A DNA stretch of 64,000 nt from Verrucomicrobiaceae bacterium (GTDB lineage Bacteria; Pseudomonadota; Gammaproteobacteria; Pseudomonadales; CAMLJR01). This document shows positions 1 through 64,000 of the stretch, piece after piece. Every line of letters begins with the position of its first letter. Position 1 is the stretch's first letter. The notes under the pieces were generated by a model. The model saw only the letters and a list, made by a program, of their open reading frames with translations, did not search any database and was not told where the DNA came from. The position numbers and the translations under genes are program-made. The DNA is taken from the NCBI GenBank assembly GCA_028293825.1, contig JAQGNY010000012.1, positions 1 to 64,000 on the forward strand, read 5' to 3'.

Positions 1-577
1 GTTGAGTCTCGATCAAGCCGAGGCGCTGGCTGAATCGGTGACCGATTGGATCGACGCCAATGATGAAGTCGATGGTTTGGGCGGCGCCGAGAGCCAGTAT
101 TATGCGCAGGCCGAGCCAATGGGCCGCGCCGCGAATCGGCCGCTCGCCAGTCCGTCTGAATTAATGTGGGTAAAAGGCATGACGCCGGAAATTTATCGCC
201 AGTTGGCGCCATTGCTAACGGTGTGGCCGACGAACGGATCACCGCTGAATATCAACACCGCATCGCCGCAAGTGTTGCGCAGTTTGGGCGGCGAAAAGGA
301 CACGCAACCGCTGACCGATAGCGAAGTGGAGTATCTGGTGCAGGATCGCACCGAGCATAAATATTTTGCCGATACGGCGATATTGAAAACCGGTATTTTG
401 CAAAGCAAGCTGATCGACGACTCGAAAACGAGTGTGGTGAGCAGCGATTATTTTATGTTGCACACGACCACTGAGTTTCAAGGCCATCGTTACAGCCTGC
501 AAAGTTTGCTGCATCGGCGCAGCGATTTGCGCCCGGCGCGCGTGGATGTCGAAGCGCGCGCGTATGGCGAGTGGTAA
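1..577 (+). CDS. gspK: Type II secretion system protein GspK (C-terminal part, 5' end outside window)
   Basis: Minor pseudopilin that, with GspI and GspJ, forms the tip of the type II secretion pseudopilus in the periplasm. Only the last 191 or so codons are present; the prepilin leader and N-terminal helix lie upstream of the window. The visible part carries family features: an early DWIDAND segment, then SPSELMWVKGMTP and a helix-hairpin-helix-like NINTASPQVLRSLGG stretch, as in GspK alpha domains. The downstream neighbours gspL, gspM and gspN in canonical order support the call strongly. Confidence 0.93.
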   Translation, partial: LSLDQAEALAESVTDWIDANDEVDGLGGAESQYYAQAEPMGRAANRPLASPSELMWVKGMTPEIYRQLAPLLTVWPTNGSPLNINTASPQVLRSLGGEKDTQPLTDSEVEYLVQDRTEHKYFADTAILKTGILQSKLIDDSKTSVVSSDYFMLHTTTEFQGHRYSLQSLLHRRSDLRPARVDVEARAYGEW

Positions 578-649
578 CAGCCGCTCGAATAGATATTATT
601 TAAGTACACAGTTTTAAAAAAACACGCAGCCCGAGATTAAACGACAATC

Positions 650-1843
650 GTGAAAACCACTGTATTTCTACATGCTGAAGCGGGCGAACAATTGAGTTGG
701 CGCAATGCCGACGACGCGGCTATCGCGCATGGTTCGGTTGCCGATGTCGCGGCCGATCCCGCTGCACGCGATGCCGAATTAATTTTGATTGTGCCTGCGC
801 AAAAAGTCGCGTTGCGCGAAGTGGCATTCGTCGCGCGCGAACGCCGTTTGCTGCGCCAAACCGTGCCGTATACGCTCGAAGAACAATTGGTCGACGATGT
901 CGATACGCAGCATTTTGCATTCGGCACGCCGCAACTCAATCAAGTGCCGGTCGCCATCGTCGATAAGCAATGGTTGGGCGATTGGCTGCAGCGCAGCGCG
1001 CAGGCCGGGCTCGATATCAAGCGTGTATTGCCCGAGCAATTATTACTGCCGTATCGCGATAAATGCTGGACGCTGCGTATCGAGGCCGAGCGTTGGCTGG
1101 TGCGTGTCGGTCCGTATCGCGGTTTTGCGTTGGAGCCGGACAGCGCAGCGTTGGCATTGCAATTGTTATTGGACAGTGCGGAAGAGTTACCACAGCAATT
1201 ATTGCTGCAAAGCGAACAACCGATGGAATTGGTGTTGACTCAATTGCCTGAGCTGCTGCGCGGCTCAGTGGAAGTGTTAGAGGCGACGCCGCTGCATATC
1301 GATACATTAGGCAGTGGCACGCCGCCGATCGATTTTCTGCAGGGCGCATTCGGGCGCACGTTGCCGTGGCGGCGTTGGTGGCTGCAATGGCAGCGGGTCG
1401 CTATCGCGCTGGCGCTGGCAATCGCTGTGCACGTGCTGGCGCTTGGCATCGCGCATCACCGTTTGGAAAAACAAAACCTCGCGCTGCGCCAGCAGGTTGA
1501 AGCGGTGTATCGCAGCGTGGAGCCACGCGGCGCGGTCAACGATCCCGAGCTGCAATTGCGGCGCAAATTAAAAGTGTTGCAAGGTCATCAGGGCAGCAGC
1601 GTAATGCCGCTGCTGCAACAGGTTGGCAGCGCGCTGAAAAAAATCGACGGCGTCAGCGTGCAGAATCTTACTTACAGCGAACAACAGAATGAACTGCGCG
1701 TCAGCGTCACTGCGGCGGCATTTAAGGATGTCGAAGCAGCGCGCATGGCAATTGCCGCGACCGGATTAAATGCGCAATTGATCGGCAGCAATACCGACGG
1801 CGATAAAACGCGCGCGCAGTTGCGCATCAGTGACAAAAAGTAG
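650..1843 (+). CDS. gspL: Type II secretion system protein GspL
   Basis: Inner-membrane assembly platform protein that links the cytoplasmic ATPase GspE to GspM and the pseudopilus. It has 397 residues, normal for the family. An actin-like cytoplasmic domain occupies about residues 1-240, a single transmembrane segment follows at about 245-270, and the rest is a coiled-coil and ferredoxin-like periplasmic domain. The start is GTG at 650, placed by the N-terminal beta strand (MKTTVFLHAE). It sits 72 nt after gspK and before gspM, as in standard gsp operons. Confidence 0.92.
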   Translation: MKTTVFLHAEAGEQLSWRNADDAAIAHGSVADVAADPAARDAELILIVPAQKVALREVAFVARERRLLRQTVPYTLEEQLVDDVDTQHFAFGTPQLNQVPVAIVDKQWLGDWLQRSAQAGLDIKRVLPEQLLLPYRDKCWTLRIEAERWLVRVGPYRGFALEPDSAALALQLLLDSAEELPQQLLLQSEQPMELVLTQLPELLRGSVEVLEATPLHIDTLGSGTPPIDFLQGAFGRTLPWRRWWLQWQRVAIALALAIAVHVLALGIAHHRLEKQNLALRQQVEAVYRSVEPRGAVNDPELQLRRKLKVLQGHQGSSVMPLLQQVGSALKKIDGVSVQNLTYSEQQNELRVSVTAAAFKDVEAARMAIAATGLNAQLIGSNTDGDKTRAQLRISDKK

Positions 1844-1957
1844 CAATAAAAATTAGCGATAAAAAATGACTACAAAAAGTAACGACAAGAAACGGTTGCT
1901 CGAAGCGTTATGAAATGAGCGTGGATTTGTTACTGAAACAAAAAACAGGACAGCGTC

Positions 1958-2437
1958 ATGTTGGAAAAACTGCAGCAACAATTAAGTTTGCGCGATCAGA
2001 AAATGTTGGCGCTATTAGGTGTGGCTTTAGTGCTGTACGTGATTTATCAAATCATGTTGCAGCCATTGGCAACCGCTAATGCGCGGCTCGCCGTGCAAAA
2101 TAGCGCGGCACAAAACAGCGTGGCGGCGATGACGCAAATGGCGGCGCAATTGCGTGGCCTGCAGCAGAGCGCCGCGCAACAGGGTGGCGTGAATACCGAA
2201 AATCTTACGCAGTTGGTCGATCGCAGCGTGGCAGCGAATCAATTGCACATGAGTCGGTTTCAGCCAGGCAGCAGCGGCGATGTGCAGGTGCGGCTCGATA
2301 ATGTGTCGTTTGATCAAACGCTGCGCTGGCTCAATGAACTGGAATCTGCGCAGAGCGTGACTGTGCGTGAATTGGTGATCGCTCCCGGCGCGGCCTCGGG
2401 ATTGGTGAATGCGTCCGTGCGTTTGTTTCGCCCCTAA
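1958..2437 (+). CDS. gspM: Type II secretion system protein GspM
   Basis: Small bitopic inner-membrane protein that dimerises with GspL in the secretion platform. The 159-residue product has a short cytoplasmic N-terminus (LEKLQQQLSLRDQKML), one transmembrane helix at about residues 17-36 (LALLGVALVLYVIYQIML), and a periplasmic ferredoxin-like domain ending in VNASVRLFRP. Size, topology and its place between gspL and gspN all agree. The 114-nt gap after gspL is longer than usual in such operons, and I see no gene in it. Confidence 0.9.
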   Translation: MLEKLQQQLSLRDQKMLALLGVALVLYVIYQIMLQPLATANARLAVQNSAAQNSVAAMTQMAAQLRGLQQSAAQQGGVNTENLTQLVDRSVAANQLHMSRFQPGSSGDVQVRLDNVSFDQTLRWLNELESAQSVTVRELVIAPGAASGLVNASVRLFRP

Positions 2438-2455
2438 TTTGCGACCTAATAATTA

Positions 2456-3259
2456 ATGATGAATACAATTTCTCTTGCCGAATTTTTCCCATCGCACGTG
2501 TGGCGTCGTCGCGCCATCGGTATTGCGGCGCTGTGGTTTTTCATTTGCCTGTCATGGACAGCGCCGGCGCAATTATTGGTGGCGATTTTGAAACCACTGG
2601 CACCCGCACTGCAGTTGCAAGATGTCGACGGCGGTTTTTGGAACGGTTCGGCCGGTCAGGCGTTTTGGCAGCAGGACGGAAAAACAATCGCGCTGGGCAA
2701 AACCGAGTGGCATATCAATCCGTGGTCGCTGCTGTGGCTGCATCCGAGCGCGCATATCGCCACTAATTACGGCGAACAATTTATCGATACGCGCGCGCAA
2801 ATTTCGCCGCTCGGTCGCGTGGTGTTACGCGATACATCAGCGGCGATTCCCGCGCAATTGATCGGCAATTGGTTGCCGTTGCCGGCGAAAGGTCAGTTGG
2901 CGTTAAAGCTGGCGCGTGCCGAATTTTCGCGGCAGCAATTAATTGCTGCGAATGGCGATATTTATTGGCAGCAGGCGCAATGGCAGTGGGGCGCGCATTG
3001 GTTGGCACTGGGCGATTACCGCTGCGCGCTGCATCTTGAAAACGCGGAAACGTTGCATTGCGCATTGCAGGGTCAGGGTGCATTAACCGGCAATGGCGAT
3101 ATCGCCGTCGATTTTAATAAGCGCAATTGGTCGGCGGATTTAAAAATAAAACTCGAACCCAGCCTGCCCCAAGAATTTCGTCAGACCGTGACCGTTATGC
3201 TGGCGGCGAAAGCAGATCCGCAAGGCCAATTACAGGTGCAGAGGAACGGGCAGTGGTGA
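2456..3259 (+). CDS. gspN: Type II secretion system protein GspN
   Basis: Accessory component of the type II secretion inner-membrane platform, present only in some systems. The 267-residue product has one N-terminal membrane anchor (about residues 17-45), then a periplasmic domain with the family's DVDGGFWNGSAG motif and repeated beta strands. It starts 18 nt after gspM. The stop TGA at 3257-3259 overlaps the GTG start of apbE, so translation of the two is probably coupled. Confidence 0.88.
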   Translation: MMNTISLAEFFPSHVWRRRAIGIAALWFFICLSWTAPAQLLVAILKPLAPALQLQDVDGGFWNGSAGQAFWQQDGKTIALGKTEWHINPWSLLWLHPSAHIATNYGEQFIDTRAQISPLGRVVLRDTSAAIPAQLIGNWLPLPAKGQLALKLARAEFSRQQLIAANGDIYWQQAQWQWGAHWLALGDYRCALHLENAETLHCALQGQGALTGNGDIAVDFNKRNWSADLKIKLEPSLPQEFRQTVTVMLAAKADPQGQLQVQRNGQW

Positions 3260-4245
3260 GCATAAAAAATAATATTTCGCTGGCGTTGCTATTTATTGTC
3301 ATGAGTTTTTCACTCAACGCGCACGCGGAATGGTTTGGCGATAAGCGCGCGATCATGGGCACCGCGATTAGTGTTGAATTGTGGCTTGACGATGAAAAAG
3401 CGGCGCAGGAAGCCATCGAAGCGGTGATGCAGGAAATGGTGCATATCGACCAATCGATGAGCCCCTATATCGAAACCAGCGAGCTGTCGTTAATCAATCG
3501 CGAAGCCGTGGACCATCCGGTAAAAATTTCCGCCGAAATGATGCTGCTGTTGAAAACATCGCTGCATTATTCGCAGATCAGCAACGGTGCGTTCGATATC
3601 AGTTTCGCATCGGTCGGCTATATGTACGACTACCGCAAACATATCGAGCCGAGCAAAGAGCAAATCGCCGAGCATTTATCGTCCATCGATTACCGCTCGA
3701 TTGTGCTCGATGAAAAAGCCAGCACCGTGCACTTTTTAAAGCCCGGTATGCGCATTGATTTGGGCGGTATTGCGAAAGGTTATGCAGTTGATCGCGGCGC
3801 GGATATTTTAATTGCGCGCGGTGTGAAGAATGCCATCGTCACCGCCGGTGGCGACAGTCGCATTATTGGCGATCGCCGTGGCCGGCCGTGGATGGTCGGC
3901 ATTAAAGATCCGCGTATTAAAGGTAAAGAGGCAGTGGTGTTGCCGCTGGCCGATACCGCGCTGTCGACATCCGGCGACTACGAGCGCTATTTCATGGATG
4001 GCGACCGCCGTGTGCATCACATCATCAATCCGCGTACCGGCATGTCGGCAACCGGCGTGCGCAGCGTCAGCGTGATGTCTGCGCACGGTATCGATACCGA
4101 TGCGTTGACCAAGCCGTTATTTATTCTCGGAGTCGAGCGCGGCATGCAAATTATCGATCGCATTCCCGGTGTCGATGCGATTGTGATCGACGACAAAGGC
4201 CAATTGTTTTACTCGAAGAATCTGGCGCCGCCGAGCAAGCCGTAA
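3256..4245 (+). CDS. apbE: ApbE family FAD:protein FMN transferase
   Basis: Periplasmic flavin transferase that splits FAD and attaches FMN to Ser/Thr of target proteins such as Rnf/Nqr subunits. The chosen GTG at 3256 overlaps the gspN stop (GTGA); a GTG at 3253 is also possible. It gives 329 residues with a signal peptide ending near AHA-EW, so a cleaved rather than lipid-anchored form. Family features: MGTAISVELW near the N-terminus, DLGGIAKGYAVD, TAGGDSRIIG, and the HHIINPRTG metal/FAD site. No flavinylated target is nearby; ApbE attached to a gsp operon is unusual. Confidence 0.9.
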   Translation: MSIKNNISLALLFIVMSFSLNAHAEWFGDKRAIMGTAISVELWLDDEKAAQEAIEAVMQEMVHIDQSMSPYIETSELSLINREAVDHPVKISAEMMLLLKTSLHYSQISNGAFDISFASVGYMYDYRKHIEPSKEQIAEHLSSIDYRSIVLDEKASTVHFLKPGMRIDLGGIAKGYAVDRGADILIARGVKNAIVTAGGDSRIIGDRRGRPWMVGIKDPRIKGKEAVVLPLADTALSTSGDYERYFMDGDRRVHHIINPRTGMSATGVRSVSVMSAHGIDTDALTKPLFILGVERGMQIIDRIPGVDAIVIDDKGQLFYSKNLAPPSKP

Positions 4246-4281
4246 ATAATCGATGGTCGATAAATCACACGATCGATAAAT

Positions 4282-4316
4282 AAAAAACCCGGCCGTAGTT
4301 GCCGGGTTTTTTATTT
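4282..4316. terminator. Bidirectional Rho-independent terminator between apbE and ydjA-like gene
   Basis: A GC-rich inverted repeat (ACCCGGC / GCCGGGT, loop about 7 nt) is flanked by an A-run on the left and a T-run on the right. It can therefore terminate both the apbE transcript and the convergent nitroreductase transcript. Confidence 0.85.
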
Positions 4317-4353
4317 CAAATTTTTAACGTTATTTAATGTTTCTGTTTTTATT

Positions 4354-4914
4354 TCAGTGTCCCCACGCAGAAACAAATTCATCCAGGTGCACTTCCGGCG
4401 ACGGCTTGGTTAAGCCTTCGGGCGTGCCGAGATAAATGTAAGCGATCAGTTGCTCGTCGGCGCTTAAACCCAAACCGGTTTTGACATGTTCGTCGTAGCA
4501 GTTGTCGCCGGTGCGCCAAATGGCGCCGAAACCCGATGCCTGTGCTGCGAGCAAAATGCCGTAAGCGGCGCAGCCGGCGGTGAGCAGTTGTTCGACGCGC
4601 GGGACTTTTGGGTGATCCTGCAGTTTGGCGACAACCGCGATCACCAAAGGCGCGCGCAATGGCGCATCGCGATTTTTCTTCACTTCATCTTCGCTGGCGT
4701 CGGCTTTGCGTGCGAGCAACGCATCGGCAAATAAATCACCGAGCTTTTGCCGCGCTTTGCCTTCAATCAATAGATAGCGCCACGGCCGCAATCTGCCGTG
4801 ATCGGGCGCGCGCAGTGACGCCAGCAAAATACGATTCAGAATTTCGCGATCGGGTGCAGGTTTGGTGAGGCGGGGTTCGGAGTTGCGATTGTTCAGTAAG
4901 GTTAATGCGTCCAT
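4354..4914 (-). CDS. YdjA-type nitroreductase family flavoprotein
   Basis: FMN-dependent NAD(P)H oxidoreductase of the nitroreductase fold, close to E. coli YdjA; physiological substrate unknown. The start at 4914 (MDALTLLNNRNSEPRL) matches the YdjA N-terminus and gives 186 residues against about 183 for YdjA; the reading frame stays open further upstream, but that part lacks similarity. Visible features are LRAPDHGRLRPWRYL near residue 35, the conserved TAGCAAYGILLAAQASGFGA helix, and GTPEG near the end. It stands alone, convergent with apbE and divergent from the DUF1631 gene. Confidence 0.85.
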   Translation of the reverse strand: MDALTLLNNRNSEPRLTKPAPDREILNRILLASLRAPDHGRLRPWRYLLIEGKARQKLGDLFADALLARKADASEDEVKKNRDAPLRAPLVIAVVAKLQDHPKVPRVEQLLTAGCAAYGILLAAQASGFGAIWRTGDNCYDEHVKTGLGLSADEQLIAYIYLGTPEGLTKPSPEVHLDEFVSAWGH

Positions 4915-5215
4915 CGATACAGCCATGCAGAGTGAATGGAAGCGACTGCTCGACGTGGGAGGTTTTACTGAATACCTCACGCTGCGGCGAACTACCGTCG
5001 CGATTGCGGCGCTCATACTGCGCCAGACGCAGCGGTGCGGGCAACCGTTCGCGGATTTTAGGCTACATTTACTGGGCCGGTCGCGGTTAGTATCCGCTTG
5101 CGTCCAGTATCAGGGGCGACTGAGGCTGCGCGAAGTGTCGAATAAACGGTACGAGCGCACCTTTAAAAACTCTCAATCAGCAAATAAAACCCGATTTTAA
5201 AAAAGAGTTGGATCG
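4915..5215. other. Intergenic region between divergent genes
   Basis: About 300 bp separates the divergent nitroreductase and DUF1631 genes and must hold both promoters. I see no convincing gene or RNA in it. A purine-rich GAGTTGGA precedes the ATG at 5216 and may be its ribosome-binding site. Confidence 0.5.
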
Positions 5216-7366
5216 ATGGAGCTTCTTGCTCGGTGCCGGGATCTTGCCCTGCCATTTTACGGAAACTTATTGCGCTCAACGCAGCAAACGCTGCGTGATC
5301 GGCTATTCGAGCAGGCGGAAAAAGGCGGCAGCAACGCTGATCAACGCGTTTATTTCGAAGCGATTCAAACGCTGAATGATTCCGCTGTTGCGATGCAAGC
5401 CGCCTTCGACGCGCAGCTCGAACACAGTTACCGCCAATTTCTGATTGGGCGCGACGACGATGAAATCGCGCCGCCGCTGTATTCATCCAGTCTTTCTTTA
5501 GTCGGCCGCGAACAACTCGAAGACGAGCTGGCGGTGTCGATGATTGTGTCGCGCGCGAACACGCAATGCGCCGAGTCGCTGTGGAAATTGAATCGTCGGT
5601 TGGCGGTGTTGCGCGGCGGTAAGAAAGTCGCCGACGACAGCAATCCATTCGGTCCGGCCAAAGTCGGGTTGGCGCTGCGCCAGGCCATGAGTGAACTGGC
5701 CGTCGATCAAAAAGCCCGTATCTTCATTTACAAGCACGTCGGCAAATTGCTGCTGGCGGTATTCGGCAAAATTTTTAATTCATTGAACGATACGCTCAGC
5801 GGCGGCGGCGTGTTGCCGAATCTGAAATTCTCGCTCGCCAAAGAGGCAGATGGCCACGACGCTTATGGCGACACTGAAACCGATGCGGCCGTCGCGCAAC
5901 AGAATCAGGCTGCCAGCGCCGCGCAAGAAGCCGATCAGCGCCGTATGGTCAGCTCGATCATCGACCAATTTCGAATGCATACCGCGAGCAGCGGACCGCG
6001 TCGACAGACATTTAGCGGGATCAGTTATGGCGGCCTGCGGTCCGGTCGCGACGGCGCCAAAGAAAACTTTCAGCCCAACGATTACGCATTGGTGTTATCG
6101 ACGCTGCAGCAAATGTCCGAATTCAATGTCGGGCAGGCACTAGAGCAACCGATGCCGATCGCGCAAGTCGAGGAGCTCTTGTTCGCCGAGCTGGGCGAGC
6201 GCGCCGATCCGCAGGCGCGCCACCAATTGGCCGAGCAGGACGCCGATACCGTCGATCTGGTCGGCATGGTGTTTCGCTACATGCTCGACGATCCGAAAAT
6301 TCCGGACATCGTCAAATCGTTGCTCAGCCATTTGCACACGCCGTATTTGAAGCTCGCCATTCTCGATAAAACGTTTCTGGAAAATCAGCAGCACAATGCA
6401 CGCGTGTTGATTAATCGCATGGCCGAAACCGGTGCGCGCTGGGTGGTCGATGAAAAAGAGCGGGTGGTACTGCCGAAACTGAAAGGCGTCGTTGAAATTA
6501 TCCTGCGCGAATTTGTCGACGACATCGGCTTGTTCGATCACCTACTCGAAGACTTCAATCGCTTTCGCGACGGGCTCGAAAAACGCGCCGAGATGGTCGA
6601 AAAGCGCAATCGCTCCGCGCAGGAGGGCATCGAGCGCCTGAGTACGGCCAAGCAGCGCGCAGCCACCGAAATCGAGGAGCGCATCAAGGGCTTTACGATC
6701 CCCGAATCCATTCTGCAATTGCTGCGCAAGCCGTGGACGGATTTCCTCGCCTTCAATTATTTGCGCAACGGCGAAAACAGTCTGTCGTGGAAGGCGGCGC
6801 TGAAAGTGGTCGACGGCGTGTTGTGGAGCGTGCGCGACGATGGCGGTCGCAGCCGCGAAGAGTTTCAGCGCTATCAGCAGCAACTGGAGCAGTCGATTGC
6901 CGAAGGGCTGCGCACGATCGGCTACGACAGCGAGGCGGGCGAGGAATTGTTGTCGGCTCTACGCGAAGGCCAGGAGCAGGCCTATCAGGGGCACGCCATC
7001 GTAAAGCCAGTGCAACAAGCGGTGACGGTCGCGAAAAAGAGCGTGCTGCCAACGCCGCCGGTGTTTACCGCGGAAGAACAGATTTACGCCGATATGCTGC
7101 GGGAAAAGATATCGTTCGGCGCATTGTTCGAATTCGATCGGCCCGGTCAGCTCTCGCTGCAATGCAAGCTGGCGTGGTTCAGCCGCGTCAGCGCGCACTA
7201 TATGTTCGTCAATCAATCCGGCATTAAGCAGCTGGTCGAAACGCTGCCGAATCTGGTGCGCGGCTTATGCGCCGGCACGGTTCGTATCGTCGAGCCGGAG
7301 CGCCGCAGTTTTATGGAGCGCGCGCTCACCGCCATTCTCAGCAAGCTGCATATCGCCACGTATTAG
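5216..7366 (+). CDS. DUF1631 domain-containing protein
   Basis: A 716-residue cytoplasmic protein of the DUF1631 family, common in Pseudomonas and relatives and of unknown biochemical function; older databases sometimes mislabel it thymidine phosphorylase. It begins with CRDLALPFYGNLL, has a long helical body, a low-complexity Q/A segment near residues 210-245, and a C-terminal part (FEFDRPGQLSLQCKLAWFSR, SAHYMFVNQSGIK) that resembles a PilZ-like beta barrel. No signal peptide or membrane segment is evident. It precedes dapA on the same strand with a 128-nt gap. Confidence 0.8.
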   Translation: MELLARCRDLALPFYGNLLRSTQQTLRDRLFEQAEKGGSNADQRVYFEAIQTLNDSAVAMQAAFDAQLEHSYRQFLIGRDDDEIAPPLYSSSLSLVGREQLEDELAVSMIVSRANTQCAESLWKLNRRLAVLRGGKKVADDSNPFGPAKVGLALRQAMSELAVDQKARIFIYKHVGKLLLAVFGKIFNSLNDTLSGGGVLPNLKFSLAKEADGHDAYGDTETDAAVAQQNQAASAAQEADQRRMVSSIIDQFRMHTASSGPRRQTFSGISYGGLRSGRDGAKENFQPNDYALVLSTLQQMSEFNVGQALEQPMPIAQVEELLFAELGERADPQARHQLAEQDADTVDLVGMVFRYMLDDPKIPDIVKSLLSHLHTPYLKLAILDKTFLENQQHNARVLINRMAETGARWVVDEKERVVLPKLKGVVEIILREFVDDIGLFDHLLEDFNRFRDGLEKRAEMVEKRNRSAQEGIERLSTAKQRAATEIEERIKGFTIPESILQLLRKPWTDFLAFNYLRNGENSLSWKAALKVVDGVLWSVRDDGGRSREEFQRYQQQLEQSIAEGLRTIGYDSEAGEELLSALREGQEQAYQGHAIVKPVQQAVTVAKKSVLPTPPVFTAEEQIYADMLREKISFGALFEFDRPGQLSLQCKLAWFSRVSAHYMFVNQSGIKQLVETLPNLVRGLCAGTVRIVEPERRSFMERALTAILSKLHIATY

Positions 7367-7494
7367 CGCTCCCGCCGTTCGCACTTAACGCCACTTTCTT
7401 CGTCGCGCGCCGGCCGCCGCTTGTACTGGCGTGGGGGCGTCAGTACCATAGCGCCCTTTCTCGTATTCGCTTGCCCCGTATTTTGGAGATCCGC

Positions 7495-8367
7495 ATGATT
7501 GCTGGCAGCATAGTCGCATTGGTTACGCCAATGACTGCCTCGGGCGATATCGATTGGCCGGCGCTCGACAAGCTGGTGGAGTGGCACATCAACGAAGGCA
7601 CCAATGCCATCGTTGCAGTCGGCACTACCGGTGAATCGGCGACGCTGACAGTCGACGAGCACTGCGCGGTAATCAAGCGCGTGGTCGAGCAAACGCGCAA
7701 ACGCGTACCGATCATCGCCGGCACTGGTGCCAACAGCACGCGTGAAGCGGTCGAACTGACGCGCGCTGCGCAAGCGGCCGGTGCCGACGCCTGCCTGCTG
7801 GTGACGCCGTATTACAACAAGCCAACCCAGGAAGGTTTGTATCTGCATTTCAAAGCCATCGCCGAAGCGGTGGCGATTCCGCAGATTCTTTACAACGTGC
7901 CGGGTCGCACCGGTTGCGATATGCATAACGACACCGTGCTGCGCTTAGCTACGATCGACAATATCGTCGGTTTGAAAGACGCCACCGGCGATGTGCCGCG
8001 CGGTATCGACCTGATTAAACGCTGCGGGCCGGACTTCGCCGTTTATTCCGGCGATGATGCCACCGCACTGGATTTGATGCTGGCCGGCGGCAGCGGCGAT
8101 ATCTCCGTCACCGCGAACGTTGTACCGAAGTTGATGTCCCAAATGTGCGCTGCGGCGCTGCGCGGCGATGCCGCCAGTGCCCGCGAACTGAATGCGCAAA
8201 TGTTGCCGCTCCACCAAAAACTGTTCGTCGAATCGAATCCGATACCAGTGAAATGGGCGGTGGCGGAACTCGGTATTATCGGCAGCGGAATTCGCCTGCC
8301 GCTCACGCCGCTCAGTGAAAACGTTAGACCGGTCGTACGCGCGGCAATGCGCAGCGCCGGTGTTTAA
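7495..8367 (+). CDS. dapA: 4-hydroxy-tetrahydrodipicolinate synthase
   Basis: Condenses pyruvate with aspartate semialdehyde in the lysine and meso-diaminopimelate pathway. The ATG at 7495 has a TTGGAG ribosome-binding site and gives 290 residues, normal for DapA. The catalytic set is intact: T44-T45 in VGTTGES, Y133 in LYNVPGRTG, R138, and the Schiff-base lysine K161 in GLKDATGD, all at the numbering of the E. coli enzyme. bamC follows 24 nt later, the same linkage as in E. coli and Pseudomonas. Confidence 0.98.
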   Translation: MIAGSIVALVTPMTASGDIDWPALDKLVEWHINEGTNAIVAVGTTGESATLTVDEHCAVIKRVVEQTRKRVPIIAGTGANSTREAVELTRAAQAAGADACLLVTPYYNKPTQEGLYLHFKAIAEAVAIPQILYNVPGRTGCDMHNDTVLRLATIDNIVGLKDATGDVPRGIDLIKRCGPDFAVYSGDDATALDLMLAGGSGDISVTANVVPKLMSQMCAAALRGDAASARELNAQMLPLHQKLFVESNPIPVKWAVAELGIIGSGIRLPLTPLSENVRPVVRAAMRSAGV

Positions 8368-8391
8368 TCCCGCTTTGCAGTCGAGTTAATT

Positions 8392-9459
8392 ATGAAAAAA
8401 ATAATGGCGCTACCCGTCGCGGTTGCGGTGTCGTTCGCTTTGAGCGGTTGCGGTTGGGTGTTCGGCGAGAAAGGTTTGTTCCGCGATCGCGGCGACGACT
8501 ATCGGCGTGCGCAGGTGGAAAAACCGCTCGAAATCCCGGCTGGTTTGAGTAAAGCCTCGACCGAGGAAGATTTCGCGATTCCATCGATTTCCTATTCGGC
8601 ACCGCTCGAAGGCAAATTCGATGTGCCGCGCCCGCAGCCGCTCGATGGCGACCCGGAAGGCGAGCAGGTCAAAATCCAATTGCTCGGCGGCACCAGCTGG
8701 ATTTTGGTTGAAGCCTCGCCCGGTGAAGTGTGGCCGCGCGTGCGTCAGTTTTTAAATACCAATCAACTCGGTGTGGCGCGGATGGAAGCGGCTGCCGGCG
8801 TGATTGAAACCGCGTGGCTGCAGCCGCAAACCGCTGGCGCGGCGCGCGAACGCTATCGCTTCCGCATCGAGCAAGGGGTGCAGCGCGGTTCGGCCGAAGT
8901 TTATATTTTGCAGGCCAATACCTCCGCTGGCGAAAGCAAATGGCCGATGACATCGTCCGATCCGGCCCGCGAAAGCGAAATGATCAAGGCTGTCGCGCAA
9001 TTTATTGCCGACAACGGCAGCACCGGTGCGGTGTCGATGCTGGCGCAACGCGGTATCGAGTCGAAAGGCAAAGTCACGCTGAACAAGCAGGCCGGCGCGA
9101 ATTCGTACCTGCGGCTTGAATTGCCGTCCGATCGCGCCTGGGCATCGCTCGATTTAGCGATCGAACGTGCTGGCTTCACCATCGAAGATCGCAATCGCGC
9201 GGCGCAGCAGTTCTCCGTACGCTACACACCGCCGCTCGATCCCGACGACGAAAAAAGCTGGTGGGGCAAATTCTGGTCGTGGGCGTTTAATAGCGACGAA
9301 GAGGTCATCTCCAACAAAGTGGTGTTTCAGTTGAAGATGCAGCCTGAAGCCGGTAACGACAACGTCGTGCGCATCGGTCTGCAGCGCGAAGACGGTAAAC
9401 CGTTGAAAGCCGCTGCCGAAGAAGAGTTGCTCAACCGCATCAAAAACAAATTGGCGTAA
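8392..9459 (+). CDS. bamC: Outer membrane assembly lipoprotein BamC
   Basis: Lipoprotein of the BAM complex, which inserts beta-barrel proteins into the outer membrane. The 355-residue product opens with a lipoprotein signal peptide and an LSGC lipobox (acylated Cys near residue 20). An unstructured segment that contacts BamD follows, then two helix-grip domains (about 90-200 and 220-350). The position between dapA and purC is typical; the gene was once called dapX/nlpB for that reason. Confidence 0.93.
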
Positions 9460-9511
9460 GCGCCTACCTATACAGATTGACTGCGCGACGCAGGTCGCGC
9501 GCAACGAGAGC

Positions 9512-10246
9512 ATGGCAATGGAAAAACGCGAAGAGTTGTATATCGGCAAAGCGAAATCGGTTTTCAGCACCGATGATCCCGATCATTACGTGATGGTATT
9601 TCGCAACGACACCTCGGCGTTCGACGGCAAGAAAAAAGCGCAGCTCGATCGCAAAGGTATGGTCAACAATAAATTCAATGCATTCATCATGCAGAAATTG
9701 ATGGCCGCCGGCATTCCGTGTCATTTCGAAAAAGTGTTGTCCGATAACGAATCGCTGGTTAAGCGTTTGCAAATGCTGCCGCTCGAATGCGTGGTGCGCA
9801 ATATTGCCGCCGGTTCGATCTGCCGTCGTTATGGCGTGCAGGAAGGTTTGGAATTAAATCCGCCGACATTTGAGTTCTTCCTCAAAAGCGATCCGCTCGG
9901 CGATCCGATGGTGAACGAGCATCACATCATTTCGTTCGGCTGGGCCACGCCTGCGCAAATCGAGCGCATGAAGGAACTGACCTTCCAGATCAATACGATA
10001 CTGAAACCATTATTTTTAAGCGGCGATATGTTGCTGGTCGATTACAAATTGGAGTTCGGTGTCGTCGTCGATAAAAACGGCAATGGCGAATTGGTGTTGG
10101 GCGATGAATTCTCGCCTGACGGCTGCCGCATCTGGGATAAAAATACCCGCGAGAAACTCGACAAAGATCGCTTCCGTCAGGATTTGGGCAATGTCGTTGA
10201 ATCGTACGAAGAAATTGGTCGGCGCATCGGCGTTAAGTTCGATTAA
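9512..10246 (+). CDS. purC: Phosphoribosylaminoimidazole-succinocarboxamide synthase
   Basis: SAICAR synthetase: ATP-dependent joining of aspartate to CAIR in purine synthesis. The 244-residue product is collinear with E. coli Pur[17 protein letters not shown] at the N-terminal ATP site, [37 protein letters not shown], and LVDYKLEFG...LGDEFSPDG for metal and nucleotide binding. Two in-frame ATGs lie 6 nt apart at the start; the first is used here. A strong terminator follows. Confidence 0.97.
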
Positions 10247-10268
10247 AGATTTCACTGCGGTAGAAAAT

Positions 10269-10300
10269 AAAAAAGGCGGCTCTGGCCGCCTTTTTTATTT
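10269..10300 (+). terminator. Rho-independent terminator after purC
   Basis: A 7-bp-plus stem (AAGGCGGC / GGCCGCCTT, very small loop) followed by TTTTTTATTT, 22 nt after the purC stop. Confidence 0.9.
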
Positions 10301-10384
10301 TCGCAATTTGTATTTTGGGTTCCCTAATTAATGCACGTTTCAGTGTGTTAAACGCGTTATCGTTATTCGTACTTGGTTTTGGCT

Positions 10385-10403
10385 AATGTTATGTTATATC
10401 CTT
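10385..10403 (+). promoter_or_regulatory. Candidate Zur-box-like operator
   Basis: The 19-nt stretch AATGTTATGTTATATCCTT lies 7 nt before the start of the small metal-binding-type gene. Its left half (AATGTTAT) matches the gammaproteobacterial Zur half-site, and about six of eight bases of the right half fit the palindrome. The site would cover the start region and fits zinc-dependent repression of the two genes behind it. This is a match by eye only. Confidence 0.45.
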
Positions 10404-10410
10404 TCTCGCT

Positions 10411-10716
10411 ATGACAAGCGCAACGACATTCCGGCAGGCGACGCGACGACCGTATTGGTTACTGCTCGCGCTCGCGCTGTTTTTGTCGGGCCAGATCGCC
10501 AGCGCGGAGCATTGGCATAACAGCAATAGCAACACCGTCGATTACGATTGCGCATTGTGCGTACTGTCCGGCGTTAATGGCGCGGCGATCACTTCAACTG
10601 CGTGGCAGCCGCACACTATTCCGGTCGCTGCATTTTTCTCCTTTTACTTTTTCATCGCGATTCGCCGCTCGGTGGTTCGCTTTAACGATACCCGCGCTCC
10701 TCCGTTTTACTCCTGA
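10411..10716 (+). CDS. Small exported protein with His/Cys metal-binding-type motif (zinc-uptake accessory-like)
   Basis: A 101-residue protein with an N-terminal hydrophobic export segment (YWLLLALALFLSGQIASA). A short potential metal site follows (EHWHNSN and DCALC, i.e. HxH plus CxxC). A second hydrophobic helix and a C-terminal RAPPF end complete it. This architecture resembles the DUF2946-like proteins sometimes annotated as zinc-uptake accessory proteins, often next to TonB-dependent receptors. Here a receptor gene follows after 65 nt and a Zur-box-like site precedes it. Function is inferred, not shown. Confidence 0.6.
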   Translation: MTSATTFRQATRRPYWLLLALALFLSGQIASAEHWHNSNSNTVDYDCALCVLSGVNGAAITSTAWQPHTIPVAAFFSFYFFIAIRRSVVRFNDTRAPPFYS

Positions 10717-10781
10717 ACATTTCGTTTTAATTCAGCAATGGCGATTAATTTCGTCATGTTCGTTATTCAGGAGTTTTTCTC

Positions 10782-12968
10782 ATGAAATCTATTTTCGTTG
10801 GGCGCCTTCGCGCTCAAAAATTATTGCCGCAATTATCGCCAGCGCATTACCGACAAAAACCGCAGCGCAATAATTTATGGCTGGCTATCGCCACGTTCAG
10901 TGTTGGTTTTTCTGCGCCGTGTGTTCGCGCTGAAGCTACCGCCGGCAAAGATGAAAAAATCGATTCGGTACAAGTGGTCGGGCAGCGCCTCGACGAAGCG
11001 CGTAATGGTTTAGCACCCGATACTGGCAGTTCGATTTATCGTTTCGATAGCGACGCGTTGCAGGCGCTGCCATTGGGCGATACCACGCCGCTCAATCAGG
11101 TGGTGTTGCAGGCGCCGGGGGTGGTGCAGGATTCCTACGGCCAACTGCACGTGCGCGGCGATCACGGCAATGTGCAATATCGAATTAACGAAGTTGTCAT
11201 TCCCGAGCCGATTTCCGGTTTCGGGCAGGTGCTCGACACGCGTTTCGCCGATCAAATTAATTTTTTAACCGGCGCATTGCCGGCGCAATACGGTTATCGC
11301 ACGGCCGGCGTAGTGGATATTCACACCAAGGGCACCGGCTTGGAGAATGGTGGCAGCCTCAGTTATCTCGGCGGCAGCCACGGTCATCAGGAAACCAGTT
11401 TGGAAGTCGGCGGTTCGCAAAATGCGTTCACGTATTTTTTAACCGGTACTTATTTGCGCGATGACATGGGCGTCGAAAATCCAACCGCCGATCGCAGCGC
11501 GGTTCACGATCAAACCAAACAGAGCAAAGGTTTCGGTTATCTGTCGTATATCGTCGATCCCGATAGCCGGCTCAGTTTAATTTTCGGCGTCTCCAACAGT
11601 CATTTTGAGATTCCGAATGTACCGGGCGAGGCGCCGCAATTTGCATTAAATAATGCGCCCGCGCTCGACTCATTAAATCTCGACGCCAATCAAAACGAGA
11701 AAAATAGTTTTCAAATAATTTCGTATCAAAGCAGCATCGGCGATGACGCCACGTATCAGGTGTCGTTATTTCATCGTTATACCGATGTGCATTACAGCCC
11801 CGATCCAATCGGCGATTTGGAATTCAATGGCATTGCATCGACGATTTTGCGCAAAAATCAAAGCGCAGGTGTACAGGCCGATAGCAGTTATAAAATCGGC
11901 GACAGCCATACCTTGCGCGCGGGCCTTTATTACAGCGGCGAGCGTTTTAACGCGAACAATGATTCGCTGGTATTTCCCGCTGATGCCGACGGCAATGCCA
12001 CCAGCGATTTACCGCTCGATATTTTCGACAAGACCACGTTGAGCGGTCATCTATGGGGCGTGTATTTACAAGATGAGTGGCAATTGACCGAAGCGCTGAC
12101 ATTAAATTACGGCGCGCGCTTCGACAAAACCACGACCGTTGTCGACGAACAACAATTCAGTCCGCGTATTGGACTTATTTACGATCTGACGCCGACGACG
12201 CATTTGCATGCGGGTTATTCGCGTTATTTCACACCACCGCCGACCGAGGTGATCGATACCACCTCGGTGCAAAAATTCCAGAACACCATCAATGCCCTGC
12301 CATCTGATGCGAATACCGCGGTGAAATCCGAGCGCTCGCATTATTTCGACGCGGGCGTTTCGCAGCAAATTGGCGACGCCATTACGCTCGGTCTCGATGC
12401 GTATTATCGCAAGGTCGAAAATTTGCAGGACGAAGGTCAGTTCGGCAATGCGCTGATTTATTCGGCGTTTAATTTTAAAGAGGGAAAAATTCGCGGCCTC
12501 GAATTATCCAGTTCGTATCACGTCGATAATTTATCCGCGTACGCCAACATCGCTTATTCGAAAGCGGAAGGGCGCGAAATCGCCACTGGCCAATTTAATT
12601 TCGACGCGGACGAACTCGCCTACATCGACAGTCACTGGGTGCACCTCGATCACGATCAAACCATGTCCGGCTCGGCGGGTATCAGTTATCGCTGGCACGA
12701 CACTACGCTGGGCTCCGATTTAATTTATGGCAGTGGACTGCGCAATGGTTTTGCCAACTCGGAACATTTGCCGGCGTACACGCAGGTGAATTTAAGCGCG
12801 ATGCATACATTCAGTCTCGGCGATTTGGGCACCATCGACGGCCGCGTCGCGGTGTTGAATGTGTTCGATAAAGGCTATCAATTGCGTGACGGCTCCGGCA
12901 TCGGTGTCGGCGCGCCGCAGTTCGGTCCACGGCGTGAAGTTTATGTAGGCGTCAGCAAGTCTTTTTAA
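10782..12968 (+). CDS. TonB-dependent outer membrane receptor (possible metal uptake)
   Basis: A 728-residue TonB-dependent transporter. A long N-region precedes the signal peptide core (LWLAIATFSVGFSAPCVRAEA). The plug domain spans about residues 60-190 (VVLQAPGVVQDSYGQLHVRG, then NFLTGALPAQYGYRTAGVVDI). The rest forms the 22-strand barrel, ending in REVYVGVSKSF with the C-terminal Phe needed by the BAM complex. An AGGAG site precedes the ATG. The substrate cannot be read from sequence; the preceding small metal-type protein and Zur-like box suggest zinc or another metal. Confidence 0.85.
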   Translation: MKSIFVGRLRAQKLLPQLSPAHYRQKPQRNNLWLAIATFSVGFSAPCVRAEATAGKDEKIDSVQVVGQRLDEARNGLAPDTGSSIYRFDSDALQALPLGDTTPLNQVVLQAPGVVQDSYGQLHVRGDHGNVQYRINEVVIPEPISGFGQVLDTRFADQINFLTGALPAQYGYRTAGVVDIHTKGTGLENGGSLSYLGGSHGHQETSLEVGGSQNAFTYFLTGTYLRDDMGVENPTADRSAVHDQTKQSKGFGYLSYIVDPDSRLSLIFGVSNSHFEIPNVPGEAPQFALNNAPALDSLNLDANQNEKNSFQIISYQSSIGDDATYQVSLFHRYTDVHYSPDPIGDLEFNGIASTILRKNQSAGVQADSSYKIGDSHTLRAGLYYSGERFNANNDSLVFPADADGNATSDLPLDIFDKTTLSGHLWGVYLQDEWQLTEALTLNYGARFDKTTTVVDEQQFSPRIGLIYDLTPTTHLHAGYSRYFTPPPTEVIDTTSVQKFQNTINALPSDANTAVKSERSHYFDAGVSQQIGDAITLGLDAYYRKVENLQDEGQFGNALIYSAFNFKEGKIRGLELSSSYHVDNLSAYANIAYSKAEGREIATGQFNFDADELAYIDSHWVHLDHDQTMSGSAGISYRWHDTTLGSDLIYGSGLRNGFANSEHLPAYTQVNLSAMHTFSLGDLGTIDGRVAVLNVFDKGYQLRDGSGIGVGAPQFGPRREVYVGVSKSF

Positions 12969-13022
12969 GCAGTTACGGTTGGCAGCAAATTTTTTCATTA
13001 TTGTTGTCAACCGATTCTCGGC

Positions 13023-13095
13023 ATCTCCGTTAATACCATCGACAGCGCGAAAAACGATTTCAATCGCGCCGAAGCGACCTTTAACGAACGGAGAT
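13023..13095 (+). promoter_or_regulatory. Leader with long-range pairing over the ribosome-binding site
   Basis: ATCTCCGTT at 13023-13031 is perfectly complementary to AACGGAGAT at 13087-13095. The second copy contains the GGAG ribosome-binding site of the secreted repeat protein at 13101, so the leader could close over it. Confidence 0.4.
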
Positions 13096-13100
13096 ACATC

Positions 13101-13628
13101 ATGAAAAAATCCCTAATTTCGCTGGCGATCGCTCTTAGCTTAAGTGCCGGTTTAAGTAGCGGCGTGGTCCATGCCGAACGCTTGGCACTGCGCCAGAATT
13201 TCAATGTCGATACGATGCGCACCGGCCCCAACGGCACTTCTTTGCGCCACACCACGCAAACTGTGACCGATCACGGTTTTGATCGCGCCACTTCGGTGAC
13301 CAATGCCGCCGGCAAAACTGCAACACACGCAGTCAGCGCTACCAACGACGCCACCAACGGCACACACACACGCGAAGTGTCCGGTACCACGTTCAACGGC
13401 AAAAGTTATTCGGGTGAATCGACGCTGCAAAAAACCAGCGACGGCTTTACTCGCGATAGCACCGTTACCGGTCCGAATGGAAAAACCAGCACCAGTAACG
13501 TGAGTGCGACCGTCGATCGCGATAACAAAACCATTACCAAAGATATCAGCACCACCACGCCGAACGGCGAAGTACACAACACCACCGTGGTCAAGCAGTA
13601 CAGCAAAGCGGAAGGCGCAGCCGAGTAA
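13101..13628 (+). CDS. Secreted Thr/Asn-rich repeat protein of unknown function
   Basis: I do not recognise a named family. The 175-residue product has a clear cleavable signal peptide (LISLAIALSLSAGLSSGVVHA), then a mature domain rich in Thr, Ser, Asn and Gly. Two degenerate repeats of about 54 residues can be seen (about 60-115 and 116-170). Each has the pattern F-x-R, V-T, GKT-x-T, VSAT-x-D and TT-x-NG, which suggests a repetitive beta structure. There are no cysteines. It lies 24 nt before an ECF sigma gene on the same strand and may be its target or co-transcribed. Confidence 0.6.
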   Translation: MKKSLISLAIALSLSAGLSSGVVHAERLALRQNFNVDTMRTGPNGTSLRHTTQTVTDHGFDRATSVTNAAGKTATHAVSATNDATNGTHTREVSGTTFNGKSYSGESTLQKTSDGFTRDSTVTGPNGKTSTSNVSATVDRDNKTITKDISTTTPNGEVHNTTVVKQYSKAEGAAE

Positions 13629-13652
13629 ACGGCGCTGAGCGGGAGTGAGCAA

Positions 13653-14258
13653 GTGGCGATGAGCGCGCGGCACTTCTACACTCCCAGCATCCCCGCCGAT
13701 GGCACACCGATGATCGCAACGATAACGCCGCTCACGCTCGACGCATTTCTCGCCTCGGTCGAGCAACGCGCGTATCGCATGGCATTGTTGGCCACGCGTA
13801 AATCGGCGGATGCATTGGATATCGTGCAGGACGCCATGCTGCAACTGGTGCAAAGTTATCGCACACGGCCGAATAACGAATGGCCATTACTGTTTCAACG
13901 TATTTTGCAAAACCGTATTCTCGATTGGCATCGGCAACAAACGCGGCAGCGGCGCTGGTTTTGGCAACCGCAAGCCGCATTGCATGAAGACGATATCGAA
14001 GAAGACCCGATTGCACAGGCGCAAGATCCGCGCGAAGGCAATCCGCTGGAATTAACGCAACGCGCCGGCGAAATCGAAGCGGTAATAGCGGCGCTCGAAC
14101 AATTACCGCTACGCCAACAGCAGGCATTTATGTTGCGCGCGTGGGAGGGCATGGATGTCGCCGAAACTGCGGCGGCAATGCAATGCAGCGAAGGCAGCGT
14201 GAAGACACATTATTTTCGCGCGCTGCAAACACTGCGTGCAGCGCTTGCTCAGCAATGA
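13653..14258 (+). CDS. ECF-type RNA polymerase sigma factor
   Basis: A sigma-70-family factor of 201 residues with region 2 (ALDIVQDAMLQLVQSY, then PLLFQRILQNRILDWHR) and region 4 (LPLRQQQAFMLRAWEGMDVAETAAAMQCSEG split over the helix-turn-helix, then VKTHYFRALQTLR). The GTG at 13653 has a GGGAG site 7 nt upstream; the ATG at 13710 would be a shorter alternative. The gene heads a set with DUF3619, a small membrane protein and DUF3106, a pairing seen elsewhere in proteobacteria. Its anti-sigma factor is not obvious; the DUF3619 or small membrane protein may act as one. Confidence 0.85.
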   Translation: MAMSARHFYTPSIPADGTPMIATITPLTLDAFLASVEQRAYRMALLATRKSADALDIVQDAMLQLVQSYRTRPNNEWPLLFQRILQNRILDWHRQQTRQRRWFWQPQAALHEDDIEEDPIAQAQDPREGNPLELTQRAGEIEAVIAALEQLPLRQQQAFMLRAWEGMDVAETAAAMQCSEGSVKTHYFRALQTLRAALAQQ

Positions 14259-14404
14259 ATATGGGTGCCCAAGAAAATGGAAATAGAAAATGCGGAATAG
14301 AAATACAAAAAAGAAATACAAAGAATGACGCTTTCGAAAATGAAAAGGCACGAGCAGCAAATTAATTGCGCTAATTAATTTTGCGAACGAATGAGAGCAA
14401 GGCG

Positions 14405-14740
14405 ATGAGCGATTCAGAAAAACCGGTGCAATCCGATGCCAGCGACGAAGCGTTGAGTCGGCGTATTGCTGCAACGCTAGACCGCAGCATTGCCGATATC
14501 GATGCACCGACACGCGCGCGGTTGGCGTCGATTCGTCACGATGCATTATCGACATCGCGCAATCGGCGCGCACTGGCCGGGTTTGCGTTGGCAGCCAGCC
14601 TTGCAGCAATTGTTGCGACGCCGTGGTTGTTGCAGCGTCATGCGCAAACCACTGCGGCCAACGATGTCGCTTATCTCAGCGTCGATCCGGACATGCTTGC
14701 CGATATGGATATGTTGCAAGTGGTTGGGGAGAGCGAATGA
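14405..14740 (+). CDS. DUF3619 family membrane protein (possible anti-sigma partner)
   Basis: A 111-residue protein with a soluble N-terminal part (about 1-60, including SRRIAATLDRSIADIDAPTRARL), one transmembrane helix (about 62-83, LAGFALAASLAAIVATPWLL) and a short acidic tail. This matches the DUF3619 family, found after ECF sigma genes. The single-pass topology with a cytoplasmic N-terminus is like that of anti-sigma factors, but no zinc motif is visible. The stop overlaps the next start (ATGA). Confidence 0.75.
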   Translation: MSDSEKPVQSDASDEALSRRIAATLDRSIADIDAPTRARLASIRHDALSTSRNRRALAGFALAASLAAIVATPWLLQRHAQTTAANDVAYLSVDPDMLADMDMLQVVGESE

Positions 14741-15072
14741 GTGCGTTCGCGCGCGACGAGGGCGCTAATTTTTTCGCGCTGATTATCGTTGCCGCACGCA
14801 AATTACGACGTGGCGCTTACGTGCTTTCGGGCGTGTTGCTCGCCACCGTTTCTGCGCGCGCCGAAGCGCCGGTGTTATCGCAGGAATTTTGGAATTACAT
14901 GATTGAGTTTGGCGATGGCAAGGGCGAAGTATTCGATCCCGCCGATTATGCAGCGGTTAGCAGCATGCCGAGCAAGGCGCGCGAAGAAGCCGACCGTGCC
15001 GTCGCCGAGCAGCGTCAGCGCCAACAGAAAGAAGATGGTGAGCGCGCCGGTGCGCAGGAGCAGCCTCGATGA
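14737..15072 (+). CDS. Small membrane-anchored or exported protein in the ECF operon
   Basis: A 111-residue protein of unknown function. ATG at 14737 overlaps the previous stop (ATGA), and its own stop overlaps the DUF3106 start. A basic stretch (ARKLRRG) precedes a hydrophobic segment that ends in a signal-peptidase-like SARAEA, so it is probably exported. The mature part has SQEFWNYMIEFGDGKGE and then a charged, Gln/Glu-rich tail. The double overlap shows it is a real member of the operon. Confidence 0.7.
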   Translation: MSAFARDEGANFFALIIVAARKLRRGAYVLSGVLLATVSARAEAPVLSQEFWNYMIEFGDGKGEVFDPADYAAVSSMPSKAREEADRAVAEQRQRQQKEDGERAGAQEQPR

Positions 15073-15593
15073 AAGCTATGACAGCGTTATCTCAATCCTT
15101 GATATTGATTGCGGTGCTCACCATGAACAGTATTAATGCTCACGCCGCCGGTGCGCCGGCGTGGAAAGATCTTTCCGCCGAGCAGCAGCAATTACTCGGT
15201 GCGATGCAGCCGCGCTGGGATGAACTGCCGGCAGAGCAGCGCCAACAATTATTGCAGCGTGCTGAAACATTTAACGCGATGACACCGGAGCAGCGCCAAC
15301 AAGTGCAGGATCGCTTTCAGCGCTGGCAGGGTTTAGCGCCCGAGCAACGTGCAAAACTGCGCGAGCGTTTCGAGACATTTCGTAAATTACCGCCCGAACA
15401 ACAAACGGAAGTTCGCAAACGCTTTCAGTGGTTTCGCTCGCTGCCGCCGGAAAAACAAAAAGCACTGCGCGATAACTGGCAGGCGTTGACGCCGGATCAA
15501 CGGGATCAAATGCGCGAACGTTTTCGCACACTGGATGCGCAGCAGCGCGAACAATTGCGCGAGCGCTTAATGAATTTACGCAATTTGCGCTGA
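15069..15593 (+). CDS. DUF3106 domain-containing exported protein
   Basis: A 174-residue exported protein with a signal peptide (SLILIAVLTMNSINAHAA). It then has a run of short helical repeats built on L-x-P-E-Q-R (LPAEQRQQLL, MTPEQRQQV, LAPEQRAKLRERF, LPPEQQTEVRKRF, LPPEKQKALRDN, LTPDQRDQMRERF). This is the hallmark of DUF3106; its function is unknown. It overlaps the preceding gene by 4 nt (ATGA) and ends the sigma operon. Confidence 0.85.
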   Translation: MKAMTALSQSLILIAVLTMNSINAHAAGAPAWKDLSAEQQQLLGAMQPRWDELPAEQRQQLLQRAETFNAMTPEQRQQVQDRFQRWQGLAPEQRAKLRERFETFRKLPPEQQTEVRKRFQWFRSLPPEKQKALRDNWQALTPDQRDQMRERFRTLDAQQREQLRERLMNLRNLR

Positions 15594-15657
15594 CATTATT
15601 TGGCGTCGGCGCTTCATAAAAATCTGATTTTATTTAATTCCACTCTGGAGAAATACG

Positions 15658-16572
15658 ATGGCCCATCTAACGGCTAGAGTCGCGTGCGCGTTAATTGTTT
15701 GCAGCGCTGCGTTGCAAGTGTGTGCCGATAGTTACGACAACGCAGAGAAAAATAACGACGTGAAAAATTCAGACGTTGAATTTGGTTTCGATGTCGGCAT
15801 CGATCGCGCGCATCAGGAATTCGAAAGCAGCAGCGCGGACCTCACAACCGTGACATTGGCGCCCCGTGCGATGTTCGGCAATTGGGAATTGAGTTTGAAT
15901 TTACCGTGGCAACATGCCGAAGGCGGCTATTTCGTTAACTCGAATTTTCCACCGCAATTGCAATACACCTGCGCGCGCGTTGCGGCACTGACCTCATTAA
16001 TTTTACAGCGCCATCCGAAATTGGCGGCGCTTAATCAAGGTTGTCAAAACGCAGGCGTCAGCGGCACCACGCTGGATAATTCCGTTTCCGGTATTGGCGA
16101 TGCGACGGTATTTTTGCGCTATGCATTGCCGCTCGACGCGGATGGCATTTGGCTGCTCAGCGTTGGCGGCGGTTATAAATTCGATAATGGCGATGCCGAT
16201 AAAAACCTTGGCAGCGGCACTCGCAACGCGATGCTGGAAGCGTCACTCGGCGCCAGTTACGGTTGGTTTATCGGATCGATTACCGGCGGCTACGCAGCGG
16301 TGGATGAAACCGACGCGACCAATACCAAATCGAATTACAGCTACGGTTCGGTCGATGCCGGTATTCGCCCGCTCGATTGGCTAACGCTGGGTGCCAATTG
16401 GAGTTCGGACGAATCGTATTACGACGGCGCCGAAACCGTGCAGAAAACTACCGCCTACGCCCGCGTAAAACCGTTCGAGCATTTCTCATTTAAAGTCTAT
16501 ACGAGCGATTACGGCAATACCGAGGGCTATCCCGAACGCGAATACGGCGCGAGTATTTATCTGACGTATTGA
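15658..16572 (+). CDS. Putative outer membrane beta-barrel protein
   Basis: A 304-residue exported protein with a signal peptide (VACALIVCSAALQVCADS). A series of amphipathic strands with alternating aromatic/hydrophobic residues follows, ending in YGASIYLTY with a C-terminal aromatic, as in outer membrane barrels. A loop near residues 95-135 holds two cysteines (YTCARVAA, NQGCQNAG) that could form a disulphide. It resembles the MetA/phenol-degradation-type transporter barrels only loosely. It lies 64 nt after DUF3106 and may belong to the same sigma-dependent group. Confidence 0.65.
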   Translation: MAHLTARVACALIVCSAALQVCADSYDNAEKNNDVKNSDVEFGFDVGIDRAHQEFESSSADLTTVTLAPRAMFGNWELSLNLPWQHAEGGYFVNSNFPPQLQYTCARVAALTSLILQRHPKLAALNQGCQNAGVSGTTLDNSVSGIGDATVFLRYALPLDADGIWLLSVGGGYKFDNGDADKNLGSGTRNAMLEASLGASYGWFIGSITGGYAAVDETDATNTKSNYSYGSVDAGIRPLDWLTLGANWSSDESYYDGAETVQKTTAYARVKPFEHFSFKVYTSDYGNTEGYPEREYGASIYLTY

Positions 16573-16623
16573 CGCGGTTTATCGCCGCACATTCGGGCAG
16601 GCAGATGCGCACACCGATTCGGC

Positions 16624-16629
16624 TATAAT
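16624..16629 (+). promoter_or_regulatory. Candidate -10 element of fabV
   Basis: A perfect TATAAT lies 33 nt before the fabV start. No good -35 hexamer is visible at 16-18 nt spacing. Confidence 0.5.
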
Positions 16630-16661
16630 GGCGCCCTTCACGATTAATCGAAGGACACACC

Positions 16662-17855
16662 ATGATCATCAAGCCCCGTGTGCGCGGTTTCATGTGCGTT
16701 ACCACCCATCCGGTGGGTTGTGCGGCCAATGTTAAACATCAAATCGATTATGTAAAAAGCCACGGCCCGATTGCGAACGGACCGAAGCGCGTTTTGGTCA
16801 TCGGCGCTTCCACTGGCTACGGATTGGCGTCGCGTATTACCGCCGCATTCGGCAGCGGTGCATCGACGCTCGGTGTTTTTTTCGAGCGCGAAGGCAGCGC
16901 TGAAAAACCGGGCACGGCCGGCTGGTATAACTCCGCCGCTTTTCATCAATTTGCCCACGCCGAAGGCCTGTATGCAAAAAGCATTAATGGCGATGCGTTT
17001 TCCACCGAGATAAAAACCAAAACGATCGAAGCAATTAAGGCCGATCTCGGTCAAATCGATCTCGTCGTTTACAGTCTCGCGTCGCCGCGGCGCACGCATC
17101 CGGTCACTGGCGTCACGCACAACTCCACCCTCAAACCGATCGGCAACGATGTGACGCAGCGCGGTATCGACACTGATAAAGAAGTGATTAAAGAAATCAC
17201 GCTCACGGCGGCAACACCAGAAGATATCGACAACACCATCGCCGTGATGGGCGGTGAAGATTGGCAGATGTGGATCGATGCGCTCGACGCTGCCGGTGTG
17301 CTCGCATCCGCTGCGAAAACTACTGCGTTCACTTACATCGGCGAAAAAGTCACGTGGGATATTTACTGGCACGGCACTATCGGTGCGGCCAAACAAGATC
17401 TCGATAAGCGCGTGATCGACATTCGAAAAAAATTAGCGGTGAACGGCGGCGATGCGCGCGTGTCTGTATTAAAAGCAGTGGTCACACAGGCGAGCTCGGC
17501 CATTCCGATCATGCCGTTGTATTTAGCGCTGCTGTTTAAAATTATGAAAGCCGACGGCACCCACGAAGGTTGTATCGAGCAGGTTAACGGTCTATTTCGC
17601 GATAGTTTGTACGGCGCGAAGCCGGTGCTCGATAACGAAGGTCGCCTGCGCGCCGACGGCAAAGAATTGCGGCCCGAAGTACAAAACAAAATCGCCGAAC
17701 TGTGGCCGCTCGTCACCAATGAAAATCTCAACGAGCTCAGCGATTTCAAAGGCTATAAAAAGGAGTTTTTGAACCTGTTTGGATTTGAGGTCCACGGCGT
17801 CGATTACGAAGCCGATGTCGATCCTGATGTGAAAATCGACGGCTTAATCGCCTGA
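16662..17855 (+). CDS. fabV: Enoyl-[acyl-carrier-protein] reductase FabV
   Basis: NADH-dependent reductase of the last step of fatty-acid elongation; the FabV type is intrinsically resistant to triclosan. The 397 residues match the family length. The N-terminal signature [18 protein letters not shown] is intact, as is the Rossmann motif [14 protein letters not shown]. The catalytic Y-x8-K is present in [15 protein letters not shown]. The C-terminal [18 protein letters not shown] is also typical. No FabI is seen in the window. It is followed 13 nt later by a hydrolase gene on the same strand. Confidence 0.97.
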
Positions 17856-17868
17856 GAGTGAGGTCTGT

Positions 17869-18729
17869 ATGACGGCGCCGATCGAGTTTCAGCAAGCGGA
17901 CATTGTGCGTTTTCAACCGGTGCAAATTTCGCCGCTGGCGCGCCGTTTTACGGCTGGCAATGCCGGCATCATGACCGGGCCCGGCACTAACAGTTACGTC
18001 GTGGGGCGCGACAAGCTCGCGCTGATCGACCCCGGTCCCATCGATGATGAGCATATCGATGCGATTCTTAACTATTGCGCCGGTCGTCTGCGCTGGATTT
18101 TGGTAACGCACACGCACCGCGATCATTCGCCGGCAGCAAAAATAATTGCCGAAAAAACCGGTGCCGAAGTGTACGGCAACATCATCGAAAGCGACGGCCG
18201 TCAGGACGATACCTTCGATCCGCTGTGCGGCTTCGTGCACAACGATGTGTTTACGACGGCCGAATTTAATCTGCGGGTTTTATTTACCCCGGGCCACGTC
18301 GGCAACCATCTGTGTTATCTGCTCGAAGAGGAAAAATTATTATTCACCGGCGATCACATTATGCAGGGTTCGACGGTGGTAATAATTCCGCCGGCCGGCG
18401 ATATGAAGCTGTATATCGAATCGCTGCAATTGCTGCTGAATTATCCGATTGCGGCGCTGGCGCCAGCGCACGGTCTATTGGTATTGAATCCCGAGCTCGA
18501 AATTAAAAAGCTGATCAAACATCGGTTGCTGCGAGAAGCCAAAGTTATTTCCGCACTGCAGCGCCAGCCCGATAGCACACCGGAAGCGCTCACGCCGTTG
18601 GCTTACGACGATACGGTGCCGCAATTGCACTCCATCGCCCAATATTCTCTGTACGCACATTTATTGAAATTGCAGAAAGAAAATAAAGCAGTGGAAGTCG
18701 ATGGCAAATGGCGCGGTATTAATCTGTAG
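17869..18729 (+). CDS. Metallo-beta-lactamase-fold hydrolase (LACTB2-like)
   Basis: A 286-residue MBL-fold hydrolase. The metal-binding HTHRDH motif is in VTHTHRDHSPAAK, with further ligands in FTPGHVGNH and FTGDHIMQG. The C-terminal helical domain (SALQRQPDSTPEALTPL) resembles the winged-helix DNA/RNA-type extension of the LACTB2/glyoxalase-II-like branch. Substrate unknown. The 13-nt gap suggests co-transcription with fabV. Confidence 0.85.
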   Translation: MTAPIEFQQADIVRFQPVQISPLARRFTAGNAGIMTGPGTNSYVVGRDKLALIDPGPIDDEHIDAILNYCAGRLRWILVTHTHRDHSPAAKIIAEKTGAEVYGNIIESDGRQDDTFDPLCGFVHNDVFTTAEFNLRVLFTPGHVGNHLCYLLEEEKLLFTGDHIMQGSTVVIIPPAGDMKLYIESLQLLLNYPIAALAPAHGLLVLNPELEIKKLIKHRLLREAKVISALQRQPDSTPEALTPLAYDDTVPQLHSIAQYSLYAHLLKLQKENKAVEVDGKWRGINL

Positions 18730-18775
18730 CACTCAATTATTTTTTGCATCGAAAAATTAGTCGCATAACCCAATC

Positions 18776-18814
18776 AAAAAAACCACAGATTCAAGTGAGT
18801 GCTGGAATCTGTGG
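18776..18814 (-). terminator. Rho-independent terminator for the minus-strand lipoprotein gene
   Basis: A 10-bp perfect stem (CCACAGATTC at 18783-18792 with GAATCTGTGG at 18805-18814) is followed on the minus strand by seven T's. It is 59 nt past the lipoprotein stop. Confidence 0.8.
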
Positions 18815-18873
18815 CGATACATGCTGGTTGGATTTATTCGAGCAGCGCGTTTCGCGCTATTCACCGCGGTAGT

Positions 18874-19499
18874 TTATTGCGCGGCGCATTTACCAAAATC
18901 GCAACGGATAGTGCTGGCGCTGCCATTGCAATTGGTGGAGTACAGCTCAAAACCCGGTCCAGTGGATTCCAGTTGCGGCTGATTACAGGACGATGCTTGC
19001 GCAAGCCTTTCCGCCTGGAATTGCCATTTTGTAGTCGTCCCTGAGCGCGCAAGAGTTGCCGACGCGGTGGGTGCGTTGGCCTGTGTCGCGGCAACTTCGT
19101 CTGCACTCAGTTTGCGCATCGGTACGGTGTATTCATCGGGAAGTTTGTACATCGCGCCGGTGATGGGATCGACGATCAACATACCAATCGCGCCGCCCAA
19201 TAAAAGATTGCCGTAATACCAACCGGCAATGTTGGGGCTGAGCGTTCCACTGGCATCTTCATAGCCGTCCTTTTGCATCCTGATCACGTACTCTCCCTTC
19301 TTGAAATACCCATCGCCGTTGTTCAGCGTAATGCGTTGCGGCGTTACACCGGAATGCAAAACATGGCCTTGACGGTCGGTGACGGTGAATTTAGCAGCGG
19401 GAGCGGAGGAGTTAATCGTGACTGGTTTTGCGGGGCTTTCGAAAATCGTGGCGCAACGGTTACGAGTAGTGGCAGGGTAAGCAGGGCAAAAAGTTTCAT
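18874..19499 (-). pseudogene. PEGA-like lipoprotein gene broken by a one-base frameshift at the lipobox
   Basis: The start at 19499 encodes a good lipoprotein signal (MKLFALLTLPLLVT). The frame then shifts, and the body continues in another frame as CATIFESPAKPVTINSSAP. Inserting one G near 19456-19457 would restore LVTGC-ATIF, a perfect lipobox. The body resembles a known family of CATIF-type lipoproteins with a PEGA-like domain (PQRITLNNGDGYFKKGEYVIRM, split) and a GGAIGMLIVDPITGAMYKLP segment. The rest is open for about 190 residues with no other damage, so this is a very recent mutation, a phase-variable site, or a sequencing error. A terminator follows it. Confidence 0.75.
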
Positions 19500-19750
19500 G
19501 ACACATCCTTGCATTAAAGTAATTGTCTGATTTTTGGGCGTGCAGAAGCCAAATACCGAAAAGTCGCATACCATCGGTCAAAGCGGTCTCGATCTTGCTG
19601 GTCTCTATTTTGTAGAGGGGTAAGCGTTGGATATTTATGTCTGCGCAGATCATTCTAGTCAGCCAATGCAAATTCGCCAGCGCATGTCTGCTTGAGTGCG
19701 ACTACCTGAAAAACGAAGCAAGTGAATAGTGATGGAACAGGAGTAGTGCA

Positions 19751-20875
19751 ATGCTGATCGGCGTCCCCAAGGAAGTTAAGAATCACGAATACCGCGTCGG
19801 TTTAACGCCGGCGGGAGCGCGCGAATTAATTACGCACGGACATGAAGTATTAGTGCAGCAGCAGGCGGGCAGCGCGATTGGATTGAGTGATGACAATTAC
19901 GCGCGCGTCGGTGCGACACTGATTGCAACCCCTGAGGAAATTTATCGGCGCGCGGAATTGATCGTAAAAGTAAAAGAGCCGCAGCCGCAGGAATGCGCAT
20001 GGCTGCACAGCGGCCAATTATTATTTACTTATTTGCATCTCGCTTCGGACAGTGAATTAACGCAGCGCCTAATAGCATCGCAAGCGACCTGTATTGCCTA
20101 TGAAACCGTAACCGATGCGCGCGGTGGTTTGCCATTATTGGCGCCGATGAGCGAAGTGGCGGGACGCATGGCGATTCAAGCGGCAGCGCATCATTTGGAA
20201 AAAGCGCAGGGCGGTCGCGGTGTTTTACTCGGCGGTGTGCCCGGTGTAACTCCTGCGCATGTATTGGTACTGGGTGGCGGCGTAGTCGGAATAAATGCGG
20301 CGCGAATGGCGTTAGGATTAGGCGCACGTGTGACCTTGGTCGATCGCTCGCTGGCGCGGCTGCGTCAACTCGACGATATGTTCGGCCCGCAATTAACCAC
20401 GCTGTATTCGACCACCGATGCGATCGAACAACAATTACCACACGCCGATGTAGTCATCGGTGCGGTATTAATTCCCGGCGCTGCCGCACCAAAATTATTA
20501 ACGCGCGCGATGCTGAAATTATTGCGGCCGGGTTCTGTATTGGTCGATGTGGCGATCGATCAAGGCGGCTGTTTTGAAACCAGCAAGCCGACCACGCACC
20601 AAGACCCGACGTATGTCGTCGACGATATTATTCATTACTGTGTAGCGAATATGCCGGGCGCGGTGGCGCGCACGGCGACCTTTGCGTTGACCAATGCAAC
20701 GCTGCCGTATGTGTTGACGCTGGCGGATAACGGCGCGAAAACTGCGCTGCTGGCAGACTCTGATTTTCGTAACGGATTAAATTTGCACGCGGGTAATATC
20801 ACATTTAAAGCGGTCGCCGATCTTTATTCGAATTCATATATCGATGCGAAAACGGCACTCGCTGCTACAACTTAA
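19751..20875 (+). CDS. ald: Alanine dehydrogenase
   Basis: NAD-dependent interconversion of alanine and pyruvate plus ammonia. The 374 residues match family length. Features: [20 protein letters not shown] at the N-terminus, the substrate lysine in [10 protein letters not shown], catalytic His in [22 protein letters not shown], and the NAD motif [16 protein letters not shown] ribosome-binding AGGAG precedes the ATG. No Lrp-type regulator is adjacent. The downstream hairpin at 20959 is its likely terminator. Confidence 0.96.
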
Positions 20876-20958
20876 TTTACTACACGCATTTTGAATTGCG
20901 GTTCCGTGCAAGGCGGCGTAATAAAAGCTTCTTCCAAATTTCATCGTGCAGAAATCCG

Positions 20959-20994
20959 ACTCCTCTAATTTAAATAAAAATTAGAGGAGTTTTT
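20959..20994 (+). promoter_or_regulatory. Perfect 13-bp hairpin with T-run that encloses the ribosome-binding site of the next gene
   Basis: ACTCCTCTAATTT (20959-20971) pairs perfectly with AAATTAGAGGAGT (20978-20990) around a 6-nt loop, and TTTTT follows. It looks like the ald terminator. However, its right arm contains GAGGAG (20984-20989), an ideal ribosome-binding site 8 nt before the ATG at 20998. It could act as terminator, attenuator or translational lock. Confidence 0.7.
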
Positions 20995-20997
20995 ATT

Positions 20998-21831
20998 ATG
21001 AATGCCGCAGTAGCTCCCGGCCGTTTGACGGTGCGAACGGTATGGTTATCCGATGTGCATTTGGGCAGTAAAGATTGCCGCGCACATTATCTGCTGGATT
21101 TTTTGCAGCGCGTCGATTGCGACACACTGTATTTGTTAGGTGACATCGTCGATTTCTGGGCGCTGCGACGACAATTGATTTGGCCCGCCGCGCACTACGA
21201 AGTATTACGCGCCATTATGCGCAAAGCGCAGAGCGGCACGCGTGTGGTGTACGTACCGGGCAATCACGACGAAGTGATGCGCGAATTCGTTGGTCAGCAT
21301 TTCGGTCCGGTTCAAATTCTGCAAGAAACCAGTCATGTCACCGCCGACGGTCGCCACCTGTTGTTATTTCACGGCGACGCGCTCGATGCACATGTGCAAC
21401 TCGATTTTATTTCGCGCCATATCGGCGATGCCGCTTACGATTTTCTGATGTGGGTGCACCGCTGGGTAGAGCGCACGCGTCGCGCGTTGGGCTTGCCCTA
21501 TTGGTCGTTATCTAGTTACGTAAAAACACGTGTGAAAAATGCGCGCAATGCTATCGCCGCGTTCGAACACGCCGCCTTGCAGGAAGCAAAACGACGCGGA
21601 CTCGACGGCGTTGTGTGCGGGCACATTCATCACCCGGAAATCGTTATGCGCGACGGGCTGCTGTATTGCAACGATGGCGATTGGGTCGAGAGCTGCACCG
21701 CATTGATTGAAAATCCGAACGGCGGTCTTGAATTATTACATTGGTCCGATTACTACCATTCGGTCAAACAGCTCCGTGCATCCAACGATAATGTTTTGCC
21801 GCTGCCCCTCGCGCTGCGGCTCGCGCAATAA
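20998..21831 (+). CDS. LpxH-like UDP-2,3-diacylglucosamine diphosphatase family phosphoesterase
   Basis: Calcineurin-like metallophosphoesterase of 277 residues. Metal-site motifs are in order: LSDVHLGSKD (D-x-H), LLGDIVDFW (GDxxD), VPGNHDEV (GNHD), LLFHGDALDA and CGHIHHPEI (GHxH). It resembles the YbbF/LpxH group but is longer than classical LpxH (about 240) and has an extra helical insertion at about 140-185, so it may not be the main lipid A enzyme. Its ribosome-binding site is inside the hairpin at 20959-20994. It precedes an ornithine-lipid-synthase-like gene. Confidence 0.85.
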   Translation: MNAAVAPGRLTVRTVWLSDVHLGSKDCRAHYLLDFLQRVDCDTLYLLGDIVDFWALRRQLIWPAAHYEVLRAIMRKAQSGTRVVYVPGNHDEVMREFVGQHFGPVQILQETSHVTADGRHLLLFHGDALDAHVQLDFISRHIGDAAYDFLMWVHRWVERTRRALGLPYWSLSSYVKTRVKNARNAIAAFEHAALQEAKRRGLDGVVCGHIHHPEIVMRDGLLYCNDGDWVESCTALIENPNGGLELLHWSDYYHSVKQLRASNDNVLPLPLALRLAQ

Positions 21832-21902
21832 AATTGCAACGGCGCTGCCATCCGCCTGTCATTCGCATCCGTTAGCGTGGGATGAATACAGGAGGAGTCG
21901 CA

Positions 21903-23606
21903 ATGATTTCCGTTGAAAATGTTGTCACCGCACGCTTTCCCGATTTTCCCATTCGCAATCCCGCCATTTTTAAAACCGTCGTCGCCGTTCTGCGTTATTT
22001 ATTTCGCGAATCCGAATTTCGCCGGTTCTCCGAACGCTATCCGCATTTAACCGGGTTTGATTTCGTTGAACAGGCACTCGATCATTTTGATTTCGGCGTT
22101 ACCGTCAGCGATCGCGAACGCGAACGTATTCCAGCCTGGGGCCGTGTGGTGATAGTCGCCAATCATCCAATCGGCAGTCTCGATGGTCTCGCATTGTTAA
22201 AGATGGTCGGCGAAGTGCGGCGCGATGTGAAAGCGGTCGCCAACGATGTGTTATCGGTAGTGGAACCGCTACGCAGTTTAATGTTGCCGGTGGACGCAAC
22301 GGGTTCGCGCACTACACGCGATAATTTACGTGCGATCGAACAGCATTTGCAAAACGATGGCGCAGTAATTATTTTCCCTGCGGGTGAAGTGTCGCGCATG
22401 GGTGCGAAGGGCATTCGCGACGGCCGCTGGCGGCATGGATTTTTGCGCTTTGCACGCAAGACACGCGCGCCGATTTTGCCGATGTTTGTCGATGCGAGAA
22501 ATTCATTATTTTTTTACAGCCTGTCGCTGCTGGCAAAACCGTTGTCGACATTGTGGCTCGTGCGCGAAATGTTTAAACACAATAATAAAAATATGCAGGT
22601 GCGAATCGGCAATGCAATTAATTTCGATGTGTACGATAAATTGCCGCTCGATAGCAAAGCCAAGGTTGGATTATTTCGTCGCCATGTTTATAAAATCGGT
22701 AAAAATCGCGGTGAAGGTTGTTTCGAAACCGGCGCCGAATCCATTGCACATCCGGAAGATCGCCAACAGCTGCGCGCGGAGATTCGCGCGCGCGAATTGT
22801 TGGGCACCACCAAGGACGGTATGGCAATTTATTTATACCGCTTCGCCGGTGATTCCGCCGTTATGCGCGAAATCGGAAGACTGCGCGAAGTTAGTTTTCG
22901 TGCGGTGGGCGAGGGCTGCGGTCGGCGGCGCGATATCGATGTGTACGACGGCGATTACGATCATCTGGTGTTGTGGGACGATGAAGCGCTCGAATTAGTC
23001 GGCGCGTATCGGCTGCGCCGCACTGGCGATTTGCACGCGGCAGCAATGCAGAAATTGTACAGCGACACGCTGTTTGATTATTTGCCGGCTGCGCAAACGT
23101 ATTTGGCCGAAGGCGTCGAGTTGGGCCGCAGTTTTGTGCAGCCGCGCTACTGGGGTCGACGCAGTTTGGATTTGTTGTGGTATGGCATTGGCGCTTACGT
23201 AAAAAAATTCCCGGAAATTCGCTATTTATTCGGCCCGGTCAGCATCAGTAATAGTTACCCGACGCGTGCGAAAGAATTACTGGTGAGTTTTTATCGCCAC
23301 TACTTTCCGGCGCCAACGCAATGGGCGCAGGCGCGGTTACCATTCCAATCGACGCATACCGATGTAGAGTCGCGTTGGGGCGGACTCGATTACGCAGCCG
23401 GGTTCGCGCAATTAAAAGCTGAATTAGCAGCGCTCGAAGCGCCGGTGCCGACACTCTATAAACAATATTCCGAGTTGTGCGAACAAGGCGGCGTGCAATT
23501 CGCCGATTTCAATATCGATCCAGACTTTTCCGATTGTGTCGATGGTTTGGTGCTGGTTGATTTACAGCGGCTTAAAGAAACCAAGCGAAAACGTTATCTG
23601 GCATGA
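21903..23606 (+). CDS. OlsF-like bifunctional acyltransferase (ornithine lipid synthesis)
   Basis: A 567-residue fusion. The N-terminal half (about 1-270) is a PlsC/OlsA-type O-acyltransferase with VANHPIGSLDGLA and FPAGEVSRMG motifs. The C-terminal half (about 290-567) is an OlsB-type GNAT N-acyltransferase (VMREIGRLREVSFRAVGEG; VLWDDEALELVGAYRLRR; FGPVSISNSYP). This order fits OlsF, which makes ornithine lipids in one protein. The start at 21903 is chosen because AGGAGGAG precedes it; an ATG at 21882 lies upstream without such a site. It is a single-gene route to a phosphate-free membrane lipid. Confidence 0.8.
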   Translation: MISVENVVTARFPDFPIRNPAIFKTVVAVLRYLFRESEFRRFSERYPHLTGFDFVEQALDHFDFGVTVSDRERERIPAWGRVVIVANHPIGSLDGLALLKMVGEVRRDVKAVANDVLSVVEPLRSLMLPVDATGSRTTRDNLRAIEQHLQNDGAVIIFPAGEVSRMGAKGIRDGRWRHGFLRFARKTRAPILPMFVDARNSLFFYSLSLLAKPLSTLWLVREMFKHNNKNMQVRIGNAINFDVYDKLPLDSKAKVGLFRRHVYKIGKNRGEGCFETGAESIAHPEDRQQLRAEIRARELLGTTKDGMAIYLYRFAGDSAVMREIGRLREVSFRAVGEGCGRRRDIDVYDGDYDHLVLWDDEALELVGAYRLRRTGDLHAAAMQKLYSDTLFDYLPAAQTYLAEGVELGRSFVQPRYWGRRSLDLLWYGIGAYVKKFPEIRYLFGPVSISNSYPTRAKELLVSFYRHYFPAPTQWAQARLPFQSTHTDVESRWGGLDYAAGFAQLKAELAALEAPVPTLYKQYSELCEQGGVQFADFNIDPDFSDCVDGLVLVDLQRLKETKRKRYLA

Positions 23607-23811
23607 AATGGCATTCTCACAATGTCTTTAGTATTTAGAGCGATTGACTATCGCGTGCGGCCAACAATTTTTATCGATGCGCTTCTAATAGATATATTTA
23701 TGTGCGATGTATTCTGCGTTCACTGGGATATGGATTTTATAGTGCCGCAGTTGTAACTTAGCCGCTCAGCGCAGATTGATTTATTGAGCTGCGCCATACC
23801 AAGGAGCGGCT

Positions 23812-24441
23812 ATGGACTACGAAACAATTACCTCGCTCGAATCGCTGCGTCGTTTGTACGCGGCGCCCAAGCCGGTTGTATTGCGCAAAGAGCGGCAGCA
23901 GTTGGATCAATTCTGTCGACAATTTCTTGAGCTTTCGCCGTTCGCCATTTTAGCTACCAGCGATGCGGGTGGGCGGATGGATTGTTCGCCGCGCGGCGAT
24001 TATCCGGGATTTATCTGCGCATTAAACGACACCGAAATCGCGTTGCCGGATCGGCCCGGTAACAATCGGCTCGATAGCATCGGCAATATTGTTGAGAATC
24101 CAGCTGTCGGCTTATTGGCGTTGATTCCGGGTTTTAGCGATTGCCTGCGTATAAATGGCCGCGCGAAAATCGCGGTGAATGCCGAGTTGTTGGCGCGGTT
24201 TGAGTATCAAGGCAAATTGCCAAAATCGGTTATCGTCATTTCGATTGGCGAAATTTATTTTCACTGTGCGCGGGCAATCACGCGGGCTCAGTTGTGGAAT
24301 AGTGCCGCGCAAATCGATCGCAACATAATGCCGTCGTTAGGGCGAATTATTATGGCGCAGACAGAGACCGAAAAAAGCGAAGAGGATTTGCGCCGTATCG
24401 ATCAATTAATTGAGCAGGGTGTGAAGACTGGGCTGTATTGA
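23812..24441 (+). CDS. Split-barrel flavin-binding protein (pyridoxamine 5'-phosphate oxidase-like, MSMEG_1061/DR2398 type)
   Basis: A 209-residue member of the PNPOx-like split barrels. Features: FLELSPFAILATSDAGGRMDCSP split at about 40-60, then RGDYPGF, LPDRPGNNRLDSIGNIVENP and LLALIPGF, and GRAKIAV. These match the FMN-type MSMEG_1061/DR2398 group, with substrates unknown. The same superfamily includes the F420-dependent FDORs, which is notable because an F420 operon lies about 6 kb downstream, but this subgroup is generally expected to bind FMN. Its stop is 2 nt from the convergent thioesterase stop. Confidence 0.8.
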   Translation: MDYETITSLESLRRLYAAPKPVVLRKERQQLDQFCRQFLELSPFAILATSDAGGRMDCSPRGDYPGFICALNDTEIALPDRPGNNRLDSIGNIVENPAVGLLALIPGFSDCLRINGRAKIAVNAELLARFEYQGKLPKSVIVISIGEIYFHCARAITRAQLWNSAAQIDRNIMPSLGRIIMAQTETEKSEEDLRRIDQLIEQGVKTGLY

Positions 24442-24443
24442 CG

Positions 24444-24836
24444 TTACGGTATTAATTTTTCTAGATAAGCGCGAGAGGCTGGCGAGATGATCAGTTTTGA
24501 TTTTCCGCTGAGGCTTACCAGCACCAGTGTTGTCGTTGCGGTGGCTGCGCGCAATTGGTTTTGCCATACCTCCTGATGCAGGGTTATCGATGTAGTGCCG
24601 ATTTTGCTGACGCTGCTGCGAATCTCCACGGCGCCTCGGTAAAACAATTCTTTTTCGTATTCGTACGCTGCGTGACGCACCAACCAACCCGAAGTGGCAT
24701 CTGCTGCGGTGAGTTGCGATGCTTCATCGAGTAGCTGCAGTCGCGCTTCCTCGAACCAAATCGGCAATACCGCATTGCCGACATGACCGCCGCTGTTGAT
24801 TTCGCTAATACGTGGAATCAGAGTGAAGGTCAGCAC
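24444..24836 (-). CDS. Hotdog-fold acyl-CoA thioesterase family protein
   Basis: A 130-residue single hotdog domain. The central helix motif (SGGHVGNAVLPIWFEEARLQLLD, split) is of the 4-hydroxybenzoyl-CoA-thioesterase/YbgC type, with DEASQL and YEYEKELFYRG strands after it. The start is GTG at 24836. It lies 34 nt downstream of the N-acyltransferase-like gene on the same strand, so the two are probably one operon that links acyl-transfer and acyl-release. The exact substrate is unknown. Confidence 0.78.
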   Translation of the reverse strand: MLTFTLIPRISEINSGGHVGNAVLPIWFEEARLQLLDEASQLTAADATSGWLVRHAAYEYEKELFYRGAVEIRSSVSKIGTTSITLHQEVWQNQLRAATATTTLVLVSLSGKSKLIISPASRAYLEKLIP

Positions 24837-24870
24837 GGCAATTTCTCACAACGTTATTTGAATCGAGCGG

Positions 24871-25596
24871 TCATGCTACTTGCTGCGTTGCTTGCTCGAC
24901 AAATAATTGTTGCAGCACTACATCGTAAAGCGCGCGCCATGCCGGATTTAATCGACTGGCTTCAGCGCCCATACGCGCGCCGGTAGTAGTGAATGTTGCG
25001 CGCTGACCGTAGTACTCGAACGGCGCGCCGATTTGATCGAGCCGAATACCAAAGCGCGAGGTCAATCGTCCCAGGCACGGCTCTATCACCATAAACACAT
25101 TGTGCACATCGAGTTTCACCACCATTGCGGTTACCGCGTAAAAAAGCGCGGTGGCGAGATACGGGTCGCTTGCGTCGGTCAGGCTGTCCGTCGGTGCGGT
25201 TTGACGTTTTGAGCTGTCGATGGCGAGACGCGAAATCTCCACGCTGCGCATGCGTTCAACACTGCTCCAATCGAATAATCGCTCATCGACGTGCGCGGCG
25301 CCGTAATGCTCGAACGGCAGCCACGTGCCTTGCGCCTGTGGCATGACGATGCGAAAGCAGCCAACCGCAGCGCCAGTATTTCGTTGTCGCAGTAACACGT
25401 GAATGCTGTCGGCATCGTATTCATCGAATTCGCAACCGTCGCGCTGCTGCATGGCATAGCCGAGATCATTGCAAAACACTTTACAGCGGATGCGATAAAC
25501 CTCGCGCCGCAGCGCATCGGTGTCGGCGATTATTATTTCGTAGCGCGAATTAAAATCCGGCGCGATAGCAAGTATCTGGTCAAGACTGGGTCGCAT
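24871..25596 (-). CDS. GNAT-fold N-acyltransferase resembling N-acyl amino acid synthases / exosortase-associated acyltransferase
   Basis: A 241-residue protein of the FeeM/autoinducer-synthase-like branch of GNAT enzymes. Typical parts are LRREVYRIRCKVFCNDLGY (about 28-47), CEFDEYDADSIHVLLRQRNTG (split) with AAVGCFRIVMP, and VERMRSVEISRLAID followed by a helix-rich domain. Family TIGR03694-type proteins are often tied to PEP-CTERM/exosortase systems, but I see no exosortase here. It probably joins a fatty acyl group to an amino acid or amine. A GGGGAA site precedes the ATG. Confidence 0.75.
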   Translation of the reverse strand: MRPSLDQILAIAPDFNSRYEIIIADTDALRREVYRIRCKVFCNDLGYAMQQRDGCEFDEYDADSIHVLLRQRNTGAAVGCFRIVMPQAQGTWLPFEHYGAAHVDERLFDWSSVERMRSVEISRLAIDSSKRQTAPTDSLTDASDPYLATALFYAVTAMVVKLDVHNVFMVIEPCLGRLTSRFGIRLDQIGAPFEYYGQRATFTTTGARMGAEASRLNPAWRALYDVVLQQLFVEQATQQVA

Positions 25597-26045
25597 GATT
25601 TTCCCCTAACAAAAATTTTAAGCAAACGCGTACCGTAAACGCTGCGTTTTAAGACGCGGCGCGTGAATGCTTCCTGCAAAGGTTTTTTGTTGCGGAAAAT
25701 CCGACCCGCTTTACTGCTGCTATCGATAATTATTGCTATCCATAGCGTTGCGCTGGTGTGGTGGTTTTTCGTTGTGTACTGCGCTAACGGTTAACTGCAT
25801 GCGCTCTCGATGGCCGCATTGTCGACAACATTAATTTGACAGATTTTTGTTACAGGTTGTTGTTATGCTGAAATCATGCCAATTTATTTATTCTTATCGC
25901 AAGCTGGGTTTGTGTCTTTCCAGCAACAGTCGATATGCGATTACGATTAAGTAATTTTTTGGCAGCGGTAAAGCCGTTGGGCCTCGTTTAATTGTTGCGA
26001 GATTTTCTGATTATTATTTTGTTGTTTTGTGGTGAGGTTTAAATA
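25597..26045. other. Divergent intergenic region without a recognisable gene
   Basis: About 450 bp between the divergent N-acyltransferase-like and thioesterase genes. It holds a perfect TTGACA (25836-25841) facing the plus-strand gene, but no convincing -10 at 16-18 nt. Only very short open frames (20-30 codons) exist, with no ribosome-binding sites. It probably holds two promoters and an upstream regulatory zone. Confidence 0.45.
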
Positions 26046-26483
26046 GTGACAAAGCCGGACCCTGCATTATTGTTGTTGAGTCGATATCCGTTCCAGGTCG
26101 AATTGCAAACGCGGTTTGGCGATGTCGATAGCCTGCGTCATATTAATAATGTTGCCATTGCGCAATTGTTCGAGGAATCGCGACTGCGCTTTTTAATTGA
26201 AGCGCGCGGCGATGCGCTCGATCCATTGTCGCAATCGATACGGTTGGTGACAGCAGAAATTCGGTTTATTTATTTGCGCGAAGTGGCGTACCCGGATTCG
26301 GTAGTTGCCGGCGTGAGCGTCGAGCATATCGGCAACTCGTCATATCGCTTGGGCTGCGCCATGTTTCAATTCGATCAATGCGTGGCGCTGTGCGAAACCG
26401 CGATGGTGCGATCCGAAGTCGGTGGCAGTGTGCCGTTGCCGATCGAATTAAAAACAGCATTCGAGCGCTATCGTCCGGTTTAA
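26046..26483 (+). CDS. Hotdog-fold acyl-CoA thioesterase
   Basis: A 145-residue hotdog protein of the YbgC/4HBT type. The conserved catalytic-helix segment is FGDVDSLRHINNVAIAQLFEE (split here: F-G-D-V-D...H-I-N-N), where the Asp is the usual catalytic residue. The start is GTG at 26046. It faces away from the N-acyltransferase/thioesterase pair and converges with the glycosyltransferase gene after 30 nt. The two thioesterases bracket the N-acyltransferase, which fits a shared acyl-chain function, but substrate is not known. Confidence 0.82.
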   Translation: MTKPDPALLLLSRYPFQVELQTRFGDVDSLRHINNVAIAQLFEESRLRFLIEARGDALDPLSQSIRLVTAEIRFIYLREVAYPDSVVAGVSVEHIGNSSYRLGCAMFQFDQCVALCETAMVRSEVGGSVPLPIELKTAFERYRPV

Positions 26484-26513
26484 TTTTTTAAAAACTTCGA
26501 ACGATTTTAAAAT

Positions 26514-27578
26514 TTAGCGCTGTGCTTTAAGCAGATACGTCGGAGCCGCGCGTGGGCGGCTGCGCGTGTTTTCCCACAGCGTATCCGCGAGTACGGTTTT
26601 GTCGTGCCACTCGCCACTTAATACCCATTCGGTCAGCGCGGCAGCAACATCGGGATATTCCATCGGCACCACGCGCCGCTCGCCGTTCAACCACTCATGC
26701 AAAGTGGTTTCGCTTAATTCATTGACCGCGCTACCCCAGCCGAGTTGTTGCAGCGCAAGTGCGTTTGAGTGCTGCTCCATTTGACCTTTCACCGGCTTTA
26801 CCAGCGCGGGAATGCCCATGTGCAGGCATTCGCTCACCAGCTCGAATCCTGCATTGCAGATAACACCTTCGGCTTCGCACAGATCGGCGCGAAAACCGTG
26901 CAGATTGGTTTGGCGCAGCGCCACGTTGCCTTGTTCGCTATCGGTTACATCGGGCGAATATTGCACGAAGCGAATTGCCGGAAAGCGCTGTAGTAACGAC
27001 GTAACGAAACTTTGTTGTTCGAATGGCAGATAAACCAGCACATGTTTTTTGCCGCGCGCCTGCAATTGCGTATCGATAATTGGCGGCAAAATATTGGTGT
27101 CGAAATGATGCCAGTGCAGGCCCACCGGAATATCGACCGGTGCAAACCATTTCATCACCGCATCGCTCGCCAAATTATTTTCACATTGCGGAATGCGATG
27201 TTGAAAAGCGTATTGATGACCGATGCCCATGCAAATTTTATTGCTGAGTTTTGCCGCCCATGCGGTCACCGGTTCAAAATCGCTAATCACTAAATCGTAG
27301 CCGCGCACATCGAGCGCGCGCACGTCGCGAATGAATTGCAGCGGTTTCGCCTGCGTGGCGGTCGGCCAATACAACACCGCTCCGTTGTTCTGCACCATCG
27401 TCAAACCGATACGGTGTTCGAAATTGCCGAAACACTCCATATCGAATAGGCGCGCGCGTTCGCGGCCGGAAATTAAAAAAGTCACGTCGGCGTTGTGCTC
27501 ACGCAGTTGTGCCGCCATTTTGCGCGCGCGACTGATGTGACCATTGCCGGTGCCTTGGACGCCGTACAGTATTTTCAT
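26514..27578 (-). CDS. MJ1255/VC2487-type glycosyltransferase family protein
   Basis: A 354-residue GT-B-type protein. The start at 27578 (MKILYGVQGTGNGHISRARKM, split) fits the family exactly; an upstream extension has no similarity. Features: GNGHISRA near the N-terminus, a DFEPVTAWAAKL helix, GHQYAF, and a C-terminal donor site with CNAGFELVSECLHMGIPAL, KGQMEQHSNA. This family is known as MJ1255-like and its acceptor is undefined. It is followed upstream on the same strand by PAP2 and methyltransferase genes, so a lipid-linked sugar role is plausible. Confidence 0.82.
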   Translation of the reverse strand: MKILYGVQGTGNGHISRARKMAAQLREHNADVTFLISGRERARLFDMECFGNFEHRIGLTMVQNNGAVLYWPTATQAKPLQFIRDVRALDVRGYDLVISDFEPVTAWAAKLSNKICMGIGHQYAFQHRIPQCENNLASDAVMKWFAPVDIPVGLHWHHFDTNILPPIIDTQLQARGKKHVLVYLPFEQQSFVTSLLQRFPAIRFVQYSPDVTDSEQGNVALRQTNLHGFRADLCEAEGVICNAGFELVSECLHMGIPALVKPVKGQMEQHSNALALQQLGWGSAVNELSETTLHEWLNGERRVVPMEYPDVAAALTEWVLSGEWHDKTVLADTLWENTRSRPRAAPTYLLKAQR

Positions 27579-27591
27579 AGGTGATCGATTT

Positions 27592-28164
27592 TCACAAAAG
27601 AGAGGCAAGTGGCGAGACAAGTTGAGAGCTGTTGATAAACCAGGCGATGCCGCTGCCGATTAATGCACCGGCGAGAATGTCGGTAGGAAAATGCACGCCG
27701 AGCACAACGCGTGATACGCCGACGGCACTCGCCCACAAATACATGGGCAGCATCAGCACGGCGTGGTATTCGCTGGTTATCGCGGCAAGAAGAAATGCGC
27801 CACAGGTGTGGCCCGACGGAAAGCTAAAACGGTCCGATGCGGTAATTACGCTGTGAAAACTGGGGATTGCCTCGGGCGGACGTTTGCGTTGGCAGCTATT
27901 TTTCAGCACCCAATACAGCGGGCGTTCGATGGCAAAGGCGAGTGCGGTAGCAACAAATAAGAAGGCGCCGTGTTCGCGATCGAGCAACCAGAGCAGGCCG
28001 GGTAATACCACCTGCATCAGCCCATCGCCACTGCGCGAAACGGCTCTCGCTGCGGCGATCCACCAGCGTCGATGACGCGTGTGCATGAACCACAACAGCA
28101 TGCGTAAATCGTAGGGATAAACGCCCTGCAGATAAACGCTTTGTAACCAACTGGATTTGTTCAT
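27592..28164 (-). CDS. PAP2-family membrane phosphatase
   Basis: A 190-residue multi-pass membrane protein of the type-2 phosphatidic acid phosphatase family. The three catalytic motifs are present: K-x6-RP in KNSCQRKRP, PSGH in FSFPSGHTCGA, and SR-x5-H-x3-D in VSRVVLGVHFPTD. It probably dephosphorylates a lipid phosphate such as undecaprenyl diphosphate or phosphatidic acid. The start at 28164 (MNKSSWLQ) is chosen; an in-frame ATG also lies 18 nt upstream. It is 13 nt from the glycosyltransferase start, suggesting one operon. Confidence 0.85.
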   Translation of the reverse strand: MNKSSWLQSVYLQGVYPYDLRMLLWFMHTRHRRWWIAAARAVSRSGDGLMQVVLPGLLWLLDREHGAFLFVATALAFAIERPLYWVLKNSCQRKRPPEAIPSFHSVITASDRFSFPSGHTCGAFLLAAITSEYHAVLMLPMYLWASAVGVSRVVLGVHFPTDILAGALIGSGIAWFINSSQLVSPLASLL

Positions 28165-28259
28165 CATGGCCACAGCATGCAATTGCGTAATTGCAGTGCT
28201 GTGACACGGTTATGACAATTCGATGAATGCTGCGGCGTAACTAACGGCGGCGGTCGCCG

Positions 28260-28868
28260 TTATTTTTTTAGGTAGAGTACAAAACCGTCGAGCTCGGGAT
28301 ATTTCGTGCTGGTCCAATCGAGCAATTCGGCGTCGTGCTTTTTCACCAGTTTTTCAGCGAGTTTAAAAAATGGCGAACGGCCCGGATCGGCAATGGCAAT
28401 GCGTTTGGCGCCGGCGGCTAGCGATCGATCGATTAGCTTGTACAACGGTTTGACCATTTCATCCCAGAAGCAAATATCGGCGCCGATGACGGTGTGCACG
28501 TCGTCCAATAATTTGCCTTTCACCGATTTGAAATCGCCGTGGTGCGGTTTGATTTTGACTTCGTTTAATGTGGCGTGCGATTGCAGATACGGAAATACCG
28601 CGTCGTCCGCATCGACTGCGAGTACTTTCGATTTGAACGTTTTCGCGCAATAAATTCCGCCGAGTCCCCAGCCGCAGCCGGCATCGATAACCGTTTTGCG
28701 TTTTGGCAGCGGATGCTGCTGCAGAAAATCCATCAGCATATCGGCGGAGGGCCAATGTTTATTGCCGTGAATCGAAGCGACGTGACCGTCACGTTTTAAT
28801 TTGCGCATGGCGGGATGGCTGGCGGTCATGCGTTGAATGTTGAAGCGTTCGAACTGTGTACTCGGCAC
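28260..28868 (-). CDS. Class I SAM-dependent methyltransferase
   Basis: A 202-residue protein with a class I methyltransferase fold: VIDAGCGWGLGGIYCAKTF (motif I, about 60-78), VLAVDADDAV (motif II), and VIGADICFWDEM (motif IV). The start is GTG at 28868 with a TTGGAG site 7 nt upstream. Substrate unknown; it resembles the lysine/protein methyltransferase branch more than small-molecule methylases, but I cannot be sure. It is 95 nt upstream of the PAP2 gene on the same strand. Confidence 0.75.
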   Translation of the reverse strand: MPSTQFERFNIQRMTASHPAMRKLKRDGHVASIHGNKHWPSADMLMDFLQQHPLPKRKTVIDAGCGWGLGGIYCAKTFKSKVLAVDADDAVFPYLQSHATLNEVKIKPHHGDFKSVKGKLLDDVHTVIGADICFWDEMVKPLYKLIDRSLAAGAKRIAIADPGRSPFFKLAEKLVKKHDAELLDWTSTKYPELDGFVLYLKK

Positions 28869-29263
28869 CGGGTTACTCCAAAAAATTTCGATCAGTGAGC
28901 CCGATTCTAACGGATTATTTTGTGACTATTGCAAGTGCCGTAAATTTTTAGATTTTGCAGCAATCCTTTTGATGATCTGTTCGTGCTCGACGCAACATCT
29001 AATTGCGCAGCATTTTTTAAAAACGTGCATTTGCAAAGTGCAGCGCAATTAATTGTTGTGTGGTTTGGGTGCGTTCGTAAATCGCATCGTGAACCACAAT
29101 GGCTGGCTAATTTCAGGTGGTTGCGACGAAATTGGCGAACGCGTAGTCTGCGCGTCTCGCGCCGCGACGATAAATGTCCAGGTCTGCGGATACGCATTTA
29201 AGGCAGTGAATCGCGCTATTCGCGCCGCTGTTAATTTAGATTGAGAAGGATTGGGAAAGAACC
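28869..29263. other. Intergenic region between divergent genes, no recognisable gene
   Basis: About 395 bp, more AT-rich in its left half. Open frames here (up to about 63 codons) start with TTG, lack ribosome-binding sites and show no protein family. It probably holds the promoters of the methyltransferase and rmlB. Confidence 0.45.
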
Positions 29264-30331
29264 ATGGCAAGATTGCTCGTCACCGGCGGTGCCGGTTTTA
29301 TCGGTGCTAATTTCGTGCACTACTGGTTGCAGCACTATCCGGCCGATACCATCGTCGCGCTCGACGCGTTGACCTATGCGGGCAATCGCCACAATCTCGA
29401 TGCGGTGGCGAGCAACGTGCAATTAAGCGTCGGCGATATCAATGACACAGTATTGGTCGAGCGTTTATTGCGCGAGCACAACATCGACACGCTGGTGCAT
29501 TTTGCCGCCGAGAGCCACGTCGATCGTTCGATCACCGGCCCGGATGCGTTCGTCACCACCAACGTGATCGGCACCCACAGTTTGTTGAAAGCCGCGCGCA
29601 GCGTTTGGTTGGCGGGTAGCGGTGTACCGCATCGTTTTCATCACATTTCGACTGATGAAGTATTCGGTTCGCTCAGCCCGGATGCACCGGCCTTTACCGA
29701 AACTCATCAGTACCAGCCAAACAGTCCGTACTCGGCGAGCAAGGCTGGCTCCGATCATCTGGTGCGCGCTTACCACCACACTTACGGCTTGCAGGTAACG
29801 ACCAGCAATTGCTCGAACAATTACGGTCCGTATCATTTTCCGGAAAAATTAATTCCGCTGTGCATTACCAATTTACTGCTCGGCAAACCGCTGCCTGTTT
29901 ATGGCAATGGCCGCAATATTCGCGATTGGTTGTATGTCGAAGATCACGCGTTTGGTATCGATCTGGTGTTGAAGAAAGGCGTCGTTGGCGAGACCTACAA
30001 TATCGGCGGCGTCAACGAGTGGACCAATATCGATGTCGTGCACGAGCTGTGCAAATTGATCGACGCCGAATTCGCAACCGATCCGGCATTAGCCGCGCGT
30101 TATCCGCAGGCGTTAGTGGCTCAGGGCGAAGTCAGTACCGATGCGATTACCTACGTTACCGATCGGCCGGGCCACGATCAGCGTTATGCAATCGACGCCG
30201 GCAAAGCGCGCGACGAATTGGGTTTCGCGCCGCGCGAATCGTTCGCCACTGGCCTGCGCAAAACCGTGCGTTGGTATCTGGATAACGACGCTTGGTGGAA
30301 AGCAGTGTTGGATGGCAGCTATCGAAATTAA
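29264..30331 (+). CDS. rfbB: dTDP-glucose 4,6-dehydratase
   Basis: Short-chain dehydrogenase that makes dTDP-4-keto-6-deoxyglucose, precursor of rhamnose and other deoxysugars. The 355 residues show the NAD motif TGGAGFIG, the catalytic triad region HISTDEVFG (Thr-Asp-Glu) and YSASKAGSD (Tyr-x3-Lys), and NCSNNYGPYHFPEKLIPL. Normally this gene sits with rmlA, rmlC and rmlD; none is present here, so it is an orphan copy. A GAAGGA-type site precedes the ATG. Confidence 0.95.
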   Translation: MARLLVTGGAGFIGANFVHYWLQHYPADTIVALDALTYAGNRHNLDAVASNVQLSVGDINDTVLVERLLREHNIDTLVHFAAESHVDRSITGPDAFVTTNVIGTHSLLKAARSVWLAGSGVPHRFHHISTDEVFGSLSPDAPAFTETHQYQPNSPYSASKAGSDHLVRAYHHTYGLQVTTSNCSNNYGPYHFPEKLIPLCITNLLLGKPLPVYGNGRNIRDWLYVEDHAFGIDLVLKKGVVGETYNIGGVNEWTNIDVVHELCKLIDAEFATDPALAARYPQALVAQGEVSTDAITYVTDRPGHDQRYAIDAGKARDELGFAPRESFATGLRKTVRWYLDNDAWWKAVLDGSYRN

Positions 30332-30610
30332 AATCGGTAGTTCATCTCGGTTGCAACACGGCGGGTCGCCGCCGCACGACTCGCCTACAGCGCTTTGGAT
30401 TTCCGCTAGTTAACTCCTCTTTTTACTGGCGCGCCGGGGTCGTTCAGCGCCGTCACTGATGACAAAGCGGTAAGCCATACTTTCGATGGATTACGCTAGA
30501 ATGGCCGCCGGCTCGCACACAGCGATACACCGCAAGACATAATATGAATCGGCAGCCGCTCGGGTCTGCGCAACGACAATCCGCACCACGCAAAAGCAGT
30601 AGGAGTTCGC

Positions 30611-31291
30611 ATGACTAAACCAGTTTTGGCAATTTTGGGCGGTACGGGTGATCTCGGAACCGGTTTGGCGCGCCGCTGGGCGCAAGCGGGCTACACCGTG
30701 ATCATCGGTTCGCGCACGGCGGATAAGGCCGAAGCGGCCGCGGCCGATCTGCAAAAGCTGATGGCAGAGCGCGGCGTCGATGCGGTCAGCGTGCGCGGCA
30801 CCGATAACGTCGCCGCTGCGGAAGCCGCCGATATCGTCGCCATAACCGTGCCGTTCAATCATCAGGCCCCTACGCTCGAGCAAGTAAAAGCCGCGCTTCA
30901 GGGCAAAATTCTGATCGACGTGACCGTGCCGTTGGTGCCGCCGAAAGTGGCGCGCGTGCAACTGCCGGAAGCGGGCTCTGCCGGTCAGATCGCGCAGAAT
31001 ATTGTCGGTGAAGGCGTGCGTGTGGTTTCTGCGTTCCAAAATGTCGCGGCGCATCATCTGCAGGAAGGTCATGCGCTAGATTGCGATGTGCTCGTTTGCG
31101 GCGACGACAAAGCAGCGCGCGCAGCAGTGATCGAATTGATCGAAGCGGCGGGCATGCGCGGTTTTCACGCCGGCTCTATCGCCAATGCGGCGGCAGCCGA
31201 AGCGTTGACTTCAGTGCTGATTTTTATCAACAAGCAGTACGGTTGCCACGCCGGTATTCAAATTACCGGGCTTGAAAAAAGCGAGGCGTAG
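30611..31291 (+). CDS. npdG: NADPH-dependent F420 reductase
   Basis: F420:NADP oxidoreductase (Fno/NpdG family), passing hydride between F420H2 and NADP+. The 226 residues begin with the dinucleotide motif LGGTGDLGTGLARRWA. The family's VSAFQNVAAHHL and SIANAAAAEALTSVLIFIN segments follow. It heads the F420 operon and ends 43 nt before the cofE start. A TAGAAT (30497-30502) in the 279-bp region upstream is a possible -10, without a clear -35. An AGGAG site precedes the ATG. It supplies the reduced cofactor or drains it back to NADPH. Confidence 0.92.
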   Translation: MTKPVLAILGGTGDLGTGLARRWAQAGYTVIIGSRTADKAEAAAADLQKLMAERGVDAVSVRGTDNVAAAEAADIVAITVPFNHQAPTLEQVKAALQGKILIDVTVPLVPPKVARVQLPEAGSAGQIAQNIVGEGVRVVSAFQNVAAHHLQEGHALDCDVLVCGDDKAARAAVIELIEAAGMRGFHAGSIANAAAAEALTSVLIFINKQYGCHAGIQITGLEKSEA

Positions 31292-31334
31292 CTTGTGCGT
31301 CTAGGCCAGCGCCATGCGCCAAGGGGATAACGTC

Positions 31335-32102
31335 GTGCGCCAGCGTGTGCAAATGACTGCGTTGCCCGACTTTCCAATGGTCGAGCCGGGCGACGATATC
31401 GCCGCATTTATTCTTGCCGCGCTCGACCGCGCGCAAGAATCGCTGAACGATGGCGATGTGTTGGTGCTGGCGCAAAAAATCGTTTCAAAATCCGAAAATC
31501 GTTACGCCTATCTCAACGACGTGACACCGAGTACCGATGCGAAAGAACTGGCCGATTATGTCGATAAAGATCCGCGCCTGGTCGAATTGATTCTGCGCGA
31601 ATCGGTCGAGGTTTTGCGTATGCGCAAAGGCGCGATCATCGTTGAGCATCGCAACGGTTACGTGCACGCCAATGCGGGCATCGATCAATCGAATATTCAA
31701 TCGCAGGCGGAAAATCCCCGCGTTCTGTTGTTGCCGGAAAATCCCGATGCCAGCGCCGCGCAATTGCGAGCGCGCCTGCGCGAATTAACCGGCGTAAATG
31801 TCGCCGTGATTATCAATGACAGCGCCGGTCGCGCGTGGCGCAATGGCGTTATCGGTTTTGCACTCGGCACCGCCGGTTTGGTGCCGCTGGAAAATCGCAT
31901 CGGTACGCGCGATTTATTCGGTCGCGCGTTGGAAATTACCGAAGTTGCAGTGGCCGATGAAATTGCAGCGGCCGCGTCGTTAATGATGGGGCAGGCAGCG
32001 GAAGGCGCACCGGTGGTATTGATTCGCGGCGCGGATATTAGCGTCAGCGATGTCGGCTCCAGCGCGTTGATTCGTGCGCGCGAACAGGATTTGTTCCGGT
32101 GA
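31335..32102 (+). CDS. cofE: Coenzyme F420-0:L-glutamate ligase
   Basis: GTP-dependent addition of gamma-linked glutamates to F420-0. About 255 residues, i.e. the single CofE domain without the C-terminal nitroreductase domain seen in mycobacterial FbiB. Features: LPDFPMVEPGDDIAAF, VLVLAQKIVSKSENR, LILRESVEVLRMRKG, VIINDSAGRAWRNGVIGFALG (split). The GTG at 31335 has an AAGGGG site 8 nt upstream; an ATG at 31314 and ATG at 31353 are alternatives. The stop overlaps the cofD start (GTGA), indicating translational coupling. Confidence 0.93.
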   Translation: MRQRVQMTALPDFPMVEPGDDIAAFILAALDRAQESLNDGDVLVLAQKIVSKSENRYAYLNDVTPSTDAKELADYVDKDPRLVELILRESVEVLRMRKGAIIVEHRNGYVHANAGIDQSNIQSQAENPRVLLLPENPDASAAQLRARLRELTGVNVAVIINDSAGRAWRNGVIGFALGTAGLVPLENRIGTRDLFGRALEITEVAVADEIAAAASLMMGQAAEGAPVVLIRGADISVSDVGSSALIRAREQDLFR

Positions 32103-33124
32103 GCACGCCTTCTTCGTCGAATCTACTTTCTGTGTCGAGTGAAGCATCGATGCCTAACAGTGTCACTCAGCCGCGACGTTATTTGGCGCTGTCGGGCGGT
32201 GTCGGTGGCGCCAAACTGGCGCTGGGTTTATCGAAACAATTAACGGCCGAAGAATTAATTATCGTCTGCAACACCGGCGATGATTTCGATCACTACGGTT
32301 TGCGCATTTGCCCCGATCTCGACACCGTGATGTACACGCTGGCCGGTCGCAATAATCAGCAGCAGGGCTGGGGGCTCGCCGATGAATCGTGGCGCACGAT
32401 GGATGCGCTCGCTGAGCTCGGTGGCGAAACCTGGTTTCGCCTCGGCGATCTCGATATCGCCACCCATCTGCAACGCGGCGAATTATTGCGTCGCGGTTTA
32501 TCGCTGAGCGCGATTACGCAAACATTGTGTCGGCAACTCGGTGTCGATTACCGCGTGTTGCCGATGAGCGACGAAGCGGTGCGGACGGTGGTTAGCACCG
32601 ATCAGGGGCAGCTGAGTTTTCAGCATTATTTCGTGCGCGAGCAATGCCGGCCCGAAGTGCGCGGTTTTGAATTTCGCGGTATTGACGATGCGCATCCGCA
32701 GCGCGAGTTTCTCGAATTGTTGCGCTGCGAGGAACTCGACGCCGTCATTATTTGCCCGTCGAATCCCTTCGTCAGTATCGATCCGATTTTGCAATTGCCC
32801 GGCGTGCGCGCCGCGTTAGTCGATTGCTCCGCGCCGGTCATCGCGGTGTCGCCGATTGTCGGCGGCCAAGCGATTAAAGGACCTGCCGCAAAAATGCTGC
32901 GCGAATTGAATTTGCAAAGCAGCGCGTTTGCGGTGGCGCAACATTACAGCGACATTCTCGATGGTTTTATTATCGATACCGCCGATGCCGATCAGGCCGG
33001 GGCCATCACGGAATTAAATATTGTCGTGCACACGACGCCATCGATTATGACCACGCTTGACGATCGCATTCGTTTGGCAACGGAAACGCTGCGCTTTGCC
33101 GCTACGCTCGGTGGAGACGTGTAA
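32099..33124 (+). CDS. cofD: 2-phospho-L-lactate transferase (CofD/FbiA family)
   Basis: Transfers the phospho-acid moiety from a guanosine-diphospho-activated donor made by CofC to the deazaflavin Fo, giving F420-0 or a variant. The 341 residues contain the family's ALSGGVGGAKLALGL (about 30-44), NTGDDFDHYGLRICPDLDTVMY (split) and CPSNPFVSIDPIL signatures, then GGQAIKGPAAKML. The GTG at 32099 overlaps the cofE stop; an ATG at 32150 would remove a low-similarity N-terminal tail of 17 residues. The stop overlaps the cofC start (TAATG). Confidence 0.94.
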   Translation: MSTPSSSNLLSVSSEASMPNSVTQPRRYLALSGGVGGAKLALGLSKQLTAEELIIVCNTGDDFDHYGLRICPDLDTVMYTLAGRNNQQQGWGLADESWRTMDALAELGGETWFRLGDLDIATHLQRGELLRRGLSLSAITQTLCRQLGVDYRVLPMSDEAVRTVVSTDQGQLSFQHYFVREQCRPEVRGFEFRGIDDAHPQREFLELLRCEELDAVIICPSNPFVSIDPILQLPGVRAALVDCSAPVIAVSPIVGGQAIKGPAAKMLRELNLQSSAFAVAQHYSDILDGFIIDTADADQAGAITELNIVVHTTPSIMTTLDDRIRLATETLRFAATLGGDV

Positions 33125-33843
33125 TGCAAGTGCTGCTGCCGCTGAAAGAATTCGCCGCATCGAAACAGCGTTTATCCGGTGTGTTGTCTTCGATTGAGCG
33201 CGCGCGTTTGTTGCAATCGATGGTGGGCGATGTACTTGGCGTACTGACTCTGCAACGCGATATCGAGCGCATCGCTATTTGTTCGCGCGATCGTTCGGCG
33301 CAGTGGCTAGCCAATTATTATGGCGTCGATTTTATCGACGAAGACCGCGACTGCGGTGGCGATTTGAATGGCGCCGTCAATGCGGCGGTGCGCGATTTTG
33401 CCGCGCAGGGTTGCACCGATATTCTGGTTGCGCATGGCGATTTGCCATTGCTATCGGCGCAGGATTTATCGATGTTTTTGCGCGGCCACAACAGTGGTGG
33501 AGAACACGCGGTAACGATAGCGCCCGATCGTCGGCGCGGCGGCAGTAATTTATTGGCGTGGCGTCCGCTGCAAAAATTTCACGTGCAGTACGGTGTCGAT
33601 AGTTTCGCGCGGCACTGCGCACAGGCGCGGGCGATTGACGCGCAATTGACGATTTGCGATTTACCCGGTGCGCGTTGCGATATCGACGAGCCCGAAGATT
33701 TGTTGTTGATGCTGGCGCAAACCACCGACAGTGCCGCGCACAACACCGTTACTTTTCTGTACGAAAGCGGCATCGCCGAGCGGTTGCAGTCGTTGCAGCT
33801 CAGTGCGAATAACGCCGCCGGAGAAAATCATGAATGCGCCTGA
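33124..33843 (+). CDS. cofC: Phospholactate / phosphoenolpyruvate / 3-phosphoglycerate guanylyltransferase (CofC/FbiD family)
   Basis: Activates the F420 side-chain acid with GTP. The 239-residue product has the CofC start VLLPLKEFAASKQRLSG, an LLQSMVGDVLGVL helix, and DEDRDCGGDLNGAVNAA, followed by VAHGDLPLLSAQD. The acid it uses cannot be told from this reading: 2-phospholactate, phosphoenolpyruvate and 3-phosphoglycerate are all known for the family. Its ATG overlaps the cofD stop and its 3' end overlaps fbiC by 14 nt. Confidence 0.92.
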   Translation: MQVLLPLKEFAASKQRLSGVLSSIERARLLQSMVGDVLGVLTLQRDIERIAICSRDRSAQWLANYYGVDFIDEDRDCGGDLNGAVNAAVRDFAAQGCTDILVAHGDLPLLSAQDLSMFLRGHNSGGEHAVTIAPDRRRGGSNLLAWRPLQKFHVQYGVDSFARHCAQARAIDAQLTICDLPGARCDIDEPEDLLLMLAQTTDSAAHNTVTFLYESGIAERLQSLQLSANNAAGENHECA

Positions 33844-36325
33844 TGGTTTGATCCAACAGTTCGCCGAACAGTTATATCGCGGCGCAACATTGAGCGATGC
33901 GCAGGCGCTGCAATTATCCGCATGCGATGACACGGCGGCGCTAATGACAATCGCGGCGACGCTGCGCGATAGCGGTTTTCGCAATGTCGTTACTTATTCG
34001 CGCAAAGTATTTTTGCCGCTGACGCAACTGTGTCGCGATGTCTGTCACTACTGCACATTTGCACAAACGCCGCGCCATATCGACGCGCCGTATATGGCCA
34101 TCGACGCTGTGCTTGAGCAAGTAAAAGCGGCGGAAAAACTCGGCTGCAAAGAAGCATTGCTAACGCTCGGTGAAAAACCCGAATTGCGTTATCGAGTTGC
34201 GCGCGAAGCACTCGATGCCATGGGTTTTGCGACCACGCTCGATTACGTTGCCGCCGTGGCCGAGCGCATCGTGCAGGAAACCACGGTGTTGCCGCACATC
34301 AATGCCGGCACCATGGATTCTAACGAAATCACTAAGCTGCGCCGGGTGTCGGCGTCGATGGGCATCATGCTCGAATCCGCTTCGACACGTTTATGCGGCA
34401 AAGGTCAGCCGCATTACGGTTCGCCGGATAAAGACCCCGCTTTGCGTTTAGAAACAATGCGCCTTGCCGGCGAAGCCGCAGTGCCATTCACCAGCGGCAT
34501 TTTAATTGGCATTGGCGAAACACGGCGCGAGCGCATCGAAAGCCTGCTCGCTCTTCGCGATGTGCACGCGCGCCACGGTCATCTGCAAGAAATTATCGTG
34601 CAGAATTTTCGCGCGAAACCGAATACGTTAATGGCGCAGGCGCCCGAGCCCGATTTAACCGAATTGCTGTGGACCATCGCGGTGACGCGCTGCATTTTCG
34701 GTTCCGCTATGAGCATTCAAGCGCCGCCGAATTTAAGCCCGGGCGTATTGCCGCAATTAATTAGTGCCGGTATCAACGATTGGGGCGGTGTCAGCCCAGT
34801 TACGCCCGATTATGTAAATCCCGAGGCGCCGTGGCCGCATCTGGATAATCTCGCGCGCGAGACAGCCAGTACTGGAAAATTGTTACAGGAGCGGCTGACA
34901 ATTTATCCGGCGTATGCGCTGAATTATTCGCGCTGGCTCGATGCGGGATTGCATACAAAATTGCTCGATAGTATCGACGCAGAAGGTTTTCCGCGTATCG
35001 ATAATTGGGCGCCGGGTGAGCACGTGCCGCCGCCGGCTTTCGATTTGCAGCTATTGAATAAGCCATTAAAAAAATCGCCGCAAACAATCAGCGCGGATAT
35101 TCAAACCATCGTGCAACGCGCGCGCGCCGGCGAAAAATTGCCGGAAGAGCAGGTCGTGCGTTTGTTCCAGGCACGTGGCGATGATTTTGCGTATGTCGCG
35201 CAAGCCGCCGATGCATTGCGGCGCGAGGTGAATGGCAACGGCGTCGCTTACGTCGTCAATCGCAATATTAATTACACCAATATTTGTTATTTCAAATGTC
35301 AGTTCTGTGCATTTTCAAAAGGCAAGCTGAGCGAAAACTTACGTGGTCGTCCGTACGATTTGGCGCCGGAAGAAATTCAACGGCGCGTGCGCGAAGCGTG
35401 GTCGCGCGGTGCGACCGAAGTGTGCATGCAAGGCGGCATTCATCCCGAATACACCGGCCAAACCTATTTAAATATTCTCGCTGCAGTGAAAGAAGCGGAA
35501 CCGGAAATGCACGTGCATGCATTTTCGCCGCTGGAAGTTTGGCAGGGGGCGCAAACGCTTGGCGTTGGGCTTGAAGAGTTTTTATTGCGCTTGAAAGCGG
35601 CGGGCCTGGGCACGTTGCCGGGCACTGCGGCGGAAATTCTCGATGACGAAGTGCGCGCCGTTTTATGCGCCGATAAAATTCGCACCGACGAATGGTTGCA
35701 AGTGATCGAGACCGCGCATCGCATCGGTCTGCGTACGACCGCCACGATCATGTATGGCCATATCGAAAAACTCGAACACTGGGCGCGACATTTATTGCGC
35801 GTGCGCACGCTGCAGGAAAAGACTGGCGGCTTTACCGAGTTCGTGCCATTGCCATTCGTGGCCATGGAGGCGCCGCTATATTTAAAAGGTAAAGCGCGAC
35901 GCGGCCCGACTTTTCGCGAAGCGGTGTTGATGCACGCTGTTGCGCGGCTGGTATTGCATACGCAGATTTCGAATATTCAGGCGTCGTGGGTAAAAATGGG
36001 CGAGGCCGGTGTGGCCGCGTGTCTCGCCGCCGGCGCCAACGATATCGGCGGTACGCTGATGAACGAATCGATTACGCGCGCGGCCGGTGCCATGCACGGT
36101 CAGGAATTGCCGCCGGAAAATATGGATGCGTTGATTCGCAACTGTGAACGCATTCCCAGTCAACGCACCACGTTGTACGGCGAACCCGATGCTGCGCAAG
36201 TAGTGGCGTCATATAACGCGGACGTGCTCACCGATATTATTAATACGCCGGCGAAACGTTATGAGCGCAGCGAAAAGCGCGCTTTGGTGCGTCATGCCGA
36301 TCCGATTGTTATAGCGTCGAATTGA
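33830..36325 (+). CDS. fbiC: Fused Fo synthase (CofG-CofH)
   Basis: Makes the deazaflavin chromophore Fo from tyrosine and 5-amino-6-ribitylaminouracil with two radical-SAM domains. The 831 residues hold CofG first, with the C-x3-C-x2-C cluster motif in [10 protein letters not shown] (near residue 66), and CofH second, with [13 protein letters not shown] (near 490). Both cluster motifs are intact. The ATG at 33830 has a GGAG site and lies inside the cofC end. The fused form is the bacterial type; methanogenic archaea use two proteins. The stop is 7 nt before ung. Confidence 0.96.
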
Positions 36326-36332
36326 GCAGCCG

Positions 36333-37046
36333 ATGAGCGAAAAAACAATCAAGCGCGATCAGGTTAAATTGAACGAATCGTGGCTGGCGGTGATCGGCGA
36401 TGAATTCGAAAAGCCGTACATGACGCAATTGAAAGCGTTTTTACTGGCGGAAAAAAACGCCGGGAAAATTATTTATCCCGCTGCGGCAAATTGGTTTAAC
36501 GCACTCAATACCACGCCATTCGATCAGGTCAAAGTCGTGTTGCTCGGGCAGGATCCATATCACGGCCCGGGTCAGGCGCACGGTTTATGTTTCTCGGTAT
36601 TACCGGGTGTGCCATCGCCGCCATCGCTGGTAAATATGTTCAAGGAGTTAAACAACGATCTTGGCATTCCAATCAGCCGTCACGGTTATTTACAGCATTG
36701 GGCCGAGCAGGGCGTGTTGTTGTTGAACAGCGTTCTTACGGTGGAGCAAGCGAAAGCCGGTTCGCATCAAGGACGCGGTTGGGAAGCTTTTACCGACGCC
36801 TGTATCGCGCATTTAAATCGCGAGCGCGACGGCCTGGTATTTTTGCTGTGGGGTAGTTATGCGCAGAAAAAAGGTCAGTTGATCGATCGCGAAAAACATT
36901 TAGTGCTGGAGGCGCCGCATCCGTCGCCGCTGTCATCGCATCGCGGCTTCTTTGGCTGCAAGCATTTCTCGAAAACTAACACTTATCTTCAGCAGCGCGG
37001 CAACGATCCGATCGATTGGGCATTGCCGCCGCTAGCGGCTAATTAA
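36333..37046 (+). CDS. ung: Uracil-DNA glycosylase
   Basis: Family 1 enzyme that removes uracil from DNA for base-excision repair. The 237 residues carry the water-activating loop [18 protein letters not shown] (catalytic Asp near residue 74) and the Leu-intercalation loop [17 protein letters not shown]. It follows fbiC by 7 nt, so the two are probably on one message, though the functions are unrelated. No terminator is visible after it. Confidence 0.97.
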
Positions 37047-37143
37047 TTAGCGCGTGAATTACCGCCGAAACCCTTGTGGACGATCGGTCGGCGCGCTTTT
37101 CGCAAAGGCGCAGCGCCGAGTAAGCTGCATCCACTGGGTCGAC

Positions 37144-37552
37144 ACCGGGCCTGGATCGATTCTCTACTGACCCCGGTTCATTTCAAACAAACTTGAACTA
37201 ACGGCGAATAGAGCTAACCTCGCTCAGACCCGGCTCAGGTTGGCCGCAAGCAGAACCCATCTCGCTCAAACCCGGCCTAGTATTAATGCGAACAGAATTA
37301 GCCTCGCTTCCGGCCAACCTAAGTAAGTCGCAGACAGAATGGGGTTTATTTGAATTGAGCCGAGGTCTGCTCTGAATAGAACCAGCTTTGTGGCAAATAG
37401 AACCAGGCTCGTTGCCGATAGAAGCAGGTTTGTTGGGAATAGAGCCAGGTTCGTACGAATCCGATTTAGGTTTGCGGAAAACAGAACGAAGCTGGTTGTA
37501 AGCAGAACTAGCTTCGCTCGAGCCAAGCTCAGGTTGGCTGCCGACAAAATCG
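37144..37552. repeat. Array of about nineteen degenerate 21-bp tandem repeats
   Basis: Strict 21-nt phasing runs from about 37144 to 37552 with almost no length change. Units start at 37207, 37228, 37249 and so on to 37522. A typical unit is AATAGAACCAGGCTCGTTGCC; the conserved core is AGAACCAG followed by TTCGTT or TTTGTT. Units differ at many sites, so it is an old, decayed array. The minus strand can be read for about 90 codons as a heptad pattern (L-F-x-T-x-L-x), but the start would be TTG without a ribosome-binding site, so coding is doubtful. It lies between ung and the HDOD gene; the same span also contains the rest of this 574-bp gap, in which I see nothing else. Confidence 0.85.
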
Positions 37553-37620
37553 ATTGCGTGTTTCCTTGCTACCCTTTTTCTCGGGCGTTTGTTAATGCTT
37601 TTTTGATTGCGCGAACGCCA

Positions 37621-38457
37621 TCATTGCAAGAATGCCATCGCGGCTTCCATATCGGCGGACAGGTCTTCCACTTCACGCATATTGATATCGGACGATAAAC
37701 CGAGTCGATCGAACGCGCTGATTTGCGACCAATCCAACTCGTTATACGGGTGCTCGCTACCCAAATAACTTTGCAGATTGGCGACCATGACGACATCGGC
37801 GTAATCCACTTTCTTCACTTCGCGGCCGAAATTTAAATGCTCTTGCGGCACGATGATCAGGTCTTCGGGAAAGCTCCACGCTTCCAAAATGCGGCGACCC
37901 AATACCGGATGCAGCATGGCGATGAGGGTGTCGAGCGCACCTGGGTCTTTCAGTAAACGGCGATTGTCTTCGGCGTAGGTCAAAATCGGCAAGATGCCGA
38001 TTTGATGCACGATGCCGGCGAGTGTCGCCTGATCGGGTTTCAACTTGGTGTAATGCCGCGCCAGCGCGTGCGCAATGCCCGATACCTCAGTGCTGTGCGA
38101 CCACACTTGGCGCATGCGCTCGTCGACCACATCGGAGGTCGCCTGAAACATTTGCTGCATGGCGAGGCTGGTGGCCAGATTGCTTGTGTAATTGATGCCG
38201 AGACGACTGACCGCCATTTTCAAATCTTCGATCGGACGGCTCGCGCGCAGTAGCGGGCTGTTGGAAATCTTGACGATGCGCGCGGAAATGGCCGGATCGT
38301 TTTCGATGACTTTTGCCATCGTCGCGATATCGACATCGGGGTCGCTCGACACTTCGCGCACTTTTAGCGCTACTTCCGGTAGTGTCGGCAGTACCAGTTT
38401 GTCGTTGTCGAGAGCGTCGATAATCTCTTCGCTGATCTGCTCGATCATGTCACTCAT
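37621..38457 (-). CDS. HDOD-domain signalling protein
   Basis: A 278-residue single HDOD domain (about 20-220), a non-catalytic relative of HD phosphohydrolases common in gammaproteobacterial regulatory proteins. Features: LPTLPEVALKVREVSSDPD, NDPAISARIVKISNSPLL, SRLGINYTSNLATSLAMQQ. A short C-terminal acidic tail (LSADMEAAMAFLQ) follows. No output domain is attached. It is probably a signalling scaffold. It lies 72 nt downstream of ygfZ on the same strand. Confidence 0.88.
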   Translation of the reverse strand: MSDMIEQISEEIIDALDNDKLVLPTLPEVALKVREVSSDPDVDIATMAKVIENDPAISARIVKISNSPLLRASRPIEDLKMAVSRLGINYTSNLATSLAMQQMFQATSDVVDERMRQVWSHSTEVSGIAHALARHYTKLKPDQATLAGIVHQIGILPILTYAEDNRRLLKDPGALDTLIAMLHPVLGRRILEAWSFPEDLIIVPQEHLNFGREVKKVDYADVVMVANLQSYLGSEHPYNELDWSQISAFDRLGLSSDINMREVEDLSADMEAAMAFLQ

Positions 38458-38529
38458 GGCTGGGGGTTTTACTCACGCTATGCCGCAATGGGCGATGAAT
38501 AACAACGGCCGCGCGGGCCGCCAAACTGG

Positions 38530-39564
38530 TTAAGGTATAGCATACGGTAGCGGCTCCGGCCGCAGATTTACGCCATTAATCAGCAGTTTTTCGATGTTGT
38601 TATCGTCCTCGCCGGTCACACCAAGTAACTCCGAGAGGTTGGGCGCGAGCAGCACACTATTGACGACAGTACCCACCACACGGCCATTGGCGTCGCTGAT
38701 CGCGGCGCCGGGAGCGGGTGGCTCCGTGGTCACGCCAGCTCGCAATAAATGCCGTTTTACCTGACCGCGATAATAGGCGCGGGCGACGATTTCCTGCCCG
38801 GTGTAGCAGCCTTTTTTGAAGTTGATGGCGCCGGTCAGGTGGTAGTTCAGCATCTGCGGAATAAACGTATCGGTGGTGGCGGCGCACACTTCGGCCAAGC
38901 CGACGCGAATGGTTAGCCAATGCCAATAACGGGTGCCGACGGGTTTGTGCGTGCCACTGGCGCGCTGCCATAAATCGTTGGCCGCATCGGCCGCGAGCCA
39001 GCACTCAAACCAGGTGCCCTCAGTATCGCGCTGCAAAATAAAGCCTGTGCCGTGAGCGATGGTGGCGTTGATCGCGCCCGGTAAATCTCCCGCCAATTCG
39101 CGCACCAGAGCGGCAGTGTTGGGGCCGTGCAATCCGATACCGATTAAATCGTCCGCGCGTTGCAGTTTGGCTTTTGAAAACACGATGTATTTGGCGAATG
39201 CCTGCGCGCTGATATCCAGCAGGTCGCGCCGCATACGCAATAGAAAATGATCGGCCTCAATACGAGCCAACTGGAAGCTGGTGATGGCACGGCCTTTCGG
39301 TGTGCAATGCGCGCCGGGCGTGCTCAAGGTGGTGGTGACGTCGGCTGAGCTGCAGGTAATTTGGCCCTGCAGGAATTTCTCCGCATCCGCGCCTTTAATC
39401 GAGAGGGCGCCGTAATGGCTGAGCGGAATTACCGTGTCGACGGCGTCGAGTTCGGCCAATGTTTCCGGCTCAGCGGCAAAGCGGCATTCGTCGCCGGGCA
39501 GCGTTTCGGCACCGATGGTGTCGAGGAAAGTCGTGTGCGGGGCGGTGTGTGCCTCGTTGTTCAT
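38530..39564 (-). CDS. ygfZ: Folate-binding Fe-S cluster maintenance protein YgfZ
   Basis: Tetrahydrofolate-binding protein that supports Fe-S enzymes, including the tRNA methylthiolase MiaB. The 344 residues have the GcvT-like fold. The diagnostic motif K-G-C-Y-T-G-Q-E is in INFKKGCYTGQEIVARAYY, with its conserved Cys. The N-terminal SIKGADAEKFLQGQITC is also typical. It is divergent from sdhE by about 86 nt, which is a frequent arrangement because both serve respiratory or Fe-S enzymes. Confidence 0.95.
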   Translation of the reverse strand: MNNEAHTAPHTTFLDTIGAETLPGDECRFAAEPETLAELDAVDTVIPLSHYGALSIKGADAEKFLQGQITCSSADVTTTLSTPGAHCTPKGRAITSFQLARIEADHFLLRMRRDLLDISAQAFAKYIVFSKAKLQRADDLIGIGLHGPNTAALVRELAGDLPGAINATIAHGTGFILQRDTEGTWFECWLAADAANDLWQRASGTHKPVGTRYWHWLTIRVGLAEVCAATTDTFIPQMLNYHLTGAINFKKGCYTGQEIVARAYYRGQVKRHLLRAGVTTEPPAPGAAISDANGRVVGTVVNSVLLAPNLSELLGVTGEDDNNIEKLLINGVNLRPEPLPYAIP

Positions 39565-39650
39565 AGGGATTCCACATCAAAAGGCGGGTAGGTCAGGGCG
39601 AAGATTTGACGTATTCTACGCGCCCGTTTTCATGAAGTGATCATTTGCCG

Positions 39651-39911
39651 ATGCTTTCCGAGCATGAGTTCAATCGTACGTACTGGGCCAGCCGCCGCGG
39701 CATGCTCGAACTCGACCTGGTGTTGCTGCCGTTTGTGGAAAAGCGTCTGCGCGAATTAAGCGATGCGCAGCAGCAGGAATACATCGAGTTATTGAAGTCG
39801 GAAGACACCGAATTGTTTGCGTGGTTTTTGCAGCGCGAGCGTCCCACCGATTCGAGATTGACAGGGATTGTCGATGAAATCCTCGCCTTCACGCACCGCG
39901 CTCAGCGTTGA
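39651..39911 (+). CDS. sdhE: FAD assembly factor SdhE
   Basis: Small helical protein that promotes covalent FAD attachment to succinate dehydrogenase SdhA. The 86 residues start at ATG 39651 (MLSEHEFNRTYWASRRG). The functional RGMLELD motif is present in full, then LLPFVEKRL and FAWFLQRERPTD. It overlaps ygfX by 38 nt, as is usual for this pair. Confidence 0.95.
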   Translation: MLSEHEFNRTYWASRRGMLELDLVLLPFVEKRLRELSDAQQQEYIELLKSEDTELFAWFLQRERPTDSRLTGIVDEILAFTHRAQR

Positions 39912-40302
39912 GATTAAGCCATCGCGTATTTTTTACGGCGCGTTGTGTGCAGTAGTTTTAGTGGCACTGGCGGCGATTTGGTTCGCTGCGATTCCGGTTC
40001 TCGCTCGCGCTGGTCTCGGCTTGCTCGCCTTGATTTATGCCGGTTATTGCATTCGCACCGAGTGCCAGCAATGTGGCCGCCTGCAGTGGCGCGAGGGTGG
40101 CTTATGGCAATTAAATGCGGGCGCCGAGCGTGCGTTGGAATTGCGCGCAGCAACGTTATGGCCCGGCTTGTTGGTGCTTAGTTTTAAAGAGGCAGCGACG
40201 CGCCGCAATCTAACGCTGACACTGTGGCGCGACAGTCTGCACGCGGACGACGCCCGCAAGCTGCGCGTCCATCTGCGTCATTTGCCGGTTTTCGGCGAGT
40301 GA
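39874..40302 (+). CDS. ygfX: YgfX-like inner-membrane protein
   Basis: A 142-residue membrane protein. Two close transmembrane segments (about 20-60: [19 protein letters not shown], then [19 protein letters not shown]) are followed by a soluble part with WPGLLVLSF and [23 protein letters not shown]. It is paired with sdhE; the E. coli pair has been called CptAB and described as a toxin/antitoxin, a claim that is debated. It starts within sdhE at 39874. It overlaps the 3' end of nadB by 25 nt, tail to tail. Confidence 0.85.
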
Positions 40303-41891
40303 TTTTCCGGTGTCGGAGGCGAATAGTTTTCGGGTATCAAAATAGTATCGAGCGCTTCCGGCAATAAATCCGGGTGATCGAGCGTGTAATGCAGGCCGCG
40401 ACTTTCTTTGCGCGCCAGCGCCGAACGAATAATTAATTCCGCCACCACCGCCAGATTGCGCAGTTCGAGCAAATCGTTGTGCACGCGATAATTGCTGTAG
40501 TACTCGGCGATTTCCTGCTTCAGCAGATCGGCACGATGCAGCGCTCGCTGCAGCCGTTTGTTGGTGCGCACGATGCCGACGTAATCCCACATCGAGCGCC
40601 GTAATTCATCCCAATTGTGCGAAATTACTACGTCTTCGTCCGAGTTGGTGACCTGCGATGAATCCCATGGCGCGGCACTGATTTCTTCGTGCGTGCCGGG
40701 TAAATGTTTGGCGATATGCGTCGCCGCCGAGCGGCCATAGACGATGCATTCGAGCAGCGAGTTGCTCGCCATGCGATTGGCGCCGTGCAAGCCGGTGAAT
40801 GAGCTTTCGCCGATGGCGTGCAAATTCGGCACATCGGTGGCGCCGTTGAAATCCACGATCACGCCGCCGCAGGTGTAATGCGCAGCCGGCACCACCGGGA
40901 TTGGATCGCGGGTGATGTCGATGCCGAGTTCGAGGCAGCGCGCTTTGATCGTCGGAAAGTGATGCAGAATAAATTCCGGCGATTTGTGGCTGATATCGAG
41001 ATAGACGCAATCGACGCCAAGACGCTTCATTTCATGGTCGATGGCGCGGGCGACGATATCGCGCGGCGCCAGTTCGCCGCGCGGATCGAAGCGCTGCATA
41101 AAGCGCTCGCCGTTCGGCAGCAATAATTTGCCGCCTTCGCCGCGAATCGCTTCGGTTACCAGGAACGATTTTGCATTCGGGTGATACAGGCAGGTCGGGT
41201 GGAATTGATTGAATTCCATATTGGCGACCCGGCAGCCGGCGCGCCACGCCATTGCTATACCGTCGCCGGTTGCGCCGTCGGGATTGGTCGTATACAAATA
41301 CACTTTGCTGGCGCCGCCGGTGGCGAGAATCGTGTACTCGGCTTGAAATACTTCGACCTGTCCGGTGTCGCGGTTGAGCACGTACGCGCCGCGACAGCGA
41401 CCGTCGCGCAGAATCAAATCGACCGCGACGCGATTGGTGAACATTTCGATATTGGGGGTGTTGAGTACGCGTGCAGTCAGTGTTTCCGATACCGCGCGCC
41501 CGGTGGCGTCGGCAGTGTGCAGAATGCGGCGATGACTGTGACCGCCTTCGCGGGTCAGGTGAAAACTATTGTTCGGTACGCGGTCGAATTCGACGCCCTG
41601 TTCGACCAACCACTCGATACTTTCTCTGCTGTGCTCGACCGTGAACCGCACGGAATCGGTGTGACACAAGCCGCCGCCGGCGTCGAGCGTGTCGGCAATG
41701 TGTGCGTCCACCGTGTCGTTTTCATCGAGTACTGCGGCGATGCCGCCTTGCGCCCACCAGGTCGAGCCTTGATTGAGATCGCCTTTGCAGATCATCGCGA
41801 CGCGCGCGTTCGGCGCCAAATGCAGCGCAGCGGTTAAGCCGGCGGCGCCGGTACCAATAATCAGAACATCGTGATGGTTCGCGGCGCTCAT
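40278..41891 (-). CDS. nadB: L-aspartate oxidase
   Basis: FAD-dependent oxidation of aspartate to iminoaspartate, first step of NAD synthesis. The 537 residues contain the FAD motif [16 protein letters not shown], then [19 protein letters not shown], the catalytic region [20 protein letters not shown] (split) and [15 protein letters not shown], and the C-terminal helical domain. The product fits the fumarate-reductase/succinate-dehydrogenase-type flavoprotein family, but no Fe-S partner is nearby and the SdhA histidine context is absent, so nadB is the best call. Candidate minus-strand -10 TAATAT at 41924-41929. Confidence 0.95.
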
Positions 41892-42093
41892 GGAATTCGG
41901 GTTGCTCCATAGGGGGGGCGACTATATTATCCCGCTCGCCCTCGACACAGTTTTCGACAACGGTTTAATCAATGCGCAGTCCGACCGTCGGCGATGACGG
42001 AAGTGCAGAAGGCGTAAAAATATTCACCTGTGCTTTAACTCTTATACTTTGCTCAAGCGCCAGCGCCGAACATCCTCGTGCTGAATGGGCGTT

Positions 42094-42120
42094 GAACTTT
42101 TTTTTGGGCTGGCAATCATA
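42094..42120 (+). promoter_or_regulatory. Candidate sigma-E-type promoter 1 of rpoE
   Basis: GAACTT at 42094-42099, 16-nt spacer, then TCATA at 42116-42120. This fits the sigma-E/AlgU pattern GAACTT-N16-TCnnA and lies about 97 nt before the rpoE start, as expected for autoregulation. Confidence 0.6.
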
Positions 42121-42151
42121 CCCGCCTTTACGCAACCTGCGTACGGGCTTC

Positions 42152-42178
42152 GAACTTCCGGAATGGAACATGGTCTAT
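42152..42178 (+). promoter_or_regulatory. Candidate sigma-E-type promoter 2 of rpoE
   Basis: The hexamer GAACTT (42152-42157) is followed after a 16-nt spacer by TCTAT (42174-42178). It has the same spacing as promoter 1 but a poorer -10 and lies closer to the start codon. Confidence 0.4.
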
Positions 42179-42216
42179 TTGGCGGTTGCAATGCGATGGG
42201 TACAACGGGACATACG

Positions 42217-42810
42217 ATGACAGGGCCCGAAGTCACCGATCAGCAGTTAGTCGCCCGGGTACAAAAGGGCGATAAAAAGGCATTCGATTTGTTGGTATTG
42301 AAATACCAGCACAAAATTTTGAGCCTCATTTCGCGCTATCTTCGAAATTCCGATGAAGTGCAGGATGTGGCGCAGGAAGCCTTTATCAAAGCTTATCGTG
42401 CGTTGCCGAATTTTCGTGGCGAAAGCGCTTTCTACACATGGATGTATCGGATTGCGATCAACACCGCGAAAAATTATTTAGTGGCACGCCAGCGCCGTCC
42501 GCCGGGTGTCGATGTCGATATTGACGATGCCGAGCACTTCGATGGCGATTTTCAGCTCAAGGACATAGAAAATCCGGAGAACATTTTGTTCGGCGGTGAA
42601 TTGAAGCGCGTGGTTGAGCAGGCGATAAATTCTTTACCAACAGATTTGCGCACAGCGGTGACATTGCGTGAATTCGATGGTCTCAGTTACGAAGATATTG
42701 CAACGGCGATGGATTGCCCGGTTGGCACTGTGCGCAGTCGAATTTTTCGCGCCCGCGAAGCGATCGACAAGCAGGTGAAGGCCCAAATAAACGGCGAGGT
42801 TGTCGTATGA
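42217..42810 (+). CDS. rpoE: RNA polymerase sigma-E factor (RpoE/AlgU)
   Basis: ECF sigma factor for envelope stress. Starting at 42217 (MTGPEVTDQQLVARVQKGD) it has 197 residues, close to E. coli RpoE; an ATG at 42196 is possible. Region 2 has VQDVAQEAFIKAYRALPNFRG (split) and FYTWMYRIAINTAKNYL; region 4 has LPTDLRTAVTLREFDGLSYEDIA (split) and CPVGTVRSRIFRAREAID. Neighbours nadB upstream and mucA, mucB, lepA downstream are the canonical order. Confidence 0.97.
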   Translation: MTGPEVTDQQLVARVQKGDKKAFDLLVLKYQHKILSLISRYLRNSDEVQDVAQEAFIKAYRALPNFRGESAFYTWMYRIAINTAKNYLVARQRRPPGVDVDIDDAEHFDGDFQLKDIENPENILFGGELKRVVEQAINSLPTDLRTAVTLREFDGLSYEDIATAMDCPVGTVRSRIFRAREAIDKQVKAQINGEVVV

Positions 42811-42842
42811 GTAACCACATTGATCTTACGCAAGGTGATCGT

Positions 42843-43442
42843 ATGAATGAAAAACTGCGGGAATCGGTATCGGCACTGGTCGATGGCGAGGCGGATGATC
42901 TTGAGTTGCGACGCCTGCTCGCGAGCGCGGATAGCAGCGAGTTGCGCACGGCGTGGCGCGATTATCACCTGCAGCGCGATAGCCTCAGCGGCGTCGACAT
43001 GCAGTTCGCCCATATTGATCTTTCGCTGGGTATTCAGGCCGCGCTTGCTGGCGAAGAAAGCACCTCTGTTGCTGTGGTTGGTTCGCGCTGGTGGCGGCCG
43101 CTGGCAAGCATCGCTGTGGCCGCTTCGGTCGCAACGGTAGTGGCTATCGGTGCACGTAGTTTCAGCACCGACTCAAACAACAGCGCGACTTTGGCGCAGG
43201 TGTCTGCTTCACCGACGGCGAACCGCGTCTATCCCGCGCAGATATCGCCATCCATTGGCAATGTTGCAGTGAGTGCACAGCTGACCACGCCGTTATACGC
43301 GCAGCCCGTGGCATTGAATGCCGATCAGCTGGCTGAGCAGCGCTTACAGCAATATCTGCTGCGCCATACCGAACGTGCTTCGCTGAATAATGGCCAGGGC
43401 GTTATCAGCTTTGCGAAGGTTTCTCAGCTGAGCCCCGAGTAA
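42843..43442 (+). CDS. mucA: Anti-sigma-E factor MucA/RseA
   Basis: Single-pass inner-membrane protein that holds RpoE and is cleaved by DegS/RseP-type proteases under stress. From 42843 it has 199 residues: MNEKLRESVSALVDGEADD, matching the N-terminal sigma-binding domain of MucA (about 1-70), a transmembrane helix (about 82-103, WRPLASIAVAASVATVVAIGA) and a periplasmic part. The start is chosen for its GGTGATC ribosome-binding site; an ATG at 42807 overlaps the rpoE stop (ATGA) and is an alternative. Confidence 0.92.
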   Translation: MNEKLRESVSALVDGEADDLELRRLLASADSSELRTAWRDYHLQRDSLSGVDMQFAHIDLSLGIQAALAGEESTSVAVVGSRWWRPLASIAVAASVATVVAIGARSFSTDSNNSATLAQVSASPTANRVYPAQISPSIGNVAVSAQLTTPLYAQPVALNADQLAEQRLQQYLLRHTERASLNNGQGVISFAKVSQLSPE

Positions 43443-43446
43443 ACTG

Positions 43447-44403
43447 ATGCGTCGTTCTAACCCCTTTAAGCGCCGACTCCTGTCGGCGCTATTGTGTTCG
43501 GCGCCTTTATTAGCGCGAGCCGATGCGGCGCAAACCGAGCAATTGCTCAGCCGTTTCGCTCACAGCATGGGCGAATTAAATTATCGCGGCGTGATGAGCT
43601 ATTCGCGCGACAATCATCTCGAGTCGCTGCGAATCACCCATGGCACGCTCAATGGCGAAGAGTTCGAGCGGCTCGAACATCTCGATGGTCAGCATCGCGA
43701 AGTTATTCGTCACGGCCAGCAACTCACCTGTATTCAACTCGGTCAGCGCTTTAGCTTGTTGTTTCATCAACGTCTGCTGAAGGAAGGCTTGGCTGGCCTC
43801 AACGCTTTTTACGACATACAAGCCGGCGGTGAGGATCGCGTCGCCGGTCGTCGTGCCGTCGCGCTAATAATTAAACCGCGCGATGGATTTCGTTACGGCT
43901 ATCGACTCGCGCTCGATTACGACACCGGTTTATTGTTGCGTTCTGAATCGCTCGATGCGGCCGGTAAAGTGTTGGAGCGTCTGCAATTCGTCGAAGTAGA
44001 AATTGGCCAGCCGTTGAAAAAAGAATGGTTGGGCGATGTGCCGGCCGCAGCCAGCGTTAATGTCGGCGAACAAGGTGGCATCCAGCGCGTCGTCGAAGAA
44101 GTGCAAATGCCGTGGCGCCCGCAGTGGTTGCCGGCCGGATTTGTGTTGTCGGTGGCACCACATCGGACCAGTGAAGATGTGCTGACCTATTCGGATGGAT
44201 TAGCCGTGCTGTCCGTATTTGTCGAAGCAGCGAAAGGACCACTGCCGAGCAATGGTGGTACCGCTGTGCAAGGCGCCACGGTGGCGTATTCACGCGCGAC
44301 GCAATTTGGTCCAAATCCCTACGTGGTGACGGTGGTTGGTGAGGTGCCTACCGATACCGCAGGGCGAGTTGCCGAATCGGTGGTCTGGGATGGCGGCAGC
44401 TAA
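43447..44403 (+). CDS. mucB: Periplasmic sigma-E regulator MucB/RseB
   Basis: Periplasmic protein that binds MucA/RseA and protects it from DegS cleavage; it senses lipid or LPS signals. The 318 residues have a signal peptide ([17 protein letters not shown]), the LolA-like N-terminal domain ([19 protein letters not shown], split) and the C-terminal domain with RPQWLPAGF. It starts 4 nt after mucA. MucC and MucD, which follow mucB in Pseudomonas, are missing here; lepA comes next. Confidence 0.93.
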
Positions 44404-44510
44404 TCTGGCCAATCCCGCCGCGTGGCGCCGGCCCCGGGTTTTGGGCTACAATCGCGCACCTTGATCGCTTCCGATCGAATCCCCCGCAGTCGCTGAGTAA
44501 CGCATTTCCC

Positions 44511-46310
<1,800 letters not shown>

Positions 46311-46320
46311 ATAAAATTAA

Positions 46321-46455
46321 ACGGTGGATGCGCTAACAATCCACCGTCCCACTGCCTATCGTGGGTAATTCGCGGAGCGAATTTTGCGCTCGGTACCGTC
46401 GAATTTTTATAAATAATTTCAGCCGTGACAGTAAAAGCCATCTGGAGATGGCTTT
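46321..46455 (+). other. Two hairpins in the lepA-lepB gap
   Basis: ACGGTGGAT (46321-46329) pairs with ATCCACCGT (46339-46347), and AAAGCCATC (46434-46442) with GATGGCTTT (46447-46455). Neither has a real T-run, so they are weak terminators or message-stability elements. Confidence 0.5.
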
Positions 46456-46490
46456 GCTATTAACTCAATAAATCTTGGGATGGTTCTGCA

Positions 46491-47501
46491 ATGGTGAATA
46501 CGGCTTTACTCGTTTTAGTGGTGCTGACATTAGTGGTTTGGCTGGTGCAGGAAGCCATCGGCCGCCGCCAGCAACACTGGCGTATTGCCCAGCAAATTGA
46601 GCATGGTGCAGCGGTTCTGCCCGATACCGGAGCGGAGCCGCTGTGGTCGGCGTGGTCGTATAAAGTCCTTATCGCATTGTGGATATTATGGGTAGTGCTG
46701 GTTGTACGTCTGAAGGACGGCGATTTCGCGTTGGTGTTGGTGTTATTGACACTGTTGACCGGCGTGATTGCCGCGTTGGATCGCTGGGGTTTCGAGCGCG
46801 CACGCAAATCTGCAGCGATGAATTTGCACGGTGCCAATGCGGCGTTTGTTGCTGAGCGTCCGATTGCGGAATATAGCCGCTCGTTTTTTCCGGTACTGGC
46901 GGTGGTGTTGATCCTGCGTTCGTTCGTGGTCGAACCGTTCCAGATTCCGTCGTCGTCGATGGTGCCGACATTGGAAGTCGGCGATTACATTCTGGTGAAT
47001 AAATTCAGTTACGGTTTGCGCGTGCCGGTGCTCAAAACAAAAATTCTCGACGTGGGCAAACCGCAGCGCGGCGATGTCGTCGTGTTTTATCCGCCGCACA
47101 AAAAGAATGTTTATTTCATTAAGCGTTTGGTTGGTTTACCCGGCGATCACATTCAATACCGCCACAAAGTTTTGTATATCAATGGCGACAAAGCCGAGCA
47201 AACATTTTTGGCGCGGCTGCTGCCGATGCAGGGCACAGAGTTGGCATCGGAAAAACTGGGGCCGGTCGAGCACAATATCCACAAGCAAATGGACAGCTAC
47301 AATGAGATAGCCGACAACGTCGACGTCGTCGTTGAACCTGGTCATTACTTTTTCATGGGCGACAACCGCGACAACAGTGCCGATTCGCGCTTTTGGGGCC
47401 AGGTGCCGGAGCAGGAAATTGTCGGTAAGGCTTTCGCGGTATGGATGCATTGGGAGTCGCTATCGATTCCAAGCTTCGACCGCGTCGGCAAAATTCACTG
47501 A
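46491..47501 (+). CDS. lepB: Signal peptidase I
   Basis: Inner-membrane protease that removes signal peptides from exported proteins. The 336 residues have two N-terminal transmembrane segments (about 3-20 and 58-95) and the catalytic Ser in IPSSSMVPTLEVGDY (near residue 156). The general-base Lys is in FIKRLVGLPGD (near 211), followed by the DNRDNSADSRFWG box E. It is longer than some homologues but within the gammaproteobacterial range. DUF4845, rnc and era follow in the usual order. Confidence 0.97.
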   Translation: MVNTALLVLVVLTLVVWLVQEAIGRRQQHWRIAQQIEHGAAVLPDTGAEPLWSAWSYKVLIALWILWVVLVVRLKDGDFALVLVLLTLLTGVIAALDRWGFERARKSAAMNLHGANAAFVAERPIAEYSRSFFPVLAVVLILRSFVVEPFQIPSSSMVPTLEVGDYILVNKFSYGLRVPVLKTKILDVGKPQRGDVVVFYPPHKKNVYFIKRLVGLPGDHIQYRHKVLYINGDKAEQTFLARLLPMQGTELASEKLGPVEHNIHKQMDSYNEIADNVDVVVEPGHYFFMGDNRDNSADSRFWGQVPEQEIVGKAFAVWMHWESLSIPSFDRVGKIH

Positions 47502-47534
47502 CCGTTTGTTCTGATCGTCTAGGAGAATAACAGC

Positions 47535-47915
47535 ATGCAAATGCGTAAATACCAGGGTGGATTGGGAACACTGGGCTGGCTTTTTGTGTTGGCTATCGGG
47601 GCGTTTCTGTTTACCTGTGTTGCCAAAGTGGGTCCGATCTATTTGGACTATTGGCAAACTAAAAAAGCGATTGATCTGGTGCTGAACAACTCCGCATTGG
47701 CCACTAAATCAAGGCCGGAAATAATTGCCGCGATCGAAAAACAATTCGAAATTAACAATATTGATTCGGTCAAGCCGACGGATATTAAACTCACCGAATC
47801 AAAAGGCACGCGCGAGCTCGATGCCAGTTACGAAAAGCGGGTCGCTTTAATTTCCAACATCGATGTCGTCGTTAAATTCGACAAATTGAAATACAACTTG
47901 TCTGCGGTGCAATGA
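47535..47915 (+). CDS. DUF4845 membrane protein
   Basis: A 126-residue protein of unknown function. One N-terminal transmembrane helix (about 10-32, GTLGWLFVLAIGAFLFTCV) is followed by a soluble domain with YLDYWQTKKAIDLVL and a C-terminal VKFDKLKYNL. It matches DUF4845, typically placed between lepB and rnc. The stop overlaps the rnc start (ATGA). Confidence 0.88.
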   Translation: MQMRKYQGGLGTLGWLFVLAIGAFLFTCVAKVGPIYLDYWQTKKAIDLVLNNSALATKSRPEIIAAIEKQFEINNIDSVKPTDIKLTESKGTRELDASYEKRVALISNIDVVVKFDKLKYNLSAVQ

Positions 47916-48619
47916 GCGGTCTCAATGCGCAGATAAAGTTGTATCGATCACTGGGCTATCGATTTACCGATAGCACGTTGATCGAGCAGGCCCTGACCCA
48001 TCGCAGCTTCGGCGGCACCCACAACGAACGTCTCGAATTTCTCGGCGATGCAATTGTTAATTTAATTGTCGCCGAAGCTTTATTTGCTCAATTTCCCACC
48101 ACTCGCGAAGGCGATTTAACCCGAATGCGCGCGACGCTGATTCGCGGCGTGACGCTGGCGGAAATCGCGCGAGAATTGCAGTTGGGCGATTTTCTCAAGC
48201 TCGGCTCGGGCGAAATGAAAAGCGGCGGTCATCGGCGCGAGTCAATTCTCGCCGATGTATTGGAAGCGATCATTGCGGCGATTTATTTGGATGGTGGCAT
48301 CGATATCTGTCGCGAGCGCGTGCTCGCATGGTTCGGCCAGCGCTTGCAAGCGGTTGCGCCCGGTGAGGCAACCAAGGATCCAAAAACACGGCTGCAGGAA
48401 TGGCTGCAGGGTCGCGCGAAGGCGCTGCCGGTTTATGTGTTGACGGACACGCAGGGTGAAGCGCATAACCAGCACTTTGCTATCGAATGTCGAATTCCCT
48501 CGATAGCGGAACATTTTCCCGGCAGCGGCAGCAGTCGCCGCATCGCCGAGCAAGAAGCGGCGCAAGCCGCACTCGACTTTTTAGAACAGCACAAATCGGA
48601 GCAGCATAAGCATGACTGA
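47912..48619 (+). CDS. rnc: Ribonuclease III
   Basis: Double-strand-specific endoribonuclease for rRNA and mRNA processing. The 235 residues have the catalytic signature [13 protein letters not shown] (near 36-48), a second acidic metal site in [15 protein letters not shown], and a C-terminal double-stranded-RNA-binding domain ([20 protein letters not shown], then [18 protein letters not shown]). The stop overlaps era by 8 nt. Confidence 0.97.
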
Positions 48620-49514
48620 AGAAATTACGCGTTGCGGTTATGTCGCTTTGGTCGGTCGGCCCAATGTCGGCAAATCGACGCTGCTCAATCATTTGCTCGG
48701 ACAGAAAATCAGTATCACGTCGCGCAAACCGCAGACCACGCGGCATCGCGTGCTCGGGATTAAAACCGAGGGCGACGTGCAGATTATTTACGTCGATACC
48801 CCCGGTCTGCATCGGATCGAACCGCGCGCGATCAATCGCTTGATGAATCAAACGGCGAGCCAGGCATTGCTCGATGTCGATGTCGTTGTCTTCGTTATCG
48901 ACCGGCTGCGTTGGACCGAGGAAGACGAATGGGTGCTGGAGAAATTACAGGCTGTCAAAAATCCGGTGATCCTGGCGCTGAATAAAATCGATTTGCTGGA
49001 AAACAAAGAAGAGTTGTTGCCGGCGTTAAAAAAGTTTTCGGAAAAATATCCGTTTGCCGAAATATTTCCGCTGTCGGCATTGCGCGGCCACAATCTCGAC
49101 GGCCTCGAAAAAGCAATTACTAAGCTGTTGCCGCACAACCCGCACTTTTTTGCGGAAGATCAAATCACCGATCGCAGCCAGCGTTTTCTCGCCGCCGAAA
49201 TGGTGCGCGAAAAAGTAATGCGGCAGTTGGGCGAAGAGTTGCCGTACGAAATTACCGTTGAAGTCGAATCGTTTAAATTGCTCGGGCGCATGGTGGAAAT
49301 TCACGCGCTGATTTTAGTCGAGCGCGAGGGCCAGAAAAAAATCGTCATCGGCAACGGCGGCGAGCGCATTAAATTGATCGGCGAAGAAGCGCGCAAGGAC
49401 ATGGAAAAAATGTTCGAGAGCAAAGTCATGCTCAAGCTTTGGGTAAAGGTAAAAGCGGGCTGGTCCGATGACGAACGCGCGTTGCGCAGCCTCGGCTATA
49501 CGGACTACGAGTAA
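48612..49514 (+). CDS. era: GTPase Era
   Basis: GTPase that binds 16S rRNA and aids 30S assembly. The 300 residues contain G1 [17 protein letters not shown]3 DTPGLH, G4 NKIDLL, and a C-terminal KH domain with [20 protein letters not shown] (split). It overlaps rnc and is followed by recO after 8 nt, a typical operon. Confidence 0.98.
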
Positions 49515-49522
49515 TTTGCTTC

Positions 49523-50230
49523 GTGAGCATCACGGAGTCACTGCAATCGGCCTATTTGTTACATTCGCGCGATTATCGCGACACCAGTCTCATCGTCGAA
49601 TTGTTTACGCTGCAGCAAGGTCGCGTTTCTGCGGTCGCACGTGGTGCGCGCAGCGTGCGGCACGGCTCCAGTCAACGCGCAATTTTGCAGCCGTTTCAGC
49701 CGCTGTGGCTTGAAGTTGTCGGTCACACCGATTTAAAAAGTTTACGTCAGGTCGAGACGCGCGCCGCTGCAATCACGTTGCGCGGCAAATCGTTATTCGG
49801 CGCGCTGTATTTAAATGAATTGCTGTGCCGGTTGTTGCATCGCGACGACGCAAATTCAGAATTATTTGCCGACTACGAAAACACGTTGCAGCAATTGAGC
49901 AATGACAATTTACTCGACGTGGTATTGCGGCATTTTGAATTGCGCTTGTTGGATGCGTTAGGTTACGGCTTCAGTCTGACGCACGTTACCGACAGCGGTA
50001 CCGAAATCGTACCCGGCCTGCTTTATGATTTCGATGCGCAGCGCGGATTAACCCGCAATCGCATGGCAAATCCGCACGCGATTAATGGCAGCGACATTAT
50101 TGATTTTCTACAGGGTATTTATTCGCCGGCGGCGCGGCGCGCATTAAAACAAATTTGTCGCCAGGCATTGCGGCCGCACTTGGGCACTAAACCATTGAGC
50201 AGTCGCGAGCTATTTGTCAGCGACCGTTAA
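49523..50230 (+). CDS. recO: DNA repair protein RecO
   Basis: Recombination mediator that, with RecR, loads RecA at gaps. The 235 residues have the N-terminal OB-fold (AYLLHSRDYRDTSLIVELFT, split) with VARGARS, then a helical domain (LNELLCRLL, FELRLLDALGYGF). The start is GTG at 49523. In many gammaproteobacteria pdxJ follows; here the barA kinase gene converges instead, ending 6 nt away. Confidence 0.95.
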   Translation: MSITESLQSAYLLHSRDYRDTSLIVELFTLQQGRVSAVARGARSVRHGSSQRAILQPFQPLWLEVVGHTDLKSLRQVETRAAAITLRGKSLFGALYLNELLCRLLHRDDANSELFADYENTLQQLSNDNLLDVVLRHFELRLLDALGYGFSLTHVTDSGTEIVPGLLYDFDAQRGLTRNRMANPHAINGSDIIDFLQGIYSPAARRALKQICRQALRPHLGTKPLSSRELFVSDR

Positions 50231-50236
50231 TTGCTG

Positions 50237-53005
50237 TCAGGCTGATTTGGCTGCTGAGTTATTCGCATTGGGCGCTGGCTCGTCGGTATTAAAAATAACG
50301 TCCAGATCGTGCTGCTCTTCCCACGCCAATAATTCATCGATCGCAGCGAGCAAGGTTCCGGTCGCCGCTGCCACTGCATCGCGCGAACTATTTTGTTTTA
50401 GCGTTTCTTCCAGCGCATAGCTGCTTTGCTGTAATTTCAACGCACCGCAATAACAGCTGGCGCCATGTACTCGATGCGTTTCTTCCAGCAATGCTTCTAA
50501 ATTGTCGTCCTGATGATGTTGAAATAATGCTGTGCGCAACGTGGGAAGATCGCGCAATAAATCGCGCAAAAACTCTTTCGCCAGCGCCGGTTTATTGCGC
50601 GCGCGTTCAAGACTTAATTCGATCTGCACCGGTTGCTGCGGCATCGCGCGTTCAGCCGTCACACAGCTGTCGAGCAAGTCGCGCAATTGCGTTTCGGTAA
50701 TCGGTTTAATCAAACACAGGTCGAAACCTTCGGCCAATAAACGACGTTGCTCTTCCGGCAATAAATGCGCGGTCAACGCGACAATTTTAGTGCTGCGATT
50801 TTCACTGCTGCCGTTGCGAATCATATCGGCGACCTGCGCACCGTTAAGTTCGGGCATTTGAATATCGAGCAGAATTAGATCGAAGCGTTGTTGCTCGCAG
50901 TGCGCCAGCGCTTCGCGGCCATTGCTGGCGAGCACGGCGCTGGCGCCAAACTCTTCGAGCAGAATGGCGATTAATTTCAGATTGGTGGCGTTATCGTCGA
51001 CGGCCAACACGCGCAAGCCGCGCATTGTCGACGCGGAGATGTTAGCGGGCGCGACATCGGTGGTGCGCGGGCACCATTCGTCGCAGAGCGCATCGTAAAG
51101 CGGGATATGTCCCAGCGGTTTGGTCAGCACTTTTATCGCGCTATTAATAACCGGCGCATTGCTGTGACTGGCGTGCAATAGCCACACCGGCGCTTTTGGC
51201 AACGGCAATGCGGGCGGTAAGATTTCGCCGATGGCGGGATTGAGCAGCCAGCCGTCGCAGTTCGCCGCACGCGCGGGTAAAGCGCGCAGATCGTCGGCGA
51301 CGGTCACTTCGATATGCCAGCTGCGCAGCAATTCAATCAGGGCGCGTTGCGAGAGCGGCTGCGGATCGTAAAGCAGTAATTGTTTGCCGGCGAGTTGACC
51401 GAATTGGCGTCGTTGCAGCGGTAACTCTTGCGCGGGCAATCGCAACGAAAACCAAAATGTCGAACCGTTTCCGAGCGCGCTGTTTAAGCCGATTTCGCCG
51501 CCCATATGCTCGACCAGGCGTTTGCTGATGGCGAGGCCGAGTCCGGTGCCGCCGAATTCGCGTGAGGTCGATGCGTCCGCCTGCGTAAATGCATTGAATA
51601 ATTGTTGTTGATGTTGCACGTCGATGCCGATGCCGGTATCGCGCACGCTGATTTTCAACGGCACGCGTGCGCCGACCGCAGCGGTTAATGCGACCTCGAC
51701 TGAAATGTGACCGCGCGGCGTAAATTTAATCGCGTTGCTGATCAGGTTGGTGAGAATTTGCCGTAATCGCAATGGATCGCCGATTAATTCGGTCGGCACT
51801 ACCGTGTCGTACGCGAGAATTAAATCGAGTTTTTTCTCGTTCGCGCTCGGCGCCAAGATCGTTAGTGTGTCTTCGATAACTTCGCGCAAATTGAACGGCG
51901 TGTTGTCGAGCACTAATTTGCCGGCTTCCATTTTCGAGAAATCGAGAATGTCGCTGATGATGCCGAGCAACGCTTCGGCGGAAAGCCGAATGGTTTCGAG
52001 GTATTCGCGCTGGCGCGCGTCGAGCACGCTTTTCAGCAGCAATTTACTGAAGCCGATAATGCCGTTCAGCGGCGTGCGCAATTCGTGGCTGGTATTGGCG
52101 AGAAATTCGGATTTGATACGGCTGGCTTCGAGTGCTTCGCGCCGCGCCAGATCGAGTTCGATATTTTGTATTTCGACGGTTTCGAGCGACTCGCGCAAAT
52201 CGCGGTTGGTTTGTTCGAGATTGCGGCGCAACTCGATGGCGGAGTTTTGCACGGTCGATGCCATGCGGTTGAGATCTTCGGCCAGATTGCGCAGCGTGTC
52301 GTCGCCGTGTAATTGCACCGGCGCATCGAACTGACCGTTGGCGATGCGCTGAATACCGTCGCGCAAAATGCTGACAGCCTTTTCCAAACGGCGACTCGCG
52401 AACACGGCAATTGCCACCGCACTGATCAGTGCCAGCGCTACGATCATGCCGCCGACAAACAGCGATTGGTACGTGTCGACCTGATACGGCGAGCGCGAAT
52501 ATTCGACCATCACCCAGCCGAGCGGCGCGGAGTTCTCCACGCTTTTGCTATCGCGCTCGTTGGCGGTGTGAGCCGCGCTATTAAAAGCGCTGGTGAACGC
52601 ATTGTTGGGCTGCACCGGCATCGTAATGCGTAACGTGGTGTCGGTCGCCGCAATGATATTTTGCGTGATCAGCGCATTCGTTTGCGCTTCGACCAACTGC
52701 GGGCCGGCGTGTGCACGCAGCTGACGCGCGCCATCGTAAATGGCGACCGCATTGACGCCGGGTTCTTCCAGCGCTAGTGAACTCATTTCCTGCAGCGAAT
52801 CTTTGTCGCCATCGCGCAACGATTTGCGCGCGGCATTCGCCAGCTGTAAGGCGGTGGCGTGACTGCGTTCGAGCAACAGGCGATTGATATCGTCGACGCG
52901 GCTTTTATTGAAATACGTGCCTAGCGCCAGCGCGATCAATAGCGATGGCGTTAGCGCCGTGGTGAGGATAAGAGTTTTAAGACCGCGGTTTTGCATAGCC
53001 TTCAT
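50237..53005 (-). CDS. barA: BarA/GacS-type hybrid sensor histidine kinase
   Basis: Membrane sensor of the Gac/Rsm pathway, which controls small RNAs that titrate CsrA/RsmA. The 922 residues run: first transmembrane helix (about 10-30), periplasmic sensor region, second helix (about 183-203), HAMP (about 205-260), HisKA with TSHELRTPLNG (His near 307), HATPase (GTGLGLAISKRLVEHMGG), a degenerate receiver-like domain, a receiver with LLDIQMPELNG, and a C-terminal Hpt with HRVHGAS. This order is diagnostic of BarA/GacS. The partner uvrY/gacA is not in the window. Confidence 0.93.
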   Translation of the reverse strand: MKAMQNRGLKTLILTTALTPSLLIALALGTYFNKSRVDDINRLLLERSHATALQLANAARKSLRDGDKDSLQEMSSLALEEPGVNAVAIYDGARQLRAHAGPQLVEAQTNALITQNIIAATDTTLRITMPVQPNNAFTSAFNSAAHTANERDSKSVENSAPLGWVMVEYSRSPYQVDTYQSLFVGGMIVALALISAVAIAVFASRRLEKAVSILRDGIQRIANGQFDAPVQLHGDDTLRNLAEDLNRMASTVQNSAIELRRNLEQTNRDLRESLETVEIQNIELDLARREALEASRIKSEFLANTSHELRTPLNGIIGFSKLLLKSVLDARQREYLETIRLSAEALLGIISDILDFSKMEAGKLVLDNTPFNLREVIEDTLTILAPSANEKKLDLILAYDTVVPTELIGDPLRLRQILTNLISNAIKFTPRGHISVEVALTAAVGARVPLKISVRDTGIGIDVQHQQQLFNAFTQADASTSREFGGTGLGLAISKRLVEHMGGEIGLNSALGNGSTFWFSLRLPAQELPLQRRQFGQLAGKQLLLYDPQPLSQRALIELLRSWHIEVTVADDLRALPARAANCDGWLLNPAIGEILPPALPLPKAPVWLLHASHSNAPVINSAIKVLTKPLGHIPLYDALCDEWCPRTTDVAPANISASTMRGLRVLAVDDNATNLKLIAILLEEFGASAVLASNGREALAHCEQQRFDLILLDIQMPELNGAQVADMIRNGSSENRSTKIVALTAHLLPEEQRRLLAEGFDLCLIKPITETQLRDLLDSCVTAERAMPQQPVQIELSLERARNKPALAKEFLRDLLRDLPTLRTALFQHHQDDNLEALLEETHRVHGASCYCGALKLQQSSYALEETLKQNSSRDAVAAATGTLLAAIDELLAWEEQHDLDVIFNTDEPAPNANNSAAKSA

Positions 53006-53254
53006 GGCACGCCGCTGGGAGGGGTGTCGGCATTATCGGGTGAGCGGGCGGCAAAAGCGAGGTGACGGTGCTATCATCCGGCTTCAATTTTTTTGTTTCG
53101 TAGGCGCAAAACGACAGCCGTAACACTGCATTGTCGCCATCGCGCAGCAGCCGCGATCACGTTCCGTCAGTGCATTGCATCGTTCTCCACCCGCCTTTTA
53201 TTTATGTTGTTCGTAGCCTTATTTGTAGAAAAGTTTAAGTAATAGGACGCTGAC

Positions 53255-54178
53255 ATGTCGTATCCCACCATTGAGGATTTCATCGGCGAAACACCACTGG
53301 TGCGTTTGCAGCGCCTGCCGGGTGAAACCAACAACACGATTCTGGTAAAACTCGAAGGCAATAACCCCGCAGGCTCGGTGAAAGATCGCCCGGCGATGAG
53401 CATGATTCGCCGCGCTGAAGCGCGCGGTGAAATTGCCCCGGGCGATACGCTGATCGAAGCTACCAGCGGCAATACCGGCATCGCGCTGGCAATGGCGGCG
53501 GCGATTCGCGGCTATCGCATGATATTGATCATGCCGGGACATATGAGCGCCGAGCGCAAATTGGCGATGGCGGCCTATGGCGCGGAATTGATTTCGGTAA
53601 CTCAGGCGCAGGGTATGGAAGGCGCGCGCGATTTGGCCCTAACCATGCAGGCGCAAGGTAAAGGCAAAGTGCTCGACCAGTTTTCGAATTCGGACAATCC
53701 GCTCGCGCATTACGAGGGAACCGGCCCGGAAATTTGGCGTCAGACCCAGGGCCGCGTTACCCATTTCGTCGCGTCGATGGGCACCACCGGTACCATCATG
53801 GGCGTATCGCGCTATTTGAAAGAACAAAATCCGGCGATTCAAATCGTTGGCTTGCAACCGACGGAAGGCTCGGCGATTCCCGGTATTCGGCGGTGGCCAC
53901 AGGCGTATTTGCCGAAAATATTTCACGCCGAACAAGTCGATCGCACCATCGATATGGATCAGGCGACTGCCGAAATAACCATGCGCGAACTCGCCGCGCG
54001 CGAAGGCATTTTGTGCGGCGTGTCGTCGGGCGGCGCGGTGGCAGCCGCATTGCAGCTATCCAGCGAGCTGGACCAAGCGGGCACACTGGAAAATGCGGTA
54101 ATCGTCGCCATTATTTGCGATCGCGGCGATCGTTATTTATCGACGGGCGTGTTCGATGCCGCGCTGAAGCACGACTAA
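53255..54178 (+). CDS. cysM: Cysteine synthase B
   Basis: PLP enzyme that makes cysteine from O-acetylserine and sulfide, and S-sulfocysteine from thiosulfate. The 307 residues carry the PLP lysine in NPAGSVKDRPA (near K43), the phosphate-binding TSGNTG, and GTTGTIMGVSRYLKEQNP. NPAGSVKDRPA and LIEATSGNTG together favour CysM over CysK. It follows barA divergently and precedes relA, as in Pseudomonas. Confidence 0.95.
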   Translation: MSYPTIEDFIGETPLVRLQRLPGETNNTILVKLEGNNPAGSVKDRPAMSMIRRAEARGEIAPGDTLIEATSGNTGIALAMAAAIRGYRMILIMPGHMSAERKLAMAAYGAELISVTQAQGMEGARDLALTMQAQGKGKVLDQFSNSDNPLAHYEGTGPEIWRQTQGRVTHFVASMGTTGTIMGVSRYLKEQNPAIQIVGLQPTEGSAIPGIRRWPQAYLPKIFHAEQVDRTIDMDQATAEITMRELAAREGILCGVSSGGAVAAALQLSSELDQAGTLENAVIVAIICDRGDRYLSTGVFDAALKHD

Positions 54179-54337
54179 GCTCAAGCACGGCAGCATTGAG
54201 ACACTGCTGGGTTGATGCACAAATAAAACGGGCGATGAAATACAGAGCGATGTATTTCGTTTATGCGGCGATGCCGCGCGCTTATGTCTCGTTCGGTTCC
54301 GGCAATAAAAGCACGGGCTAAACGATAAGAGAATTGC

Positions 54338-56614
54338 ATGGTAAAGGTTCGCGAAGAGCACCCGGAAAAAGCCGATGGCAGCGTCGATCTCGAGCGTTGG
54401 GTCAGGCGCTTACCGGTGCCGGAAAGCGTCAGTCGCGGTACTTTGTTACGCGCCGCCGGCGTCGCGCGCGCCGCTGACGAGCGCGTAAAGTCCGATCCCG
54501 AATTGTCTTGGGGCGCCGGCAGCTCCTGTCTGCGTACCGGCCTGGAAATGGCGGAAATTCTCGCCGATTTGCACGTCGATCAAGACGGCTTGGTCGCGAC
54601 GATTTTGTATCGCACCGTGCGCGAAGGAAAACTGACGATTGCCATCGTCACCGATCAATTCGGTCCCGCGATTGCGAAATTGATTGAAGGCGTGCTGAAG
54701 ATGGCCGCCATCAGCCGCGTGAAATCCGAGCGCGGACCGGTGCTCGGGCAAGCCGAAGATCAGAACGATACCGTGCGCAAAATGTTGGTCGCACTGGTCG
54801 ACGATGTGCGCGTTGCGTTAATTAAATTGGCTGAGCGCACCTGCGCGATTCGCTCGGTAAAAGATGCACCGGAAAAGCGTTATCGCATCGCGCGCGAAGT
54901 CGCCGATATTTACGCGCCGCTGGCGCATCGGCTCGGCATCGGTCACATCAAATGGGAGCTCGAAGATTTATCGTTCCGCTATCTGCACGCCGATTCGTAT
55001 AAAAAAATCGCAAAACTGCTCGACGAAAAACGGCTTGATCGGCAGGGCTATATCGATCAGGTCATCAACGAATTGCGCGAGTCGTTGACGCGCGTTGGTA
55101 TTCGCACGGAGTTCTCCGGGCGCGCCAAACACATCTACAGCATCTGGCGCAAAATGCAGCGCAAGGGCATCGGCTTTTCGCAGGTTTACGATATTCGCGC
55201 GGTACGCGTGTTGGTGCCGGAAGTGAGGGATTGCTACGCCGCACTCGGCATCGTGCACGGTTTATGGCGCAACGTGCCGAATGAATTCGACGACTACATC
55301 GCCAACCCGAAAGAAAACGGTTATCGCTCGCTGCACACTGCGGTGATTGGGCCAGAAGGCAAAGTGCTCGAAGTGCAAATTCGCACCTTCGATATGCACG
55401 AAGAAGCCGAGTTCGGCGTCTGCGCGCACTGGCGTTACAAAGGTGCCGACAGCGAGCGCAAACGCGTCGGCAGTTACGAAGAAAAAATCGCGTGGTTGCG
55501 CCAGGTATTGGAATGGCACGAAGAGACCGGCGCCGATGCCGATCTCACCGAGCAATTCACGCGCGCGCAGGATCGTGTTTACGTGTTCACCCCGGACGGA
55601 CACGTGGTGAATCTGGCGCAGGGATCGACGCCGCTCGATTTCGCCTATCACATTCACACCGAAGTCGGACATCGCTGCCGCGGCGCCAAAGTAAACGGCC
55701 GCATCGTGCCGCTCGCTTATGTTTTACAAACCGGCGAGCAAGTCGAAATTCTCACCGGTAAAGAAAATGCGCCGCGCCGCGATTGGTTGCAGCCGAATCT
55801 CGCTTACTTAAAAAGTTCGCGCACGCGCGCGAAAGTGCAGGCGTGGTTTCGCCAGCAGGCGCGCGAAGACAATATTCTTGCCGGCCGCAATTTGCTGGAA
55901 AAAGAATTCAAGCGGTTGGCGTTGACCAGCCTCGATTACAAAGCCGTGGCCGAGCGTGTGCGTTGCGCCACCGTTGAGGATATGTACGCGGCAGTCGGCG
56001 TCGGCAGTATTAGCGCCTCGCAAGCCATCAATGCCGCGCAGGCCTTGTTGACGCGCGATGGTCAGGTCGATCCGGTGCTCCCGCATTTAATTCGCAAGCG
56101 CGCCACCAAAGAATCCAACAGCGCCGTGCATATTCGCGGCGTCGGCAATTTGCTCACGCACATTGCCGGCTGCTGCAAACCGGTGCCGGGCGAAGCAATT
56201 GTCGGTTACATCACACTGGGCCGTGGGGTCAGCGTGCATCGTCAGGACTGCAGCAAAATATTGCAGCTGCAATACGCCGAGCCCGAACGCATTATCGAAG
56301 TCAGCTGGGGCGATGAGCAGAATACGTATCCGGTCGAGGTTGAAGTTATCGCGCACGATCGCCAAGGTTTGCTGCGCGATATCACGCAATTGCTCGCGGC
56401 AGAGCGCACCAACGTGCTCGCGTTGAATACCTTGTCCGATATAGAAAACAACACCGCGAAAATGCGCCTGACCGTCGAAATCACCAGCCTCGATGCGCTC
56501 GGCGGGTTGCTCGCCAGGCTGAGCGGTTTGCGCAATATTATTTCCGCCAGTCGCGTGCATGAAGGCGAAGGCCGCGCCGCACGCCGCGATGCGGGCGAAA
56601 AAAATGAGCACTGA
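54338..56614 (+). CDS. relA: GTP pyrophosphokinase RelA
   Basis: Ribosome-associated (p)ppGpp synthetase that responds to uncharged tRNA. The 758 residues have an N-terminal HD domain whose catalytic HD is replaced (ATILYRT in place of the HD motif), so it should lack hydrolase activity. Then come the synthetase (VYDIRAVRVLVPEVRDCY, NPKENGYRSLHTAV), TGS (VYVFTPDGHVVNLAQGSTPLDFAYHIHTEVG, split) and a C-terminal ACT domain. mazG overlaps its 3' end by 11 nt. Confidence 0.97.
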   Translation: MVKVREEHPEKADGSVDLERWVRRLPVPESVSRGTLLRAAGVARAADERVKSDPELSWGAGSSCLRTGLEMAEILADLHVDQDGLVATILYRTVREGKLTIAIVTDQFGPAIAKLIEGVLKMAAISRVKSERGPVLGQAEDQNDTVRKMLVALVDDVRVALIKLAERTCAIRSVKDAPEKRYRIAREVADIYAPLAHRLGIGHIKWELEDLSFRYLHADSYKKIAKLLDEKRLDRQGYIDQVINELRESLTRVGIRTEFSGRAKHIYSIWRKMQRKGIGFSQVYDIRAVRVLVPEVRDCYAALGIVHGLWRNVPNEFDDYIANPKENGYRSLHTAVIGPEGKVLEVQIRTFDMHEEAEFGVCAHWRYKGADSERKRVGSYEEKIAWLRQVLEWHEETGADADLTEQFTRAQDRVYVFTPDGHVVNLAQGSTPLDFAYHIHTEVGHRCRGAKVNGRIVPLAYVLQTGEQVEILTGKENAPRRDWLQPNLAYLKSSRTRAKVQAWFRQQAREDNILAGRNLLEKEFKRLALTSLDYKAVAERVRCATVEDMYAAVGVGSISASQAINAAQALLTRDGQVDPVLPHLIRKRATKESNSAVHIRGVGNLLTHIAGCCKPVPGEAIVGYITLGRGVSVHRQDCSKILQLQYAEPERIIEVSWGDEQNTYPVEVEVIAHDRQGLLRDITQLLAAERTNVLALNTLSDIENNTAKMRLTVEITSLDALGGLLARLSGLRNIISASRVHEGEGRAARRDAGEKNEH

Positions 56615-57422
56615 AATGCGTTACGCGCTGCCGGATTTGCTTGAGGTGATGGCGCGCTTGCGCAATCCCGACGGCGGTTGCCCGTGGGATTTACAGCAAA
56701 ACTTTGCCAGCATCGCGCCGCATACGTTGGAGGAATGTTACGAGCTGGTCGATGCGATCGAGCGCGGCGATTATCCGCAGGTGCGCGAAGAGCTCGGCGA
56801 TGTTTTATTCCAGGTAATTTTTTACGCGCAACTCGGGCGCGAGCAAAACCTATTTAGCTTCGATGATCTGGTGCACAACCTGGTTGCGAAATTATTGCGA
56901 CGTCATCCGCATGTATTTCCGTCCGGCGATTTAACCGAGCGCGTGCACACCGGCGATGTCGCGGTCGAGCAGGTCAACGTCAACTGGGAGCGCATCAAGC
57001 AGCAGGAGCGCGCCGAGAAAAGTCAGCACAGTGTGCTCGACGATGTGCCGTTGGCGTTACCGTCATTATCGCGCGCGGCGAAATTGCAGAAGCGCGCGGC
57101 GCGAGTCGGTTTTGATTGGCAAAGCTGGCGCGATGTCATCGTAAAAATCGATGAAGAAAAAAATGAATTAATCGAAGCCATCGATAGCGGCGATCGCGCG
57201 CATATCGAGGATGAATTTGGCGATCTGCTGTTTAGCTGCGTCAATCTGGCGCGGTTTCTCGATATTGATCCCGAATCCGCTTTGCGTGCCGGTAATCGTA
57301 AATTCGAGCGCCGTTTCGGTTACATCGAACAAGCGCTCGCTGCGCAGGGCCGCGAGCCGCAACAGGTCGCCCTGGCCGAAATGGAAGCCCTATGGGTGGA
57401 AGCGAAGCAGCGCGAAAGATAG
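56604..57422 (+). CDS. mazG: Nucleoside triphosphate pyrophosphohydrolase MazG
   Basis: All-alpha NTP pyrophosphohydrolase; in E. coli it affects (p)ppGpp and nutritional stress. The 272 residues hold two MazG domains: RLRNPDGGCPWDLQQNFASIAPHTLEECYEL (split) with EELGDVLFQVIF (EExxD site), and a second copy with EEKNELIEAID and DEFGDLLFSCVN. ATG 56604 lies within relA; ATG 56616, right after the relA stop, is an alternative. No mazEF toxin genes precede it. Confidence 0.95.
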   Translation: MSTEMRYALPDLLEVMARLRNPDGGCPWDLQQNFASIAPHTLEECYELVDAIERGDYPQVREELGDVLFQVIFYAQLGREQNLFSFDDLVHNLVAKLLRRHPHVFPSGDLTERVHTGDVAVEQVNVNWERIKQQERAEKSQHSVLDDVPLALPSLSRAAKLQKRAARVGFDWQSWRDVIVKIDEEKNELIEAIDSGDRAHIEDEFGDLLFSCVNLARFLDIDPESALRAGNRKFERRFGYIEQALAAQGREPQQVALAEMEALWVEAKQRER

Positions 57423-57563
57423 GTTTAAGCAGTGCACGGCACGGCGCAAAATTGCTGCGCCGGTGCTGGTAAAAGCGCAAATTCAGTTCTAGACCTAATC
57501 GCCGCGCCATAATTTCCCCAATACCCACACGCTGGACACGTGCAAAACAGATGTGTATGGTGA

Positions 57564-58280
<717 letters not shown>

Positions 58281-58295
58281 TAAATCGCAGCGATT

Positions 58296-58327
58296 GAAAA
58301 AGCCCCGCTCAGGCGGGGCTTTTTTTT
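58296..58327 (+). terminator. Rho-independent terminator after adk
   Basis: An 8-bp GC-rich stem (AGCCCCGC / GCGGGGCT, loop TCAG) followed by eight T's, about 20 nt after the adk stop. Confidence 0.93.
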
Positions 58328-58461
58328 GCCTGCGCAATCGATTCGCGCCACACTGCCGCGCCAAGCATTTTTAGCCCGCGAATCTTTTGCACGCGCTACG
58401 ACGTATAACCGTTTTTGTAATTCATCGGCACAATCCGTTGGTGCATGAAATGGAGTTAGGT

Positions 58462-59439
58462 ATGAACACAGCAGTAATTTTGATGAATCTCGGTACGCCG
58501 GCAGCACCAACCGTAGCGGCGATTCGACGTTACCTGCGCGAATTTCTCAGCGACCGGCGCGTGGTGGAAATTCCGCGCTTTATTTGGTATCCGATATTGT
58601 TCGGCGCCATTTTGCCGTTTCGGCCGCAGCGGCTCGTACATGGTTATGCGCAAATGTGGCGGGAGTTCGGCGATTCGCCGCTGCGTGTGATCAGCCGTAA
58701 ACAAGTCGAACGTCTGCAGCAGCGGTTACAACAGGATGGCGAGAACCCACCGCAAATTCGATTTGCTATGACGTATGGCGAACCGAAATTAAGCACAGTA
58801 GTGCAAGAGCTGCGCGCGCAAAATATCGAACGCATTCTGGTGCTGCCGCTGTATCCGCAATTTTCGGCGACCAGTAGCGGTGCTATTTTTGATCAGGTCG
58901 CAGCGCTGTATAAAACAAGTCGCGATATTCCAGCACTGAACATCGTCAAGCATTACCACGATCACCCTCTTTATATAGAAGCATTGGCGCAATCGGTTCT
59001 CGCACATTGGCAGCAACACGGCCGTGCACAAAAATTGCTGATGTCTTTTCACGGAATTCCAAAACGCAATGTTGAATTGGGCGATCCGTATCGCGCGCAC
59101 TGCGAGATCACCGCAAAATTCCTTGCGCAACGTTTGCAACTCGATGCCTCGCAATGGCAATTGTCGTTTCAATCGCGATTGGGTCGCGCCGAGTGGTTGC
59201 AGCCGTACACCAGCGTGAAATTGTTAGAGTGGGGCACGCAAAAATTTTCCAGTATCGATGTGATTTGTCCGGCATTCGCCACTGATTGTTTGGAAACGCT
59301 GGAAGAAATTGCCATCGAAAATCGAATTGTGTTTCAGTCGGCCGGCGGCGGCGAATATCGCTATATCCCCTGTTTAAACGATGGCGATGCGCATATTGAA
59401 TTATTGCGCGAGCTTATTATCTCGAATATGCCGCGCTGA
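58462..59439 (+). CDS. hemH: Ferrochelatase
   Basis: Inserts Fe2+ into protoporphyrin IX, the last step of heme synthesis. The 325 residues start at 58462 (MNTAVILMNLGTPAAPT), chosen because GGAGTTAGG precedes it. The active site is visible in LLMSFHGIPKRNV (catalytic His) and SFQSRLGRAEWLQPYT; the CPAFATDCLETLEEI segment carries two cysteines in the C-terminal half. No terminator is seen between adk's and this gene other than the adk one. Confidence 0.96.
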   Translation: MNTAVILMNLGTPAAPTVAAIRRYLREFLSDRRVVEIPRFIWYPILFGAILPFRPQRLVHGYAQMWREFGDSPLRVISRKQVERLQQRLQQDGENPPQIRFAMTYGEPKLSTVVQELRAQNIERILVLPLYPQFSATSSGAIFDQVAALYKTSRDIPALNIVKHYHDHPLYIEALAQSVLAHWQQHGRAQKLLMSFHGIPKRNVELGDPYRAHCEITAKFLAQRLQLDASQWQLSFQSRLGRAEWLQPYTSVKLLEWGTQKFSSIDVICPAFATDCLETLEEIAIENRIVFQSAGGGEYRYIPCLNDGDAHIELLRELIISNMPR

Positions 59440-59483
59440 ATTGCCGGTACAGATTGTGATCCTCACTCACCGCGTGTAGACAT

Positions 59484-59515
59484 AAAAAAATTCGCTTCGA
59501 CAGCGAATTTTTTTT
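59484..59515 (+). terminator. Rho-independent terminator after hemH
   Basis: An A-rich left arm with TTCGCT, loop TCGACA, right arm GCGAATT and a long T-run, about 45 nt after the hemH stop. The A- and T-runs make it potentially bidirectional. Confidence 0.88.
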
Positions 59516-59606
59516 GGCCGCAGTAAATTCGAATAACTTTTTTAGTATTTGAATTTCTTTTTTCCTGTATTCATCGACGAAAAAATTACTAAATTCATAC
59601 ACTTTC

Positions 59607-59636
59607 TTGTACGTAGTTTATTTTGTGTGCTATTTT
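59607..59636 (+). promoter_or_regulatory. Candidate sigma-70 promoter of the algP-like gene
   Basis: TTGTAC (59607-59612), an 18-nt spacer and TATTTT (59631-59636) with an upstream TGC, i.e. an extended -10. The region is AT-rich and lies about 44 nt before the start codon. Confidence 0.55.
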
Positions 59637-59679
59637 CAGACCGTTGTCACGAAAATGGCCTTAGTCGAGGAGAACAACA

Positions 59680-60621
59680 ATGCCAAGAGCCAAAGCGAAA
59701 AAAAGCGCACCGTTAACAAAAAAACGGGCGATAAAAAGTAAAGTCAGCGTTGCGAAAGCACGCGCTGTTAAATCACCAGCAGCTAAATCATCAACAGCAA
59801 AGTCACCAGCAGCAAAACAATCCGCAGTAAGCACACCTGCATTATTGAAAGCGCAAGATGCATTTGCGAAATTGCAAAAATCCATTACTACCGATCGTTC
59901 AACTGTCGCTTCATTGCGCAAAGCAGTTGCCAGCGCGCGTACTAAAGCAGCAAAAAGCGGCACTGCTGCGGATAAGCGTGCGGTAAAACGCGCAGCGGCA
60001 GCAGCGACTAAAGCGGGCGCAAAACTGCGCGCTCTGCGCGGCAAGTCAGCCGATGCGAAAATCAAATTGGCTTTGGCGAAAGCGTCTGCTGGCGTTAAAT
60101 CCAGTGAAGTGACGTTGAAAGCACAAACCGAATCGCGCGTGCAGTCGTTAGCGAAAAAAGCGGAAACCGATTTGACGCTGGCACTCGATGCATTCAAATC
60201 GAAGTGGAGCAAAAAACGCGCTGCAGCTGATATCAAGAAAGTGCTGGCAGCCGAGAAAAAGCTGAAAGCAAAACTGAAAGTTGCTGCAAACAAGCAAGCT
60301 ATCAAAGTTAAGAAGTTGGAAAAGAAAGCAGCCGCTAAAGCGAAAATAGTAGCGCGACGTGTTGCAGCTGTTGCTAAAAAGGTAGCCAAAGCGGCTAGTA
60401 AAGCAGCCCGTGCTGCGACCAAAGGTACCGTCGCCAAGAAAGCACCAGCGAAAAAAGCGCCTGCGAAAAAAACAGCAGCGAAAAAAGTAGCGGTTAAGAA
60501 GGCAGCAGTTAAGAAAGCGCCGACAGCAAAAAAAGCAGTAGCTAAGAAAAAAGCCGTAGCAAAAAAAGTAGCCGTAAAAACTCCGGCCGCTAAAAAGCGC
60601 GGTAGACCACGGGCCGCATAA
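59680..60621 (+). CDS. AlgP-like Lys/Ala-rich histone-H1-type DNA-binding protein
   Basis: A 313-residue, very basic protein. Its C-terminal third is a chain of KKAPAKK/KKAVAKK-type repeats like histone H1 tails and the Pseudomonas AlgP. The end KKRGRPRAA carries an AT-hook core (RGRP). The middle (about 52-200) is a helical, coiled-coil-prone domain (ALLKAQDAFAKLQKSI, then repeated KxxA). It probably binds and condenses DNA; in Pseudomonas AlgP was linked to alginate regulation. A leading MPRAKAKK and an AGGAG site before the ATG set the start. Repeats may vary in number between strains. Confidence 0.82.
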   Translation: MPRAKAKKSAPLTKKRAIKSKVSVAKARAVKSPAAKSSTAKSPAAKQSAVSTPALLKAQDAFAKLQKSITTDRSTVASLRKAVASARTKAAKSGTAADKRAVKRAAAAATKAGAKLRALRGKSADAKIKLALAKASAGVKSSEVTLKAQTESRVQSLAKKAETDLTLALDAFKSKWSKKRAAADIKKVLAAEKKLKAKLKVAANKQAIKVKKLEKKAAAKAKIVARRVAAVAKKVAKAASKAARAATKGTVAKKAPAKKAPAKKTAAKKVAVKKAAVKKAPTAKKAVAKKKAVAKKVAVKTPAAKKRGRPRAA

Positions 60622-60642
60622 TTCTGCGGTTTCTGTGAGTAT

Positions 60643-60670
60643 AAAAAAACCCGCTGCGGCGGGTTTTTTT
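60643..60670. terminator. Terminator after the algP-like gene, overlapping the mobA stop
   Basis: ACCCGC / GCGGGT stem with loop TGCG, flanked by seven A's and seven T's. It ends on the mobA stop codon and can serve both convergent genes. Confidence 0.9.
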
Positions 60671-61268
60671 ATGGCGGTAATAGTTGCAGATCGGCAGGAC
60701 GGTTGAGATTCAGAAAGCGCTCTTTTTCATCGTTGAAATCGACGGCGATAGCGCTTTCGCTGGCATACCAGCGGCGCACTGCCAATTCACCGGTTTGCAA
60801 AAAGCGTTCGAGATTGTCGTGCAAATCACTGCGCAGCAGCGCGTACAGGTAGTAATCGTTTTGAGCGCAGGTCACATACGCAATCGATGCATTTTGATTT
60901 TGCAGTGCGCCGGCAAGACGCTCCAACAAGCGTTCCGACAGCATCGGATTATCGCAGGGCACAATTAATGTCAGCGGCGTGGCGCTGTATTTCAAGCTAG
61001 CAAGAATACCGGCGAGAGGTCCGCGTCGATCGGAAAAAGGATCGGTCAATATCGGCAAACCAAGCGCGCTTAAGCGTTCGTCGGATGAGTTGGTGTTGAT
61101 GGCGATACGATCTACCTGCGTCTGCAAGCGCGCGACGATGTGCTCGATAAAAGTGCGTTCGCGCCACATCAGCAATGCTTTGTCATTTGAATTCATGCGC
61201 GTGCTAAGGCCGCCAGCGAGCACAACCGCCGTGGTAATTTCACGATAATTATTTTGTGCGATGCTCAA
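60669..61268 (-). CDS. mobA: Molybdenum cofactor guanylyltransferase MobA
   Basis: Attaches GMP to molybdopterin to form the bis-MGD cofactor. The 199 residues have the nucleotidyltransferase signature VLAGGLSTRMNSNDKALLMW (split), then PILTDPFSDRRGPLAGILASL (split) and VPCDNPMLSERLLERL. No other molybdenum genes are nearby. It is convergent with the algP-like gene and divergent from tsaB. Confidence 0.9.
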   Translation of the reverse strand: MSIAQNNYREITTAVVLAGGLSTRMNSNDKALLMWRERTFIEHIVARLQTQVDRIAINTNSSDERLSALGLPILTDPFSDRRGPLAGILASLKYSATPLTLIVPCDNPMLSERLLERLAGALQNQNASIAYVTCAQNDYYLYALLRSDLHDNLERFLQTGELAVRRWYASESAIAVDFNDEKERFLNLNRPADLQLLPP

Positions 61269-61389
61269 TTTCTTTAATCCGCAATGGTCGGGTCAGGTTA
61301 ACAAGTACACCCGTTAAATAATCTGCGTTAGCGTTTGCCGCTCGCGGGCGTCACCGCTAACATGCGCGTTTTATTGTGTTGATTAACGC

Positions 61390-62079
61390 ATGCCTCGTTT
61401 GCTCGCCATTGATACCTCCACTGAAGCTTGTTCCGTCGCGTTGTTGGACGGTTCGCGCATTGTCGAGCGCTTTTTTGAGGCGCCGCGCGAACACGTGCAA
61501 CGTTTGTTACCGATGATCGACGAGCTGCTGACGGAAAATCATATCTCGCTGCGCGATCTCGATGCCATCGCCTTCGGTTGCGGCCCGGGTTCTTTCACCG
61601 GCTTACGCATTTGTTTGGGCGTGGTGCAAGGGCTCGCGTTTGGTGCAAATTTGCCGGTTATTCCAGTGTCGACGCTCGCTGCATTGGCGCAATCCGCGGT
61701 CACCAGCTCGCTGTCGAAAGAGTCTTATTTATTCAGCGCCATCGATGCGCGCATGGATGAAATTTATTGCGGCTGGTTTCGGCTTGGCGCCGATGGCCTT
61801 GTTGTTGCTGAGAGCGAAGAGCGGGTTTGCGCGCCGGAATTGATGCCAATGCTCGATGTCAGCGGTGCGGATTGCATCGGTGTCGGCAGCGGTTGGAATT
61901 ACGCGGCGCGCATGCAGGCGCAACGCTTTGCTGATATAAGCGCCGCGCAATTGCCGCACGCGGCTGCGGTCGCGGCGCTGGCATTGCCGTTGTGGCACGC
62001 AGGCAAACATTTTTCGGCGGATGAGGCGCAACCGGTTTATCTGCGCAATGACGTCGCTTGGAAAAAATCGATTAACTAA
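61390..62079 (+). CDS. tsaB: tRNA threonylcarbamoyladenosine biosynthesis protein TsaB
   Basis: Scaffold subunit that, with TsaD and TsaE, makes the t6A37 modification of ANN-decoding tRNAs. The 229 residues start MPRLLAIDTSTEACSVALL and include FGCGPGSFTGLRICLGVVQGL (split) of the TsaB family, and a C-terminal QPVYLRNDVAWKK. The stop overlaps the uppP start (TAATG). Confidence 0.95.
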   Translation: MPRLLAIDTSTEACSVALLDGSRIVERFFEAPREHVQRLLPMIDELLTENHISLRDLDAIAFGCGPGSFTGLRICLGVVQGLAFGANLPVIPVSTLAALAQSAVTSSLSKESYLFSAIDARMDEIYCGWFRLGADGLVVAESEERVCAPELMPMLDVSGADCIGVGSGWNYAARMQAQRFADISAAQLPHAAAVAALALPLWHAGKHFSADEAQPVYLRNDVAWKKSIN

Positions 62080-62891
62080 TGATGGAAGTCAGCATGAGTG
62101 ATTTGTGGCATGTCGTACTGCTTGGAATTATTGAAGGTATCACCGAGTTTTTGCCGATTTCGAGTACGGGCCATTTGCTCATCGCGGAAAAATTGGGGCT
62201 AGGTCAGCGCTCCGATGTTTTTAATATCGTGATCCAGGCCGGCGCCATTCTGGCTGTGACGATAATTTATTGGTCGCGCATTTGGCAATTGGCGATAAAT
62301 ATCAAGAAGCCCGAAAACCTCGACTATGCGCTGAAGCTGGGGGTGTCGTTTCTGATTACCGCCGTACTCGGCCTGATCGTCACCAAGCTCGGCTTTAAAT
62401 TGCCGGAAGCGATCACGCCAGTGGCATGGGCGCTGATTATCGGTGGCATCTGGATGGTGGTGGCCGAGTACTTCGCCGAGCGCAAACCCGACAGCGCCAA
62501 AATTACCTGGAAGGTCGCCATCGCGGTCGGTCTCGCGCAGATTGTCGCGGCGATTTTCCCCGGCACATCGCGTTCGGCCGCGACCATTTTTATCGCCATG
62601 CTGGTCGGCACCGGCAATCGCGCCGCCGCCACTGAGTTCGCGTTTCTGGTCGGCATTCCCACCATGTACGCCGCCAGCGCCAAGGTGGTGTTCGATCTCT
62701 CGCGCCATGGTGGCTTCGGCGATGAAAACTGGTCGGCCTTGGGTATCGCGTTTGTAGTGTCGACGGTTACCGCCTTTGTCGCGGTTAAATGGCTGCTGCG
62801 TTATATCCAGACGCATCGGTTCACAGTTTTCGCCGTCTATCGCGTTATCGTCGGCGCGGCGCTGCTGCTTTTGTTGCCAGCCGGGACATGA
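62079..62891 (+). CDS. uppP: Undecaprenyl-diphosphatase UppP (BacA)
   Basis: Integral membrane phosphatase that recycles the peptidoglycan carrier lipid; overproduction gives bacitracin resistance. The 270 residues have several hydrophobic segments and both family motifs: EGITEFLPISSTGHL and PGTSRSAATIF. ATG 62079 overlaps the tsaB stop; ATGs at 62082 and 62094 are alternatives (GGAAG precedes the last). Confidence 0.97.
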   Translation: MMEVSMSDLWHVVLLGIIEGITEFLPISSTGHLLIAEKLGLGQRSDVFNIVIQAGAILAVTIIYWSRIWQLAINIKKPENLDYALKLGVSFLITAVLGLIVTKLGFKLPEAITPVAWALIIGGIWMVVAEYFAERKPDSAKITWKVAIAVGLAQIVAAIFPGTSRSAATIFIAMLVGTGNRAAATEFAFLVGIPTMYAASAKVVFDLSRHGGFGDENWSALGIAFVVSTVTAFVAVKWLLRYIQTHRFTVFAVYRVIVGAALLLLLPAGT

Positions 62892-62947
62892 CGGCGGATT
62901 GATCAACGGTCTATACTTGCCGGCACCCCGTTGCTTGGACGTTTCTC

Positions 62948-63265
62948 GTGCGAATCGGCGCCTCCACACTTCCGGCTTTACCGGCCCCGGTCAGTTACCG
63001 GCGCGACGATATTGGCGAAAGTCCGGCCCGCCAGCCCAGCCAAGCCGTGGTTGCGACGTCGGAGCCGGCTGCCGAGCGCGAAATCACCCGTATTCGCACC
63101 CGCGCCAGCACCAATTCGCAACAGACCACCACCGACCGCCAGCAGTTTTCCAGCGATTCTCTGCCGCAGCGCACCCGCAACGCATTGCTCAGTTACACCA
63201 GCAATGGCCCGTCGATTGAAGAACGTTTGGGCGTCGAGCTGGCCGGTATCGATGCGTACGCCTAA
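62948..63265 (+). CDS. Small hypothetical protein upstream of apeB
   Basis: A 105-residue hydrophilic protein that I do not recognise. It starts with GTG at 62948 (MRIGASTLPALPAPVSYRRD), has an Arg/Thr/Gln-rich disordered middle, and ends in RLGVELAGIDAYA, a compact tail like those of short conserved proteins next to apeB in Pseudomonas. There is no signal peptide or membrane segment. The 40-nt gap to apeB and the same strand suggest an operon. Confidence 0.55.
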   Translation: MRIGASTLPALPAPVSYRRDDIGESPARQPSQAVVATSEPAAEREITRIRTRASTNSQQTTTDRQQFSSDSLPQRTRNALLSYTSNGPSIEERLGVELAGIDAYA

Positions 63266-63305
63266 CCATAAATCTCGCCACGTTTCGTAATCCTGGAGTC
63301 TTACC

Positions 63306-64000
63306 GTGAGTGATGAGCACGCACTGCTCGCCGAGCTATTGGATTTTTTACCGCGCTCGCCGACACCGTTTCATGCCGCCAGTAATCTGGTCGATCTATT
63401 AAAAGCCGCGGGTTTCGTCGTTTTGACCGAGGCCGACGAGTGGCAGCTGCAGCGCGGCGGTCGCTATGTGGTAACGCGCAACGACTCGTCGCTGATTGCG
63501 TTTGCGCTTGGCCACGATGATCCGGTTACCGATGGTATTCACCTCGCCGGCGCGCACACCGACAGCCCCTGTTTAAAAGTAAAACCTAATCCCGATTTAC
63601 TGCGCAGCGGCTATTTTCAGCTCGGCGTCGAGGTCTACGGCGGCGCGCTGTTAAATCCCTGGTTCGATCGCGATTTATCGTTGGCCGGCCGCGTAACGTT
63701 TGTCGATGCGAAGGGTGAGCTGGCAAATACGCTGATCGATTTTAAGAAGCCAATCGCGACGATTCCAAGCCTTGCCATTCATTTGGATCGCGACGTTAAC
63801 AGCAGCCGTTCGATCAACGCGCAAACGCAATTGCCGCCGGTGCTAATGTGCCAGGCCGGCAACACCGTGCCGACGTTTCGCGCGCTGCTGCTCGAAGAAG
63901 TGCACGCGCAAGCGGGCAACGAAAATGCGCGCGAAGTGCTCGATTACGAAATCAGTTGTTACGACACACAGCCGCCGGCACTGGTCGGTCTCGCGCAGGA
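63306..64000 (+). CDS. apeB: M18 family aminopeptidase ApeB (3' end outside window)
   Basis: Zinc-dependent aminopeptidase of the M18 (aspartyl/vacuolar) family. About 231 codons are present and the reading frame runs off the end. The start GTG at 63306 is preceded by GGAG. Visible features are PRSPTPFHAASNLVDLLKAAG (split), ITRNDSSLIAFALG-type core and the metal-site segment HLAGAHTDSPCLKVKPNPD (zinc His in HTDSP), then LNPWFDRDLSLAGRV. The metal ligands of the C-terminal half lie beyond the window. Confidence 0.93.
   Translation, partial: MSDEHALLAELLDFLPRSPTPFHAASNLVDLLKAAGFVVLTEADEWQLQRGGRYVVTRNDSSLIAFALGHDDPVTDGIHLAGAHTDSPCLKVKPNPDLLRSGYFQLGVEVYGGALLNPWFDRDLSLAGRVTFVDAKGELANTLIDFKKPIATIPSLAIHLDRDVNSSRSINAQTQLPPVLMCQAGNTVPTFRALLLEEVHAQAGNENAREVLDYEISCYDTQPPALVGLAQ

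Follow-up and report, generated by a model that had tools for sequence, protein, structure and literature searches.

A drifted 21-bp tandem array between convergent genes is one of a family of intergenic arrays in its genome

The window, i.e., the whole analyzed stretch of 64,000 nucleotides, contains an ung-like gene for uracil-DNA glycosylase at 36333–37046 on the plus strand (Pfam UDG, 1.6e-19) and an HDOD-domain gene at 37621–38457 on the minus strand (Pfam HDOD, 5.1e-44), the conserved convergent partner of ung in relatives. The 3′ ends of the two genes face each other across a gap of 574 nt. The left portion of this gap (37047–37166) has no in-phase unit in the profile scan; it is followed at 37167–37544 by array 1, defined by its unit profile and periodicity and consisting of 18 head-to-tail units of 21 nt in a single register with zero indels. 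Positions 33731–36325 of the window hold an 864-aa ORF, which we take to be a fused deazaflavin (FO) synthase of the CofG/CofH type, presumably uncommon in this group.

The mean identity of array 1 at lags 21, 42, and 63 (region 37188–37559) is 0.475. In 2000 dinucleotide-preserving shuffles this identity averages 0.250 (sd 0.013) and never exceeds 0.297; in 300 shuffles, the best score at any period from 8 to 60 is 0.309. When the whole window is scanned by sliding, the array region has the top score (0.480, period 42), and the runner-up is a place near 15160 within an ORF (0.462, period 54). All units are in phase 0, and among the out-of-phase flank positions of the plus strand none exceeds the 99.9% level of random positions. 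Tandem-repeat analysis, proposed as a check in the first-pass annotation, thus bears out the strict 21-nt register claimed there; the annotated coordinates (37144–37552) and the estimate of about nineteen units are correct to within a unit, the count being 18 or, under an alternative extension rule, 19 (37163–37561).

The sequence of the units varies widely. Their match to the leave-one-out consensus ranges from 7 to 15 of 21 positions (18 units starting at 37188–37545, the last of which, with 7/21, lies outside the array as bounded here). In the left part of the array, identity is 0.59 at lag 42 vs 0.36 at lag 21; the four best-preserved units (37377–37460) show 0.70 at lag 21, and Tandem Repeats Finder detects only this middle (37375–37451, period 21, 3.7 copies). 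The core AGAACCAG...TTCGTT, initially described as conserved, holds for the middle units, but not as an array-wide core, the majority unit being CAGAACCAGGTTCGCTGCAAA. The array matches no standard element, as had been suggested: CRISPR is ruled out by the contiguous, strongly diverged 21-nt units without spacers, and Rfam gives one chance-level match under the gathering score in the array 1 region, and none at 11 further loci, where other arrays or modules lie.

Array 1 is one of 14 period-21 arrays in its genome (A1–A14), which have several unit sequences. The scan for periods of 21, 42, or 63 covered 1.19 Mb (the window and 59 further stretches), or 27% of the 4.34 Mb genome; with open-frame regions dropped, it left 13 arrays, to which one at the end of contig C20 is added. 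The last 19 stretches were mostly picked because a search pointed to them, while a blind sample of 20 contig starts (381 kb) contains one array. Array 2 was found by the array 1 profile in another convergent gap (contig C55, ~107040–107415), between genes for a pyridine-nucleotide oxidoreductase and a GntR/FCD regulator. Array 3 was found via a second profile (C18, ~133075–133515) and has a different unit, TTGGTTTGATATAGCTCGAGC. The unit profile is common to arrays 1 and 2, the units of A3 and A14 differ from it, and a further type, D, is dispersed. Higher-order periods of 42, 63, and 84 occur in the arrays. Four of the 14 (A4, A5, A9, A10) sit at contig ends and are hence cut short. Contigs end within D-type arrays at C16:1, C20:225018, C42:1, and C51:33698, so the arrays probably broke the assembly. 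One blastn match (L004) borders array 5. Several look-alikes were dropped: a small alanine-rich lipoprotein-like ORF (L126 and L171), a lysine/alanine-rich ORF (L159), regions that read as ORFs (L166, L246:12180–12640, and L248:12420–13140), and L128 with the blastn matches L002, L003, and L005–L008, which are due to chance or coding.

As 21 nt correspond to seven codons, one strand could encode a heptad-repeat protein; this had been considered for the minus strand, where a 93-aa ORF with a TTG start spans 37266–37547. However, the minus-strand frame then considered has two stops within the array, stops are present in every frame of arrays 1–3 (2–14 per frame in array 1), codon-position variability is at the chance level in all 12 arrays (p 0.23–0.95), and Pfam gives no family, only chance-level matches. 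The in-register inverted repeats described below are also unexpected for a coding repeat. A single stop-free run spans 0.87–0.91 of the region in A4, A9, A10, and A12; a crude codon-usage gene caller calls no gene over any of the 14 arrays. A weak sign of coding is seen in the D copies: in the two frames that are open there, the third position has the most differences (88/169/83 of 970 each, the pairs not being independent), the variable columns are distributed by codon position as 13/22/12 of 68 each (binomial p 0.04), and all indels but one preserve the frame. The coding reading is rejected on the stops in six frames, codon-position variability, and Pfam, and a heptad-repeat protein is hardly credible as an explanation of the arrays.

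Among 109 ung loci examined, 20 have an HDOD match, three of them non-syntenic, which leaves 17 relatives. The gap between ung and the HDOD gene measures −7 to 174 nt in 16 of these and 1025 nt in the remaining one; in G001, the only same-genus genome compared, it is 3 nt. The comparison with relatives proposed in the first-pass annotation was thus run, although the 3-nt gap in G001 leaves no orthologous array to compare. Because the gap is tight in relatives, the 574 nt were either gained here or lost elsewhere many times; judging by these gap lengths, array 1 appears to be a newcomer, inserted into an old tight convergent gap. The sole large gap among the 17 (L086:5682–6706) belongs to a Cellvibrionaceae MAG, and no period is flagged in it.

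Searches for the units gave few matches beyond the own genome. Profile R2, run against 293 genomes of the order, has matches with E ≤ 0.01 in three, i.e., in the own genome, in G185 (three to four short 21-nt units), and in G268 (no periodicity), with the reservation that strict filters were used for more than 40 genomes and weak matches may be lost. The D array is found in one of 244 genomes, the own one, and has no match in plasmid and phage collections. The A14 array has matches in 17 of 95 genomes at E ≤ 0.1, those in the 16 other genomes being only 18–41 nt long, with E 0.006 or weaker. In the 395 kb scanned of G001 and the 373 kb scanned of G018, no non-coding region has a best period of 21 or 42; one G018 region is flagged at 63/66/69, and 94% of it lies within an open frame. 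Sequence search is blind to arrays of unrelated units, hence absence elsewhere holds for the tested unit types and samples; for these, the arrays are absent from the relatives searched and seem to be lineage-specific. A literature search over titles and abstract openings, which is not proof of none in print, returned nothing resembling such arrays.

Two arrays of other kinds were seen at ung loci or in related MAGs. The 80 named ung loci (785 kb) contain one non-coding 21-bp array, in a Porticoccaceae MAG (L045:1527–1695); its ~eight near-identical units (GTTCGGGATGACATGTGCTAG) lie beside a common GGATC...TGACA-type palindrome and upstream of an ORF which we take to be lysyl-tRNA synthetase-like, and it was judged to be a different thing. 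A Pseudomonadales MAG (L049:1765–2269) has a tandem array of period 41 with 98% identity.

The gene setting of the arrays varies. Arrays 1 and 2 occupy convergent gaps; A3, A6, A8, and A14 are each flanked by a called gene, whose 3′ end faces the array, and by a 200-bp module; A4 sits between a contig end and the module; A13 lies between two gene starts, as called by the crude gene caller; and the other arrays are near neither a convergent gap nor the module, or at contig ends. The module stands 10–25 nt upstream of cassette-like ORFs on C52, with several in succession at C52:7183–9400 (L240); it also occurs on C18 (L170), C19 (L250), C34 (L242), C16 (L185), C49 (L243), C22 (L251), and C48 (L252), and a search of 95 genomes finds it in the own genome only (1/95). 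Its 3′ end appears to be attC-like. The cassette-like gene adjoining array 3 (L148:23–865) encodes a TIR domain protein of the CAP12/Pycsar type (Pfam 1.6e-26).

The arrays might accordingly be part of a cassette system, serving as marks or landing sites for gene cassettes preceded by the module, and in this they resemble integron cassette junctions (attC clusters without an integrase): five of the 14 (A3, A4, A6, A8, A14) lie within ~250 nt of a module, and four of these five show the order gene 3′ end, array, module, cassette ORF. However, no module lies near array 1 (the best match in the window has E 0.16 and is distant) or array 2, no array was detected at the modules on C49, C22, and C48, and the arrays themselves are not attC-like. 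The search for an integron integrase yields six sub-threshold TIGR02249 matches, the best with 53.6 bits vs a cut-off of 265, and sub-threshold matches are also present in all 14 control genomes. A role in such a system is therefore highly unlikely.

Folding was compared with arrays whose columns were permuted alike in all units, which keeps period and composition. In all 12 arrays, and for either strand, the real order folds better than the mean of 60 such shuffles, with z between −2.1 and −7.4; the observed energy is attained by none of the 60 permutations in 22 of 24 tests. The arrays carry an excess of in-register inverted repeats. Measured more simply, by the best dyad phase, symmetry is significant in nine of 12 arrays (0–3 of 200 permutations as good) and not significant in array 1 (62/200), A8 (26/200), and A4 (196/200). 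A dyad spacing of 10.5 bp is among the top four phases in nine arrays (A1, A3, A6, A7, A9, A11, A12, A13, A14), but this is no independent evidence, since a dyad in a periodic sequence implies another one 10.5 bp on. Covariation between paired columns is not convincing. None of the 12 arrays exceeds its permuted versions in A/T power at 10.5 bp, hence there is no sign of phased A-tract curvature, and phased curvature is rejected.

Strong folding on both strands, together with the location of several arrays at gene 3′ ends, array 1 lying between two such ends, would be expected if the arrays were transcribed as chains of RNA hairpins acting as an mRNA end, terminator, stabilizer, or small RNA. 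The folding excess, however, is alike on both strands and is also given by DNA symmetry; array 13 lies between two gene starts according to the crude gene caller; no intrinsic terminator is found in 36900–37800, where 1.4 are expected; and neither the Rfam matches nor the covariation of paired columns lends support. We consider this explanation rather unlikely.

The D copies allow array change to be followed. They align over the full length and, apart from places affected by contig ends, differ by segments of 21 or 105 nt; units of differing sequence substitute for each other in register. Thus, arrays gain and lose whole units in 21-bp steps. The sole exception is A8, where one nucleotide is inserted into a G run, so the register is not absolute. 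Minimum spanning trees of units give 130, 96, 126, and 104 substitutions for A1, A2, A3, and A14, respectively, or ~456 in total, with no register shift. The flanks of these four arrays contain no convincing out-of-phase unit, one flank position of A3 scoring 5.7 vs a random maximum of 4.8. For comparison, ten copies of the non-array 200-bp module in the same genome have 36 indels per 301 substitutions, 22 per 240 without three pairs aligned over only 22–139 nt, and 8 per 162 in the four cleanest pairs. Even the lowest of these rates predicts ~6 indels in array 1 and ~22 in the four arrays; spanning trees may overstate substitutions, at most twofold, in which case ~11 indels are still predicted for the four. 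This deficit in A1, A2, A3, and A14 supports selection on the register. The earlier observation that register is kept while sequence drifts therefore stands, and it fits the binding or structural role considered at that time.

Much the same picture would be produced by a selfish or neutral satellite, which grows and shrinks by slippage and unequal recombination, aided by hairpins, is spread by recombination, and serves nothing. Gains and losses of whole units, the higher-order periods, the presence of arrays in one lineage only, and the gap without an array in relatives all agree with such an origin, and inverted repeats favor slippage. What speaks against it is the lack of indels: recombination in unit steps leaves 1-nt indels in place, yet four highly diverged arrays show none, so that amplification would have to make substitution errors without making indels, or indels would have to be steadily purged. 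The satellite reading is tentative, though nearly as likely as that of protein-binding arrays, to which we return below.

Several known systems share some of these properties. REPs and BIMEs are short intergenic palindromes, sometimes in tandem clusters, with proposed effects on supercoiling, termination, or the ends of mRNAs (PMC3733652). The arrays resemble these elements and REPINs in forming short intergenic palindromes, sometimes tandemly clustered and dispersed within one genome, and the own genome encodes a Y1 transposase, a candidate RAYT or IS200-type enzyme (three PF01797 matches in two places). In contrast, REPs are discrete stem-loops of 20–40 bp that carry a GTAG or CGTC tag and lack strict periodicity, whereas the arrays comprise 8–20 abutting units at exactly 21 bp, without spacers and with a unit sequence that varies by array. 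Array 1 has no GTAG and no CGTC on either strand, and the other arrays have 0–5 and 0–2, respectively, near chance in most; array 1 folds better than permuted arrays, yet its single dyad phase is not significant.

Minisatellites (VNTRs) are likewise made of head-to-tail units, ~10–100 bp long, with higher-order periods and length change by whole units; the period here is 21 bp, and the D copies differ by gaps of 21 and 105 nt. The units of the arrays have, however, diverged much further than is common in minisatellites (Tandem Repeats Finder accepts only 3.7 copies in array 1), and unit sequences with no relation to each other share one period, i.e., the register outlasts the sequence. Iterons of plasmid and secondary-chromosome origins are direct repeats about two helical turns apart, cooperatively bound, conserved in sequence, and located beside a replication gene. 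The arrays share the spacing, but they are many and dispersed, and no replication initiator gene lies beside array 1, whose neighbors are ung and the HDOD gene, or beside array 2. REPs and BIMEs are thus nearest in setting, although array 1 lacks their tags, and minisatellites are nearest in form.

Two turns of B-DNA correspond to 21.0 bp. We propose, with a probability of roughly 40%, that array 1 is a member of a dispersed, lineage-specific family of DNA-level intergenic arrays whose register is kept at a pitch of two helical turns, with protein binding as the probable reason. This reading accounts most economically for the unit-wise length change, the in-register symmetry, and a register more durable than the sequence. 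The 21-bp units would diverge freely in sequence while the register stays and the length changes by whole units; the 21.0-bp pitch would keep equally spaced sites on one face of the helix; a candidate DNA-binding protein, binding cooperatively and probably as a dimer, could occupy the sites; selection would keep the register so that the sites stay on this face; and the result may be a patch of nucleoprotein in the gaps that separate transcription units. The step from selection to protein binding is our conjecture. Against binding, array 1 taken alone has no significant single dyad phase, the arrays are not conserved in relatives, and the unit sequences are so dissimilar from array to array that recognition of all of them by one sequence-specific protein is difficult to conceive.

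A protein-binding function could also take a form in which the 21.0-bp pitch and two-fold symmetry are the only conserved properties, the arrays scaffolding a symmetric nucleoprotein filament, for which the geometry of the DNA is the signal, with selection acting on the register and unit sequences drifting or being replaced. This variant is doubtful. If the register is indeed selected and the sequence is not, the arrays offer a natural experiment on whether geometry can be the reason why a bacterium retains a DNA element, and no sequence-based search would reveal them. If they are selfish satellites, they show clearly that a satellite in a bacterium can grow strictly by whole units, and their lack of small indels is then puzzling. 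As array 1 illustrates, behind one unusual repeat in a window there may be a whole family, and it takes a period scan to find it.

The search with A14 also points to four further A14-like places in the own genome (C40, C36, C11:70798–70935, and C18:42670). The one at C11:70798–70935 lies ~6.8 kb past the end of the window and is probably another array on the same contig.
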